Source: Ceratothoa steindachneri
Lineage: Eukaryota > Arthropoda > Malacostraca > Isopoda > Cymothoidae
Direction of reading: 5' to 3'
Assembly: GCA_963969495.1 (NCBI GenBank)
Contig: OZ018328.1
Coordinates: 127,488,045 to 127,552,044 of the forward strand
Length of the DNA stretch: 64,000 nucleotides
Position numbers and translations under genes: made by a program. Under the pieces are notes generated by a model. That model did not search any database. It worked only from the letters and a program-made list of their open reading frames with translations, and had not been told where the DNA came from. Below, in pieces: positions 1-64,000 of this stretch. Within the stretch, counting starts at the first letter, position 1, and each line of letters starts with the position of its first letter.

Positions 1-710
1 GCTATCTTCCCAAGCTTAATTTGGACAATTTATTGCGAAGAATGCCTCGTTGGTTTTGGCGTATTGTAGCTGAAAGATTTAGAAGGCACGAAGTGTATTT
101 AATTAACTTAATTTCTTGCCTTAGGGGATTGCAAGAGGTTTCAGGTAGGAAATTATTTTGGACACCTACGTTTAATAATGATAAGATTCCTAAATCCTTC
201 AAGTTTAACTTTCTGGCAAGTCCCTTTGTTGGAGTTTTAGGTTTTAATTTAACTTAAACATTTCTCTGACTCATTTAATAAGTATCACCTCATTTTTTTA
301 AAAATTTGAGTTGATAAGTTTTTTTTTATGGTGGCCAAAATTTATTTTCTTTATTTATATCTTAACAAAGCATTGCCATTTGCGATTGCACCAGGCATTT
401 AATTATTGGCCGCTTTATAGTAATCTGGGTATCTGGAGTACAGGGTGCTTATTTTAATAATGATTGAATTCATGATTTTTTTTCATTAAAATTGACTCCA
501 CTAGTCTCATTCATTTTCATTTAAACCCGTAACGTGTTACATTTAGTTTTTAATCATCTCAAATAACTCCTTTGAGTGTGTGGATGAGACTCTCAATAGT
601 TTTTGTATAGTTTATACTTATGGGTTAGATGTGTATTTGCTATGTTTTTTTATTCAGTGGGTTAATATAATTATTTATATATGCTTCCTCTTCTGCGGGT
701 TTCCGCCTAG
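1..710. other. AT-rich stretch, no gene recognised
   Basis: A 79-codon open frame at 21-257 (+) has no motif I recognise and no gene context. The rest is AT-rich with frequent stops in all frames. I see no RNA gene or mobile-element domain. Confidence 0.5.
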
Positions 711-830
711 CTTCATTGTTTCATTTAAGAAGCTCCCTTTCATTGCTTCATCTCGGAAGCTCGGTTTCATTGCTTCATCTCGGAAGCTCGGTTTCATTGC
801 TTCATCTTGGAAACTCGGTTTCATTGCTTA
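711..830. repeat. 27-bp minisatellite, about 4 copies
   Basis: A unit of about 27 bp (core TTTCATTGCTTCATCTCGG) starts at 738, 765 and 792. Degenerate partial units lie on each side, from about 711 and to about 830. The two central units are nearly identical and the outer ones diverge, as expected for local slippage. Because 27 is divisible by 3, the repeat can be read through in frame, but I see no gene around it. Confidence 0.9.
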
Positions 831-1610
831 ATTGAAAGAATTCTTTGGTCATTTATTTATTAAGGTTGCTCGTTCAGAGATATTTCATTTAAGAAAACAC
901 TTTACACATTTCATTTTTTGGAGACTTTTGTTTCATATAATGACGCTTTCTTGCCCTTGCTTCATTTTAGGAAGCTAGTGTGTCCTTACTTTGAATTAAG
1001 CAATTATTGTTTATTCTACTTTATTTTGAAGTTTATCTTGACATTTAGACTGATTTTAGCAATGTCTATTTTTGTGAGAGGTCTGCAAAAATCTTTCAAA
1101 GTTTAATCATGGCGTTACAGCTCAAATTGAGGCCCATATTAGCTTATATATCAACAAGGCACTTCTTTGGCTGGTGACGTCATCAGCGAGAAAGGTCGAA
1201 TGGCCACTGTGACTCCATAATAGTATTCTGCGAAGCTGCTTCGCTTAGACTTCGTTCAGCAAATTTATAAAGACATGAAAAATCTCTATCCTTTAAAGTA
1301 ATCAATTTTTGCTGCTTCTCTTACTTTACGTTTTATTTTCACTTAATCAGGTTCGATCGGTCAATTACATTTATTTTTTAGGTTAAGGTTAGGTTAGATT
1401 ATATAACCAAAAAAGTACCAAAATCGAGAGTTTTGTCTTTATAAGAAAAGGGTGTTTTTAAGCTATTCGTTCACACTCGTGTATCACATGGCTGTCTCAC
1501 AGGCATGTGACGTCACCAGCCATTTTTGATTTGTATCCTCTAGATAAGTGATTTCAATAAGACCATTTCACCTAATATCTCTAGGAGCAATAGTGTTTTT
1601 AGTCACGTAC
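831..1610. other. AT-rich stretch with an inverted TGACGTCA pair
   Basis: No coding domain recognised. A 14-bp sequence GGCTGGTGACGTCA at 1169-1182 recurs as its exact reverse complement at 1508-1521. Both contain the CRE-type palindrome TGACGTCA. A short TTAGGTTA-like run lies near 1377-1399. Confidence 0.5.
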
Positions 1611-2013
1611 GATTCTATATCTCAATCTGTCGGTCAGTTGGTCGGTTGTTCCATCCGTCTGTCGGTCGGTCCCCGTTTTGCTTTTTTTGTTTTGGTAATA
1701 ACATTGTAACTATTCGGTTGATTCTAACGAAATTTGAATCTCAAATGTTGTTTCACTTTTTATTCGAATCATATAATTGCCAAAATTTTTCCAAAGTTAG
1801 CATAGGAATTATTTTGTTTTGGCAATAACATCCTAACTATTCCTCCGATTATAACAGAATTGAAACCCTTATGTTGTTGTACATTCTCTTTCAAATGATA
1901 TAATGTCAAGCACCTTCCAAGGCTATTGTGGGAATTATTGAAAATGTTGAAAATAGTAAGGTCATAAATTAGAACAAATGAGAGCACGCGACTTTAGTCA
2001 GCAGACCTTGTTA
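1611..2013 (+). repeat. Interspersed repeat family A, copy 1
   Basis: This block matches 25068-25437 along its length. Shared landmarks in order are a GTCGGT-rich start, CGGTCCCCGTTTTGCTTTTTT, TTTTGGTAATAAC, ATTCTAACGAAATTTG, GAGAGCACGCGACTTT and CAGACCTTGTTA at the end. Inside the unit a roughly 150-bp segment is present twice (from about 1686 and about 1812). The element is therefore an internal dimer. No protein motif is visible, and it is most likely a non-autonomous element or part of one. Confidence 0.8.
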
Positions 2014-2119
2014 AAGGACAAGTTAAGTTACCCCAAATTGTTTTTCCTATTTTTGGATGGTCCACATTCTGAGAATATTTTTTCAATGCAAGTGATTTTT
2101 ACCGATCTCTGAGAGTTAC

Positions 2120-2262
2120 CTACTTTAGAGGTCACTAGGATCAAAGAGAGAAAAGGGCGGCACAATGAAAGCCATCCTTATTGAGAAGACAGAAATAACG
2201 CCAGAGTAAGTAAATAAGTTTGAAATTCCTGACCGGGACTCAAAACCCGGGTCAAATACAAG
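2120..2262 (-). mobile_element. tRNA-derived SINE, truncated copy
   Basis: Read on the minus strand this begins with a tRNA-like T-arm (a degenerate B box near 2230-2250). It continues through AGGAATTTCAAACTT and CTGGCGTTATTTCTGTC, shared with the copy at 2668-2889. It stops after the TCTCTTTGATC segment. It lies head to head with the next SINE fragment. Confidence 0.6.
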
Positions 2263-2263
2263 T

Positions 2264-2546
2264 TTGCTCTTTCACAAACTGCCACATACAGAGAAAGAGC
2301 AAATCCAAGTTTGCTCGAGCGTTCTTCCAATGTCCCTTTCTCTTCACTTTAAAAAACTCCGGTTTCTTTTCTCATGGCTCATTCGCGTCAAATTTATCTT
2401 CCTCTTGTACTATATTGTTATATAGTGTGCATCTTTTATTCTATCTTCAAAATGGTTTGGAAAGGCAGAAAATAAATATGGCGAAAGCCCTGTTTGGTTG
2501 TTACCCCCTCCCCCAACTTGTATTTGCTCTATCTTTGTATGCGACA
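2264..2546 (+). mobile_element. tRNA-derived SINE, 5'-truncated copy
   Basis: Carries the SINE body from about CCAATGTCCCTTTCTCTTC onward, then TCATTCGCGTCAAAT. Its 3' segment, with AATAAATATGGCGAAAGC and CTTGTATTTGCTCT, is shared with the copy at 31143-31510. The tRNA-like head is missing, as is usual for 5'-truncated retroposed copies. Confidence 0.65.
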
Positions 2547-2667
2547 TGGATAATGGGCCTTTAAATTGTGAGCGGGTAAGAGATATGGTATAGAAATCCT
2601 TTGGAGGTTCCTAGCTTAGGGAGATACTGAATTTGATGTGATAACGGTATGGGCGGAGTAGAGTCAC

Positions 2668-2883
2668 TGTGACTGTTACCCTAACAGTAGAGAATCTGAC
2701 TGGCGATCAGCAGAACCCAATTCGACTCCAGGCCAGGAATTTCAAACTTTTCTCCTCTGGCGTTATTTCTGTCCTGCCATTTGCTCTCTTTGATCTTAGT
2801 CTTTTCCAATGTTCCTTTCTCTTATCTATTAAAAACTCCTATTTCTTGTCTCATTGCTCATTCGCGTCAAATTCCTCTTTCTC

Positions 2884-2889
<6 letters not shown>
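2668..2889 (+). mobile_element. tRNA-derived SINE with tRNA-like head
   Basis: The head at about 2680-2740 looks like a tRNA. An anticodon-arm-like hairpin (TCTGACTGGCGATCAG) is followed by a B-box-like TTCGACTCC, so RNA polymerase III transcription is likely by analogy with tRNA-derived SINEs. The body matches the other three copies. The copy runs directly into a TA tract instead of the 3' segment kept at 2264-2546 and 31143-31510. Confidence 0.7.

Positions 2890-2976
<87 letters not shown>
2886..2976. repeat. (TA)n microsatellite
   Basis: About 90 bp of nearly pure TA (one C interruption). It joins the SINE tail on the left to a Penelope-like element tail on the right. Confidence 0.97.
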
Positions 2977-2978
<2 letters not shown>

Positions 2979-4246
2979 TGTAGTTGGGTAGCAGTCTTTC
3001 CTGAATGCAAATTTTGTTGAAGACCAATGTGTAATTTGCCTTAATTTTCTTTAACAACTTGCTCTTCTTCTTACTATCTTTTTTATTCCTTCTTGTAGGT
3101 GGTGGATCACTTGTCCAGTATTCATCTCTTTTTTAAATGAATGTGTTGTGTTAAGCCCTTGGCTTAGTAGATGCATGGTTAAAGGTCTCGAAAGTGTAGT
3201 GGTTTTCATGCCAATATATTTTGAGTTATTATATAGCTTACATTCATTATCGGGGCAGATGAACTCGTAAAGTATGTTGGTTGACTTAAGATTCGAGGAT
3301 TTTAGGCAAATGTTGTTTTTCATCAGGAGATTGCTGGCTTTTGTTTTTTATAATAAATGATGAGTTGGATTTTATCTGTTTGATTTTTAACCTTGGCATT
3401 ACGGTCAATAATCTCCTTGGTGTTTTTTTCATCTATTTCATAGGCCGTGGACATCTGGTGTCTGTAATACACTTTGATGTAGTTGATTTCTCCATGATTA
3501 CTTTCAGTTTTATCCGCATGTTTGTAATGCTTATTTAAAAATGATTGAGGTTGTTTGTTAATCATGCTGTTTGAGAAACCATTATTCACGAGTATTTGTT
3601 TTACTCGTGCAGTCTCTTGGTGAAAAAGTTCCCACGTAGAGCAGCATTTATAAGCTCACCGGATGTATGAGCCGGCTGATTACGCATATTTTATACTTTT
3701 CAGGGCATTCACTCTTCGCATTGAGGCATCTTCTCATGTCCGTACTTTTCTTATGTACTTTAGTGATGTTGCTGCCATTGATGTTTTGAACCTCAACGTC
3801 CAAGAAAGGGAGTTTATTGCCCGTGTTCAATTCATAAGTGAATTTTAGCACGGAGTTCTCCTAAAAATGTTGCTTGATGTTAACTAGATGTTCTTCGTTT
3901 TGGACGTTAATGTAGATGTCATCTACCTATCGGCAATATGTGTATGGCTTATTTTTCATGATGTCCAATAATCTTTCCTCAAGTTGACCGATGTAATCGT
4001 TGGCGAAGGTCGGCCCTGAGGGTAACCCCATAGCCACCCCATCCACTTACGTGTATAGATTACCGTCCGGTGTCCTGAACGGCGCCTATGATGTGCATAA
4101 ACGTAACATGCTCCTTAAGGTGTTTTGGTCAATATTTGGATGAGACATTGTAGGATGGTGGTATACGTTTCTTATAATGATGTCGACGGTCGAAGCGATA
4201 GGCCGTTCGTAAACAGGCTTTCTACGTCAAGGAATGATATTAGTCC
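2977..4246 (-). pseudogene. Penelope-like element, RT plus GIY-YIG (family P1, copy a)
   Basis: Read on the minus strand the order is reverse transcriptase, linker, GIY-YIG endonuclease and 3' tail, as in Penelope-like retroelements. RT landmarks are FDVESLFTN (about 4205-4233), GVAMGLPSGPTFAN (about 3998-4040) and the catalytic VDDIY (3912-3926). The tyrosine normally before VDD is a TAG stop at 3927-3929. The RT C-terminus with LPFLDV and SECPEKYK lies at 3648-3851. A lysine-rich linker follows (3323-3589), then a GIY-YIG domain (3051-3323) with YEFICPD and KYIGMKTTTL. Frameshifts and stops show it is dead. The tail ends at a TA tract. Confidence 0.88.
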
Positions 4247-4364
4247 TGAGGGTCTTGTAGCGTGGAGTATGTCGATGAATTCCGCCGTGGATTTTTTGCT
4301 ATATTTCGAAGGGATGTACGAAGGAATTCATCGACATACTCGACGCTACAAGACCGTCAGGACT
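4242..4364. repeat. 42-bp inverted repeat inside the Penelope cluster
   Basis: Arms at 4242-4283 and 4323-4364 are near-perfect reverse complements around a 39-nt spacer. They encode the same RT segment (beginning EFIDIL) on opposite strands. The hairpin is therefore the junction where a minus-strand and a plus-strand Penelope copy meet. Confidence 0.85.
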
Positions 4365-5052
4365 AAACTCCTCGAATCTTAAGTTAACCAGCATATTTTA
4401 CAAGTTCATCTGCCCCGATAAAGACTGTAAGCTTTAGAAAAACTCATAATATATTGGCATGACAACCAGTACACTTCCGAGACGTTTAACTTTGCATCTT
4501 CAAAGCGGAGGACCTAAGAATCATATGAAGAGTGTCCATAATGTTGACCTAACAAGAGATATGCTCGTAGATAACACCATTATTAAAAGAAAAGAGGTCA
4601 ATAAAGCGAGGATGAACATCTTAGAAGCCATATTAATAAAGGAAGATAAGCCGGCCATGAATAGTCAAGCGATAAGCTGGAATTGCAGATTAAAACTATT
4701 TTAAAATTCAACTCACAGGAATTACCCATTTCCTCTAACGTTACATTTAACCAAGGCGGAATAAATACCGCTTAAAAATCGTTTTCTTTCACTCTGTCAG
4801 ATCCTCACTCCCCTCATTACGTCCGTAAAGGAGACAAGAACATTTCAAAACACTCCAAAGCTGATCAAATAAGATCGAAAGCTTTGCAATTTAGTTTGGT
4901 TTTTACCAAACGCATTCATTTAAAAAAAAGAGATGAATATTCTTCAAGTGATCCATCATCTACAAGATGGAATAAAAAATATAGTTAGAAGAAGAGAAAG
5001 AAGCCAAAGGAAATTAATTAAGGCAAAATACACAATGGTCTTCAACAAAATT

Positions 5053-5055
<3 letters not shown>
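4323..5055 (+). pseudogene. Penelope-like element, internally deleted (P1, copy b)
   Basis: Plus-strand copy of the family at 2977-4246. A short RT segment (about 4323-4370) jumps straight to the GIY-YIG domain. That domain has YKFICPDKDCKL and YIGMTTSTLPRRL at about 4400-4490, with stop codons replacing conserved residues. The catalytic half of the RT is gone. The 3' tail (about 4900-5055, with CATCATCTACAAGATGGAAT and GTCTTCAACAAAATTTGCA) is the reverse complement of 2980-3140. It again ends in a TA tract. Confidence 0.82.

Positions 5056-5115
<60 letters not shown>
5056..5115. repeat. (TA)n microsatellite between two Penelope tails
   Basis: Pure TA tract. The plus-strand Penelope copy ends on its left and a minus-strand tail begins on its right, so two 3' ends face each other across the microsatellite. 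Confidence 0.97.
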
Positions 5116-5118
<3 letters not shown>

Positions 5119-5300
5119 TAAGGACCATGGTATATTTGGCCAAGATAAATTTCCTAAGGCAGCTTTCTATTTTTATTAGCCTCTTCCTTAGTCCATCCTG
5201 TAGATGGTAGATAACTTGCCCAATGTTCCTCTCTCTTCTTTTAAAATAAATGCCTTTGGTAGAAAACAAACTTAAAATTGCTAAGCTTTCGATCTATTCG
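5116..5300 (-). mobile_element. Penelope-like element 3' tail (P1, copy c)
   Basis: On the minus strand this reproduces the family tail: GATGGACTAAGGAAGAGGC, GAAAGCTTAGCAATTTTAAG and a TTGGCCAAATATACCATGG segment next to the TA tract. Only the tail and the end of the coding region survive. Confidence 0.7.
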
Positions 5301-5399
5301 ATCATATTTTGAGTGCCTTTATGTATTCTTTTCTACTTTACCAATGAAATATGGTGGAGTCCGAATCAGATGAATGAAAAGATGTACTCAATAGTCGAA

Positions 5400-6165
5400 G
5401 ATAATTTGGATAATATTAGAGAATAGTGGGTGAAAATTATAAGAGGGGAAGCTTTTCCCTTTGTGTAGAGGGCATCGCAAGCATTTTAATTTTTGTCTTA
5501 TTTGTTTTGTCCATTGTATTTGTTGTCCTAGCTTTCTTGAGTTCTTCTTCGTGTTCGTCTTTGATCTTATGTTTGTCTATTAGGTGTTTTTTATTCATTT
5601 TACTTGGTTACTTTTCAGCTTTTGAGCCTTTATACGTGGTCAAGTTTAGCTGTTCACCGCGTATTTGCGTTGTTAGTTTTTTTCCTATTTTGTTAAAAAC
5701 GTTTTTCTATTTTTGGCGTAGGTGTTATATTCTCCTCGGAGCAGAGTCTAGTACTTTGAAATTTTCGATTTCGGGCGACTTTTTTTCGCAATCTGGCAGG
5801 TATAGCGATGTCGCCACCTGTTCTTCTTAGTTTTGGTATAACCTCATTTGCCTTTGTTGACCAGACTTTTTTGCCCCGTTTGTGCGTCACGATATTAATT
5901 GGCTCCAGTCGTCGTCTGCGATTAAGATCCCTTTGCCGGAGATAGTCTCTCCTTTTGACTTTGTTGATGCAAAGGGTTGCAGAATTCTGCACTCGCTGAA
6001 GCCTTGTCATATAGTTCCTGCTCTCCGCATGGGTCACTATGCAGGGTAGATGAGCTTAGCCCGGATGAACATCAGGTATATTTTCTTAGAGTTGTTCGAG
6101 CTAAGGTCTCTAAATCTGTAGAGTTTCGAGATTCTGCCTCCCTGTGTTGTGTCTAGAGTATCCGT
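5400..6165 (-). pseudogene. Jockey-like LINE, RT C-terminal fragment (J1)
   Basis: The minus-strand frames at 5693-6160 give the region after the RT domain of family J: LYRFRDLSSNNSKKIY, then FIRAKLIYPA, then LQRVQNSATLCINK. This corresponds to the K-Y-FIRP-Y and LQRVQN-A pattern of Jockey-superfamily elements. The same motif occurs at 14.5, 38.9, 45.4 and 47.9 kb. Endonuclease and RT core are missing and a frameshift separates the two halves. Confidence 0.72.
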
Positions 6166-6178
6166 GGTCGAGATTTTT

Positions 6179-6400
6179 AACATGACAACCACCACCCTTT
6201 CGAGGCGTTTAGTCATGCACCTGCAAAGCGGAGGCCCCCAAATCATATGGAGAGCACACATAACATCAGCCTAACTCGAGACATTTCGGTTAAAAACACC
6301 ACAATTAAAGAAAAGAGAGAAAGAAAGCTAGGCTGAAAATCCTAGAAACCATCTAAATAAACGAAGAAAAGCCAACTAATTGTTTAAGTATAGTTGTGCA
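6179..6400 (+). pseudogene. Penelope GIY-YIG fragment (P1, copy d)
   Basis: Begins MTTTTLSRRLVMHLQSGGP, the second half of the GIY-YIG domain. It aligns base for base with 4458-4650 through AAGCGGAGG and ACACCA-ATTAAAG. It is cut off at both ends and lies between two minus-strand J relics. Confidence 0.75.
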
Positions 6401-6409
6401 TAAGGGGCA

Positions 6410-7440
6410 AAAGGGTGTGTATATAGATAAGTAAAATAGGCAAGTAGTGAAAAAAGAAAGTAGTGTGGAAGATTTGCAAAGACATGCTAGAGCCTGGTGA
6501 TCAGGCCTATCGCTTTCAAATTGTTTATTTTGTTTATGTTTCCTCTGCTGTTTTCGTTAGAGGTTATATTATCTTGGCGTTCAAACCATTTGTACTATAT
6601 ATAATTAATGTTCTTTGGTATGGAGTGTGCATTTACTATTTTTTTACTAAAAGATTTTTACTTTAAGTGTTTTGCTTATTTTTTTGTTATTGTTTCTATG
6701 TAGTGCGTATATTTTTGTGCTTTTTGTTTCTTCTTTTTTTTGTTCTGAAGTCTTCATCATGGTTATTAGGTCTCTTTCGGTGTTGTCATGGTGAGTAATT
6801 GGTGGGTTTCCTTATTCTTGGTATGGTAGTCCTTGTTGGTTTGATTTTGTCATAATTTAGGACAAAAAACAATCCTTTTCATGCGTAGAATAGCATTTCG
6901 TTTCCAAGAGCTAATAGGCTAGCGGAGCTCGGAAATTTTCCACGAATTGGAGCTCTTCTGTTACAGTTAATCTTTTGAATGATTTTGTCATTCAAATCCG
7001 GACTAACTAGTTCCTGTATATTCCTTGTCCGTTCTTCGACGACAATGTTAATGGGACTTGGCCTCGCCTCCCGGTGCAGTTTTTCTTTGCCTCTTCTTTC
7101 TCGCCTTCGTGTACTCGTAATTAGCTACACACATTTGTTTTTCATCGCTTGTAATTTCCTGCTTTGAGTCTTTTGAGTCTTTGAGAGACAATAGAGGGCG
7201 TAATCGGGGTGTAGATCTTACAAGTTCATTGGAGATCTTTATCTTGTTGCTTTCACGGAGATTTATGAACATATAGAGTTCTAACTGCTGCTGAGGCCTT
7301 GGAGATTTTATCTTCGACGTGCTTTCTGTAATCATCGGCGAATTGAAGGTTGAGGGAAGAGGGCTTCACATGGGTTGGGAAATTTGCGGTGTAAATCAAG
7401 TAGAGAGTGGTAGACATATAGCCCTCCTGCGAGAGGCCGG
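6410..7440 (-). pseudogene. Jockey-like LINE J2: RT C-terminus and 3' UTR
   Basis: The 3' part of J2 on the minus strand. Frames at 7048-7335 and 6880-7050 carry the thumb and C-terminal region (LELYMFINLRESNKIKIS, then YTKARK). Frameshifts have decayed it. From 6410 to about 6680 the sequence resembles the 3' UTR of J4 and J7: a block like TTGGCGTTCAAACC at 6573 and one like GGTGATCAGGCCTATC near 6496. Confidence 0.6.
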
Positions 7441-8285
7441 CAATGGGCGGAAACTCCGGTCATTCCGTAGTACAAATACTAGCGGACGCCGCTCTCTCTA
7501 TGACATAGTCACAGAGAGTTCTTTCTAAATTTTCACTTAGGCTCAGCAGTAAGGAATTATACTGCATTCCCATCTGCCAGCCCTTTTCAAACGCCTTTGA
7601 CATATCCCGACAAACAGTGTCCACGTAACTCATTTCCCGTTTGGTTTGGGCTAGCTTTTCCATGATGATATTATAGAGCTTCCCGCCAAATTCCAGGAGT
7701 GAAATCGGACGTTAGTCGTCCTTCAACCTAGGGTCTTTCTCATGCTTCGCCAAGATCATTTTTGCCGTTTTGCAAGTATCTGAACAGTATCCCGTGTTCA
7801 GACAGGCGTTGAATATTCTTCTTATTCCTTCGATGATATAAGCTGGTGCCTTTTTGAAGTTCAATTCTGTAAGCCCTTATTGTCCTGGGTCTTTTAATCA
7901 GAATAAGCGGAGTGCGCCGAGTAGCTCTTCTTCGGTAATTTCGGCGTCTCCGTTCCGCTGTCTGTTCACCTGATGGCAAGGGTTCGTCGTATGTATTTTT
8001 TCGTTCAACTCGTCTATGATGTCGCTTTTGAACTCTATATCGTAGTCTTCGTTTTCTTCTTCAGTTATACTAAGGACTCTTTCCCAATGAGTTCGAAATA
8101 TTTCTTCGATATTTTCCTCATCTGTCTCTATGTTTTCGTCTTCTTTTAATAGCTCAATCTTCTTCTAACCAATCAATTCTTTGAGGCGTCTGATTTTATT
8201 GCAAAATTCTTTGGGCGATGCTTCGTGATCTAGACTATCGATCGCATCATCCCATTGCCTCCATTGTTGTTCAAGGATCATCTGT
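7441..8285 (-). pseudogene. Jockey-like LINE J2: RT core
   Basis: The minus strand contains CRDMSKAFEKGWQMGMQY (about 7550-7625). This is the RT block normally RD-KAFDKVW-GL-YK in this superfamily. Upstream lies EEIFRTHWERVLSITEEEN (about 8060-8125), homologous to the pre-RT segment at 12540-12600 in J3. Several frameshifts and stops interrupt it. It is continuous with the endonuclease on its right. Confidence 0.75.
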
Positions 8286-9300
8286 AAGATGAGATGTACT
8301 TGTAACGAGTTTTACGGATACAGGCATTATCCACGCTGATAAGATGGTTATTGAGGTCTTTGAGTACTTCGTCGAACTCCTCGAGGATTTCCTCATCCAA
8401 GTTGGGCGGATGGTATCCCTCGAGGAGGCCCGCGTACCGTTCCCCGTCTGCTCTTTTGTATTTCTTTCTGACAGCAGTTGGGAATTGTATAGGGTTCCTG
8501 CAGTTACTAAGCAGGATCCCTATATGGTCACTACATGGATTTTGGATTGGTTCTATGTAGTAGGTAAACGGTAGCTGTCGATTAGCCAAACATATTTTCT
8601 GCTTTGTTTCACACCCTCTTTTGACGAAGGCGGGGAAGGTGAGGCTATCCACTGAACAATGTTTCTGTCCAGCAAGAGCTCCATGCTTCTTCCTATTCCT
8701 TTTTGTCTTCTGTAGCCGGACGTCTGGCATCTGGCGTTTAGGTCTCCCATTAATTGAGTGTGGGCTCTCCTGCCAAATAAGCCAGTGAGAGTGTGTATAG
8801 GTAAAACATCTCTCCTTGGTGGCTGGTACCTAGCTGCAAGAACCAGGATTCCTAAGTCGACATCGAACTCAATCGCAAGATAAAATTCTTCTAGGTTTCA
8901 TATTTGCTTGTATTTGATCCCTATTTTGATCGCAATAACGGCACCGTCGTACCGTTCTTGCGTAGAGTTTGTGATCAGCATGTCGTTATTCCATATCTTC
9001 ATTTCGGAATTATGAATGTCATTCCGTATTCTGAAATCTGAATGATGTCTACATCAATCTCTCTAAACACATTTTCATAGATTGTCTTTTTATTTGTATA
9101 TCCGTTGGTGTTGATTTTCAGTATCTTTAGTGCGTTCTGATGCATGATGGAAGGTTTATACCAGTGTTTTTTCTTGTTCTTCTTCCTTTTGGACTGTGGG
9201 GCAGCTTTATCTTGCCCAGGCCTTTTGCTCTTCGACGAAGGACTCTGAGTTTTGGACTTGCTCTTCGTCGCTTGTGTACATTAAATTTGTTTTAAAAATT
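8286..9300 (-). pseudogene. Jockey-like LINE J2: AP endonuclease
   Basis: Read from 9300 leftward on the minus strand: a start like LKILKINTNGYTNKK, an acidic DVDIIQISE, then RYDGAVIAIK and LAARYQPPRRD. The catalytic MGDLNARCQTSG follows at about 8715-8750. This is the order seen in the apurinic-like endonuclease of Jockey-superfamily LINEs, which nicks the target for reverse transcription. It is broken by frameshifts and a stop in the middle. Confidence 0.82.
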
Positions 9301-9550
9301 CCACTCCACGGATTGGCGCGTTTCCCTTGACATTATGTTTAAGCGGTGAGGAATAAGTATCCTTAAAAACCGTTTTCTTTTCATTCGATGGATGGAAGAT
9401 ACTGGATATTTTTCCAATTGTTCCAATCGTGACATCGATTTCTCCTGAAGAAGATTTTGAAGAGACTGGGACTGATTGACAGGACTTTGCACTGACACAT
9501 TACAAGCACAAACCTTCCCTTCTTGTCTACCCTATATTTTGCGAGTCGGC
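9301..9550 (-). pseudogene. Jockey-like LINE J2: end of ORF1
   Basis: A lysine/arginine-rich segment directly upstream of the endonuclease (open at 9292-9498) resembles the basic ORF1 tail seen upstream of the endonuclease in J4 and J5. Family homology is weak here. The call rests mainly on position. Confidence 0.45.
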
Positions 9551-9791
9551 TAGGGTAGCTAATTCGTCATAGGTATTTCATTAAGCAGGAGCCTTATCTT
9601 AACCGGGCGGCTAACTCAGCGCAGGCTGAAACTAGTTAGCGACGGCCTCAATTAATGTGGGAGCAAAAACTGTTAGGGATACGTGATAGGCATGTAGGAT
9701 GTTAATCCGACCCGTTAGCTGAATAAGTCGAGAAATAATCGGATATAACAGCATTTTTATCTTTTCTCTTTTTTTCACCATTTTCCTCAAT
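9551..9791. other. Probable 5' UTR between J2 and J3
   Basis: No coding pattern. J2 and J3 start within this interval and point away from each other, so it probably contains the 5' ends of both. Confidence 0.4.
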
Positions 9792-11370
9792 GCGGAAATT
9801 TAAGAGGAAGAAGAAGTTGGATTAATCGGAATATGAACTCGACCAAACGGGTCCCTTTGTCCGTCCGGAAGAGCGAGCGAAAGCCTGAAATAACTAATTT
9901 ATTCAGTTTAATTAATGGTGAACTAGGTATCATCATAATAAGGCTCCTAGATTACTCAAGCTCCTACATTGCGCCGTGCCAAAATTAAAAGGATTTTGAC
10001 AAACATCTATCTGAAAAAGCATCGAATGAATTTGAGAACATTGGGCTGGAAGGCAAAGTACCACCTTAAATAAAAGCTCAAAAGGCGGTATACTGCCGTC
10101 AAATAGACTCATAGATTGGGAAGCACAAGGTAGATTAGATAAGGGAGGAATTAGAAAGAGCTAAGAACTGGGCCAGAATTGAAGAAGTAATTAAATTCAA
10201 CAACCGAAACAATAACGTATTCAAATAATATTCCGTGAAAGGAGCATGGCAAGGAAGGCCAAAAAGACTGGCCCACTCGCATTAAACTTAAAAATAACGC
10301 ACGAACAAATTAAAAGCGAAGAATTTGTAAGCGTACAGACCTACTTTAATTCCTTCGCATTAGATAAACACCTTACTAAAGAATGCACCCATAAAGATTA
10401 GAAATGTTGTACTGAATGTAGCGCCAAAAATATCACATAGCGAGAATGTACTTTACAAATGATAAAATGCATTAATTTTAACGGAAGCCATCGCACCATA
10501 GCAATGGAATGTCACTTAAGCGTAATATTATAGAGAGAAAATAGAAGGATAGGGTAAGATAGGAGGACGAGAAGCAGAATCTCACTATTGCTAAAGTAGC
10601 AAAGGCAACGACAGAAAAAAATGCAACCCAATAAGAATATAATAGAAATAAAAAGGCCTGAATCTCTAAAAATATTAGCATGTACTTTGCATGCCTACTT
10701 TCTGAACGTGGCTAAGCCGGGTACTTACTCGAAAGAGTTGAATTAATGTTAAAAAACAAGGGTGGTTTCCATATAACCCCCCGTGAGTGGACATCTTTAG
10801 CATCTAGTATAACACTTCTTTGACAAAACAAGATCAATATCCACAGAAGAGCACGTGACAAGAGAAAACTCCTGAGCCCAGAACGACCGAGGTAAGTGCC
10901 TGGGGCTAAGAAAGAGGATGCAGAATGAACCAAGAAAAATCAATGGAGGTTAAGAACGCCTCTGCAGTTATAAACAGTGAAAGAAACAAACAAACACTAT
11001 AGACAGCAATTTAAGAGGAAAAGAACGTTGAATCTACTTCCAACAAAGATGGTGAAAGGGTTGAAGAAAGACAGGAATTCAGCCTAAGATTCTTCGCCTT
11101 TGAAGAAAGACCTCTTCCGTCCAAAAATGATGAACTCATTTAAGGAATAAGGAAATGGCATTATAAATACGAGTTCGAAGTCTCATACCCAGACATAGAA
11201 GTCTACAGAATAGTCACGAGCGATAACTTGGAAATCCCCCAACACTTACGATACACTATTAAAAAAGTTGAGTTTAAAAAAAAGAGAAGCGGGAAAACTA
11301 ATTTACCAATCGAAAAGGATACACACAAAATGGAAATAAGTTCAATTCTATCAGAAAAACCATCAAAATA
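9792..11370 (+). pseudogene. Jockey-like LINE J3: gag-like ORF1
   Basis: The first ATG at 9792 opens a lysine-rich N-terminus (MRKFKRKKKLD) followed by YELDQTGPF. Near 10340-10440 a degenerate pair of CCHC zinc knuckles is visible. In the first (FALDKHLTKEC) two cysteines are replaced by Y and S. In the second (CCTECSAKN) the histidine is lost. Zinc-knuckle gag proteins bind the element RNA in Jockey and I elements. The segment 10930-11370 (with YEFEVSYPDIEVYR) continues to the endonuclease. Many stops and frameshifts are present. Confidence 0.65.
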
Positions 11371-12060
11371 ATGGCTCAGCTTAGAAAAATTAAAATAATT
11401 AGTCACAACGTTGCCGGTTGCAACCAGAAAAGATCCTCACTTAGTAATATCTACCTAAAACTAGATCCAGAAATAATCCTATTAAAGGAAATAAACATAA
11501 ACCCAGAAATAAAAGAAATTTAAATATTTACTATAACATTATTATGAAAACCACCAATGGAGTAAACTATGATGGGGTAGCAATAGCTATCAGAAAAGAC
11601 GTAAGTTATAAGAAACTTAAAGATCTAGATTAAGCCTACTTGACAGTTAGTGTAAGAACCAGCACTGGGAACATAATTATAGCAATGGGGTATCAACCCA
11701 CTAGAAGGCACCTTTTGTCCTTTCATAATTCCCTGAAAGTGTTTGGCAAAGAAGAACAGGCAATCTTTATGGACGATTTGAATGCCCGTAGCAAATCTTC
11801 AGGATACACAATAAATTTCAATAAGGCGAGTAACAATCTTAACACCATGGTAGAAAGAGGAATAGTTGAACGAATCGAACCAGATTTACCAACCTACTTT
11901 GGGATAAACAGTGCCACAAAATCTGATATAGTATTGGCAAAACGGAACTTCAAATTTAACTCTTTGATCGAAAAAAGGCCCCCTTTCAACGAGTGATCAT
12001 GAGATGATGGTAACAACGCTATCTCTAGACCCCATTCAAACTAAATGCCCCCTAGATAAC
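11371..12060 (+). pseudogene. Jockey-like LINE J3: AP endonuclease
   Basis: Starts MAQLRKIKIISHNVAG at 11371, with PEIILLKE for the acidic active-site strand. It continues with NYDGVAIAIRKDV and AMGYQPTRRHLL. The FMDDLNARSKSSGY block is where family members have GDLNA. KSDIVLAKRN lies near the end. This is a clear Jockey-superfamily endonuclease. The frame from 11640 to 11996 is open for 118 codons, one of the better-preserved stretches of family J. A stop after NPEIKEI and the GDLN to DDLN change suggest it is inactive. Confidence 0.85.
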
Positions 12061-13150
12061 TTTACAGGCTAGCTAACTGGAAAGGATCCTCTGAAAAGCT
12101 AGATATATATCAACATGACATTTTATCCGTAGCGACCTTGGAAGAGATCGACCAGGAGTTTGAGAAACTGGTGGAGGCGATAGTAGAAGCCTACAGATGG
12201 CATGTTCCAACAGCAGAGTTTAGAACACTGCTGCAACTGCTAAGAACTCCTCAAAATAAGATCCTAGAGCAAGATACAGAACTATGAGGGAAGCTATAGA
12301 GAATAATGGTCCCCAAAGAGGAGATCGGGCTCGATTACGGCATGTGAACGAAAAACTGATAAAGGCAACGGCAGTAGAAAAAAGTATAAGATGGGGTAGA
12401 TTTGTAGAGGCAATAGATAGCGAAATCAACCCTAACAAGCTATGGAATAAGATCAACATAGCTAGGGTAATGAAATACCCAACACTTAACATTTAAATAA
12501 GTCAGGATGGAGGAGAAGCCAAAGAACCTCATGAAATTGTAACAATCTTTCGTAAACACTGGAGAAGTGTGTTCGATCTCTCTCCAGAAGGAAATGAAAA
12601 ATTTAATAAGGTACCTGAACTAAGGGTGGTAGAGGAATTAGAATCAAATTGGCGCGAAATTGTTTTAAACAACATTGCATCAGAGACAGTTCTAGAAGAA
12701 GAAAAAATTAAGCCAATTTCTCTACAGAAACTAAAAAGAACAATCAAGAATACCAAGCAGAGGGCGCCCGGTGAGTCAGGGCTAACCAGGGAGAATCTAA
12801 TCTGATCGCTGGATATCTTTTTAGATAAAATAGTATCCTTATTCAATGCTACACTTAGCGCAAGATATTTTCCAGATGAAATGAAAAAGGAAAAAATAAT
12901 TTTGATACTGAATCCGGCAAACCCCCCTAATAATCTAGGTAATTTCAGACCTATAAATTTACTGGAGACAATGGAAAAAATATTAGAAAAACTGATAAAT
13001 ACCAGAATAATAAAACACCCAGAAGAAAGCTCTCAGATACCGACCCATCAACATAGGTTCAGAAAAAATAGAAGCACTGAAACAGCCTTCGCATTCTTAG
13101 TTGAGAAAGTAGCCAGAGCGTAATTTAATAAAAACTACAGGGATATAGTA
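12061..13150 (+). pseudogene. Jockey-like LINE J3: RT, N-terminal half
   Basis: Contains RKHWRSVFDLSPEGNEK (about 12552-12600) and APGESGLTRENLI (about 12766-12801). The fingers motifs LFNATLSARYFPDEMKK, NFRPINLLETMEKI and HRFRKNRSTETAFAF follow (12840-13100). The reading ends at NYRDIV (13133-13150), exactly where a 704-bp insertion begins. The RT resumes at 13861. Confidence 0.85.
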
Positions 13151-13229
13151 TAGGGTCTCTGTAACAAATTCTTTCTCTTGTAGTTTCATATGCTGTGTTA
13201 TGTGATCAGCGAGCTTCCTCAGGATAAAG

Positions 13230-13292
<63 letters not shown>

Positions 13293-13478
13293 TGGATTCT
13301 TTATTCCTTGGTTAATAGCTTGAATAAGCCTTGAAATGGCGAACAGTAATGACACCTTTTCTTCTTGAATAATAATGATAACTCTTTCTGTACTGACCTT
13401 TTCCACAAAAATAAATAGTAAAAAAAACAGTTGAAAGGCCTGAAAGCTACAACGGAGGATCAAATTAAACGAAACAAA

Positions 13479-13510
<32 letters not shown>

Positions 13511-13860
13511 ACAATGGAAGAACCTGGCTTGTCATCGACAGTCAGCACCGTTATTGACGGAGGAATAACATTTTATGAACTAAACAATAAGAAGGTATGC
13601 TAGTGATGCCCTAACACCAGGGGAACCTAGTAAACATTTTCACACTTTTGTAAAACTACCACACATTTAATCACTTTCATTAATTAATTAATTAATTAAT
13701 TTTCCGAATTCTTAAGCACTCAATCAGAGCTCGGATCCAGCGCGCAATTTGAATGTGTAGTAAAGTCAAGTGGAAAATGATAAACGATCCCAGAAGAATT
13801 TGTGTGAACCGTTTAAATCTTTCACTCGAATGTTTACTTGGTTCGACCCCCACAATAGTA
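13145..13860. mobile_element. 704-bp insertion with ATAGTA target duplication
   Basis: ATAGTA occurs at 13145-13150 and 13855-13860, flanking 13151-13854. Dropping the insert plus one ATAGTA joins NYRDIV to LRDVQKAFDKVW in frame, so this is a real insertion. Inside are two TA tracts (13231-13290, 13479-13510), a TTAA run near 13680-13702 and no recognisable protein. The right end reads TTGGTTCGACCCCCACA, which resembles a pol III B box. No terminal inverted repeats are obvious. It could be a SINE-like or other non-autonomous element. Confidence 0.8.
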
Positions 13861-14800
13861 CTCAGAGATGTACAAAAAGCGTTCGATAAAGTTTGGAGGG
13901 TCGGCCTAAGATATAAGATTAGAAGGTTAGGGCTACCCTCAACGATAACTAAGTGTCTATGCCATTATATAACTGATAGATCAGCCTACATCTCAATAGA
14001 GAGTTTCAACGGACTGAATTTCGAAGTCCCACAAGGGGTCCTTCAAGAAGGTTCTATATGTCCGACATTCTAGAGCATAGATACACAATGGATCTACCCA
14101 GCCCATTTAATAAATTGACCCAAAACCTACAATTCTTAGACGATATAACAATAATTGCAAATAGCCCATACAGGCATCCCCAGATGATGGCAAGGATCAC
14201 GGCGGCCGAAATCGCTGACATTAATGTATATGAACGTAAATGGAAAATCAGAACAAATGCGGATAAGTTCACCATTATCCCTAAAAGGTAGGCGAAAGAC
14301 AGACATAATACAAGTAGACAACCACATATATCGTTATGAGAACAAGGACAAAGTACTTGCTCTCAAAATCTCTCGATGCGGATATGGAAAACATGCTAAG
14401 GAAGGAATAAGATTAGCGAAGGATAACTTAAACAAACTATACAAACTTGAAAGTCTAAATTTAGAAAACAAAATAAAGATATACAACTCAATCTGCAGAT
14501 CCCTTTTTCTATACCCAGCTATTCCAATAAATAGACTACACCGAACAAACACAATTAACTCCAAAGGGGTCAAAAGGCAGCAGTATACATCATTTAAAAT
14601 ACAAAAAGAAGAGAATATAAAAAACTAAGCAACCTGCCCCGCGAAATCAAACTTCCTGCTATGAACGTGTCCTTGCATAAAAGAGCTTATAAAATATGAG
14701 AGAAATTAAACGATTTATTAAGCGAAGAAGAAAGAAGAGTCATGTTAAACTTGGATGTCAAATGCTAGAGATAGGGTAGTCTCATGAAAACCTTGTTTTT
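13861..14800 (+). pseudogene. Jockey-like LINE J3: RT, C-terminal half
   Basis: Resumes with LRDVQKAFDKVWRVGLRYK, then FEVPQGVLQEGSICPTF, where an intact RT has a PQG-LSP motif. The catalytic block is FLDDITI at 14133-14150, with leucine in place of the usual Y/F-A before DD. YERKWKIRTNADKF and a C-terminal region (YNSICRSLFLYPAIPINRL, then MNVSLHKRAYKI) follow to about 14760. Frameshifts occur near 14070 and 14290. Confidence 0.82.
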
Positions 14801-15049
14801 AGAAACAGTAGTAAGAAAGGGTCGAGGATAATATATTTTGGAGACAAATTTGAATACTATTGTTTATAAAAAGAGAAGGTTTTGATTAACTACACTATCT
14901 CGAGCATTTTACATCCGAGTTTAACAAACTCCTTCTCTCTACTCTCAACAATCATTTCCCTTAATGCCAATTCCTTTGTATAAATTCCCACCCTGTATCG
15001 TTAAATTCCTTTTTTCTCCATAAGGAGCCAATCCCTTTGGGCTTGCGAT
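14801..15049. other. AT-rich spacer between J3 and Penelope family P2
   Basis: No coding motif recognised. It probably contains the J3 3' UTR and the start of the P2 fragment. Confidence 0.4.
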
Positions 15050-15780
15050 CCTGTATAATTTAAAATTATACATGTACGACCTGCCACAGTCGTTATGTAG
15101 GCCAAACTGGCTTACAGCTCAAATGCAGGATCGCAAAGCATTTAAGTTTGTCTCATAGGACTGGGATTTCCATCTCTAAGCCTGAAGCCTCTTCCATCAG
15201 GCAACACTCTGAGTATCACAATCATCCTCTTAATTCTGATTCATTTACCATATTATCTTCAGCCTTAACTTCTCTCAATTTGAAAATCTTAGAGTCTTGT
15301 ATATCAATAAAATATATCCAAACATAAATAATTACTCCTCCTCAATTAAAATATTCACTATAAACCAACCAACACTTCAATAGATTAACTATCCAACCAG
15401 CCAACCGAACAAATCTCGTTAGTAGTTTTTACATCTTTAGTTAGTTGATTTCTCAACTCCCACGATAAAGGTTAGTCACTCTGTTTAATTCATTCTCATT
15501 TGTTTTCGGGGTTTTGTCGTTATTAATAATTTAATATAACAGGTTATTCTATTGTTTACTCCAGTTACCTTTAATATTTGATATTTAAGTCAGTTTATAT
15601 TATTTTTTAAAACTACACTCGAGAGTATTAATCAATTCTATATATTTTTATTTGTGCTTTTACTTTAATCTCAATAATTGTCAATTTTATTATTTTAACT
15701 TGTCTTCATCCACTTTTTTAGCCATTATTTAATGCATTCTTTTAACTGTTATGGTTAATATTCCTTCCCCTTCTCATTAG
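15050..15780 (+). pseudogene. Penelope-like element GIY-YIG end (family P2, copy a)
   Basis: At 15075-15330 a frame reads YVGQTGLQLKCRIAKHLSLS, RTGISISKPEASSIRQHSEY, FTILSSALTSLNLKILES. This is a GIY-YIG nuclease with the R-x-x-x-H and the downstream S-I-x-x-H and ILES elements seen in Penelope-like endonucleases. The sequence differs clearly from family P1. The RT is missing upstream. The AT-rich 3' UTR runs to the motif at 15787-15830 and a TA tract. Confidence 0.72.
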
Positions 15781-15786
15781 AAGACA

Positions 15787-15830
15787 CAGTCGCTGAAGAT
15801 GGTCCTAGTGAAGGTCCGAAACGTCCAGCC
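15787..15830 (+). ncRNA. Hammerhead-ribozyme-like motif (degenerate)
   Basis: CTGAAGA (15793-15799) matches the CUGANGA hammerhead core. A 6-bp stem with one T-T mismatch follows (15801-15806 with 15812-15817), then GAAACGTC (15818-15825), where GAA is the second core box. Penelope-like elements are known to carry minimal hammerheads near their termini, and this one sits at the 3' end of one. An extra T at 15800 and a weak stem I argue that it is decayed or fortuitous. Confidence 0.45.
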
Positions 15831-15872
15831 AATAAATGATTAGTGTAATCACCTTAGGGTTCATATTCCTAC

Positions 15873-15903
15873 TATATATATAGTATATATATATGTATAT
15901 ATC

Positions 15904-15956
<53 letters not shown>
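15873..15956. repeat. (TA)n microsatellite between two P2 copies
   Basis: Mostly TA with short interruptions. A plus-strand Penelope 3' end lies on the left and a minus-strand copy on the right. Confidence 0.95.
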
Positions 15957-15960
<4 letters not shown>

Positions 15961-17006
15961 TTTATGAAAGGAAACCACTATTATTGGAACATAAAGTTGA
16001 TTATTATTATTAAAACGATAATTACAACGAGACCAGGTTAGATATGTAGTTTACCATATCATCTTCCGCCGTTAACTAAGAAAAATTGACAAAGAAAACT
16101 GAAATATTAGAATATACAATAACAGTCAACTGACTTTAATCTGGAGGGGTTAGCTTTAGGTGATTAACAATATCCTTTAGAATGAGATTTAATATATAGG
16201 GGCTACCTTTATGCTGGCCTTCTGACAAATTGAAGTTGGAATTTCTTTGATTAGTAAAGATTCAATTATTTTTCTTTTATTTTAATCGCTACGATGGTAA
16301 AAAACACCAATCATATAATAGATTTCGCTAGTGCCCAAATAGTTTGTCATTGTCATTCATCCTCAAGAAAGATTGAATCGCATGTTCTATAGGCTCGGTG
16401 ATAAAGGGAAGAAAGAATAGATATCTTAACAGATTTGCCATTTAATGATAAGAAATGTATGTACGCATTTAATTTGTATGTTTTTGATAGACTCAGCACT
16501 GTAAATGATTAGTTAAACGGTGGATTTTACGTCGAGAATGGTAAAGGGTCGTTCTGTTTCCTATCTACGAATTCAGGTTGTGGAAAAGTTCATTGAAATT
16601 GTTATTGTCTAAGGGCCATGCTTATAGAATGTCATCTACATATTGGAACCAAATAAGAGGTTGAGAATGGATTCTAAGGAGGAGGGTCGTTTCGTAGTTT
16701 TCCATAAAAAGATTGCATAGGTTGGGGAAAAGAGGGTTCCCCTGCTTAGGCCATATATTTGGCGTAAAGCCTATCTTCAGCTGAAAATACATTATCAGTT
16801 ACACACAAGCGCACTAATTTGATAATTTTAAAGATAGGAGAGGTGGTTAATATCGAGATTGGGAAGAATTCTCGATAAGACATCAACCGCTTCATAAACC
16901 GGAACTTTAGTGAACAAACTATTTACGTCAAATCTTAACGGTTTCTTCCCAAAGAGTTCGAGATATTTAATTTTGGAAGCACTTCTGTGGTTATAAATAA
17001 ATTGGA

Positions 17007-17009
<3 letters not shown>
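15957..17009 (-). pseudogene. Penelope-like RT (family P2, copy b)
   Basis: On the minus strand LRFDVNSLFTKVPVYEAVD (about 16860-16935) is the first RT block, and YGLSRGTLFSPTYA (about 16715-16760) is the G-P-SPTYAN block. WFQYVDDIL (16624-16650) is the catalytic block. A downstream frame ends near FGH at about 16330. Stops and frameshifts are frequent and no GIY-YIG domain follows on this strand. The left part to 15957 is probably UTR. A TA tract at 17010-17051 lies upstream. Confidence 0.75.

Positions 17010-17051
<42 letters not shown>
17010..17051. repeat. (TA)n microsatellite
   Basis: Short TA tract between the P2 relic and the GC-richer region that follows. Confidence 0.95.
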
Positions 17052-17054
<3 letters not shown>

Positions 17055-18640
17055 GTGTACCAAAAAACGAGGTTAAAATTTCAAAGTGTTCTGATCCTTT
17101 CTCCAAAGCACTGCTTTTGTTCGTGTTGCATTCCTATTATTTTGTTGTACAAATTTCATCACAATACAATAATATTTAGATGTCGCCCCACTTTGAATCT
17201 TTACTTTTCTTTCTTATTTTTAAGCTATGGCAACCAGTACTCGTTCCAGCCCAGAATGTTGGCTTGTCGGGAAGCCCGTTGATTCCCTGTCAAGTGCCCA
17301 TCTTCCAAATTAACGGAATGTGCTGACGTTATACCTAATACATCATGTCCTTAAAATGAAGTCCGTCTCGGAAGGTCTAAACTTGGCCTGTGGCAAGGTC
17401 TTCACCGTATGGGAGAGGGCCAGGATCCCGACACAGCGTGTGGATTCTTGTGTCTATAAACTTCAAGGAATCCAAGACGAATACCAAGCAATCAAGGAAC
17501 ACCGGATGGTGGGAGAGAGTCGGACAGTGTTAAGGAGAAGATGTTACTGGTTCACCTTCAGGATCTCTTCGATGTTGCTATAATCGATGGCCTCCAGACC
17601 ATGAACAACGAAGAAGACAAGGAATTCCTCAAGATATAGCGTGAGGACCTCTTGTGTAGCATTGCAGTGATAGACGCGAATAAATCTGGAGTAGAAGCCA
17701 GGCGTGGGAAAAGAAATGACCAATAAGCTACTCTCAGGCAGAGATATGACGGACGAGAGGGTAAATTTCAAGGGTACCCTGTTGCCTTCAGTTTCAGCTG
17801 CACATTGGCAGAGGAGTCACAGGCTGAAGACGAGTACCAACTTTCAACTTCAGCGAAGAGGCAAAGGAACATCTTCAAATCTCCTATAGTCCTCGGCGCC
17901 TTGTATCAAGTCAATCTCCCAGGTCGTGGTGCAGCGTTCGTGACTGGCGCTGTTGCATAACCGTGCACCACGATATTTCTGATGTGACGTTGTCCCGAAG
18001 TTTGATACCGCGGTCGCGTCGTCACACACGCCAAATCCAAGAAAAAGAAGAGCGAAAGAACTTTCAAGCAACTAGTTTCCTTCTCCTCATTGGGATAGGA
18101 ATATGCTGCGGAAGATGGGAGCGAGTACAGTGGAGCAAGTTGCAATCCTGGCAAGTGGTCAAAGTTCCGAGAATTTGCTGGGTATACTGGAGGTCCGGAA
18201 GTCTCCCGTTTAAAGCGTTTCCAGAAGGAGTGTCCGAACATCAAACAAATAGAGTACATGTTGGCTGAGAATACCCTCTTCAAAGGACATTGGGAGCAGC
18301 TGCGCTCCCAGATGAAGGATTACCTGGCAAACTATCCTCGCTGATCAAACAAAGTGTCCACGCGAAGACTACTTCGAGTTCCTGCAGCTCGCAGCACTTT
18401 TCCTCGGAGGGCAAAAACGACTTAAGCATCGTAGCATACCCTTTGGGTCATCCACCAGGCGATAAGGATGTCACAGGGCATCAACTGCCTTAAGATGTTC
18501 CTGTTCCGACCCCAGTTCAAGATAAAGTAACGAGAGGAGTGGAATGTGACTGGCATGGTGCTGTTATTTGGCGTTTTTGAGCCCGCTGTCTTCAAACGCT
18601 TCCTGCTTATTCACTCCACTAATGGCAGCATTTCGCCAAG
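17052..18640 (+). pseudogene. Relic of an uncharacterised multi-copy transposase-like gene
   Basis: From 17343 the translation has KVFTVWERARIPTQRVDSCV, then (frame change) HLQDLFDVAIIDGLQTMNNE. Near 17850-18000 comes FKSPIVLGALYQVNLPGRGA, then SHWDRNMLRKMGASTVEQVA, then PREDYFEFLQLAALFLGG at about 18360. It ends with INCLKMFLFRPQFKI and a FGVFEPAVF stretch. I recognise this order from memory as a family annotated only as uncharacterised and present in many copies in invertebrate genomes. The HWDGK-like and later motifs suggest an RNase H-type transposase fold (inference). A segment between the SGQ block and the REDYFEF block is missing, and several frameshifts show it is dead. Confidence 0.6.
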
Positions 18641-19262
18641 GGTAATATGATTCATCAGATTAGCTCTCTAGTAAGTGTGATTGGTGGAAAGCCGAAAGTG
18701 ACACGTTTCTCGGACGAGGGCGTACTGGCGAATGCGTTGAATCCTTCGAAGGCGGCGATGATTAGGGCCCTCAGGACACATGATGGCACGCCAGTGGGTG
18801 TGGGGCCGCGGTCTACAATGAACTTCGTGAAATGAGTGGCTTATGTGAGGCAACTCGTGAATTACTCCATAGATGACATCACCTTTGAGCTGGCCGATCA
18901 TAGATCAGTCAAGGTCGAATGTGCGATGATAGAACAGGGAGAGTACTCGAGAACCACCCCTACACTCTTAATGTTCAACTGTGACAAGCTCCCTAAGTCA
19001 ATGCCTGATGGTTGGTATCACTACTGCGTGAAGGCATTTGTGCCACTGACCCGGAGGTAACACTTCTTCCCCCGCTTCGGTCAGAAGAATCGCTCTTGTA
19101 GACGTACAAAGTCAGGGTTACCCAAATTCTTTGTAAGTTGCTCCAAGGCCGCACACGATAAGTGTAAATCGTACTTGCCAAGTGTGTCGAAGCAATGTGG
19201 TTCGTTTCTCCTTGAAAAGGAAATCCTGGCCATTTTGTCCCACGATCGTCTCTCATGTTGAG
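18641..19262 (+). pseudogene. I-like LINE: gag-like ORF1
   Basis: Frames at 18647-18832 and 18836-19060 give the ORF1 of an I/Jockey-type element. They show YVRQLVNYSIDDITFELADH, TPTLLMFNCDKLPKSMPDGW and then a cysteine/histidine region (FGQKNRSCRRTKSGLP, CSKAAHDKCKS) where related gag proteins have zinc knuckles. Several knuckle cysteines are replaced. A stop splits the two halves at about 18833. It precedes endonuclease, RT and RNase H in the expected order. Confidence 0.72.
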
Positions 19263-20180
19263 AGGTTAAAGACTTGGTCCTGGTGCGCCCGGCGGTGTCT
19301 GGGACGTCTTATGCCGTAATGGTAAAAATCACACTCTCTGTTTTCGGTCTCTCCGGGACTATGAGCACTGTCGTTTCCGCGCACATTCGGAACCCTTCCG
19401 CAGGTTCTGCCTAACCCGGACGCTCCCATGATAGAGCTTGCGGAATAAAGGGTTTCCCCCCAGTCCCACCTAAATCCAGGGCTCCCCTCATTCTCCCAGC
19501 GGGACAGTCTCCTGTAAGGTGAAACGGCCCCGTGCCTACACCGAATCGTTAGAGGGTCAGATGATGCGCCATTTACACCCGGCCTGATGTCTCCGTGCTT
19601 CTCTTTGCTTGAATCCCTCAGTGCAGCTGCATCTGGATAGTATTTATATAGTTTTATACAGTTACATTCCACCGTCAGCCGACTTCGACCCTAGGGACTT
19701 CCTCCAAGTCGTGGCACGGGGTTGCCGAGGCCCTTTTTCTTGCTTTAAGATCTGAACGGTTAACACCCTTTTCTTGGGAAACTATTCGATTAATTCCTGG
19801 GGTCAAGTCCTTGCCGACCAGATCGATAAGCTGGAGATAGATGTCTTAAATGTGGATGAGTCTAGGCATCACTACAAGAAAAGCGCTTCATTTTACTGCC
19901 ATGGCCTATCTTTGTGCTCTCTCGATGCACGGCCTGATTTGGGGAGGGGTAGTTTATGACCTCCATGGTAGTGATCACATTTCATCAAAATATCATTTTA
20001 TGGGCCGCTGCCGTCTGAGAACCCGCCTCGGAGGGGCTTGGCGGGGCGCGGTTGTCCGCATTTCAGGAAATGACTGATTTATCTGTCACAGTCGAGTAGT
20101 TTAGGTCGTTGGATGGTTGGATGAGGCCGTTGAGTTCCTCTCAGTCAACCTGATCGCCGTGAAACTGACAAGTATTCGTA
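19263..20180 (+). pseudogene. I-like LINE: endonuclease remnant
   Basis: The first 500 bp hold no clean frame. From about 19850 the sequence gives LSLCSLDARPDLG and VYDLHGSDHISSKY. This is the C-terminal SDH block of the AP endonuclease (DLHGSDH-PI in relatives). The DNA is visibly more GC-rich than its surroundings, as in the rest of this element. Confidence 0.62.
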
Positions 20181-21880
20181 GAACGTCTAGCCGATTTGCA
20201 ATCCGACCTCTTCGGTGGTGGTCAGCCCAGTTTGAGGCGGCCCTTTAAACAGAAGCGTTATTCCTACATGAGCTATAAGCACCCCCAGAACGATTGCACT
20301 GTCGGTGAATTTCGTCGAGCTTGGGCTAGGTTCCGGTATGTTCCGAAGCATACCCGTCGCTCTTCTTGGTGGGCATACGTCTCCTCCATTAACGGGAAGA
20401 CCCATGTAGCAAAGGTGTGAAAGCGAGTTAAAAGGATTTGGGGAAAGTTCTCGCAGGCCCCGCCGTCCCCTTTTTTAGGAGAATAGGACAGCAATCTCCG
20501 ACAGTGCGTCCGTGGAGGAGTCCTTTGCGACAGCTTTCTCCGCATTCTGTAGCCGAGATGCTGCTCCGCCAGTATTTTAATGCGCGTTCTGATGTCGCCG
20601 AAGGCCGTGGACTGTACTTCACCTCCAGAAGCGGAGAACCCTTCAACGACAGGTTTACATGGAGTGGCTTCTGTTCCGCTCTCGCTTTGTACGCGGACCC
20701 TAACCCGGGTTTGGACTGTGTCCCGTACGCTATACTTCGACACCTAGGGGAGCGAGGCGTCTCCTTTCTGTTAGATTTGTTCAACATGATCTGGGTAGAC
20801 GATATCTCCCCAGACTCCTGGAGAAGCGCTACTGTAAGCGCTATTAGCAATCCGTGGAGAGATTGCAAGTTGATGGAGAAATTGGTAAATGTTAGATTAG
20901 CTTTTTTCCTTAAGAACAGGACGACGCCTGTCCTCCGCAAGGTTCTACTTCTGTAATTCCCACTTCACGTCGGAGGCTCTGCTTCAAAGGGAAAATGGCG
21001 TTCGTGAGGCCATTCTTCTAGACAGCACTACACCACGGTGTTTTTCGATCCTGAGAAGGCCTGTGATACCGCATGGCAACACGGCATCATGGTGACTCTG
21101 CACACTATGGGGACGAGGGGACGCCTTCTAATCTTTATATTTTAATTTTTACGAAATCGAATGTCCTTATACTGGTGGGGGTAGTCTCTTTAGGCCAATG
21201 GACAAGATAGCGGGGATCCCATACGGAAGTGACCTCAGTGTCACACTAATTGACCTGAGCATCAACGGCATCACCAACGATAGATGCTGACTCTAGAGCG
21301 TCGAGTCCAACACGCAATGGACCGCGACTATTGATATGCTGAGGCCCACAGGCTTTGGTTTTCCTTGGCCAAGACTAAGGTGATGCAATACTTCCACCAT
21401 CCACGGCTCCACCTTGACCGAGACTTGTTCCTAAATAAGCTTCCCTTAATAGTGGTGGAATCACATCGTTTCCTTGGTCTTGTATCTGACACAGGTATCA
21501 AATGGGAGGCTCATATTTGCAGCTTTAGGGTATCTTGTACTCGCACCATGGAAATTCTTCGTTCCGTAACCTTCAGCACTGGCGCGCTAAGGCCCATAGG
21601 CTTTGGTTTTCCTTGGCCAAGACCAAGGTGGTGTACTTCTTTCCACCATTTAAACGCTCCACTTTGACCGAGACTTGTTCCTAAAGTGGCTTCGCCTAGA
21701 ATTGGTGGACTCACACCGTTTCTTTGGTCTTGTATTTGACCGACGCCTCACCTGAGGGGCTCATATTCGCAGCTTTAGGCTATATTGTACTTCGCGCCAT
21801 TGATATTCTTCGTTCCGTAACGTTCAGCACTGGGGCGCTGATAGTTCTGCTGCATTATTTTTTCATCAATCCTTTGTTCG
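20181..21880 (+). pseudogene. I-like LINE: reverse transcriptase
   Basis: Order: RRSSWWAYVSSINGKTHVAK (pre-RT), PNPGLDCVPYAILRHLGERG, FLLDLFNMIW, PDSWRSATVSAI, then CKLMEKLVNVRL. A gap removes the NYRPISLTS block. FSILRRPVIPHGNT marks the F-D-EKAYDTAWRHGI block, and GIPYGSDLSVTLIDL marks PQGSVLS. Then come HRFLGLVSDTGIKWEAHI and the thumb. A YADD box is not intact. Segments around 21350-21670 and 21590-21850 share RPXGFGFPWPR and SVTFSTGALRP, so an internal duplication of about 225 bp is present. Confidence 0.78.
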
Positions 21881-22995
21881 TTCGAAGTTCGACTACGGAT
21901 GCGAGGTTTATGCATCCGCAGCCTAGCGTGTATTGCGGAAGGTGGAATCGATCCACTACACCAGCCCTTTGCCTGATGACCGGTGCCTTCTGCCCTTCCC
22001 CATTGAGAGCCTCCTTGTCGATGATGGGTAGATGTCATTCTCTCTGCATCATGCACAGTGCATTATTCGCCTGTACGCGCAAGCATAGCACCTCCTTCAG
22101 TAGCCAACAGCTCTTGCTGATCTCGACGGTGACTATGCCGCCGAGAGATGCCAGTCATACCCTAAGCCCTTTGTGTTTAGGGCTAAGAGACTCCTTCGAG
22201 GGTTGAGTATAGCTCTCGGGCCAGTAGTTACCCTGGTTCTAGACAGGGCTCCAACCTTTGACTGTATGCCGCCACGCCTCTGTTCCCAAAGCTTCTAACG
22301 CCGAGAGTATTGCGTCAGCTTTTTTGGAGCACAATTTTTGTAATGCTGGAACCTTGAAAGTGTATATGGATGGCTCCAAGTCCCAAGAGAGGATCGGTTT
22401 CCATGCTGTATTCCCTCTTTTTGAAGTAAAGGGGGCTCTGACAGTCAGTGCGTCTTTCTTCACGGCCGAGCTGGTTGCAATAATCCGCTCGGTAAGGGAG
22501 ATAACGTGACGTGCCCGGTTCAGAGACCTGATTGTATTTTATAGAGACTCACATAACGCCCTAAGTGCTCTCGAGGCATTAGAATCGTATACCCTGTTTC
22601 GCTATATCTGTATGGCCACGGTTTTGGCGAGCCGAGCGGATGTCGAGATTATCTTCTGCTTGGTTCGTGGATGTGTTGGAATTTCGGGGAATGACACGCC
22701 GATGAGGGCGCCAAAGAGTCCGCGAGAACTGGGCAACAAGGCCAGCGTTTCCCTTTTTATCAGACCGATTACAGTCAGTTCTCCATGATGCTTGGCAAAG
22801 AAGATGGAAGACGGTCGAGGGGAACTTAAGGTTTTGTGCCATTGTGCCGCTACTCTTCCTACGACGCCGGATCGCTCTTTCTTCTTTTTACCTTTTTCTT
22901 TTTTTTGTATATTTTTTAGCCTTTGTCCTTTTTTATGGTTATTATTTGTAATTTAAATATTGTTATTTAATTTTTAATATAGCCTATTAGTAGGC
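21881..22995 (+). pseudogene. I-like LINE: C-terminus, RNase H and 3' UTR
   Basis: LTGAFCPSPLRASLSMMGR-like sequence at 21978-22031 corresponds to the TGAFRSSP-SL block upstream of RNase H. The RNase H starts at VYMDGSKSQERIGFHAVFPL (about 22357-22416). FFTAELVAIIRSVREIT carries the E of the active site, and a later D-S and GH-G-GNE region is eroded (22540-22720). RNase H separates I-type from Jockey-type elements. An AT-rich 3' UTR follows to about 22995. Confidence 0.78.
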
Positions 22996-22999
22996 TGTG

Positions 23000-23905
23000 G
23001 TGAGTACGGCGACGTTTGCACTATAGACAGGCGCCAGATTGGCTCCAAAAACTGAAGAATGGCAAAGAATAGAGTGATTTCCTTGCTGTAATTTTACCTT
23101 CAGATAGTATAGTTTGTATGCTGTCCTCAACAACCTTAACATCTTTGGAAAAGGTACCTTGGTCTATCTGCATCCTAGGGGTCCTCCTCCATGAGAATAA
23201 AATGATGAAGTAAAGGTCGAACCTTATGTCTGCTTCAGGAATTAACAGGTCCATTGGTTGCTTTATAGATAGCACTATATTTGTTTAGTAATTATTTTAT
23301 TGGGCCGCCATTGGAAATAAATGAAAAGGTGGGAAGCGTTAATCTTCTCTTTATAGCTTGAACGGATAAATTCATGGTTCTATCCATCAAACACGATTTC
23401 CTTAAATTAACTAATAGATTATAATTTGCCAGGAAGTCGGCACCTTGTATTGCACATTAGACATCACAAATTAAAATTTTCACAAAAAATTGCGCCTAAC
23501 TCCTAGTGACAGGTTTAAAGTTTGAGTACCAAATGTACGAATAGGTATGTCATAGGCTTTGGTGACGAAAAAATGCGATTCTTAGTCGCTCTGTTTTTTT
23601 CACTAGGATAGCGTGTTGAATGCTAATCATGAAATCAATATCAACTAAAATCGCTTATGTTTTTGTTGTCAATGACCTATGAACAAGGGTGGGTAGCACA
23701 CAGTTATGCAACGCCACCATCACTGTTTTCTGGGAAAATCCAGCATGACACTAATCGGTTAGCAGCCGGGGTAACACCAATGTGCTATTTGACCAAAATT
23801 CAGGTTATAACAAAAAATAGCGTTTTCTAATGCAGGAGAGTTGCGAGAGTTTTTTGAGCCGGTATGAGGTCGAGCAGCACAGCCGCCCCGCAGCGATGAT
23901 TATCA
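23000..23905 (-). pseudogene. Ty3/Gypsy pol fragment (protease to start of RT)
   Basis: On the minus strand AYDIPIRTFGTQTLNLSLG and IQGADFLANYNLLVNLRKSC (about 23390-23560) match the segment after the aspartic protease in Gypsy pol, where relatives read TYG-L-L-LG and ILGADFL-LLVD. Continuing left, KVVEDSIQTILSEGKI (about 23100-23140) corresponds to the stretch just before the RT core. The protease active site upstream is not readable. No LTRs were identified. Confidence 0.72.
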
Positions 23906-24603
23906 TCCTCTTGCTAGGTTTGCTTAATTAAAAAATATCTCTCTCTCTATATATATATGTATAAATATTAATTGTAATATCATTATTCATATATATTTAT
24001 GCATCCTCAATTATCACTATTTCTAATGATGTAAAAGAGAACCTTGTTATATAGCATTTTTTTATTAGTATTGATGGACGTGTAAATAAAATACGTGTAA
24101 GCTAAATATAACAATTTAATTTTGTTTGAAACTTATGTTTGCCAAGATTTGTGCGGCTAATAAGTGTACATTGGGAATAGGAAAATATCCAAAGGATGGT
24201 GATCGCAATATCAGAAGAATTACCAAGATCCAGAACGGAAGATTTCTTTTACCCATAAAAGAAACCCTGACCACCTTTGCCAAGCATTCAATCAAGAAAA
24301 AAGAAAATATAACACACCGGGAGTCACAACACTTCACAAGTAAAGAGAACCCGCAAAACGATAATAGGTGTTTACATCATAAGGGTGAATCTCCATAATG
24401 TAAGAAGATATCTATTAAGCCTTCTCGCAAATTTCCAGTTAGTTACCCTTATTTAGTCATCTCATCACGCAGCTGCCTTGAGGTTTTTATTAAATTTATT
24501 TTTATTAACAGGGTCTCTTCTACCACATTTCTACCACCTTTTTCGCTAAAATTAACTGTCGGAAATGTTTAAACTTTAATTTCTCTATAAGATTTCTCCT
24601 CCA
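23906..24603. other. AT-rich stretch, no gene recognised
   Basis: A 90-codon open frame at 24126-24398 (+), lysine-rich, has no recognisable motif. CTCCATAATGTAAGAAGATA near 24392 is repeated in diverged form near 24600. Confidence 0.45.
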
Positions 24604-24900
24604 TGACGTAAGAAGATGTGACTATTAAGACCTACCAATTCCTAGACTCAAAATTGTAGATTCTGTTACGAAAGATTATAAAGATTTCGCCCCTTGTTCT
24701 CTTTCTCTCTTCTTGTTGCGCGCAACCTTAATAGTTTATAAAACCCAACCACAACCGAGTTCTCAACTCTCGTTCCTTTCTAAACTCAGTGAAATGTCAA
24801 TCTCAGCCCGAATACTTGATCAAATGTCCTTCTTCAAACTACAAGAGATTCTTCTCTCTGCTTTAAATGCTGAACAATAAATCATGTCTAGGAAGAGAAT
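24604..24900 (+). mobile_element. Possible solo LTR or promoter-bearing repeat
   Basis: Starts TGACGTAAGAAGATG. It contains a TATA-like TTATAAAACCC near 24737-24747 and, about 30 bp on, GAGTTCTCAACTCTCGTTC. This architecture resembles a retrotransposon LTR. No second copy or target duplication was found, so the call is tentative. Confidence 0.3.
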
Positions 24901-25067
24901 ATTCAAAGAAACTTGACAATATGAGTTAATTATATGTACAAATGTACCTGACCACAATAGTTTAGCAGTTGGTGCTGGTAACCTGCCACTCTAATCCGTT
25001 TTGATCTACAGGTTGTCATTGATACTCTTAATCAAACTGTTTTTCCTCGGCGTTTTTAGCCTCGGGA

Positions 25068-25437
25068 CTCTATATCTTAATTTGTCGGTTCGTCGGTCCC
25101 CGTTTTGCTTTTTTTTGTTTTGGTAATAACGCAAATATTCGGCCGAGTCTAACGAAATTTAAAAGCTTTAGGTTGTTTTAAAATTTCTTTCTAATGATAT
25201 AATTGCCGAGGTCCTACCAAGGTTAGCCCGGGAATTATTTTTGGGGGGCAATGACATCATACCTATTCGGTCGATTCTAACGAAATTTGTACCCTTATGG
25301 TAATTTACATTCTCGAATGATCTAAATGACAAGGTCCTACTAAATCAGACAAGGAATTACTGAAAGTTTTGAAGGTCTTAAGGTCATAAATCAGAATAAG
25401 TGAGAGCACGCGACTTTGGTCAACAGACCTTGTTATA
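25068..25437 (+). repeat. Interspersed repeat family A, copy 2
   Basis: Same element as 1611-2013, same strand: GTCGGTCCCCGTTTTGCTTT, TTTTGGTAATAAC, two copies of TCTAACGAAATTT, GAGAGCACGCGACTTTGGTC and the end CAGACCTTGTTAT. It keeps the internal dimer structure. Divergence from copy 1 is moderate, with several small indels. Confidence 0.82.
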
Positions 25438-27620
25438 AATCCTTGGAGTTTTTAGAATCATTATTGATGACTTCCTCTCATATATATACTTTCTCACACT
25501 CAGTCTGCTCCTATCCAAATTAATATATTTAGGTCAAAAAAGGTGCGCTTGGGTGAACCGCAAGCTTCTCTTCGTAGGCCTATCTTTTTTTCTATATATT
25601 TTCATTACCTTTCCATTCTTTGCGTAACCTGTCTATCATTTCCTTTGTGCCGATGACATTCATCCCAAATATTTCTACTGTGGCTCTATATATCTTCGAT
25701 TAGCAGAGGTCATAATTATTGAATGGCTCTTTGAATCTATTCGGAAACTCAAAGCTAAAGGTTTTCTGATTAGCATTTGAGTGGATGCTGTACCCAGGTT
25801 ACCAACCCATTCACACACACACACAAGGCATGTTCGAGCGAGCGTGAAGTCACTTCTGGCTGTCGCTGCAAGAGTAATAGAGGAGGAGATTTATACCTCC
25901 TGTGTTTTGTCTGTGAAGATCTTTGCTCTCTTTCTCTTCACTTGTAACAACTTTCTCTGAGAACGCATTTCTCTCCAATCAGAGAATAAATCAGACTCGC
26001 CCAACTTAAAAGGATAAAAAAAAGCTTTCCCTGATGTACGGTGACCATTACACCCCTAGCTAACCAATCCACTCTTGGGGGGAGCTTCAGAAAATGTACG
26101 GGGGAACGACGCTTGCTTCATCTGCGACGCTTTACATCTCTCTTCGAAACGCAGGTCAAGGTCGCCGTTAATCCTCGCCGAGTAGCGACACTCTTCAAAG
26201 CATACTTTTCCATTACCTGGCAAGTTTCTACTCTCATTTTTCTTATAACTTAAGCAAACTCAAAGAGGATATAATTTATTCCAGCAGAGTTATCAATTCG
26301 TCTAATTACAATTTTTCACAACGCCTAAAATGAAGCGAGACTTTCATTGCAATTGTGGTAAATTAGTTCTCATTAGTAATTCTGTTGAAGTGACTATTTT
26401 AATCTTTATGTTAAACTTTTTTCCCATATTCCATTAATGACACTTAATTAATCATTCAGTTGGTATGTTAATAAAACACAAAATCCAATCCCTTCTTGCA
26501 ATCCTAGAGAGTAAAACGTATATTTTCAACGTCTTGCAAACTCACTCCTAGCAGTAAATATTATTGTATGTTTCGGAGCGGAATCAAAGAAAAAGCAAGT
26601 CGGTCATACTGGCATAAATTTAGTTTTATTAGTGCCTATATATAAGTATATATTCATATGCTGCTTAATCCAAAACTTTTATCCTGTTTGCTCCAAAGTT
26701 TTATTATCCGATCCTGTGTAATATCTTGGATGTCACCATTAGTCTCACATTCTCCAATCTCATGTCACTCATCTCTCCATCTTTTTTCTTTGCTTGAAAT
26801 TTAATCTGTGGAGTAACCACTTCCGTTTTTGGAAAATTATTTTCGAGGCGGCCCTCATGGTTCTCGTTTCCTCTAAGCTTGAATAATATTACTTCTTTTT
26901 ATCGGGATCTCAATCTCCCACACTTTGATGTATACCGCTTGTTAAATTTTTTGGTACCGTGTTCCTCTCTCTTAGGACTTTTCTCTAATATAACTTCCAA
27001 TGCCTCCTAAAATGTTTTGGATATCTATCCCCTATCCCTCTTGCCATTGTTACGTGTAATCTTTTGTAGTGTTTGAGAACAGCGCTTTCATGATTTTCGC
27101 TCCTACGTGGTAGAATTCTTAGCTAGTTGCTATACGCTACTGCTCTTCACGTGGTGGTTTCAAGCATGACTCGAAAAACAACTTCTTTCTTGATTCCTTT
27201 TATTTAATTTGTAATTCAGAGCTATGTGAAAGCTGGAAGATCTTTTAAAAATTATGCATATTATTATTATCATTATTTCTTATAAACCGCTTCCCTGTAT
27301 GGTAGGTTCAGCACTTGGCAAAACAGCTAAGAAATTCATGAATCTCTTCCTACCCCTCTCTGTCCTATCAAGTAAATAGAGTTACATTATTTTTTATATA
27401 TTATTATTATTACTAAAAAATCAAGTAACAAAGAATAAATAATGAATTATAAAAAAAGTACATAAAAGGAATGCAAATGAAGAACAAATATGATAAAATC
27501 ATTAAATTTAAACTACTCTCTTTTAGAATGCTCAAAAAAAGCAATGGTTCCCAATTTTCACTTTATATTATTGCAATAATAATAAAAATAATAAAAATAG
27601 TAATAATAATAATAAAGGTT
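25438..27620. other. No gene recognised; short CA and AAT runs
   Basis: A short CA run near 25812-25823, an AAT/AAAT-rich run at about 27572-27617 and a GGAGG-9nt-CCTCC inverted motif near 25880-25900 are present. Minus-strand translation at 26700-27000 is charged (lysine/arginine-rich), but no domain could be assigned. Confidence 0.45.
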
Positions 27621-27880
27621 TTACCTGCTGGCCTACAAGACTTTGAAGTCTTCACAGGGAGTTCGTTCATTGAGCCCCCTGCGGGTTTTCACACAGCCTG
27701 TTTGAAAGCGCTTGGAGAGCAAGAGTAGTGTATAGCACCAGGTAGACCATTCCACATCTTAGGGGCGACTACGGAGAAAGAAGGATCACCCAGAACCAAA
27801 GACGAGTGTGAAGAACCCAAAGCAGGAGGGCACTCCCGAGCGTAGGGCTCTTTGTTCTCTGGACGCAGCAACTGCGGAGG
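27621..27880 (-). pseudogene. LINE C-terminal fragment (CR1/L2-like, WN-LP motif)
   Basis: On the minus strand FSVVAPKMWNGLPGAIHYSC, then PSAFKQAV. This is the FS--A-WN-LP-I---S---FK motif found at the extreme C-terminus of CR1/L2-type reverse transcriptases. Only this end survives, as expected for 5' truncation. Confidence 0.65.
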
Positions 27881-27979
27881 ATAGGTAAAGGGGACTTATG
27901 GTATTTATGATTTTAATATTAAGAAGCAGGACTTAGAAGGTAATTCAAAATTAAACGGGCAGCTAGTTCATATCACGGA

Positions 27980-28100
27980 GCAGGGGAGTTGCATCAGTGA
28001 TCCATTTTCAACGGAAGAGAACTAGAAAGATTATTCCATGGCTTAATTAACGCAGGGGCAAAACATCTGAAAGAGTCTTTGGTGCTGAACATCAGAGAAG
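27980..28100 (-). pseudogene. Second WN-LP type LINE end
   Basis: The minus strand reads DSFRCFAPALIKPWNNL, the same kind of terminal motif as at 27621-27880. It is too short to assign further. Confidence 0.4.
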
Positions 28101-29811
28101 AAGAAGAAATACCGTGTTGTCCTAAAAACCACGAGGATCCCTCTATATTTCCCATTCGAAGCAGATCTAATCACTTCACTTTTTGGTTTCTCTAGGAAAT
28201 TTATTACATCACAGTTTCCTAGTGTAAGAGTTAGATAAAATACTTTACTGCAAGTAAATATTATGCTGCCGATATTCGATCTAGCTTTTAAGGCTCCATA
28301 GATGGAGAAGGACCCATCCCCTTCAAATAGTAATAAATTTAAATAACTAACTAATAATCCCTTAGATATTATATGCTATAGAGGACACCGCATTGCATGT
28401 TTTGCCACGAATTCTCTACGCAACACAAAGATTCGTAGAAAAACACAAATACAATTGTTGCCCGAATAAATTTACAACGTAAACTTCTCTTTAGCCTTTA
28501 TATATTCATGACTCTTTTTGGCAAAGAGTCAATTACAGATATGTAAAGTCTTCTGTATTCATTGGAAAGTCCTCTTCTTTAGCATCTCTCAGCAATTACG
28601 ATATAAGCCCCATTTCCCTTTAAAATCTAACTCAGAGGAAAGAACCCTTAAGTCCATAGTTAGATTACATACTTTGTAGACGCTTCGGATTCATAAGCCT
28701 AGAAACGACCCAATATTTGTGTGAATATTACTCTTGATTTACGAAAGCATTTAGGATTTCCTACATCTCAAACCATTTTACACTATAACACGATTAACAA
28801 AATTCTAACCACGCATCATAATTATCGTTTATACAACATTTCCCAACGCCTTTCTTGATTTAAATCTTTATTCTGTTATTCTTTAATAATTTTATTTTAT
28901 CAGAAGCAAACTTTCTACAATTAATTGCAATTCGAGGAATCTGCGCCGTCCGCATAATGAGAAAGATCTCAATACACAAAATGATCCGAATTGCGAAAAC
29001 TTTATAAAGCAGAATGAGCTAATTGATAGCCGTCATAGTTTAATCCTAAGATTAATTGAAATCATATTTTTATCTAACAGATGAAGATAAGTCAGCTTCT
29101 GAAGACCTAATTTGAGAACAATATCGAAAAATATAATAATTGATATTTTAGTTTTAATAATTAGAAAATTCTATGTATACAAGTGTAGGTAATAATTGCA
29201 ATGCATTGGCCTCTATATGTCGAATTTAAATAACATGACTGGAGGTTTTATAAAGATAATTTGTGCTTGAACACTAAAGCAAGACATATCGCGGCATTGG
29301 CGACTATTGAATGGATGTTTTTCAGATGTGACCATGTCAGCTAATTAATTATCAAACCTTATCTCTATAAATAATCAACATCACATAGAAAAACAATTAG
29401 TATAATGGATTTGTTTTAATTCTGCTAAAATTCTTATATCTTTAATTAACACCAATCCATAGAAGATAAACTAACTTCCACAAAACCTTTATATGAATTT
29501 AAAAAATTCTCTAAATATGAACCGATTTTATTAAATAAATATTAAGGAAAACTGTGTATAATTAAATAAAAATTATAAAATTCTATAATAATGTAAAAAA
29601 CTCAGAAAGAAATTAATGTAAGTAGAATGTACAAATTTAAGGTCATTATGAACTCATATAGAATGTATAAAAATTCATTCTATGTGTATCTGTCTTTTGT
29701 CGCGAAGTGTGCGGGCCATTGAAATAACAGATGAATTAGAGTGTCTCAGGAAGGAGGAGGCAACATCTGAATTCTTTACAATTTCCTGCAAAATAAAGAA
29801 TACTGAATCGA
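28101..29811. other. AT-rich stretch, no gene recognised
   Basis: Stops are frequent in all frames. I found no repeats of note and no RNA-like structure. Confidence 0.5.
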
Positions 29812-30060
29812 GCACTTATAATTTCTTTACCCCTTAAGAATCACTGACCACTCTTAACCAACTCACAATCAAAAAAGACAGCTGTCATCAAGAAAAAGGT
29901 AACTCTACCGCCTGGACTCGGTGCTTCATGTAAAAAGGGCTACTGAAAATTAAGGATGTGTAAGCAACGAAGCCAAACGAGGAGGCCTATCTGGCTACCT
30001 ATGAGTGGTAGTAAAATATTAGGGAAAAATCACCATTGCTACCCAAACTACTCCAAACAC
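29812..30060 (-). repeat. Interspersed repeat family C, copy 1
   Basis: Matches 52883-53110 in the same orientation: AATTTCTTTACC-C-TTAA-GAATC at the left, and a central CTACC-CCT--TC-GG---T. The shared right segment is AAGCCAAACGAGGAGGCCTA/TCTGGCTACC against AAGCCGAACTACGAACCCCA/TCTGGCTACC. The other copy abuts the 5' side of J6, so this may be a LINE 5' UTR fragment. The strand given follows J6. Confidence 0.65.
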
Positions 30061-30101
30061 GGCAAAAATACATATAGCTCTACCTACATACCTCTACTCT
30101 A

Positions 30102-30787
30102 ACCAGGTGTCCCAAAATGACTGCCTATTTTGATAAAATTGAACACTTTTATGAAAAATTCTTCTTGAATTATGTTCATCATGTTTAAATTGTGTTCTAT
30201 ACAAAATTGTAGTGTTCCGTGTACAGGGTGTCAAAAAATCTTTATTTTTTTCAATCCTTTTCAGAAGAACCCTTTAATAATGAATACAGAAGTGCGGATT
30301 TTTGTTCTGATAGGCTCGTATCAGATGAGCGAAATTTAGTAAAGTACAAGAAAAGTTCCAAAGAAAGTTTAGAAAACCTGGACCTATATACAACGCTATG
30401 CGTTCACTTGTGAATAAATTTAAAAGAACCGTATCAGTATATGATGAGAAAGGAAGAGGATTTACCCCAACAAAACTGAACCATTTCCACAATTGTTTGA
30501 AAATGAACCGAGAACTTTGGTGTAAAAGGCCAATCAAAGACTCGATATGCCTAAGACAACAGTGCACAGTGCGCAAAGCTATCATAACAAAAATTCGCTC
30601 TTCTGTATTCATTATTAAAGGGTTCTGAAAAGGATTGAAAAACAAATTAAAATTTTGGGACTCACTGTGATGGAACACTACAATTTTGTACAGAGCACAA
30701 TTTAAACATGATGAAAATAATTTCACAATAATTGTTGGTAAATTTTCTAATTTTATTAAAATAAGCAGGCAATTTGGGGACAACCAG
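30102..30787. mobile_element. Foldback element derived from a Tc1/mariner-type transposon
   Basis: Left arm (about 30102-30320) and right arm (about 30570-30787) are long imperfect reverse complements. Outer ends read GGTGTCCCAAAATGACTGCC and, inverted, GGTTGTCCCCAAATTGCCTG. TA occurs just outside both ends (30100-30101, 30788-30789). Both arms include the start of a transposase N-terminal helix-turn-helix (MNTEVRIFVLIG and MNTEERIFVMIA). The middle adds FRKPGPIYNAMRSLVNKFKR. That is the DUF4817-like HTH of some mariner relatives. The catalytic domain is absent, so the unit is non-autonomous. Confidence 0.8.
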
Positions 30788-30821
30788 TATTATGAGTTTC
30801 GCTAGCGTTCAGTTTCATCTT

Positions 30822-31130
30822 TTATGTGATTTTGGTTAGATATCTGTTAATGGAACCAGCCACCTTGGATTTTGTATAAAAAAATGGGATCAATTCATAA
30901 ACGGTAGCATCATCCACAGGAAAAATAAGCTTGTTCTTTAAGCCAAAGCATACTACAATAGAATCAGTAGAAATTAAGGATTGTACTAAATAGTGTTCAT
31001 CAAAATTTGCTCTATGCCATTTTTTATTTAAAAAGTCCACAATAACTATAAGAGACGCTCCTCCATCTTTTAAATTGGAAAACAAGTTACTATTGGTTTA
31101 GATCACAAGTCATGCTGCAGGCGACAACTT
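30822..31130. other. No gene recognised
   Basis: An 87-codon minus-strand frame (30822-31085) shows no known motif and probably is chance. Confidence 0.4.
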
Positions 31131-31142
31131 ATAAATATATAT

Positions 31143-31510
31143 ATAAAGAAAGAAAGAGCCAATACAAGGTATGTGGGTAGTAATAAACACCAAAGAGCTT
31201 TCACCATATTTAATTTCTGACTTTTAAAAGCTATTTAAGAGAGAAGGAAAGATGCAGAAACATTGTATTGCAGACCATATAACAATAACATACAAAAAAA
31301 GAGAGATTTGACGTAGATGAGCAATGAGACAAGAAACAGGACTTTTAAAAGCAAAAAAAAGGGACATTGTAACAACATAAGGATCAATGAGATCAAAGGA
31401 CGGTAAAATGAAAGCAATCCATACTGAGAAGATAGAAATAAAACCAGGGAGAAAAGATTGAATAAGCTTCTAGACCAGGAATTGAACCTGGGTCTGTTTA
31501 TTGCCGTTCA
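31143..31510 (-). mobile_element. tRNA-derived SINE, full-length-like copy
   Basis: On the minus strand the head carries the B box GGTTCAATTCC (31480-31490). It then shows the family body (GTTACAATGTCCC, CTGTTTCTTGTCTCATTGCTC) and the 3' segment with TTAAATATGGTGAAAGC and CTTGTATTGGCTC. It ends in a short TA run near 31136-31145. At about 370 bp it is the most complete copy in the window and shows the family length. Confidence 0.75.
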
Positions 31511-32850
31511 GATGCTCTTCTTTTCTTCTTATTCATTCCTCTTCTAGTGATTGAGAGAGCTTGTTCAATGCTTTTCGTTGCAATTTAAAAAGGGTCTTTC
31601 AACAAGGACGTTCGAGCTTTGTCAGGCGATAGTGGCCATGTTGTTAAAGCGATATCTGGCAACCTCATTGTGAACTGTTTAGTAGTACTTGGCAAGTCAC
31701 TATGGAAGGTTATTACGTTGAACAGCATTTTCAAATCATAAAATATTATTATCAAAATCAGTGCTCCGTTCGACAAACTTTCCGCGCATTACGTGATTTC
31801 TACCCTCGCCACAGCAACGAGGCCCATCTATGGATGATTTAATTTGTGAACAAGCAAAATTGTTGAATTTGGGACAAAAAAAATCCACATGAGATACACC
31901 AGCACCAACTGCATCCCAACAAAGTCACTGTTTGGTGCGGATTTTTGTCTAACGGAATCATTGGTCCGTATTTTTTGGAGAACGAAGATGGGATTGCCAT
32001 AACCGTCAACGGCAAGACCTACAGATCGATGATGAGCAACTTCTTGTGGACACAACGGGATTATATGCCTGATATGGATACTGAACTGACGAAATGTGGT
32101 TTCAACAGAACGGCGCTACGTGCCACACTGCGCACGCCACGATAGACATTTTGCACCAGCGATTTCAGGGCAGGGTCATCTCGCGCGGTGGTGACGTCAA
32201 CTGGCCACCGAGATCATGCGATTTAACTCCATTAGACTACTTTCTTTGAAACTACTTTAAATCGCAGGTCTATGCGAATAATCCGCAAACAGTTAATGTC
32301 CTCCTATTCAACATAACGAACACCATCCAGGAAATTCAGCCAGACTTATGCGACATAGTCATCGAAAATTGTGCCTCCCGAATACGCTCCACCAAGCGAA
32401 GCCACAGCAGACATTTGAACGACGTCCTATTCGACACACAATGCCATAAAATTTACTTTTAAATTTGAAATAAATTGAGTGCATATATCACACACAACTT
32501 ATTTTATTTACATTTAAATATCGAGCGACCTTATTAAAAAAGCCTTTACAAGTTTTTATTGTTGAAGCATACAATTTGAGTGATGAACTTCTTGACCGCT
32601 TTCTGAACTAATTTTCTTCTCTTTGTTGAGACTGGAGTGATTTGTGTGCGTCTTCAGTATATAGCAGGAGAAGCCCATCTAAATGTTATAATCTTTTCTT
32701 GCTCGATATTTTTTTAATAAATTCTCATATTAAAAAAAGTATTCTTTCGCCAAACTAACCTTTCGCCAAACTAGCCTTGCCATCCTATTTTCATCCATGA
32801 TGTCGTTCTTTGGTCAAAGTAATGTGTTCAAGTTTTTGTGTTAGGGGCAA
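31500..32850 (+). repeat. Interspersed repeat family B, copy split by a mariner
   Basis: The parts 31500-31587 and 32547-32850 together match the uninterrupted copy at 37105-37650 (opposite strand). Left landmark: TTCTTTTCTTCTTATTC. Right landmarks: TTCTCTTTGTTGAGACT, GAGAAGCCCATCTAAATGTT, TTTCGCCAAACTAGC and TCGTTCTTTGGT. About 60 bp present in the other copy near the TTTCGCC block is missing here. The mariner at 31588-32546 sits at a TA that is empty in the other copy. Confidence 0.82.
31588..32546 (+). pseudogene. mariner transposon, DD41D-like, internally deleted
   Basis: TA flanks (31586-31587, 32547-32548) and imperfect inverted ends of about 30 bp (AAAGGGTCTTTCAACAAGGA against AAGGCTTTTTTAATAAGGTC) define the element. 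The coding relic starts MEGYYVEQHFQIIKYYYQNQ (HTH). A deletion of most of the first half follows, then HPNKVTVWCGFLSNGIIGPY and WFQQNGATCHTA, then WPPRSCDLTPLDYF and VLFDTQCHKIYF at the end. The aspartate of QQDGA is replaced by N. Spacing from that residue to PLD is 41, as in the DD41D (rosa) group. A TGA replaces W after DYFL. Confidence 0.85.
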
Positions 32851-34526
32851 AGGGCAATGTGCCTTTTGTTCGCATCAATTACTTTAATAAGAGAAGCAAT
32901 CAGCTCTGAAATGAGAACTTGCTATACTATGCTTTTGACCGAAACTGGCTGGCTTAGGCCTCACTTTGCTCGAGTCTTCATCTTCCGCATATACGACTGG
33001 CTTTTCTCTTGGTTTGTCCCTTCTTCTTCCTTTGTCTTATTTTTCTGAAAATCTAATTGTATATTTTCCCCGTTACCCCTAAAGTAAGTGAGTAATGGTA
33101 AGGTTGTATTTATTCACCCCCCCCCCTCTTCCGATAGTCCAGGTCTTTTCGACCTCTACACACCCGGGGATCTGTATTGTTGATGGAAGGTTTGACCCGG
33201 AAAGGGATCTTCCAAACGTATGAATCGTAGTGGACTTAATGATGGAGATTTGCTTATCGTGATTGCTTCCATCATTCACAGAGAAGGTTATTTGTCTCTC
33301 TTTATTCCTGAGCGCCCCCTCGTTGATTTGGCTAAAGACTTCCTCAACGGGGATTACAGTCCGTTTTTTTTCTTGGCATTGCTCTGATATTGAATTCAGG
33401 TGCGGAAAATCTTCAAACCAGTTTCCTTGAATATCCCCATTATGCCTAACCACAATCGACTGGCATAGTTTGGTATAGGGTTATAAAGAAGTTCTGGTTG
33501 GTCGTTGTAGGTTGTTAGTAAGCAGGGGAAGATAAAGGGAGCTTAGGAGCTCATACATACGAAAAAAGTAATATTTACTATCTATTTTAACCGCGCCTAT
33601 TTGCCTCGGCGCTCCTCTTTATGCCGCTTGAACTTAGCTTGGTTGTTAATATCCTTGTTTTCGGCGTAAGAATAAAGAATTCAGTGGAAATTAGAAGGTA
33701 CTGTAAATTATGTAAATGCGCAAAAATACGAATAACACTCCCTAAAATGACCTCCTTAAAACGACAATGTGAGAGAAAATATAGGTGGAAATTTAGTTCC
33801 CTTTAAAAGAACTTATCTTTATTTCCTAATATGATAAATCCTTCTAGATATAAGAAGGCGAGAAGAGAGATTTAATGAATGGACAAGATATTTAGGCTAG
33901 AACTATTTTGAGCATTTTAGTAATTTATTGGATAATTATAAGTTAAGGAACGGATAAATCATATGTAGCAAAACGAATATAATAGATAAGTGTTTACGTA
34001 ACGGTATGTCTCCCTGCTTATCTTACCTGGCTAACTCCGCATTGCGGTCAAGTCTTTTTTGCGGTTGCAACGCAATGCCGACAGAGCCCTTTATTAGCCA
34101 TACATTACAATTTAAAACACTATCTGCTGACACGTAGTTAAAGCTTACAAGTAATGTATAAAATGGGAAAAAGGAATCATGAGGAGTAAGCATTATATTA
34201 GGATGAAGTGATTTGAGAACACAGTAAAGGAGAGAAAATTTTGGGTGCAATTAAATAGCAATATTTCATGGTTTTCTGTCAGCCCGAACTTTTTCTTTTT
34301 CGATGGTGTTTGCAGCTGGAAGGGAAATTCCACCTAATGAAGACGAATGAACGAAAAAAAAGATAAGGTTTCCTCTCTACTTTGCGCAGGCGAATGCAAA
34401 GTCTTTTAAACTATTTCACGCTTCTTTTATAACTATTTTCAGAATATTGTTGTGGGGTAGGGGATCTGAGTGGCAATCTCTTATGCCTTCAATGCTCATG
34501 TTCAATACTTCTTAAATTTAAGAATT

Positions 34527-34529
<3 letters not shown>
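32851..34529. other. Mostly non-coding; one unassigned 124-codon frame
   Basis: The minus-strand frame at 33079-33453 (124 codons) is hydrophilic, with a GRGGG end encoded by a poly-C run (33117-33126). It shows no recognised domain. The rest of the interval has no repeat or gene signal I can support. Confidence 0.45.

Positions 34530-34603
<74 letters not shown>
34530..34603. repeat. (TA)n microsatellite
   Basis: Pure TA tract about 80 bp upstream of the CR1-like element region. Confidence 0.97.
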
Positions 34604-34607
<4 letters not shown>

Positions 34608-34679
34608 ATATTTTGAAAACGTGATTTTTCAATCTTTTTTTTAAAGGTAGACAAATAAACTGGTATGAATTATCTATGT

Positions 34680-34964
34680 ATTCTTCACCCCCTCCCTCCT
34701 CCATATCCCCAAACTAACTTTCTCCCAACTATTTATTGCTCCTCCATGCCCCTCTCACCCTCTCTGCATCCCCACCTCTCTCCACCCTCTCTATTCATCG
34801 CGCTTTCTACTCCCACTCTTTATCTGCCTTTATCTCTAAACCCTCTCCATCTCCGTTCTCTCTCCCCATCTCACCCAACTCCCTCGCCCGTCTCCCCCTC
34901 TATCCCCCTCTCCTCCCTCTCGCTCTCCCCATCCTATCTCCCCATTTCTTCCTTTGGAGACCGT
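34680..34964. repeat. Polypyrimidine (C/T) tract
   Basis: About 280 bp that is almost only C and T on the plus strand with scattered A. It directly precedes the CR1-like RT and keeps one frame open by chance. It translates as a low-complexity proline/serine/leucine run. Confidence 0.85.
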
Positions 34965-36270
34965 AGCCACCCATTGAACTACCGACCTATCAGTCTGACT
35001 TCAATAGTCGGTAAACTCATGGAAAGCATCATGGTGGACAAAATGACGTCGCATTTAGACTCAAACCTGCTACTGAGGAGTTCTCAGCACGGCTTCCGAA
35101 GGCAACGGTCATGCCTGACGAACCTTGTGGAATTCATCCACTTCCTCTTCAGTGAGCACGATCGGAACAAGGTGGTGGGTGTGGTCTACTTAGACTTTCA
35201 GAAAGCCTTTGATAAGTTACCACACCGCTGCCTTCTCCGGAAAGTGCGAGCGCTGGGCATAGACGGAAAAGTAGCAGGCTGGATAGAGAACTGGCTAAAT
35301 GGCAGACGGAAACGGGTGGTGCTGAATGGACAGGCTTCTGAGTGGGTGCCAGTTACTAGCGGAGTGCCTCAAAGTTCTATCCTGGGACCACTACTATTCA
35401 TCATCTACGTCAACGACATGGACAGTGACATGGTTACCAAGATTTCTAAATTTGCCGATGATACCAAGCTTGGTATGAACGTTGCAAAGGATGGAATTAC
35501 TGACGACTGCAAGATGATCTTCAGGGATTTGATACGTGGCAAATGCCTTTCAACGTAAACAAATACAAAGTGATGCATATTGGCCACCTAAGTCCCCAAA
35601 CACCCTCTCTATATCCTTAAGGGCACTGCTCTTGAATCCACCAACAATGAAACAGTGTATTGAGGTGAAGAAGAAAGCCCAAAGGATGTTAGGTTATATA
35701 AAGCGACAGTTTGGATATCGGAACAGGGAGATAGTACTGTGTCTGTACAAATCCCTCGTCCGACTGCACCTGCAGTATGCCGTACAAGTTTAGAGTCCTT
35801 CATTTAGAAAGGACATCGCGAGATTTGAACGCGTGCAAGCCAGAACAACCAAACTGATTCCCTCTATCAGAAAGAAAGGTAAGAAGATAGATTAAGGGAA
35901 TTAGATATGTTCTTGCTGGAGACCCGGAGACTAAGTGGTAAGCTAATCGAAGTGTTTAAAATACTTAAAGGCTTCGGCAGAGTGGACTACGGGGATATTT
36001 TCCAGCTCAACAAGGGGAGAACAAGAAATCACGGCTACAAACTTGAATGAATCGATACCACCGTACTCTGTGTGGAAAATTCTCCACATACAGTATCTGT
36101 GGTAGTTGGAACGCACTTCCGACGGAAGTTGTCAACAGTGAATCTGTTGACCAGTTCAAGTCCTTACTAGATAAAGTCTTTCGAAATCACCGTTAAGATC
36201 CTCGCGAGTGATTTTCGAGGTTACCAACGGACACTTTCAAGGATTGCGCTAAAAGTACCCTCCTTGTATG
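34965..36270 (+). pseudogene. CR1-like LINE, reverse transcriptase and C-terminus
   Basis: RT blocks in order: [75 protein letters not shown] (the usual QG is QS) and the catalytic KFADDTK at 35448-35468. This stretch is open for about 195 codons, the best-preserved RT here. After a frameshift near 35535 come CLYKSLVRLHLQYAVQV and FERVQARTTKLIPSIRKK, then a WN-LP ending near 36110-36190. It is 5'-truncated: no endonuclease is present. A 3' UTR follows to about 36270. Confidence 0.88.
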
Positions 36271-36304
36271 GACCTTAAGGTCTTCTCAGGTACTTATTTT
36301 CCTT

Positions 36305-36500
36305 GTAGATCCTTGTAGCTCTCGCTTCCCCCATCCTCTCTCCCGCACCCCTCTCTATCCCCTCCTAAAATCTCTTTTCCCTTTCCTCCCCCTCCCTCCC
36401 CCCTTTTCACTTGACGTCTCTCCCCCTGCCCCATCTCCCCTTCATCTTTCCTTCCCTCCCTATCTCCCAACTCTTTCTGCCTATATCTATCCTTTCATCT
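36305..36500. repeat. Polypyrimidine (C/T) tract downstream of the CR1-like element
   Basis: C/T-rich tract similar in composition to 34680-34964, placed just after the LINE 3' UTR. Confidence 0.8.
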
Positions 36501-36544
36501 CTATCTAACTATATGCTCTATCATTAAACCTTCTTCTCTCCTAT

Positions 36545-36770
36545 GGGTAGATTGTAGGAGATCGTGGAGAAGGGAAGAGTGGGGGTAGAGGGAGAGGGGG
36601 AAAGAGCGAGGTGGGAGGAGGGGATAAGTGAAGGAATTGGGTAGGGGTGGAGAAGGTGATATGATAGGGTAAAGGAAGATGGAGATGAGAGGGTAGGGGA
36701 TTATGGAGGTGAGGTGAGTAGAGATGATCACAGTACCTCCTCCCACCCATACGGGTGGGAGGGAGTGCTG
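36545..36770. repeat. Polypurine tract ending in a 10-bp hairpin
   Basis: G/A-rich on the plus strand, so it is the complement of the preceding pyrimidine tracts. It ends in CCTCCCACCC (36739-36748), then ATAC, then GGGTGGGAGG (36753-36762), a perfect 10-bp stem with a 4-nt loop. Such mirror purine/pyrimidine tracts can form triplex DNA (inference). Confidence 0.75.
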
Positions 36771-37031
36771 GCGAACCATAAAGAAAAGTTCCGTGCAAGT
36801 CTTAGTTTGCCCAAGAAAGTTTAGATAAAGACAGATATGAAAAATTCATCTTTATTCCTTTCTCGACATTTTGAGGCACAGGATCATCAACGCGATAAAT
36901 AAGAAACAGAGAACATGAATATCAAAACGCAAACTTTGCAACATTACCAACATCTGTATTTATGGATCCAATTTTAATGCACAATAATTAGTGGCGTAGA
37001 AGTTACATGATTAGAAAGGGATGACTTTAGA

Positions 37032-37037
<6 letters not shown>

Positions 37038-37105
<68 letters not shown>
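37038..37105. repeat. (TA)n microsatellite
   Basis: TA tract at the end of the uninterrupted copy of interspersed repeat family B. Confidence 0.97.
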
Positions 37106-37112
<7 letters not shown>

Positions 37113-37650
37113 AGACCTGAACACAGTATGTACTATCAAACCAAAGAACGACTACATGGAAGAACATAGGACGGCAAGCACGAACCCACTCCTCTCAAAT
37201 GGCTACCAATAGGAGTGCTATTTGAAGGAATGCTAGTTTGGCGAAAGAACCACTTACGAAATCAAGAAAAAGGTGGAAGAAAACACAGATTTGCAATTAT
37301 TTAAAAATTAATCAAATTCAAAAATCCCACTCATGCGCTAAAAATTACTTCCAAGACAACAGAAATGGCTAAGAAAGCTAAGACTGAAAAAATACTTACT
37401 TTTAATCTGAGAATTCCTTAAAAAAATATCGAACACAAAAAAAGCATAACATTCAGATGGGCTTCTCTTGGTATAAATTGGAACACACACAAATCAATCG
37501 AGTCTGAACAAAGAGAAGATAATTAGTTCAATGAGTATGCTTTAACATTAAAAAAATGTATAAATTGCAACGGAAGGCATTAAACAATGCCTCTAAATTG
37601 CCATAAGAGGAAGGAATAAGAAGAAAAGAATAGGAACCACGAATAAACGC
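37105..37650 (-). repeat. Interspersed repeat family B, uninterrupted copy
   Basis: On the minus strand it matches 31500-31587 plus 32547-32850 (TTCTTTTCTTCTTATTCC, TTCTCTTTGTTCAGACTC, GAGAAGCCCATCTGAATGTT, TTTCGCCAAACTAGC). At the mariner site of the other copy this one reads TTGCAATTTATACATTTTTT, an empty TA target. Confidence 0.82.
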
Positions 37651-38330
37651 CAACCAAAGTTACCCATTCTTTTCAGTATTTACCTTTCTGGTTCATAAAG
37701 GCCAAGGAGAATTACCCACATGTATAGGAAGAGTTCTCTGATGTTAATATAATTCCTTGTTGCAACCGAATTAAAGAGCCATTAATGTTTATAACGGAAG
37801 TTAAGATAAAATGCGATAGGTGTCTTTCCCATTCTGATCACCCAAATAGCCTAAAATATCCTGTTCTCAATGGTTGCCGATCATGGCTTCATTGAACTTT
37901 TGTTGGTTAAGTGGTCGCAATCAAATTATAAATAATTTTAATGGTGACTATCCCAGTATTGTTAAATTGTGTGATGAGCAATTTCCCTTTCGTAATTGCA
38001 CCAAGTATAATTATAATTTACATTAATCCAGCATAGTAAGGTGTGTATATTGCAAATAGAAGGTTGGAGAAATCGTGTAAATAAAGTGTAAATAATGTAA
38101 ATATAATGTTCGAGAAATTAATTACCTTTTCCCCCTGTATAGGCTTCTAATTTCAGAGGAAAAGGGCGGTGTGCTTGTCTAATGGTAATAAAATATAATT
38201 TCCTACAATATTCATACCTATTCATTATTTAACATAGTATCCCTGTCTCGCATATAGAGTTACCAGATGTGAATCATGGAAGTAAAAGTGTTTGGAGAAT
38301 TGGAAAGAAGTAGTAGGTTTTCAAATAAAT
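37651..38330. other. AT-rich stretch, no gene assigned
   Basis: A short plus-strand frame at about 37770-37900 reads EVKIKCDRCLSHSDHP, a C-x2-C pattern that might be a zinc-finger remnant. It is too short to assign. Confidence 0.4.
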
Positions 38331-39096
38331 GCTAAGTTGCATGGAGGTCATGCGAGCTAATCTCTTTCTTTTTTGTAATATAGTATAGTCTGAAATTAGA
38401 TAGTATCGTGAGTTGTTTCCTGAGTATCAGGCTATCCTTCTTCGTTGTTTCATGAATTTATTATGTGGTGTTTTTAGGCGTTCGAACCGTTTTTTGAAAT
38501 CTTTCTACTTATGCTTAAGCTTTCTCGTCTCTTTTTTCTTAGTTTATTTGTGTAAAGATTTCATGCGTTCGACATATTTAAAATGCTAGTAAAATGTGTT
38601 ATGTTAACTTACGCATATACCCTTTTAAAATTTTATAAACTTTTCATGTGTAGATTTCTTTCTCTTCCTGATCGATCTTTGATGGATAGTTTAGAAACAG
38701 ATGATGTGATGTACTCCTTCCCTTTACTCTGGGCTTCAAGGGCAGTAATTTTATCATCTCTTTCCTCTTTGGTTTTCCCATTAATTTCATAGGTCTTTTT
38801 TTAGTTGTTTTGTTTTTCTGTTTAATTTCTGCTTCTCTGTGAAGGTCAAGTTGTCTTCGTATTTATCTTCTTGTGTTTGTGATAATTACTGTTGCCTTGT
38901 TTCAAATTATTTGCACTTTGTTAATGTTTGATTTCAAAATTGTGTCTGTACATTGTAAGGAATTTTCATGTTCAGTTATCTGTGCTTGCAGATTAGACTC
39001 AATCCACCTTTTTTCCGTTGAATTAGTCATTTATGGACTTGCTTTATCCCGTTTTGGTAATTGTTAATACTAGCACTTTGGTCATGTTAGTATATA
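38331..39096 (-). pseudogene. Jockey-like LINE J4: RT C-terminus and 3' UTR
   Basis: Minus-strand fragments near 38830-38960 (KVQII-NKATVIITNTRR) match the LQRVQN-A block of family J. The part closest to the mariner (TKVLVLTITKTG) matches DKVLALKISRCG in J3. The 3' UTR toward 38331 shares GGAGGTCATGCGAGCTAATC and TTAGGCGTTCGAACCGTTT with J7 and J2. Confidence 0.62.
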
Positions 39097-40364
39097 CGAG
39101 GGGCGGTCAATAGGTTTTGCGAATCGATAGGGCAAAACAGAGGAAGGCGGATGGCTTTTTGTGAGGGTGTTAGGACAAGTCAGGACCTGCAGCCGCACGC
39201 TCCTGCCTCGTATATTTAAGAAGAAGTAGATGATCGCAGATCGTCAGTCACAAATTTTCAAACAATGGAGAAGGTTGAGCACCGCGCAGGCAAGAATGCA
39301 AAAGAGATTCATAAACGCATGGTTGCAGTGTACACCGACACAGCCCCTTTTTATGCAACCATTGCTCGCAAGAATAGGAAGTTCTGCCATGATCTTGAGT
39401 TGCTTAAAGATGATCCCCGTCCAGGACGCCCGTGAGACGTGACCAACGAGGATAATGTAGCCCATGTGGAGAAGATTATCCTCGAAAGTCGACGAGGGAA
39501 GATCAAAGAAATCGACGAGAACTAGGAATATCACATGGAAGCGTTATCAACATCATCCACGAATATTTGGCCATGACCATGGTCTCTGCCCGTTGGGTCC
39601 CTAGAAACCTCTCGAAACTTCACGCCCCATGATAATACTCAACGTCGTCAAGTTCGGAGGAAATGCTACTCCTGTACAACCAACACCCGGCAAGATTTGA
39701 GTCACGCATAGTGAGAGGTGATAAAACGTGGGTCCATCACTGGGATCCCGAGACCAAGCTCGAAAGAATGGCCTAGAAGCACAGGGGCTCTCTGACCCCC
39801 ATCAAGTTCCGGAGCCAACCTTCAGTCATGAAGATCATGGCCACCATCTTCTGGGATTCTGAGGGATTGTTGATGGTGGACTATGCGCCTCGTGCAAGGT
39901 CAATCACAGGCCAATAGTACGCCGAGGAACAGGCTGGGTTGAAGAAATGCATCCGTCAGAAACTGCGCGGCAAGTTACCACGCGGTATTCTGCACCTCCA
40001 CGAAAATGCACCTGTCCACAAGGCCAGAGTTGCACAAGTTACCCTGCGTGAGTGCGGATTACAGGAGCTCAACCATTCCCCCTACAGTCAAGATCTGGCC
40101 TCTAGCGACTACTTTTAATTCCGCCAGCTCAAGGCTGCACTGCGTGGACACCGGTTTGGGGACGATGAAGATGTCCAGCTCACCGTCCAGGAGTGGATTG
40201 AACAGCAGTCGGGAGATTTCTGGTTGTCGGGAATTTGACGCCTCAGGGACAAGTGGCACAAGTGCATTGAAGTCGAGGGTAGTTATATTGATAAATAATT
40301 GAACACTTTTCCTCATATCTCGTTTCCTTATATCTGAATTGCAAAACTTATTGACCGCCCATCG
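39097..40364 (+). pseudogene. mariner transposon inserted in J4
   Basis: TA at 39095-39096 and 40365-40366 flanks inverted ends CGAGGGGCGGTCAATAGGTT and CGATGGGCGGTCAATAAGTT, giving 1268 bp, normal for mariner. The coding relic from about 39265 starts MEKVEHRAGKNAKEIHKRMV. It has DDPRPGRP and GDKTWVHHWDPETK (first catalytic D). LHENAPVHKA follows, where the second D has become E, then PYSQDLASSDYF. Spacing from that E to the last D is 34. Several stops and frameshifts make it dead. Both TIRs are well kept. Confidence 0.9.
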
Positions 40365-41640
40365 TATGTATCTTTCATCATCAATGTAGATATTTTCTAT
40401 TTTTTTCTGAACATCCTATTCATCTTAAACTTGTTCCTATTCATACTGATTTTCCATTTTATTTCATATTTCTTAATCCTCCTTATCATTTCTGCAGCAA
40501 AGTTTTCCTGCATATCGCCATCCCTTCAAGTCTATACGGCGATTTTCTTGACATCATCGGCAAAATCGATGTTAAAGCAGCCTTCAAATACAGGTAATGG
40601 GATGTCTGAACTATACACTGAGTATAAGGTTGGACTCAAACACCCTCCATGATGAAGGCTGGCTTCTATTTTGAATTTTTTATTGTTTATGATACACAAT
40701 ATCAATACATGCATATCTTTCCATCATATAATTACAGATTAGTCTTTCTATCTTGTTGATCTTACCTAGTTGTAAGATTTTATATTACAATGTCTGATTA
40801 AACAATGTCGAATGCCTTCTACATATCTCAGCAGAGGATATCAACACTAAACTTGTCTTTTTTTGCTCTACTGATTTTCACAGGAATGATTATGAGGGCC
40901 ATCTCTGTGTTCCTTTTCTGAATCCAAATTGTTTGGAAGTTCCTTTGCCTCCTGGTGCTCTCTTAGTTGCTGATTGATTATTTTTTCAATTATGTTTCCG
41001 ATGACGTAAATTAGCGTGATAGGCATGTAGCTATTAAGGGGTGATGAGCATTCTTATGATTTAAGTAAAAAATCCTTTTTGCGACCTTTAGTTTATCTTG
41101 GAAGTAACCTGTGTTAAGTCAAGCATTTAGTCCTATTGCTATTCTATTTAGTATGTTGCCGGGTGCTTCTTCCTAATTGATCTTGGTAAGTCCTTATCTT
41201 CTTGATGAGTGCTGCGAAAAAAGCGATATTAGTTTCTTGAGATCTTGCTTGGGGATTTTCGGTGCGATTCTGCCATAGGTGTCTTTCCTTGCATCGAGCA
41301 AGTGGTCAGGATTTGTTTGATCGATTTCCTCGTTGAGTGAAACTATATTATGTTCGGAATCGATGCGAAAATCTTTATTTTCCTCTGCGCTTATGTCGAA
41401 AGCCCTCTTTTAATTTTAATTGAATATCGATTCAATCCTATCTTCGTCTTCTATTTAGTATCTTAGTTGTCTTTTCTTTTTATTTTTCTAGTTCCTGCTT
41501 TCACTTTCATTTGATTCACCTTTATCCAAAATTCCTTTAGAGATGCATCATTGGCAATACTTCATAGTGCTTCGTTCCAATTTTCATTTTTTTCCCCGTT
41601 ATTTCCGTAGTCAGGTCTCATTTATATTTTTTCTCATTTT
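40365..41640 (-). pseudogene. Jockey-like LINE J4: RT core
   Basis: On the minus strand, HHGGCLSPTLYSVYSSDIPL and FADDVKK (catalytic box at about 40548-40569), then EIKWKISMNRNKFK. Upstream, to about 41640, the fingers region is visible only in pieces. The reading IENIYIDDERYI at the right flank of the mariner joins YTNMTKVLVLT at its left flank, matching J3. Confidence 0.78.
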
Positions 41641-42480
41641 GGCATGTGGCATTCCTCCTTATTTGCTTCGATATTTCACCTAATCTTCCGTTCTTTTAAA
41701 CCACTTTTGGCCTCAAGGTATAGTTTTAGTTGTCTTGTAGCCGCTTTTGCTATTTCGTCTGATGCTTGCATCGAAATCATTATTTATAATGCTGTATCTG
41801 TTTCTTTCCACTTTGATTCTTCTAGTAGTTATGATATATAAGTACTTGGTTTTCTTCTGTATCTCTCCCAGTATGCTTTGTAGTATGCTTTTCTGACCTT
41901 CGCGGTGGAAATGTATTAGTCTATGCTTAATTTTTAGGAAAATGGCCGTGTGATCTGTGCATGGTATGTCTTCTGGCTGCATGTAATTGTTGTAGGGGAG
42001 AAAATAATTGACTAGGCAGATATCTAGTTTTTAAGCAGTGGGTAATCAGATCGTAGCCGATGGCAGATACCTCTGGTGAACAGCACTTTCAGATTTCTTA
42101 CTTCACTGTTTTTATTTCTGTATCCGTTCGCTTCACAATTGGCATTAATATCGCCTAACACTGGGTTTCTATTATTAAATATGTTTGTAAAGTTGTTAAT
42201 GGGAGAATGATTTATCCTTGGAAGTTGATATCCTGTATCTATTATAATGTTTGATATCTCTATTCATATTTATACAGCGTCATAACACTCCTCTAGGTCT
42301 TCGCGAGTTCTGCATCCAATGCCCTTCTTGATGGCAATAGCTAATCTGTCTTGTATTATCCCCGTAGAGTTTACGATTATGACGTCATAGCTCCAAACCT
42401 TTACCTCAAAGTTGTTAATTTTCACTCCGTAGCCGAAATTAAGATGATGTCCAGAATTCTTTATGTGAAAATATTTCCAT
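41641..42480 (-). pseudogene. Jockey-like LINE J4: AP endonuclease
   Basis: The minus strand contains VLGDINANCEANGYRNKN (about 42110-42165), the GDLNA-C---GY block of family J. DIPCTDHTAIFLKI (about 41930-41975) is the SDH-type block near the endonuclease end. LDIILIS near 42455 is the N-terminal acidic strand. Frameshifts are present throughout. Confidence 0.75.
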
Positions 42481-42860
42481 TAATCTTAATTTACATGTAA
42501 AATGTTTAATTTTTCATTATCAATGATGATTGAGGTATTCTTTTATACGTTGCAGGTTCTTTTTATCCCTTTTTCTGCCTGTAACAATCTATTGTTTTGT
42601 TTCCCATTTGAGTTTTCTTCTTCCTTACGTGAGTTCTTCTTGCTTGTTCCTCTTCGTTCGTATATGGAGTAGCTGAAGTGATGAATTTTACCATTGGGTT
42701 CGTGATCGTTAATGACTTGGATTTTTTCCTCCTTTGCATTTTCCTTGTGAATCTCTTGGGGGTTCTTATCAAAGGATTCCTTCTTTTATCTGAATTCTTG
42801 CTTCCGTTTTCGTCACTTGTGTGTGATACTCCGATCAAAGGAAATGCCTTCAATAAAAGT
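42481..42860 (-). pseudogene. Jockey-like LINE J4: basic ORF1 region
   Basis: A 96-codon open minus-strand frame (42563-42853) starts MKAFPLIGVSHTSDENGSKN and is rich in K and R. By position it is the end of ORF1 of J4. No zinc knuckles are visible. Confidence 0.5.
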
Positions 42861-43300
42861 GCTTAAACGCCCAACTCATCAAGAATACCGAACTGAACAT
42901 GAGCGTAGGGCAAACAAAACCTAACGAAAACGAAAGGAAAAATAACAAAATGAATCAAAACTGAAGAGGAAACTTGTGAATCTCAGGAAGAAAATGAACC
43001 GCAGACAAGCAATTCAAAATCAGAATATGAGGAAGAATCCATGCACGTGAAGAGGTCTCAGAGAGCTTCAAAAGGCAAATCTAAAACCACCACGAGTCTC
43101 CGCAAGAAATCAAGAGAGAAAAATAAATGTTTGAAAACGATCCATGTGGAACGTGATAACATTCCTAAAAAAAAGGTAAAAGCCGTCTCTATTTGCGATA
43201 AGAGGATACAGAAGAGCTATTAACATCTTACAAATTCATGGAGGCAACTTAAGAATCTTAAGAATAAACATTAACGGAAAGACGACAAAAATAATGGAGT
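42861..43300 (+). pseudogene. Jockey-like LINE J5: ORF1 tail
   Basis: Plus-strand basic segment (MHVKRSQRASKGKSKTTTSL, 43041-43223) directly upstream of the J5 endonuclease. It is the counterpart of the lysine-rich ORF1 tails of J2 and J4. It begins head to head with J4. Confidence 0.5.
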
Positions 43301-44100
43301 AGGGAAACATTTTTTCGAAACATCGATGCAGATATAATCCTCATTTCAGAACAGGAAATTAACACCAATACTGAAGCAATTTAAATATGGAATTATAGTC
43401 TTAACAGTGAACCTTTCACAAGAAAGATATGAGGGAGCGGGCATAGCTGTTAAAAAGGAGATAAATTTCAAGAAACCTAGAAATTTTGAAGAGTCCTACG
43501 TCACTATAGCGGTGGACTTGAAGCTGGGTAAAATAATCATTGCCACAGGTTATCAACTCATGAGTTGCGACTTCTTGCCTATCCTGAATATCACGATTAT
43601 ATTCGGGTGAAAGGTCCCCAATATACTAATAGGAAAACGGAACGCATGTTTGCCGAGTCCTTTTATACTGGTACGAATGGGATAGGCCGATGTTTGGGCA
43701 ATGTTTTGGAAAGAAACATCGTCCAGAGGCCAGACCTCGACTTTCAAACCTTAATCATGGAAAGATCAGCTACCAATCCAGACATTTGGTTAACCAATTT
43801 CCTCGTTCCATATAATTATTGCTGACTCCTTGGATGATTTCTTGATGATATAGGCATTACTTTCCAGATCAATGTGAACTTTATATTAATACCATCAAAC
43901 ACAAGGAAGAACTGAAACAGGGCGAATTGGGATAATTCGAGCGTTTGCTAAGAAATTATATACCCGCAAACTAAGATGAAGAAACGGTTGAAGAAATAGA
44001 CAAAGGAATGAAACAGCTGGAGGACCAGATGATAGAGGCACAAAATTTCTGCGTATAAATGGACCGATCATATGAAAAGTTTTGCAGCGCAAACTGAAAG
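43301..44100 (+). pseudogene. Jockey-like LINE J5: AP endonuclease
   Basis: YEGAGIAVKKEINFKKPRNF and GKIIIATGYQLMSCDFLPI align with NYDGVAIAIRKDV and IIIAMGYQPTRRHLL of J3. NPDIWLTN at about 43777 matches the DIVLAKR block. The GDLNA block falls in a frameshifted stretch. Decayed. Confidence 0.75.
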
Positions 44101-45095
44101 AGATATATCAAATTAGCATCATTGCAGGAACTTTCCGTGAGGCAATGTATGGTACACGACAAGTAAAAAAAAATAAAAATGCTATTTTATAACCATCAAA
44201 GAAGTATAATGGAATTAAACTATCGTAGAACTAAATAGCGAAGCAACACCAAAGGAATTTTGGGCGAAGATCAGAAGATGAAAGAAATGCCTCAGGATAA
44301 AAGAACGGAAATAGAAGACGCCAGAGGAGAAATAAAATCCGAACATGAAGAGATAAAGGTAATTCGCAGAGAACAGTAGTAACAAAGCTTCAGAATCAGC
44401 GATGAAGAAAACGAAGATTTTGACGTAGAATTGGAAAATAAAATAATAGACGAACTTAATGAAAACATCAAAATGATGTATCCGAATCATCAAGTCAACA
44501 GGGGAAACTAAGATACGTAAAGAGTGATACCCAAAGAACTCAAGAGCGCACTCTATTACTTCAAACACAGAACCCCGGATCAATCAAGGCTGAGGAAGCT
44601 TAACTTCAGAAAAGCAGTGAGATTCGTTCTGGAATGTATAATAAACATCTTCAATGCCTGCCACATCCCTTTTGGAATTTAAGGGGAAATTATCTGAAGA
44701 GATCCTAAGCAGAAAACTCATCGAGTACTTGGCGGAAAATTCGCGAATAAAGAAACATAATTAGAGCTTCAGGAAGAAGAGAAGTACCGAGGTGACAATA
44801 AAAGAATCGCGGGGAAAGTTGCACAAGCCAAGAAATATCGGAACTATATCGAGGTATGCATTTAAAAATAGCCCAAATGATACTAAAACAGTATATAGAA
44901 AGAATAATCTGTGATTATGTTATTAAGAGTTCAGCGTATATCAGTATAGGGAACTCCAACAGGTGAACCTTTGCGCTAAGGACTTGCTTGTCTCAAGGTG
45001 GCTGTGTGATCCTAGCCTTATACTGGATTTACATAGCTGCCATCCCAGAACCAAGATACCCTTCTACCCTGAACGTTTAATTTGCCGATGATATA
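44101..45095 (+). pseudogene. Jockey-like LINE J5: RT
   Basis: VIPKELKSALYYFKHRTPDQ (about 44526-44585), then IINIFNACHIPFG for the IFNACL--GYFP block. A frame with SQGGCVILALYWIYIAAIPE follows. The FADDI box (45081-45095) sits after an in-frame stop. Fingers and palm are separated by a deletion, since no KAFDKVW block was found. Confidence 0.72.
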
Positions 45096-45640
45096 AACTA
45101 ACTGACTGATCGAATGTTGGAATGAAAATTTGTCCATGCAACTTCGCATGACATCAATACGAAGAACAAAATTAGAAGATGTGAGAGTAGGGATATCCTT
45201 ACATGAATGAGTACAATCTACTTGGTATGAAAATTAGTTCTATCGAGTACAGAAAGCAGCCAAAAAAATCGGATCCAAATAGCAAACTCGTCAATCTAGA
45301 AACCTCGACAAAATTTAAAATATACATGACGCTTATCACATAAATCATATTCTATCCTCCTCCAACCATTTTCCATTTTCAGGGTCTCAGAAACTATATG
45401 TAGAAGTTACAAAGAGTACTACAGAAGCAATGCATGTGCATAATCACCGGAACACGTGGGATGGAAAGGAAAAATCAAGAGTATCTGAACAGGATGGCGA
45501 AGAACAAACCACTTAATATAGTAGTGAAAGATAGAGCGACATCAATGAAGGAAAATACGACAACAACTTCCACCGACGGAATAAGAGCACTCCTAGAAGA
45601 TTAACAATGAGGTCCAAGCCAAGCTAGATCCCCAATCTAT
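45096..45640 (+). pseudogene. Jockey-like LINE J5: RT C-terminus
   Basis: KLQRVLQKQCMCIITGTRGM and YLNRMAKNKPLNIVVKDRA (about 45400-45540) match the LQRVQN and EPLN blocks seen in J6 and J7. Frame changes occur near 45400. Confidence 0.7.
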
Positions 45641-46430
45641 GTTTACCAAGCTTTATAAAATGAGTTGACCTGTGGTGTTCACATTGTAATATGGATGAAG
45701 AGACTTAGATAAATCTCATAAATAAGCAATTTGATATGTTTTATGAAATATTATAATGAGTTCACGTCGAACCAAAATAACATTTCACTTGAGGGAGCTC
45801 AAATAAGTTATACTGGTCTGAAAAAGCGCAGTCATTCCTGAACTCGTATGACCTCTCTTTTGGAAGAGTCTGAATGGACAGTGATCAATTAACTGGGTGT
45901 TTTGTTTTTCCTTATTGTGAAACGATCTGTTCAAGCAGTGCAACCTGAGATGAGTAAACAGTAAAAACTGCAAAAGCAATAAAGAGTGCATATAGATAAT
46001 CTTAGACCACTTAAAGAAATGACGAGAGCTCGGATTGAGACATTGGAGGAATGAGCTGTGAATTAAGAGATCCGCTTTTCTGAAGATAGATAGATAGAGA
46101 CAAAGGTGTAAGAGAGTAAAAGGCTAGTGCATACAGAGATTATACAACACTTTCTCTCTTCTTTAGCTCCTTTTCGGGACCAGAGGAAGAAGAGCCCGGA
46201 ATCCCCCTCTTCCCCCGTTTCCTTCTTCCCTGTGCACTATGGCAGTGGAGTAAGGGTTACAGGGAAGAGAAGAGGAGGACAGAGAGAGGAAGAGGAAAGG
46301 GAGCGATAGTATAGCAAGAAACTAGTAGGAGACTAGACAGGAAACCTAAGTGATCATGGCCCTATATCTAAATGCGGTGCTAATACCACGGTGTGTATCA
46401 CCCACCCTCGTATGTATGTAGAGCCCGTTT
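45641..46430. other. No gene recognised; purine-rich run
   Basis: A GATA run lies near 46086-46098 and a GA-rich stretch at 46262-46304. No coding domain. Confidence 0.45.
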
Positions 46431-47160
46431 TGAAAGACAGTGTTAAAAGTGTTAGTAAAGCATGTGAGGAAATTAGAGTTGCGGAGAGTTCAAAATGACT
46501 TGGAGGTCAAGCTAATCTCTGGCCATTGTTAAGTAGTTGTAAGATTGAATTATAGTCAAAGAGTAAGTATCTGAGATTTGGGTTGTTGTGCATTCCGTTA
46601 ATGTTTTCTAGTGTTTAATGAGGGCATTCAAACCGTTGTTATTTGTAAGTCTGTTACTGGTAAGTATTTGTTTGTTTTAGTTGCATGTTTTGTTGTTAGC
46701 TAGTTTATTTCTTTCTAATGTCTATGTTCCCTGTTCTTTTCAGATTCCTTGATCGGTATTTTCTATTATTTAGAAGTGATTATTTATCCTTCTTTCTCCT
46801 CTGTTGTCGTCGATTCTCTAATCTGTTTTCAGATTTGTGGCTTAGTCCTTGCAATGTCGATCCGTTTTCGAGTTGTTGATTATTCCTTATATGTGAAGAT
46901 ACCATCTACCTCTTCTTCATTTCCTATCCTCATCCTGCTTGTGAACTGTCGGTGAGATCTCCATCCTGTCCCTAGTAGTATTTGATTGGCAAATTTTTCT
47001 CCAATCTCTGCGCATGTCTTTTCAATGACCGCTTTCCCCCTTTTCATTATTATCTTATTAAGGGGCTCGGTATTAGCTATCCTGTGTAGGTCTTCTATTT
47101 TTCTTTTCTCTCTCTTTCTCGTGTCAGTTATTAGGTACATTGCTTTGGATTAAGATTAGG
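46431..47160 (-). pseudogene. Jockey-like LINE J7: RT C-terminal and 3' UTR fragment
   Basis: The minus strand at 46880-47140 reads EDLHRIANTEPLNKIIMKRG, matching EELHQRAMLEPLNVTLQSH of J6. The 3' UTR (46480-46880) shares TTGGAGGTCAAGCTAATCTC and GGGCATTCAAACCGTT with J4. It lies just downstream of J6 in the same orientation and is a separate 5'-truncated copy. Confidence 0.68.
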
Positions 47161-47199
47161 AAAATATAAGTGAGAAATATAATAAGAGAAAGATAGGAA

Positions 47200-48240
47200 A
47201 GTTAGGAAATATTGTATATGAGATGAGTGTTAATGAAATGATTATGATTGAAAAATATAGATGGAGGTGGTACGGTGAGGGTGATGATGAATTGCGCCAG
47301 GTTGCCTGGCATACTCTTTCGTTTTACTTTCAAGTGGTTTGATTTATAGCATTCAAGCCTTTGTTTTCTGGTACTTTTGACCATTTTGTTCATTTTGGGT
47401 TTTCTTTCTGTGTTTTTTCGCACGTTGGTGCGGGTCATGTATCACTTTAAGCTTTCTTTATGTGGTCATTTTGCTGTTTTAACTTTATCTGGATTTTTGT
47501 GTCCTCATTGGTTTCACATGATCGGTTATCAATTTTCGGGTTTGTCTGGTTCCGTATTTCTCCTTAGGTAGGTCTTTGTAATTATTTAAAGATGGAGATG
47601 ATGTTGTTTTTTTTGTGTGTTTTTTTGTTGCTGACTTCGAAACGTTGTTTGTTTATAGTTCTTCTCATTTCGTTCTCTGTTAGAGTGTTTTTACATATTT
47701 CATTTTGTAGTATTGTTTTCTTTAACTTTTCCCACAGATTCACTGCATGACTTTGAAGTGTGACATTCAAAGGTTCCAGCATGGCTCTCTGATGGAGTTC
47801 TTCTGGGGTTACTCTGTCGCGCCTTTCTGAATTGGTCATGAACCTTGTGATCCAGTTCTGTACCTTATAGGCATTTTTTTGGCGGTTGCTGAGGGTATGC
47901 GTAGGGATTATTGGATAGTGAATCTTGGGTCTGATGACAGCCACATATAATTTTTTTATAGTTATCCATTGAGAAATTTTCAAATCTATACAGAGATGTT
48001 AGCGTTGCCTTGGCTTCTGTTATTTTTTATTTAGAGGGGAGGCGTATCTGTTAGTTGTTAACTTTAGTCCTAAGACTTTACCTTCCGTAGAGTATGGGAA
48101 CATTTATCTGTATACACGTACAACGGCCATTTTTTACGATTTATTGGGATTAATTTAAATTTTTTTTGTTGGTTTTGATCTTGTTTTTTGTTTCGTAGTC
48201 AGTTACGTTATTAATCTCTCTTGCCGTTCTTTGTGTGATG
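47200..48240 (-). pseudogene. Jockey-like LINE J6: RT C-terminus and 3' UTR
   Basis: The minus-strand frame 47582-47983 (133 codons, open) reads KLYVAVIRPKIHYPIIPT, KVQNWITRFMTNSERRDR, HQRAMLEPLNVTLQSHAV. This is the conserved region after RT in family J. The 3' UTR continues to about 47200 with a block resembling those of J2, J4 and J7 (near 47350). Confidence 0.78.
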
Positions 48241-48916
48241 TAACGTGTTTTTTTTCAATTGCTGGAAATTATTTGCGTGGTGTCATCTGCTAACTGGACA
48301 TACAACATGCATTCGTCTGCCGAGTGTGGCAAGTTAATTTTATAGATAGTATATAGTGTCGGAGAAAAGCACCCTCCCTGGGGGAGTCCTGCCTGCAACT
48401 AAAATTCTCTTCCTGATTGGCCATTTATATGTAGAACGTCTTTTCTCTTACCTAAGTAGTTGTATAGTATTCTGCACAGGTTGTTTTGAAGGTTAAGATT
48501 TTAAATCTTGGATTTATGCCGGGCAACCAGCCTTTATCAAATGCCTTGGCAAAATCACGGTAAATGACGTCCACTCTGCTGCCCTTTGCTGTCTCCGTTG
48601 CGATTTTCTCTGCTATGATTATCAGTGCAGTCTCTGTTACTCTCTCGTTCCTAAAACCGTGCTATTGTGTGTTGTATAGATTTTGATCTTCGAGGTGTTA
48701 TTTTACTCACTCGTTTAGAAGTTATTCGAGCACATTTACAAGGATTTCTAATAGTGAAATGGGCATATAGTTTTCTACTTTGACATTTTAGTTTGCCGGG
48801 TTTGAGTAAGAAAATCATTTTCGTGGTTTTAAACGTTTGGAGAAAATAGCCAACGTTTAGGCACGCGTTAAAGATTTTTACAATGGAACTATGCACGTTA
48901 GCTGGTGCATTAATTA
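48241..48916 (-). pseudogene. Jockey-like LINE J6: RT core
   Basis: On the minus strand: NAPANVHSSIVKIFNACLNV and FKTTKMIFLLKPGK, then GFRNERVTETALIII and VIYRDFAKAFDKGWLPGI. AGLPQGGCFSPTLYTIYK and VQLADDTTQI follow (catalytic box with L in place of Y/F, near 48275-48300). The N-terminal side is cut at 48916 by the CACTA-like element and continues at 51288. Confidence 0.82.
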
Positions 48917-49289
48917 CACTGTCCAACAATGATTTTAATACAGAAATGAGAAAGTAGTTTTCTATTGTAGTTTTTGCGTAGATTACGAAAATGACCTTTA
49001 TTTTTCATGAAATGACTTCAGTTTTTTGTAAGCTGCACATTTAATATTTTATTAATATTAGATTATTCAGTATATAGAGGTATGAAATATTTGTTATTAG
49101 TTTTGTTTTATTTAGCAAAAAGTACAAAGATAAGTGGAAACAAAAAGCTTATTCATGAAAATAAATTAATAAGTCTATTTAATACATTTCAGAGTGTGGC
49201 ATTATAAAATATATTTTAAAAAATTAATGAAAATTTAAGATTTTTTTAAAATTGCTGAAATCTATACAATATTCATGAATTTTTAGAAT

Positions 49290-51070
49290 ATTTAGGCTTA
49301 TTTTTATGCACAACATCTTGTCTGTCTCTGTGAATAATCCAGCAGAAGTCAGCAAGCATTTATGGACTTCATTTTACTTTATAATGATTTTCTATAGTAG
49401 CAATATCTTGGTGGAATCTTTCACCATGCTCATCGCTGACGTCTGCTGGATTCTCTGCAAAGAAAAACGGATGGGAATGCAAAGAATGTACCTTTAGTGA
49501 CATAATCCCAACTAATTATAAAACCTAATCAAATTCTAAACAAGAATATGGTAATTTTCTGATTTATGCCTTCCAAGGAGACCATTACATACACCTTTGA
49601 AACTATGCCAGGACTCAAATTCTGGATTGCTCAATTTTGCCTCAAACTCAGTATAAGTTGTCGAATCTGAAGCGCAATAAAGATTACTTCTTTAATCTTA
49701 TCATTAATAATATTAGGAACTTTTGTTTTTAAATGTAAGAAGGATGGCTGGTCATGCTTTAAGGCTTTCACAAATTGTTTCATTAAACCTAATTTTATGT
49801 GAAGTGGTGGTAAAATTATGTTTTCCTTAGGAACCAATGTTTCACGTATGACATTATGACAATCTACTTTTGTCTCTTCTCTTAAAGGCCATTCTAAGCG
49901 TATGTAATGTTCTCCCCGAGCTCTACTGTCCCACTGGCACAAAAAACACATGAATTTTGTGTAGCCAGAATGCAGGCCATTGAAAATGGCTACTACCTCA
50001 AGGTCAGCACAAATCAACCATTTATGTTCATTGTATTTAATGCTTTATAAAATGAAATCTAAATTATCGATGGTAGTTTATTTCCATTATGCAAAATCAC
50101 GGCTTTACTACTATATAAAGAAGCGTCAATGAAAAGTCTTCATTGAATGTGTTCATAATGTATATCTAATTCTTCAAAGAGACGTGGAATATAATTACAG
50201 TATTATAAATTGTTGTCAAATGAAAATTTGCCATGTAAATTGTTTGATCGAATGCGAAACTTAGTATTCGAACATCTTATGCTACTATCCTTTTTCTTTC
50301 AGTCTCGAGGCCAGTCATTCACTCTGTTGCTTTGTTAAGTTTAGATCTCTTACAAGATCATCTAGAACAAGTTGTGAGAAAGGTTTTGGTGTAGTATCAA
50401 CAGTTTCAGGAACATAAATTTTAGTTTCTGGTTCACATGATTCCATATCTGATTCATCAGAGTTAGACAAAACAATTTCTGCAGGTGGTTCAGGTACTGG
50501 AATGTCTTTTGAGTGAGGTATAGGCCAGATAGCAGATATAAGGTTGGGATATACCACAGCTGAAGCGCACTTCGTTGATTTACCTAGATGTATGGAAATT
50601 ATATGCATAAATTTAAATTTATGGACATATATGTGATTACAATGAAGAGGTTCTAAACTTAATTAATTTTATATTGTACAAAAAAATAATACAGTATACT
50701 ACTCAAAATATAGATCGAGTGAACAATAAACAATTACTTACGTTGTATGTCTACCACACAGAAATAGAAGTCAGATCTTGGGGCTCTCGCCATACCATTG
50801 GAACACCAAAATGAAGGCGCTTTTTTTTACTTTAGACCATTTTGATAATGAATAAAAGCATGTCATGCAACAGATATGTGGTGCCCATGGCTTATCTTGG
50901 TCGCCAATTTTACATCCAAAATACAAATTATATAGTTTTTTCGATACCGAAGAAATTTTTCTTTGATGTTTTTTAAATGTTACTGAACCACATATGTAGC
51001 AGAATTTATCTGGGCTATTTTTAGACTGTCCTGTTGGTATTTTAATTAAAATTGTTGCTTTTATTTAAAA
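49290..51070 (-). pseudogene. Transposase-like gene of the CACTA-like element, spliced
   Basis: Minus strand, exon 1 (about 51040-50742): SPDKFCYICGSVTFKK, LYNLYFGCKIGDQDKPWAPH, ICCMTCFYSLSKWSKVKK, a VPMVWREPQD stretch in another frame, then DFYFCVVDIQ. This is a Cys/His-rich zinc-binding domain. The intron is 50741-50584. Exon 2: STKCASAVVYPNLISAIWPI, DLVRDLNLTKQQSE, FIDASLYSSKAVILHNGNK, ICADLEVVAIFNGLHSGYTK, FLCQWDSRARGEHY, ILPPLHIKLGLMKQFVKA, then MSLKVHSLHSHPFFF and DEHGERFHQDIATIENHY. I recognise this order from memory as a multi-copy, unannotated arthropod family. At least two frameshifts in exon 1 and several stops in exon 2 make this copy dead. Confidence 0.8.
50584..50741 (-). other. 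Intron (158 bp) of the transposase-like gene
   Basis: Donor GTAAGT follows GACATACAAC (exon end 50742). The acceptor ATACATCTAG ends at 50584. Joining the exons gives VVDIQRKSTKCASAVVYPN with no break, in line with the remembered family pattern. The intron shows this copy moved as DNA, not through spliced RNA. Confidence 0.8.
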
Positions 51071-51287
51071 ATTTATTTAGTTAAATAACCTGAAAATAAG
51101 AAATAAAAGAATAAATTTCATTAAAATCATCAAAATTTGAAAAAAATAGTAATTGGCAAATTGCAAAAAACTGGAGTCACTGCGATAAAAATGACTCCCA
51201 TTTTTTAAATCTACACATTTATACTACATTAAAAAATGTTATTCTAATCTTTGTGGTCGATAAAAAGTTAAATTTTGTTAGATAGTG

Positions 51288-51999
51288 TTAGGTGCGCTTT
51301 TGTTAGGCCACTCATACCCAGTGCCTTCTGTTTTAATGTTTTCACGGTTGTTATTCCTCCATCGTGAAGAGGGCACCCTCCCCTTGGGGAGTGTCTCTCT
51401 CCTCATTAACGCGTCTATATTGTGCCATATTTTCTCGTTGCTCTTCAAGGTTTTTCAGTATCTCTTCCTCATATTCTCTGTTATACTCAGCCTACTCTTT
51501 AAGTGAAATGGAGAATATTTTCTTCCAGTGGCTTCGGAAGTGCTCTTGGAGTTCGTTCGTTTGTTCTACTTCCTTGTTTGGAATCTTTAGTTTTATTCCT
51601 TCCTTAGGTTGCAATCCTCGTAGTTTTTAATATTGAGTCTAGAATTTCTTTGGATCTCCTTCTATTTCCATTTTCTTTCTATTATGTGATTCCAGACCTG
51701 ATTCATATTTACTTTTATTAGAATGTTTATTTGTCTCCGAGTTTCTCTTAATCTTTGGTATCTTGCCTGTGTGTTTCCTAATTCTAATATTTCTTTTATT
51801 AAGTTGTATATTCTTCCATTTTCCTCTTTGTTTCCTTGTTCCACGTGAGTACTGGTATATTTTTATATTCTGTTGTCCAGGTGTAAAGGTTGCTTGCTTC
51901 TACAATCTTGGCGATAACTTGTAAATGGGTGTCCTTCTCCTCAGCTTATTGGTTATTTAGCGAGCCAGCCACAAGCGCGCTCAGATATCCTTTATACTT
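51288..51999 (-). pseudogene. Jockey-like LINE J6: segment between endonuclease and RT
   Basis: The minus strand at 51290-51640 reads LQEHFRSHWKKIFSISLKE, ENMAQYRRVNEER and TVKTLKQKALGMSGLTKAHL. It is colinear with 12540-12800 of J3. The reading stops at the transposon junction at 51288 and continues at 48916. Confidence 0.8.
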
Positions 52000-52750
52000 T
52001 TTTCAATCCGTTTTTCCTACAACTTTCCTTCGAGGTATTTTAATCTGGATAGGTGAGGTTGAGATGATTATAAGCATACTAAGATGATCAGATGGGGTAG
52101 CGGGTCCAGATTCGGTGTGATGATTGAGGCTGAAACTGGAATTTGTTAGGATTATGTCTGTGGTAGTTGAGGCTCTGTCTGTGAGAAACATTGGAAAGTC
52201 TAACCCTTCCCTTTTCACTAGATGTCTACGCAGTAAGAGTTGTAGGGTTCTTCCTGCACCGCTGACCTTTGAAGTGTAGCCAGTTTCCCAGCATCTTGTG
52301 TTGAGATCGCCGACAAGCATTTTTGAGGCTGGTTGATGGAAGAGTTTAATAAAATTTGGGATTGGCAGGTATGGGCACCTAGGGGGTTGGTATGCCTCAG
52401 CTATTATCAGGTCCTTTTTGGTTATATTTATTTTTACTGCAAGATATGATTCTTTAAGTTCTTAAATTTCAGTGAAATGAATACCTGTTTATATGTCAAT
52501 CGTTACTCCATAATTCTGTAGTTAGAGATTGTAATTTTTTCTCTTTCTGATTTGATGCCATCTTCAGTCAGTACACTAATATATGGGTGTTCCTTTCGTA
52601 TTATATTCAAATAGGTCAACTTCTTATTTCTCAATCTTTTAAGATAAGCGAATTTTTTTCAATTCTACGCTGATATATATACATTATATATCTTCTGTTT
52701 TTATTTTGTTCTCTGCCTGTTTTAGTTTTCTCTGAACTGCCTGAGGATCG
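52000..52750 (-). pseudogene. Jockey-like LINE J6: AP endonuclease
   Basis: The minus-strand frame 52003-52320 is open for 105 codons: MLVGDLNTRCWETGYTSKVS, RASTTTDIILTNSSFSL, PSDHLSMLIIIST. These are the catalytic GDLN and SDH blocks in near-consensus form. Upstream pieces (LIIAEAYQPPRCPYLPIP) complete the domain to about 52740. Confidence 0.85.
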
Positions 52751-52882
52751 CGTTCGCCCGGATCTTTTCTTTTTGAACTGGTTCGATTATAGGTTACAGC
52801 ATGATTCTGGGCCAGAATGCGTTATTGACTTCGGTTTCTTCAATGTCTGCGTCATAATCGCGCCGATTAAAGCATAGTGAAT

Positions 52883-53110
52883 ATAGTGCCAAAATTTCTT
52901 TACCTTTAAAGAATCCCTGATCATCTTTACTCATCCTACACTCAAGAAAGAAGAAAACTCTACCACCTCGTCAGGGACTTACGCAAAAGGCGCTGCCGCC
53001 CAAATCGAATCAATAGCCACCAAGCCGAACTACGAACCCCATCTGGCTACCCAAAAGTCGTACAAAAAAATCGGTGAGAAATCATTATGATAACTAAACC
53101 ACTCACTACG
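52883..53110 (-). repeat. Interspersed repeat family C, copy 2
   Basis: Matches 29812-30060. It lies immediately upstream of the J6 ORF1/endonuclease region, so it may be the J6 5' UTR. Confidence 0.65.
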
Positions 53111-53744
53111 GGCCTAACGCCCGATCTTTTCTCTTATTATGGCACATTTTCGTCCTCTCAGCCAGTTTGCTGAAGGGCCGGTTACTCAAGTAAATAGCTT
53201 GTAACATATTTAGTGCTACGATATCCTTTGTATTTTTAGCAGCATATGCATTGTTTTCACCCTTATAAAATGCCACGTACGAACTTGCTATAGAAGGAAC
53301 AATGTCTGGAGGGTTTTACCAGTGCAGTGGGTTTTCAAAGAGATTTGCAGGGAAACACGTGACTGTTTTATGTATGCAGTTTCTGATAGATTGGCAGAAC
53401 ATTATTATCTATAATTAAAGAATGTGTATTGCCTAGCATGACTATTATATCTGATATGTGACGTGCATATAATGGAAATAAATCCTTGCTAGTGATGAAG
53501 CATATGTAAACATTTGACTGTTAACAACTTGCAGAAGTTTAAAGGCCCAGAAACAGGTGCCACACAAACCAATTAGAGTCACTTTGGGCCAAGGCAAAAA
53601 TGAGGAATAAGATAGAATTTGGAACTGCTCGTTCTCTGATCGACTCTTATATATGTCTGTTTTTATGGGGCCAACGAAATAAAACAAAAATCTTAGTTAC
53701 TCACATTTACAATGACATTGTAAGGTTTTTCCATTAAATCATGA

Positions 53745-53819
53745 TTAGCTTTTAATTTTTCTACTTCATTTAGCTTTTAATTTTTTTACTTTACTTAGCT
53801 TTTATTTTTTTTACTTTCC
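53745..53819. repeat. 25-bp tandem repeat, 3 copies
   Basis: Units start with TTAGCTTTTA at 53745, 53770 and 53795. Each is an AT-rich 25-mer ending in TACTT plus CAT, TAC or TCC. Confidence 0.9.
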
Positions 53820-53929
53820 TCTTATTCGATCCTCAAGCCTCAAATAATTATAACATAGGAGTGATGCCATCATTCAATTCCCGCCCATGAGAAAGGCAGT
53901 TCAGTGTCCTCAGCTGGCCATTCAACCAT

Positions 53930-54640
53930 ATGGCTGAGGAAACAAAGTTGCTCCATAATATTAGAAAAGATCCCCTAACCCCTATAACTGGTGATCCCTT
54001 TAAACGAACGATAGTGATCAAACAGGAATGGATTCAGCAAAAGAGCAACAGGCTGCTCACTTTACACACCAATAGGTGGAACTTGCAAATTCAATCACCG
54101 TCACGCCTCCCATCTACAATGAAGGAGCTGTTACGGGATTGTTTAAAATAGTTGAACCACAATTTCATATTAGGCGGATAACGTCGGGAAGGCAAATAAG
54201 TTCATCATATCCTTCCTGCTTCTGTCCTTTCATCACAGACCTACCCTCTCCAAAGGACAGAAGTGATTGGTCTCTTGGAAAGGACGAAACCAAAACTCGT
54301 CGAGAAATAAATCGCATTTTCCCACTAATCGGACGAGCATTGGTCTACCTTGAACAGTTGCAGAGGACATCACTGCAAGTTAAAGTTAGGGAGTCCTTTC
54401 CTCTGAACTTCACTCCTATCATCGCTACGCAGAAGGATTTGACTTTGACCCAATTAGGAAAACTTACAGATGAACTGATGCCATTTTATAGAGCATAGTG
54501 TTTCAGTGTAAATAATAATAATAAAATTGAACGTGATGCCAAATCGTTTCTCAATATAAGTGCTTACAGTGTTAACGTTATGTGGAATCATCAGATAAAA
54601 AGATGTGTAATATATGAAAAGTGCACTTTCATAGGCTATC
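53930..54640 (+). pseudogene. Ty3/Gypsy gag fragment (Mag-like)
   Basis: Open frame 54076-54498 starts MELANSITVTPPIYNEGAVT. It contains VEPQFHIRRITSGRQ, the usual position of VE-QF--R-IT in Mag-type gag proteins. A downstream stretch (LPLNFTPI-like and LGKLTDEL blocks) corresponds to the end of the capsid region. Frame changes precede and follow it. Protease and RT remnants follow on the same strand. Confidence 0.65.
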
Positions 54641-55565
54641 AGTGGGTACCCTGATGTTAATCGATCAAAATTTGTGCCTGATAATTAGAAGATCGATATT
54701 ACAGAATGTGTACCATTAGGACAACGACCTTCCCGTAGTAATAAAAAAGCTGTTGTGTGGCGTGCACATATTTATTTCGGATTTAATGCTGGATATTTTA
54801 ACCCGTGGTGCAGGTGGCCAAAGCAAGGTGAAAACGTACAAATCCAACTATCATTTAGACTATCTTCTCCAGCCCTCTTGGTTAACTAAAACGACAGGCT
54901 GCAGTAAAGGTTTCACTCAGGGTCTAATATTTCAACTGATAATGGAGAAAGAATAAAAGAACAATATGAAGTGCAATGAGATATAGTTACCCCTAGTTTT
55001 CCTCTTTCATTTATGTCGATGTTCCTAGTTGCAGATATTACGATGCCATTGTCAGGAGCTGATTTTCTTGCGCATTTTGATCATTTGGTTGATTGTGCTC
55101 GTAGCATCCTAATTGTTAATCATACAACACTCGTAAATTATTAATAATTTCTCGTATCTCCCAACCAATTTCAGGAAAGTTGGGCGTAAATAAGAATCTA
55201 TATATAATCCAAGGTTTGTAGATGCTAGCTTTTCCCCACCTAACTCCTTTGTTTATACAAACGAGGCTAGTAGCAATCCACTAATTTCGCCCGTCCAAGG
55301 CCACTTTCAGGGGACATGTTACAAGTTGACCTAGCATCTTTCGAAGTTCTATTTAAAGAAGGTATGGTGACTCCAATTAATCATCAAGAGTTTCACCCAT
55401 TAATATGGTGCAAATAAAGACTCAAGGAGAATATAGGTTTGTTCCTGATTATTTCGTGACTAGATCTGGTTCGTGGCAATCACCAGATTCCAATGAATCA
55501 AGTGGATATAAAAGAAACATGCTTATTTGGGCCCGAAAACTTTTGAGAAGGCAAGCTGGACTTAT
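54641..55565 (+). pseudogene. Ty3/Gypsy protease and start of RT
   Basis: 54753-54956 (open) starts near HIFISDLMLDILTRGAG, a degenerate aspartic-protease active-site region without a clean DTG. VADITMPLSGADFLAHFDHL (about 55025-55085) is the ILGADFL block. LASFEVLFKEGMVTPINHQE (about 55331-55390) is the segment just before RT. The element is truncated by the mariner-like fragment that follows. No LTR seen. Confidence 0.65.
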
Positions 55566-55639
55566 TTTAATTTAATTTTCATCCCATTGAGGTGTATTAT
55601 CTTAAAAATATAAAAAAAACACAGCCAATCAGGTCCTTA

Positions 55640-56165
55640 ACAAGCAGAGCGGCGGCTAAATGGTAAACTTTGTCCAGGATGTCTCCAAGTTCCACTACTT
55701 GTCCATGACCAAGCACCCAGATTCTGTGATGAAGCTGAGCGTCGAGGCTTCGAATGGTGAGAAGATGCCGCCGGTGTGGTTCGACTCTGGTTACAGGCTC
55801 ACCGCGGCCGATTCCAGGGACATCTTGGGCACGAAATTCCTGCCGTTGGTGAGAAAGATCACGAAGAATGCGGAGTACGTCTTTCAGCAGGGCAGTGTCC
55901 CGGCCCACACGGCCAAGACAGTGCAAGTGGTTGGAGTCGAACATGAACTTTTGGTCGAAGGAATTTTGGCTGCCCCATTGCCCGCCCCCAATCCCCTCGA
56001 GTCAAGTGTGTGGGTGCATATCAAAAGGAAGAACTCCTCGAATAGTTGAGGTCCTCCATCAAACGCGTGTGGGCCAACATGAGAGAAGACTTCATCTCCA
56101 ACGTGTGCGTGGCCTTCAAGTCTTTCCTGGAGTGAGTGCTCGGTGCTGCGGGCAACCACATTGAT
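55640..56165 (+). pseudogene. Tc1/mariner-superfamily transposase, C-terminal fragment
   Basis: A 129-codon open frame (55660-56049) contains GEKMPPVWFDSGYRLTAADS and EYVFQQGSVPAHTAKTVQ, where the catalytic D of QQDG-PAHTA is G. Frame shifts then give WLESNMNFWSKEFW and SSVWVHIKRK, with the C-terminus VWANMREDFISNVCVAF in a third frame. It belongs to a different lineage from the mariners at 31.6, 39.1 and 62.1 kb. No inverted ends identified. Confidence 0.78.
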
Positions 56166-56399
56166 TAAAATTACAAGGTAAACACATATTTATAAATTAA
56201 AATAATAAAAAGTGTCTAACTACATTAAAGTTATCATTGTGTCATTTTTTGAGGAATTTTTCAGGAATGTAACTGGACTATTGCTATACCCGTTCAATAT
56301 ATGCAAAAAAATCCCACAGGAAAATGAAAGGCGGATTCAAAGTACTTTCGAACCTGTTCAGTTCATTTTAAAGGATATGGTTTTCCTGGTAGAGTTGAT

Positions 56400-57140
56400 A
56401 GATGCAGTGAGTTGAAATGTAGCCCAAGTGGCCACACATATAACATGTAGTCTTACTCTCCTCTGCTGTACAAATTCATGTCATATGAGGCCCTTCACAT
56501 TTAAAGCATTTGGCTCTAAACACATAGCCTTCTTCCTATTACTCCTGTTTGTAGTACTTCTAGGAAGTTGCCAGGTACCACAGTAAATGGCTTTGCTACA
56601 ACTGCCATATTACTACCCAAATTAGCACTTAAAAATCTTACTCTGAATATTACATCAGACATTGCTGATGTAACGACACACTGGATTTTCTGCAATTCTT
56701 CTAACATACTCTGGGAAACCATTAATAAAAGTCAATTTAGTAAATCATTCCGACCCTTTGCCCCTAAAGTCAGCAAATACAGCTAATTTACTACATTCGT
56801 CCACGAAAAACATCTTCTTTTTCACCACAACACTTTTTCTGTTCTCATTTTCCATAAGCTACAAATGTACCATCAACAAATGCAGTCTTTAATTAATTTC
56901 TCTTCGATTTCTTATGAAACTGTCAGATCTTTTACAGCTATCTTCCAAAAAGAGGGGAACAAAACTAGATACATCTCTCAATTCTTGCAACTTTTCGACC
57001 AAACTCACCTTCTTACTCCAAGCTACAATATCTCCTTCATTATTAAACGGTTTGATCTTCTCCGTTGTGATCTTAGAAACCATTATGTCTTGGTAGCTTC
57101 TGGCTAAATGCAGAAACTTCGATGAGCACACTTACCCCAT
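56400..57140 (-). pseudogene. Gypsy-like gag with two zinc knuckles
   Basis: Minus strand from 57131: KIKPFNNEGDIVAWSKKVSL, LRDVSSFVPLFLEDS, then KLAVFADFRGKG and MLEELQKIQCVVTSAMSDVI. The end carries two knuckle-like motifs (about 56410-56505). CFKCEGPHMT-IC has an in-frame stop, and CYMCGHLGYISTHC has its histidine replaced by Y. This is the layout of a retrotransposon gag from capsid to nucleocapsid. Stops and frameshifts are present. No pol follows to the left, where the mariner fragment lies. Confidence 0.7.
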
Positions 57141-57249
57141 TTGATAATCAGAAAAATTTCCTACTAAGTTTCAACTTTAGATGGAACCAACCTCAAAATA
57201 GACCAACAAGATCAGCAGACAAATGTAGCCGGAAACCTGAGAAGAAGGA

Positions 57250-58340
57250 TGACAAAATATACACAGTATATCGCCTCTAAGGTAAACTTTAAAAAAAATT
57301 CAGAACTTCAATCATACGTCCACTTTACCTTTTCTGCAGTGGGTGTCTCAATGGACACAGCACAGTTCTTAAATGTGATTGATGAGACTAAGTATGCCAA
57401 TATTTTTCCCTCCATCTTGTCATACATATCTAAAAAACTAATGGAACAAGTTTTGTCTTTCTGAATGTAATTGAAATAATTGTCTCTAATTATAAAAAGA
57501 AAAGATAAAAGTCCATGGATCAAACAGTTTTATTGAAATTTCTTCTAACTTGTGGGATTTAAAAGTTATCATCTTCACCATTGACAAAAAGCCTTTGGTA
57601 TTGGAAGGTAACTTATTAACGACGAGTCTCACATATTTTTTTCAGCTTATTATCATGAACTTGAAGAACAATATCACTTTTTCCAAACTCTTCTGTGATT
57701 ATTGCAGTTCTTTATTGTAATGTCGAGAATGCTCACTTGAGCATTTTTAATTGTGGAATGGCTTGTAATTATAGTCACATCTACTTTCCTTTGAGCGTGT
57801 TGAACCAAATCAGACATAAAATAAAATTGGAAAAATTGAGGATCTTCATTTGGTCGTGGCAATAAAAATCCAATACGGTGAAAACATTTTCTTTTGGACA
57901 TTAAATGTAGACATAAATCATCTCTCACGATTAATCTTACACCAAAAGAGCTAAGTTGGATTGCGTTATTATACTTTTGATTTTTGAGAAATTCCTTTGA
58001 ATCATTATTAGCACAAGTGAAAGGTTCCCTCAGTGGTTATGGAGAATCTTATACAAGCTTAACCTTGACATTATCACCTGTGCATCACATGCCAATATAG
58101 TCATTATCTCACTTTATTTGCTCCACAGTGAGGAGAAAGTTATGTGAATTCACCAATCTAAACTTTTTGATAAGAGGCATAATCAGTCCGTGGATCATAA
58201 TTCCTACCCTCCAAGTAGCATTGGAAAATTCGTCTGTTGCGTGAATCAAAAATGTTTGAACTGTCAAAAGAAAGTCTTTCACATCTTTGCTTTTTAATTC
58301 AATTTGTCTTTCCTGCCGATTTCTTGCTCTCATCTTTTAT
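57250..58340 (-). other. Unassigned minus-strand open frames
   Basis: Frames at 58109-58333, 57674-57928 and 57308-57523 are open for 71-84 codons each and lie upstream of the gag relic on the same strand. They could be a fragmented gene. I recognise no motif, so no function is proposed. Confidence 0.35.
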
Positions 58341-59194
58341 AACCTAAGAGATCCCCGTAGTTCAAATTTATTTTGTGTTCCTTGTTGACTATTTATCCTA
58401 GTCTTTTTCGTTTATGAGATATTTCCTTTTTAGTTTCATTTTATCTTTCTTGTTTATTTTGAACCCTCATCTGTTCTAAGATTTGAGATCTTCAAAACTT
58501 AGACTCATTTTGTCTGGGTGTTCCAATTCTGATAATTGTTTTTTTCAAGTTGTTTCTCTCATTGCTCTTGACTTTGATTTTATCCACTCTGTTAAATTCA
58601 GGTTTTGTTAGTTAGGAGCCTCAACTGCCTTTGTTTAGTGTCTGCCTCACTCTCGCTATGGCAGCAGGATATTTTATTCAACGAGAGGATTTTTCTTGCG
58701 AGGGCTATCAGTTCACCCCTTAAAGGTAGTAATGATATAGTTTACAATAAATATGTTACAATAAAATACTTCTACTATTTTGTAACAGATGAATCATCGA
58801 CAAAGTATTAGGTATAAAAAATGCAAAAGCGGAAGTATGCTCATACTTTTACTTGCAAACAAAGCGTCAGGTCAAGTTGTCGCTTTTTTTCAAAAGGAGT
58901 AAAGTTCAATTGTACCCATTTAGAGCCATGAAATGACCCATATAACCATGAGACATATGGTTATTTACTCTGGATAATTTCAAATCTGCTATTAGATTGG
59001 TCACTGGGTGGCACCATTATGTGGTAAAAGCCTCATTTAGCCATTGTAAGTGATTTGAACCATGGTAAACCATCAATGCAATAACCATTTTTCATCTTAT
59101 CACGATTCAAGTATTTCACAATACTGCGCAATATAGAAGTCAGATCAGATGCTAGTGATACCTCGTTAACTCAGGTCAACTATTACAGAATCTA
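58341..59194. other. AT-rich stretch, no gene recognised
   Basis: No coding or repeat signal that I can support. Confidence 0.5.
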
Positions 59195-59615
59195 TTCTTT
59201 GCCCCTTAGGGCACCTTATACCCCTACCTTAAATGCTTTTGGATTCTCTATTAGTTTTATTAATGAAATTTTCCCCCAAATTCCGTATTTTGGGCAAAAC
59301 TTAGAAACACAATTTTGCCCCCTAAAGGGTGCACCATGCCCTCTTCCCCATATATTAATACCCTGCAACCTAATCTAGGTATAAACCTATGCCATTGTAA
59401 AAGTTTGATCATAATTGGTCAAGTAGATTTGATTTCTATAAAGGACATCAGTCAATGTGAAAAGAATCACTACAAACGAAGCCCACTTTGGGCCGTAGTG
59501 TGTCAACCATAGCCCTTTTCCCATATCTTAATAACCTAAAACCTAATTTTGTTAAAGTTTAATCAAGATTAGTACAGAAGATTGGACTTACATAGAGGAG
59601 CTACGTACATAAGTA
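59195..59615. repeat. Degenerate tandem repeat, period about 165 bp
   Basis: Segments starting GCCCC-TA-GGG at 59201 and 59317 and GCCCACTTTGGG at 59481 are related. The last two continue with CCATAT-TTAATA-CCT (59348, 59521) and then AAAGTTT-ATCA--ATT-GT (about 59400, 59553). Units are clearly diverged. It may be a satellite remnant or the internal repeat of a non-autonomous element. Confidence 0.7.
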
Positions 59616-60344
59616 CCACCTCTTTTATAGTAAAGATAAAAAATATTAAATTATTTGTCATTGCTGCAATCGTACCTAAAATTACTTTAACCTTCTAACA
59701 GTTTAGTTCCTTTAAAAGACGACGGGTAGAGAATATTTTGAATCCTTAATAAATATGTTCCAACCTTTTCCAAATGAGTTTCATTTATTGCAAAAAATTA
59801 CCTGGTCCTCCTTCAGAAACGAAAAATAAAATTTCCTTTTCAGGTTAGAAGGGAAATAAATTTAATATTCCATTTTGGAAACATTTTCCAAGTGCTTTTT
59901 CGCGTATTTCTTTGTTTACTATCCATTTAGCCATTTAAGAACATCTCAACTAAATAATTTATGAATTACCATTTTGAACACTTTTAATACAATTATTTAT
60001 TTAGATGTTAGCAGAATTCTCATATATTGTTCTGTTCATTAAATATGAAAGAGTTGAGGAAAATAAACTCGCAATGTGAGATAAATTCGTATTTTAAGTG
60101 CCTCCTCTCTTTACAAGAACTCGCTCATGATGAGTATTAAACTGGTCTCTGATCTTGCTATTTCTTTTTACAAAGATTCAGGTTGCAATTATTCCTATCT
60201 TATTCATTTCCTTTTGCAGATGTTTCTCTTTATGCACTCTTTTTCCACCTGTTTCCGTCTCACTTCTAATTTTATATTCCACCCCCCGAGTGAAAATGAC
60301 CTGAATGGTTAGTTCTACTTATATAATATTAAAAAAAGGGGACA

Positions 60345-60515
60345 AAAAAATCATTCGGCAATTCCAAACAATTTATTAAAAAAATGAGAAAATATAAAAT
60401 TCTTTGGCAATTCCATACAATTGAATGGGAAAATAGAATAATTTAACAATTCAAACAATTGAATGATAAAATTAAAAAAATAGAATTATTTAGTAATTCA
60501 CATTATTAAATGTTA
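60345..60515. repeat. Degenerate AT-rich tandem repeat, period about 55 bp
   Basis: Variants of GGCAATTCCA-ACAATT-A followed by an A-rich run recur at about 60358, 60408 and 60449. Confidence 0.65.
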
Positions 60516-61755
60516 ATTTAATAACATGATCTATACATAAATAGAAAGTTTCTTTACCTGAAAGCCGTGTTCTCATCCAACATCCACCCATCAATATTTT
60601 TTTAATTCCATTAGGAAAATATTCTTAATCAGAAAAAAACTTTAAACAATTCGGAATTTTTATTACATCGGAAAAATAGCTCAAATGTTGCTTCATCGTG
60701 ATTTATATGTAGAACCCAAACCTGAAAGCAAAACTATCAGCGCACAGTGATGAAAACGTGAAGCAATCGGCAACGTACCTTGAGACACTGAAAGGCAATT
60801 CACCTTTAAACAAGACGACGACCACAAACATATTAGCAAATTTACTCAGAAATATTGTGCTCAACCCAACATTTCACTGCTCGTATGTCCTTTATGATGT
60901 CTGGATTTGAAATTCATAGAACATCTATGTAAGCAACTTGAAAAGCATGTACACAAGAGAGACCATATGATTGAGCAATGTTAATCCTCCTTATTTCATT
61001 CCGAGCAAATCTTTTCACGGAAAATTTAAATTTTCTCTTCTTGCCGTTTCTTTATTTTACGATCTGCATTATAAATATCCAGGGGGTTGTTTTTGTTTAA
61101 TGTAAGCCTACAAATTATAATATACATTTTTATTGAACATTTCTCGTCGTAATAAATCTGTTGAGAAATCATACTATTTTCTCAATTTCTCCGTAAAAGT
61201 GATCCTTTTTTTTCAACAGGAAATTACTCACTTAAATTGTGAGATATAGAGAACATTATTCATTTCATTAAAAAACTTGCACCACTCTAAAGGAATATGA
61301 AGTTAAGTCCTTCTTAAAAGAGGCAATGACTGCAAATGCGATCAATTTCTCTTAAGTGTTTGCTACATTTGCAGCCCTTGCCTCATTGCCTCCAGAATAA
61401 CTTTAATTTCATTGGTTGTATGTTTATTGGTTTAATGTACACCTAATGCTTTATTGAATCATGCCACTCCAGAGCCATAAGGATTTATTATTGCTCTAAT
61501 AATACCAATATGCCTTCCACCAAAACCTTTATTATATGACCTTTTTCCCGTCAATTTTCTAAACTAAAGAGTTCACCACAAATAACAATATTAAGATAGG
61601 CTTTATATATAACGAAACTATTAACAAAGTTTTACGAAGAGAAAACAATGCAACCAACAGCCTAGAGAGTATACTATTTCATGTAATAATTGCAATAAAT
61701 CATAGGTAGGGGAAACTGGGAACTTTAATATAGGCATATAATATATTTATGCACA
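60516..61755. other. AT-rich stretch, no gene recognised
   Basis: Stops in all frames. Nothing assignable. Confidence 0.5.
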
Positions 61756-61757
61756 TC

Positions 61758-61815
61758 GAGGGGATATAAAAGAGGAAGTTTAGCTTCTAGTTTGTTCAAC
61801 TACACAGGTAAGTGT
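61758..61815 (+). promoter_or_regulatory. Possible TATA promoter with short first exon and splice donor
   Basis: TATAAAAG at 61765-61772. The expected start site about 30 bp downstream falls near TTCAAC (61795-61800). ACACAG followed by the consensus donor GTAAGTG comes at 61808-61814. This would give a non-coding first exon of roughly 10-20 nt. It may be the 5' end of a host gene that continues beyond the window, or chance. No coding exon follows that I can identify. Confidence 0.35.
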
Positions 61816-62114
61816 AATCAACAAATTAGTTTTAATAATGACAAGCTAGTCTAGAAGTTTTATAATTATTAAAAAGGAAGTATACTTTAGTCAATAATAA
61901 TTAAACAAGTAAAAATAGGTCTTAGGGCTCATTTCAATTAAACGATGTTTTTAAATAGGCTATATGGCTCACTTTGTCACCTTGGATCAATTAATCATAT
62001 AGTTACCACGAGTTTGAGAAGAATGAGACGTTTCTGGGCAAAGGTTTGGAATAGGCGCACCCGATTTAGCATTATGTACGTCCTTTTGCAGACTTAGACA
62101 AAGTATGTATTATA

Positions 62115-63465
62115 TTGGGTTGAGGAATATGTTCTTGCGGTTTTAATCAAATGTATTCATCACCATTAATTTTTTTTATAAAAACTTCATTTTTAATTGA
62201 TAGCAATATGCAATTTAATCAATAATGTATTCTCCGTGGTTATTTACGACTTCTTCCCAACGTTCAACTAGTTTTTTGATGCCTCTGCAATAAAAATCTC
62301 TGGATTTTGACTCGAAGAATTTGTCTAACCAGGTTCTTAATTCTACATCAGTATTGAACGAAACGCCGCGCTAAATTATTGGAGAGCAATCATAACAGAT
62401 GGAAATCCGATGGAGCCAAGTCTGTCGAATATGGAGGATGCCGTAGGATTTGCCAATTAAGCGTTTGGATGGCGTCTTTTTTCATATTGGCAATGTGAGG
62501 ACGAGCAGTGTCGTGTTGCAGAAGGACTCCATCACGAAGATGAGGTCGCTTTTCACGAATAGCTTCGGCGAGTCTATACATTTGTTGAACGTAGAGTTCT
62601 GCATTGACAATCACGTTGTTCTCAAGGAGCTCATAAAGAATGATGCCTTCACAATCCCCCTACACACAGCATTGTCTTTCGTGGATAAAGTCCTTGCTTT
62701 AATTGCGGAAGTGTTTTTTATTGGTTCTAAGCCATTGTTTTCGATGGTTCATGTTGACCTAAACACACCACTTTTGGTCGCCAGTGATGATGCGGTGAAG
62801 AAATCTGTCCTTACATCCACGAGTAGCCTTGTGAAGAGCAAGCAAACCTGCGGCAATCGTGGAGCGTTGAAGTTTGTTGCTTTCGCTCAAAGCGTGCGGA
62901 ACCCATGTACCGAGTTTTTTAACTTTTCTCATCGAATGAAGGTGATTTATTACAGTTTTCTGATCACACACCAATTGTACAGGCAATTCTTTAGTCGATT
63001 GACGAGGATTTTCTTGAAGAAAGTCGTTCAATCGATCTTCATCCAACTTAATGGGGCAACCAGTACGTTCTTCGTCATTAAGATTGAAATGATAAACCAT
63101 TTTCTCCGCACAAATATCGCGACGAGCTTTGGCTGCGTTTGCATTGTTCCCGTCTCGATTCAAAATGAATAACAAGTGTCGAAAATGCGCCTTTCTTTCA
63201 ACTTGACATTCCATTTTGAGGGTACAGAACAAAAATTAAATTAACACAACTTTTAAATAAACCACAATGACTTATTACTCAACTTTAAGACGTAGCCTAA
63301 GCGAAAGCCTAATAGTCTACGCTATTAAGAGACGTAGCCCAACCTTTACAAATTTTGCTCTCATTATTTATTATTGTTTCTTAATATGTGTACAAATCAC
63401 GTCAACCAAAATTAAATCAACAGAACATTAAAAAAAAACCCGCAAGAACTTATTTCTCAACCTAA
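62115..63465 (-). pseudogene. mariner transposon, nearly complete
   Basis: TA at 62113-62114 and 63466-63467, with inverted ends TTGGGTTGAGGAATATGTTC and TTAGGTTGAGAAATAAGTTC. The element is 1351 bp. Minus-strand coding starts at about 63210: a shortened N-terminus, then ENPRQSTKELPVQLVCDQKT and KKLGTWVPHALSESNK. Then come TGDQKWCV (first catalytic D), LLQHDTARPH (second) and YSTDLAPSDFHLL (third, 34 residues on). All three acids are kept. One stop follows TGDQKWCV, a small N-terminal deletion and a few other breaks are present. Typical of the mariner DD34D group. Confidence 0.92.
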
Positions 63466-63479
63466 TATATAAAAAAGGT

Positions 63480-64000
63480 ACTACTCACCTAACTATTAAT
63501 TTCTTCAAAAATGTTTGAGACTCTTGCTCTTGCGCTTGTACGAGGATATAGGATCCTCCCGTTGTAGGAACCAGCACTAGTCACCCATGTGCATGTGCTT
63601 CGCATTGTATTGGCCAACTAAGTGTTCATCTCTTTTCGGCCACCTTTTGACAATATTCTGATTCCTGTCGTCACGGCTGTTACGTAGGCCTAAGAAGCGA
63701 ATATTCTTTTTATATCCTAGCTGCAGTCCAAGAAATAAAGAAATTACCTTTAGATTCGAGTAATGAAAACCTTCCAAATTAAATTTTATTGAGTCATATT
63801 TCTCTATCATCCCCAAAATAAGTGCGACAAGAATTGAAGGGCTTTTGTTACCATTATGTAGCAACACAACTTTATGGCTAGCAGTGCTTGCATCGATGAA
63901 TCGTCTTCATTCATCAGGTAAATGCTCGTTTCCTAGCTAATTCATTAGGCCATTAACATTAGTACAGAAACAAGTACCATCTTCTTCTTAAATAGAAGGC
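63480..64000 (-). pseudogene. Second relic of the CACTA-like element gene
   Basis: The minus-strand frame (63577-63867) reads VVLLHNGNKSPSILVALIL, NLKVISLFLGLQLGYKK, then after a deletion MHMGD-CWFLQRED and SSYKRKSKSL. Upstream toward 63960, RRFIDASTASHK matches FIDASLYSSK of the copy at 49.3-51.1 kb. The part between the LGLQLGY block and the C-terminus is largely missing. The gene runs off the window edge. No CACT end was found nearby. Confidence 0.75.

Follow-up and report, generated by a model that had tools for sequence, protein, structure and literature searches.

The analysed window, a stretch of 64,000 bases from the genome of Ceratothoa steindachneri, contains a 2371-bp unit at 48917-51287 that interrupts a LINE reverse transcriptase gene and carries a single decayed gene on the minus strand (Table 1). 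An initial annotation had placed short inverted ends with TTA on either side at 48917 and 51287, and both are present there. A general repeat search returned 139 inverted pairs, and the terminal pair was not among the longest 25, so the ends by themselves prove nothing. A second inverted block, likewise proposed earlier, is real. It forms an imperfect inverted subterminal stretch, longer than the terminal pair, in which positions 24-151 of the left end align locally with positions 34-163 of the right end at a score of 43, compared with a maximum of 23 in 500 single-base shuffles of one end. In other genomic copies, element positions 42-134 match the far end in reverse at 76-80%.

Table 1. Features of the interrupted LINE, the inserted unit and a second family member (positions in the window)
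Feature	Position	Strand	Basis or remark
Interrupted LINE reverse transcriptase, piece beyond the insertion point	48417..48916	-	500 bases tested
Left target-site duplication, TTA	48914..48916	.	sequence; duplication table of copies
DNA transposon, very probably Chapaev3-type, decayed copy	48917..51287	gene on -	both ends reached by 19/37 copies; flanks differ
Left terminal inverted repeat, CACTGTCCAACAA	48917..48929	+	sequence
Left subterminal inverted block, includes TGACTTCAGTTTTTTG	48940..49067	+	local alignment against shuffles
Exon 2, DDE catalytic core, with frameshifts and stops	49285..50583	-	profile matches in successive frames
Catalytic Glu codon (GERFHQDI)	49420..49422	-	E506 of P0127
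H(4)H motif, HSLHSH	49471..49488	-	H484/H489 of P0127
LH motif in LPPLHIKLG	49799..49804	-	L375/H376 of P0127
C(2)C motif, CFLC	49937..49948	-	C327/C330 of P0127
Second catalytic Asp codon (ICADL)	50003..50005	-	aligned to D308 of P0127
First catalytic Asp codon (FID)	50125..50127	-	aligned to D254 of P0127
Intron, 158 bp, GTAAGT..TAG	50741-50584	-	GT..AG
Exon 1, N-terminal zinc domain, ZAD-like predicted fold	50742..51025	-	profile match, splice site, model and PDB search; frame broken near 50843
Right subterminal inverted block, includes TGACTCCAGTTTTTTG	51125..51254	-	local alignment against shuffles
Right terminal inverted repeat, CACTATCTAACAA, read inward from 51287	51275..51287	-	sequence
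Right target-site duplication, TTA	51288..51290	.	next base G; T there in 6/8 empty sites
Interrupted LINE reverse transcriptase, piece preceding the insertion point	51288..51790	-	500 bases tested
Second, different, decayed family member	63520..64000, on past the window end to about 64654	-	profile matches; profile positions 365-528 missing

Excision of the unit together with one TTA was proposed to restore the reverse transcriptase frame, and the joined flanks indeed align without gaps to three reverse transcriptase copies in the window (12740-12919, E 3e-8; 7885-7751, E 2e-7; 41193-41062, E 5e-4). When the joined flanks were compared with the genome, scoring 40 of 310 candidates gave 42 matches, which include the two halves of the interrupted LINE in the window. 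The eight best empty LINE copies read across the junction at 83-89% identity; seven have a single TTA at this point and one has a deletion there. The junction reads TTAT in six of the seven single-TTA copies and TTAA in the other, ATTAT being found in six of the eight, and two of the eight resemble each other around the junction. As most of the empty copies carry TTAT, the element most likely inserted at ATTAT, and the G that follows the right TTA in the window arose later. Decayed and mutually related LINE reverse transcriptases, kin to the host of the unit, lie at 7562-8233 (-), 12515-13998 (+), 40807-41193 (-) and 48417-51790 (-). A further LINE reverse transcriptase ORF is located at 34659-35558 (+; RVT_1, E 1.2e-26).

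The boundaries of the unit were examined in the genome from which the window comes, 529 contigs with a total of 3.93 Gb. With the element as query, 64 matches were obtained from the 40 scored of 3137 candidates, and many of these span the element from base 1 to base 2371. A sample of 37 copies (36 fetched with their flanks, plus the window copy) was analysed; as they were chosen for strong matches, the fractions that follow describe good copies, all of them of one genome. Both terminal bases are aligned in 19 of the 37, and one or both are missed in 18. Identical 3-bp duplications flank 13 of the 19 both-end copies (TTA in eight, TAA in five; chance 3-mer flank match 0.023), the remaining six having no exact 3-bp duplication. 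The base preceding the duplication is A in 13/13 cases and the base after it is T in 10/13; the both-end copies start with CAC in 17/19 cases and end with GTG in 19/19. Exact ends are shared among these copies, most of which also show the TTA/TAA duplications for which a test had been suggested. Similarity running past the ends into the flanks was sought in 18 of the 19 both-end copies by comparing all flank pairs, and no run-on was found; the only similar pair (E 2e-4) matched a left flank to a right flank, away from the element ends. The 19 copies have a mean pairwise identity of 0.92 with no pair above 0.94, the window copy showing the lowest mean (0.906). This even divergence is as expected from one burst followed by long decay.

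A profile of 60 relatives run against the window matched successive frames on the minus strand from 51025 down to 49285. The gene is broken by frameshifts and stops, and the codons of the key residues are kept. The earlier description of a single gene inside the unit is borne out: it comprises two exons separated by a GT..AG intron, and both splice regions were recovered by fuzzy matching in 30 of the 36 other copies. Except for pieces of this gene, no ORF of at least 80 amino acids lies wholly within the unit, and no match to Rfam was obtained in the window at gathering scores.

The initial annotation had assigned the encoded protein to a transposase lineage, and this is supported by a D-D-E triad with C(2)C and H(4)H motifs and by the predicted fold. 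In alignment A3 (60 rows, comprising 48 full-length sequences and 12 fragments; residue numbering of P0127), D254, D308, E506, C327/C330, H376 and H484/H489 are invariant in all 48 full-length rows. The model of P0127, a relative of the encoded protein, is predicted to have a RAG1/Transib-like catalytic core fold (Foldseek, VIA). The likeness to RAG1, Transib and BbRAGL extends over about 320-350 residues of the predicted core and includes the DDE triad, C(2)C, H(4)H and the CAC ends, whereas identity in the structural alignments is 11-14%, their duplications are 5 bp and not 3 bp long, and no RAG2 partner is seen here. Transib proper was rejected as a classification because of the 3-bp duplication. 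Searched by sequence against the PDB, the A3 profile gave one chance match (E 1.7) and alignment A4 none; the links to RAG1 and to the ZAD domain discussed below therefore rest on predicted folds and weak HMM matches. RAG1 is the antibody-gene recombinase. With a confident model of RAG1/Transib type for a transposase of Chapaev3 type, the kinship that has been proposed for CMC, Transib and RAG1 can be tested by experiment. PIF/Harbinger elements likewise make 3-bp duplications, and a TWA duplication would suit them. However, the CAC ends, the C(2)C and H(4)H motifs and the RAG1 predicted fold argue against such an element, as does the lack of a second (Myb/SANT) gene among the ORFs of at least 80 amino acids inside the unit, and we give this assignment almost no credence.

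Relatives of the protein are numerous. A search with the core piece returned 768 proteins, one with nearly the whole of exon 2 returned 1781 clusters, and a moth relative used as query returned 1704 relatives at E<=1e-100; the details given here are drawn from the best 120 of each. The full-length relatives listed are mostly 550-570 residues long. Hosts named for the relatives found with the core piece and with exon 2 include a poison frog and a glass sponge besides arthropods (a mantis shrimp, a pseudoscorpion, a fly, spiders and moths). The frog and the sponge make the term 'arthropod', under which the family was first described, too narrow. One relative, P0015, is labelled Klebsiella, which we take for contamination. 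No relative with DNA from other hosts was detected in the viral contig and genome contig collections. In the isopod's own genome, a protein search gave 120 matches from the 80 scored of 103590 candidates, most with internal stops, the long ones having 48-83% identity to a mantis-shrimp protein. Most of these matches show either exon 2 without exon 1 or the two exons as separate pieces, and a few are continuous, so that the presence of the intron seems to vary among copies.

The family had also been called unannotated. This holds for the names given by the sources, which among the relatives listed are uncharacterized or hypothetical protein, and fails in that Chapaev3 is already a named class. 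No fitting Pfam family was found for three pieces from the window, for 24 members (E<=10) or for 85 members (25 families listed of 33, E<=1), and five proteins run against NCBIfam gave one chance match only (E 0.07). As none of the Pfam models tried describes the family, annotators keep labelling its members as genes. The same source names could suggest that a host gene travels as cargo in an unrelated transposon. This is hardly credible, since the alignment of the copies with the element takes in the gene, the gene itself has the DDE core and no other gene is seen in the unit, and many listed relatives come from contigs that, at 2-3 kb, are similar in length to the element.

Chapaev3 was named as a class by Kapitonov and Jurka in 2008 (as cited in PMC4411706; also PMC4079192), and the name 'CMC-Chapaev-3' occurs in eight papers of the literature searched. 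The class is described as having CAC/GTG ends, a TWA duplication flanked by A and T, and a transposase in which the DDE triad is accompanied by the motifs C(2)C, LH and H(4)H (Zhang et al. 2014, PMC4079192). The present element resembles Merrow, Garfield and Conan of this class in all of these features and in its animal hosts. Its 2371 bp and the mostly 550-570 amino acids of its listed relatives are close to the 2289-2455 bp and 554-562 amino acids of complete Merrow and Garfield elements (PMC4079192). It differs in that the intron follows about 100 residues rather than their 78, and in that T after the duplication, constant in the published description (PMC4079192), is found in 10/13 cases. 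We conclude with high confidence that the unit at 48917-51287 is a Chapaev3 DNA transposon of the CMC group, present as a decayed and dead copy. It is best classified as a new Chapaev3 family, assigned by the published description of named members and not by sequence comparison. This basis, the lack of a fitting Pfam model and the intron position unlike that of Garfield and Merrow would also suit a separate lineage beside Chapaev3 in the CMCT group, with ends, target and motifs common by descent. As the published ends, duplication and motifs are all found here, and the element and protein sizes are close to those of Merrow and Garfield, we regard such a lineage as very unlikely.

For the 'CACTA-like' label first attached to the unit, the CACTG ends and the 3-bp duplication (2-3 bp in CACTA/EnSpm) stand, as do residues of CMC type. 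A CACTA/EnSpm transposon proper is nevertheless highly improbable: Transposase_21 (PF02992) was matched by none of 24 members (E<=10) and is missing from the 25 families listed, out of 33, in the search with 85 members (E<=1), and the TWA duplication within A..T, together with the LH and H(4)H motifs, fits the Chapaev3 description. The alternative offered at the time, a divergent CMC branch, was right at the level of the wider CMC (CMCT) group. PF06918 (DUF1280), given for Chapaev (PMC3985635), was likewise matched by none of the 24 members (E<=10), in a search where HMMER filtering removes the majority of matches with E beyond about 0.1. A bracovirus Chapaev3 has been described (PMC4079192); no Repbase, Merrow, Garfield or Conan sequence was found in scans of the viral contigs, the genome contigs and BFVD, and BFVD yielded no relative of the present family (best E 0.069). 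The Chapaev3 assignment gives a name to an animal protein family of great size, a single query having returned 1781 clusters, for which none of the Pfam models tested is fitting.

The ZAD is the dimerisation domain of ZAD-C2H2 proteins, the largest family of insect transcription factors. The N-terminal exon (50801-51025, -) contains three conserved CxxC pairs, and the model of a relative is predicted to fold like solved ZADs in a PDB search. It is similar to the ZAD (zf-AD, PF07776) in two Cys pairs 40 residues apart, in the predicted fold and in a weak in-register HMM match, and differs in a third CxxC that follows and in its fusion to a transposase rather than to C2H2 fingers. PF07776 matched 8 of 85 members at E<=1 (best E 0.0014); among ten proteins viewed singly, two matched at 18.1 and 19.0 bits, below the Pfam cut-off of 28. 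The N-terminal profile A6 found one FYVE chain in the PDB (E 0.27) and no ZAD. RAG1_imp_bd was matched by two of the 85 members, the better at E 0.17, and by 1 of 17 pieces (E 4.9). At somewhat less than even confidence, we propose from these models that the exon may be a ZAD sharing an ancestor with the domain of the ZAD-C2H2 proteins, in which case the factors would most likely have captured it from such a transposon. If the link holds, it would provide an origin for the most abundant class of insect transcription factors. Chapaev3 proteins are described with an N-terminal complex zinc finger, 'Chapa' (PMC4411706), and this published domain would, if the ZAD link is true, also tie the ZAD to the N-terminus of RAG1. 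A ZAD-transposase link was not found in the titles and opening abstract lines of the literature matches listed, and in PMC7397244 the words 'ZAD' and 'Chapaev' each appear a single time; the THAP domain of two Drosophila ZAD-ZNF proteins, which is like that of the P element transposase (PMC9810180), is a separate matter.

An intact transposase of this family would have bound the inverted ends of about 130 bp, probably as a dimer and with the help of the N-terminal zinc (ZAD-like) domain. Its core, an RNase H fold resembling that of RAG1 with a pair of Asp residues and a Glu, would have cut at CAC/GTG, the element would have been joined to a 3-bp staggered cut at ATWAT, and gap repair would have produced the TTA/TAA duplication. 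As with RAG and Transib, the donor flank may have been sealed by a hairpin, a step suggested by the fold only. The present copy landed in the reverse transcriptase gene of a LINE, itself an older mobile element, and then decayed.

Other mobile element remains were observed in the window. Two ORFs without a Pfam match at E<=0.01, at 55660-56049 (+) and 62759-63235 (-), resemble pieces of mariner-type transposases by eye. The second family member, at 63520-64000, is more distant and of Chapaev3 type. Near its 5' side, a stretch of L029 (2246-2263), the sequence into which this member continues, resembles the element end with 94% identity over 18 bases (E 0.36) and is followed by TTAT.
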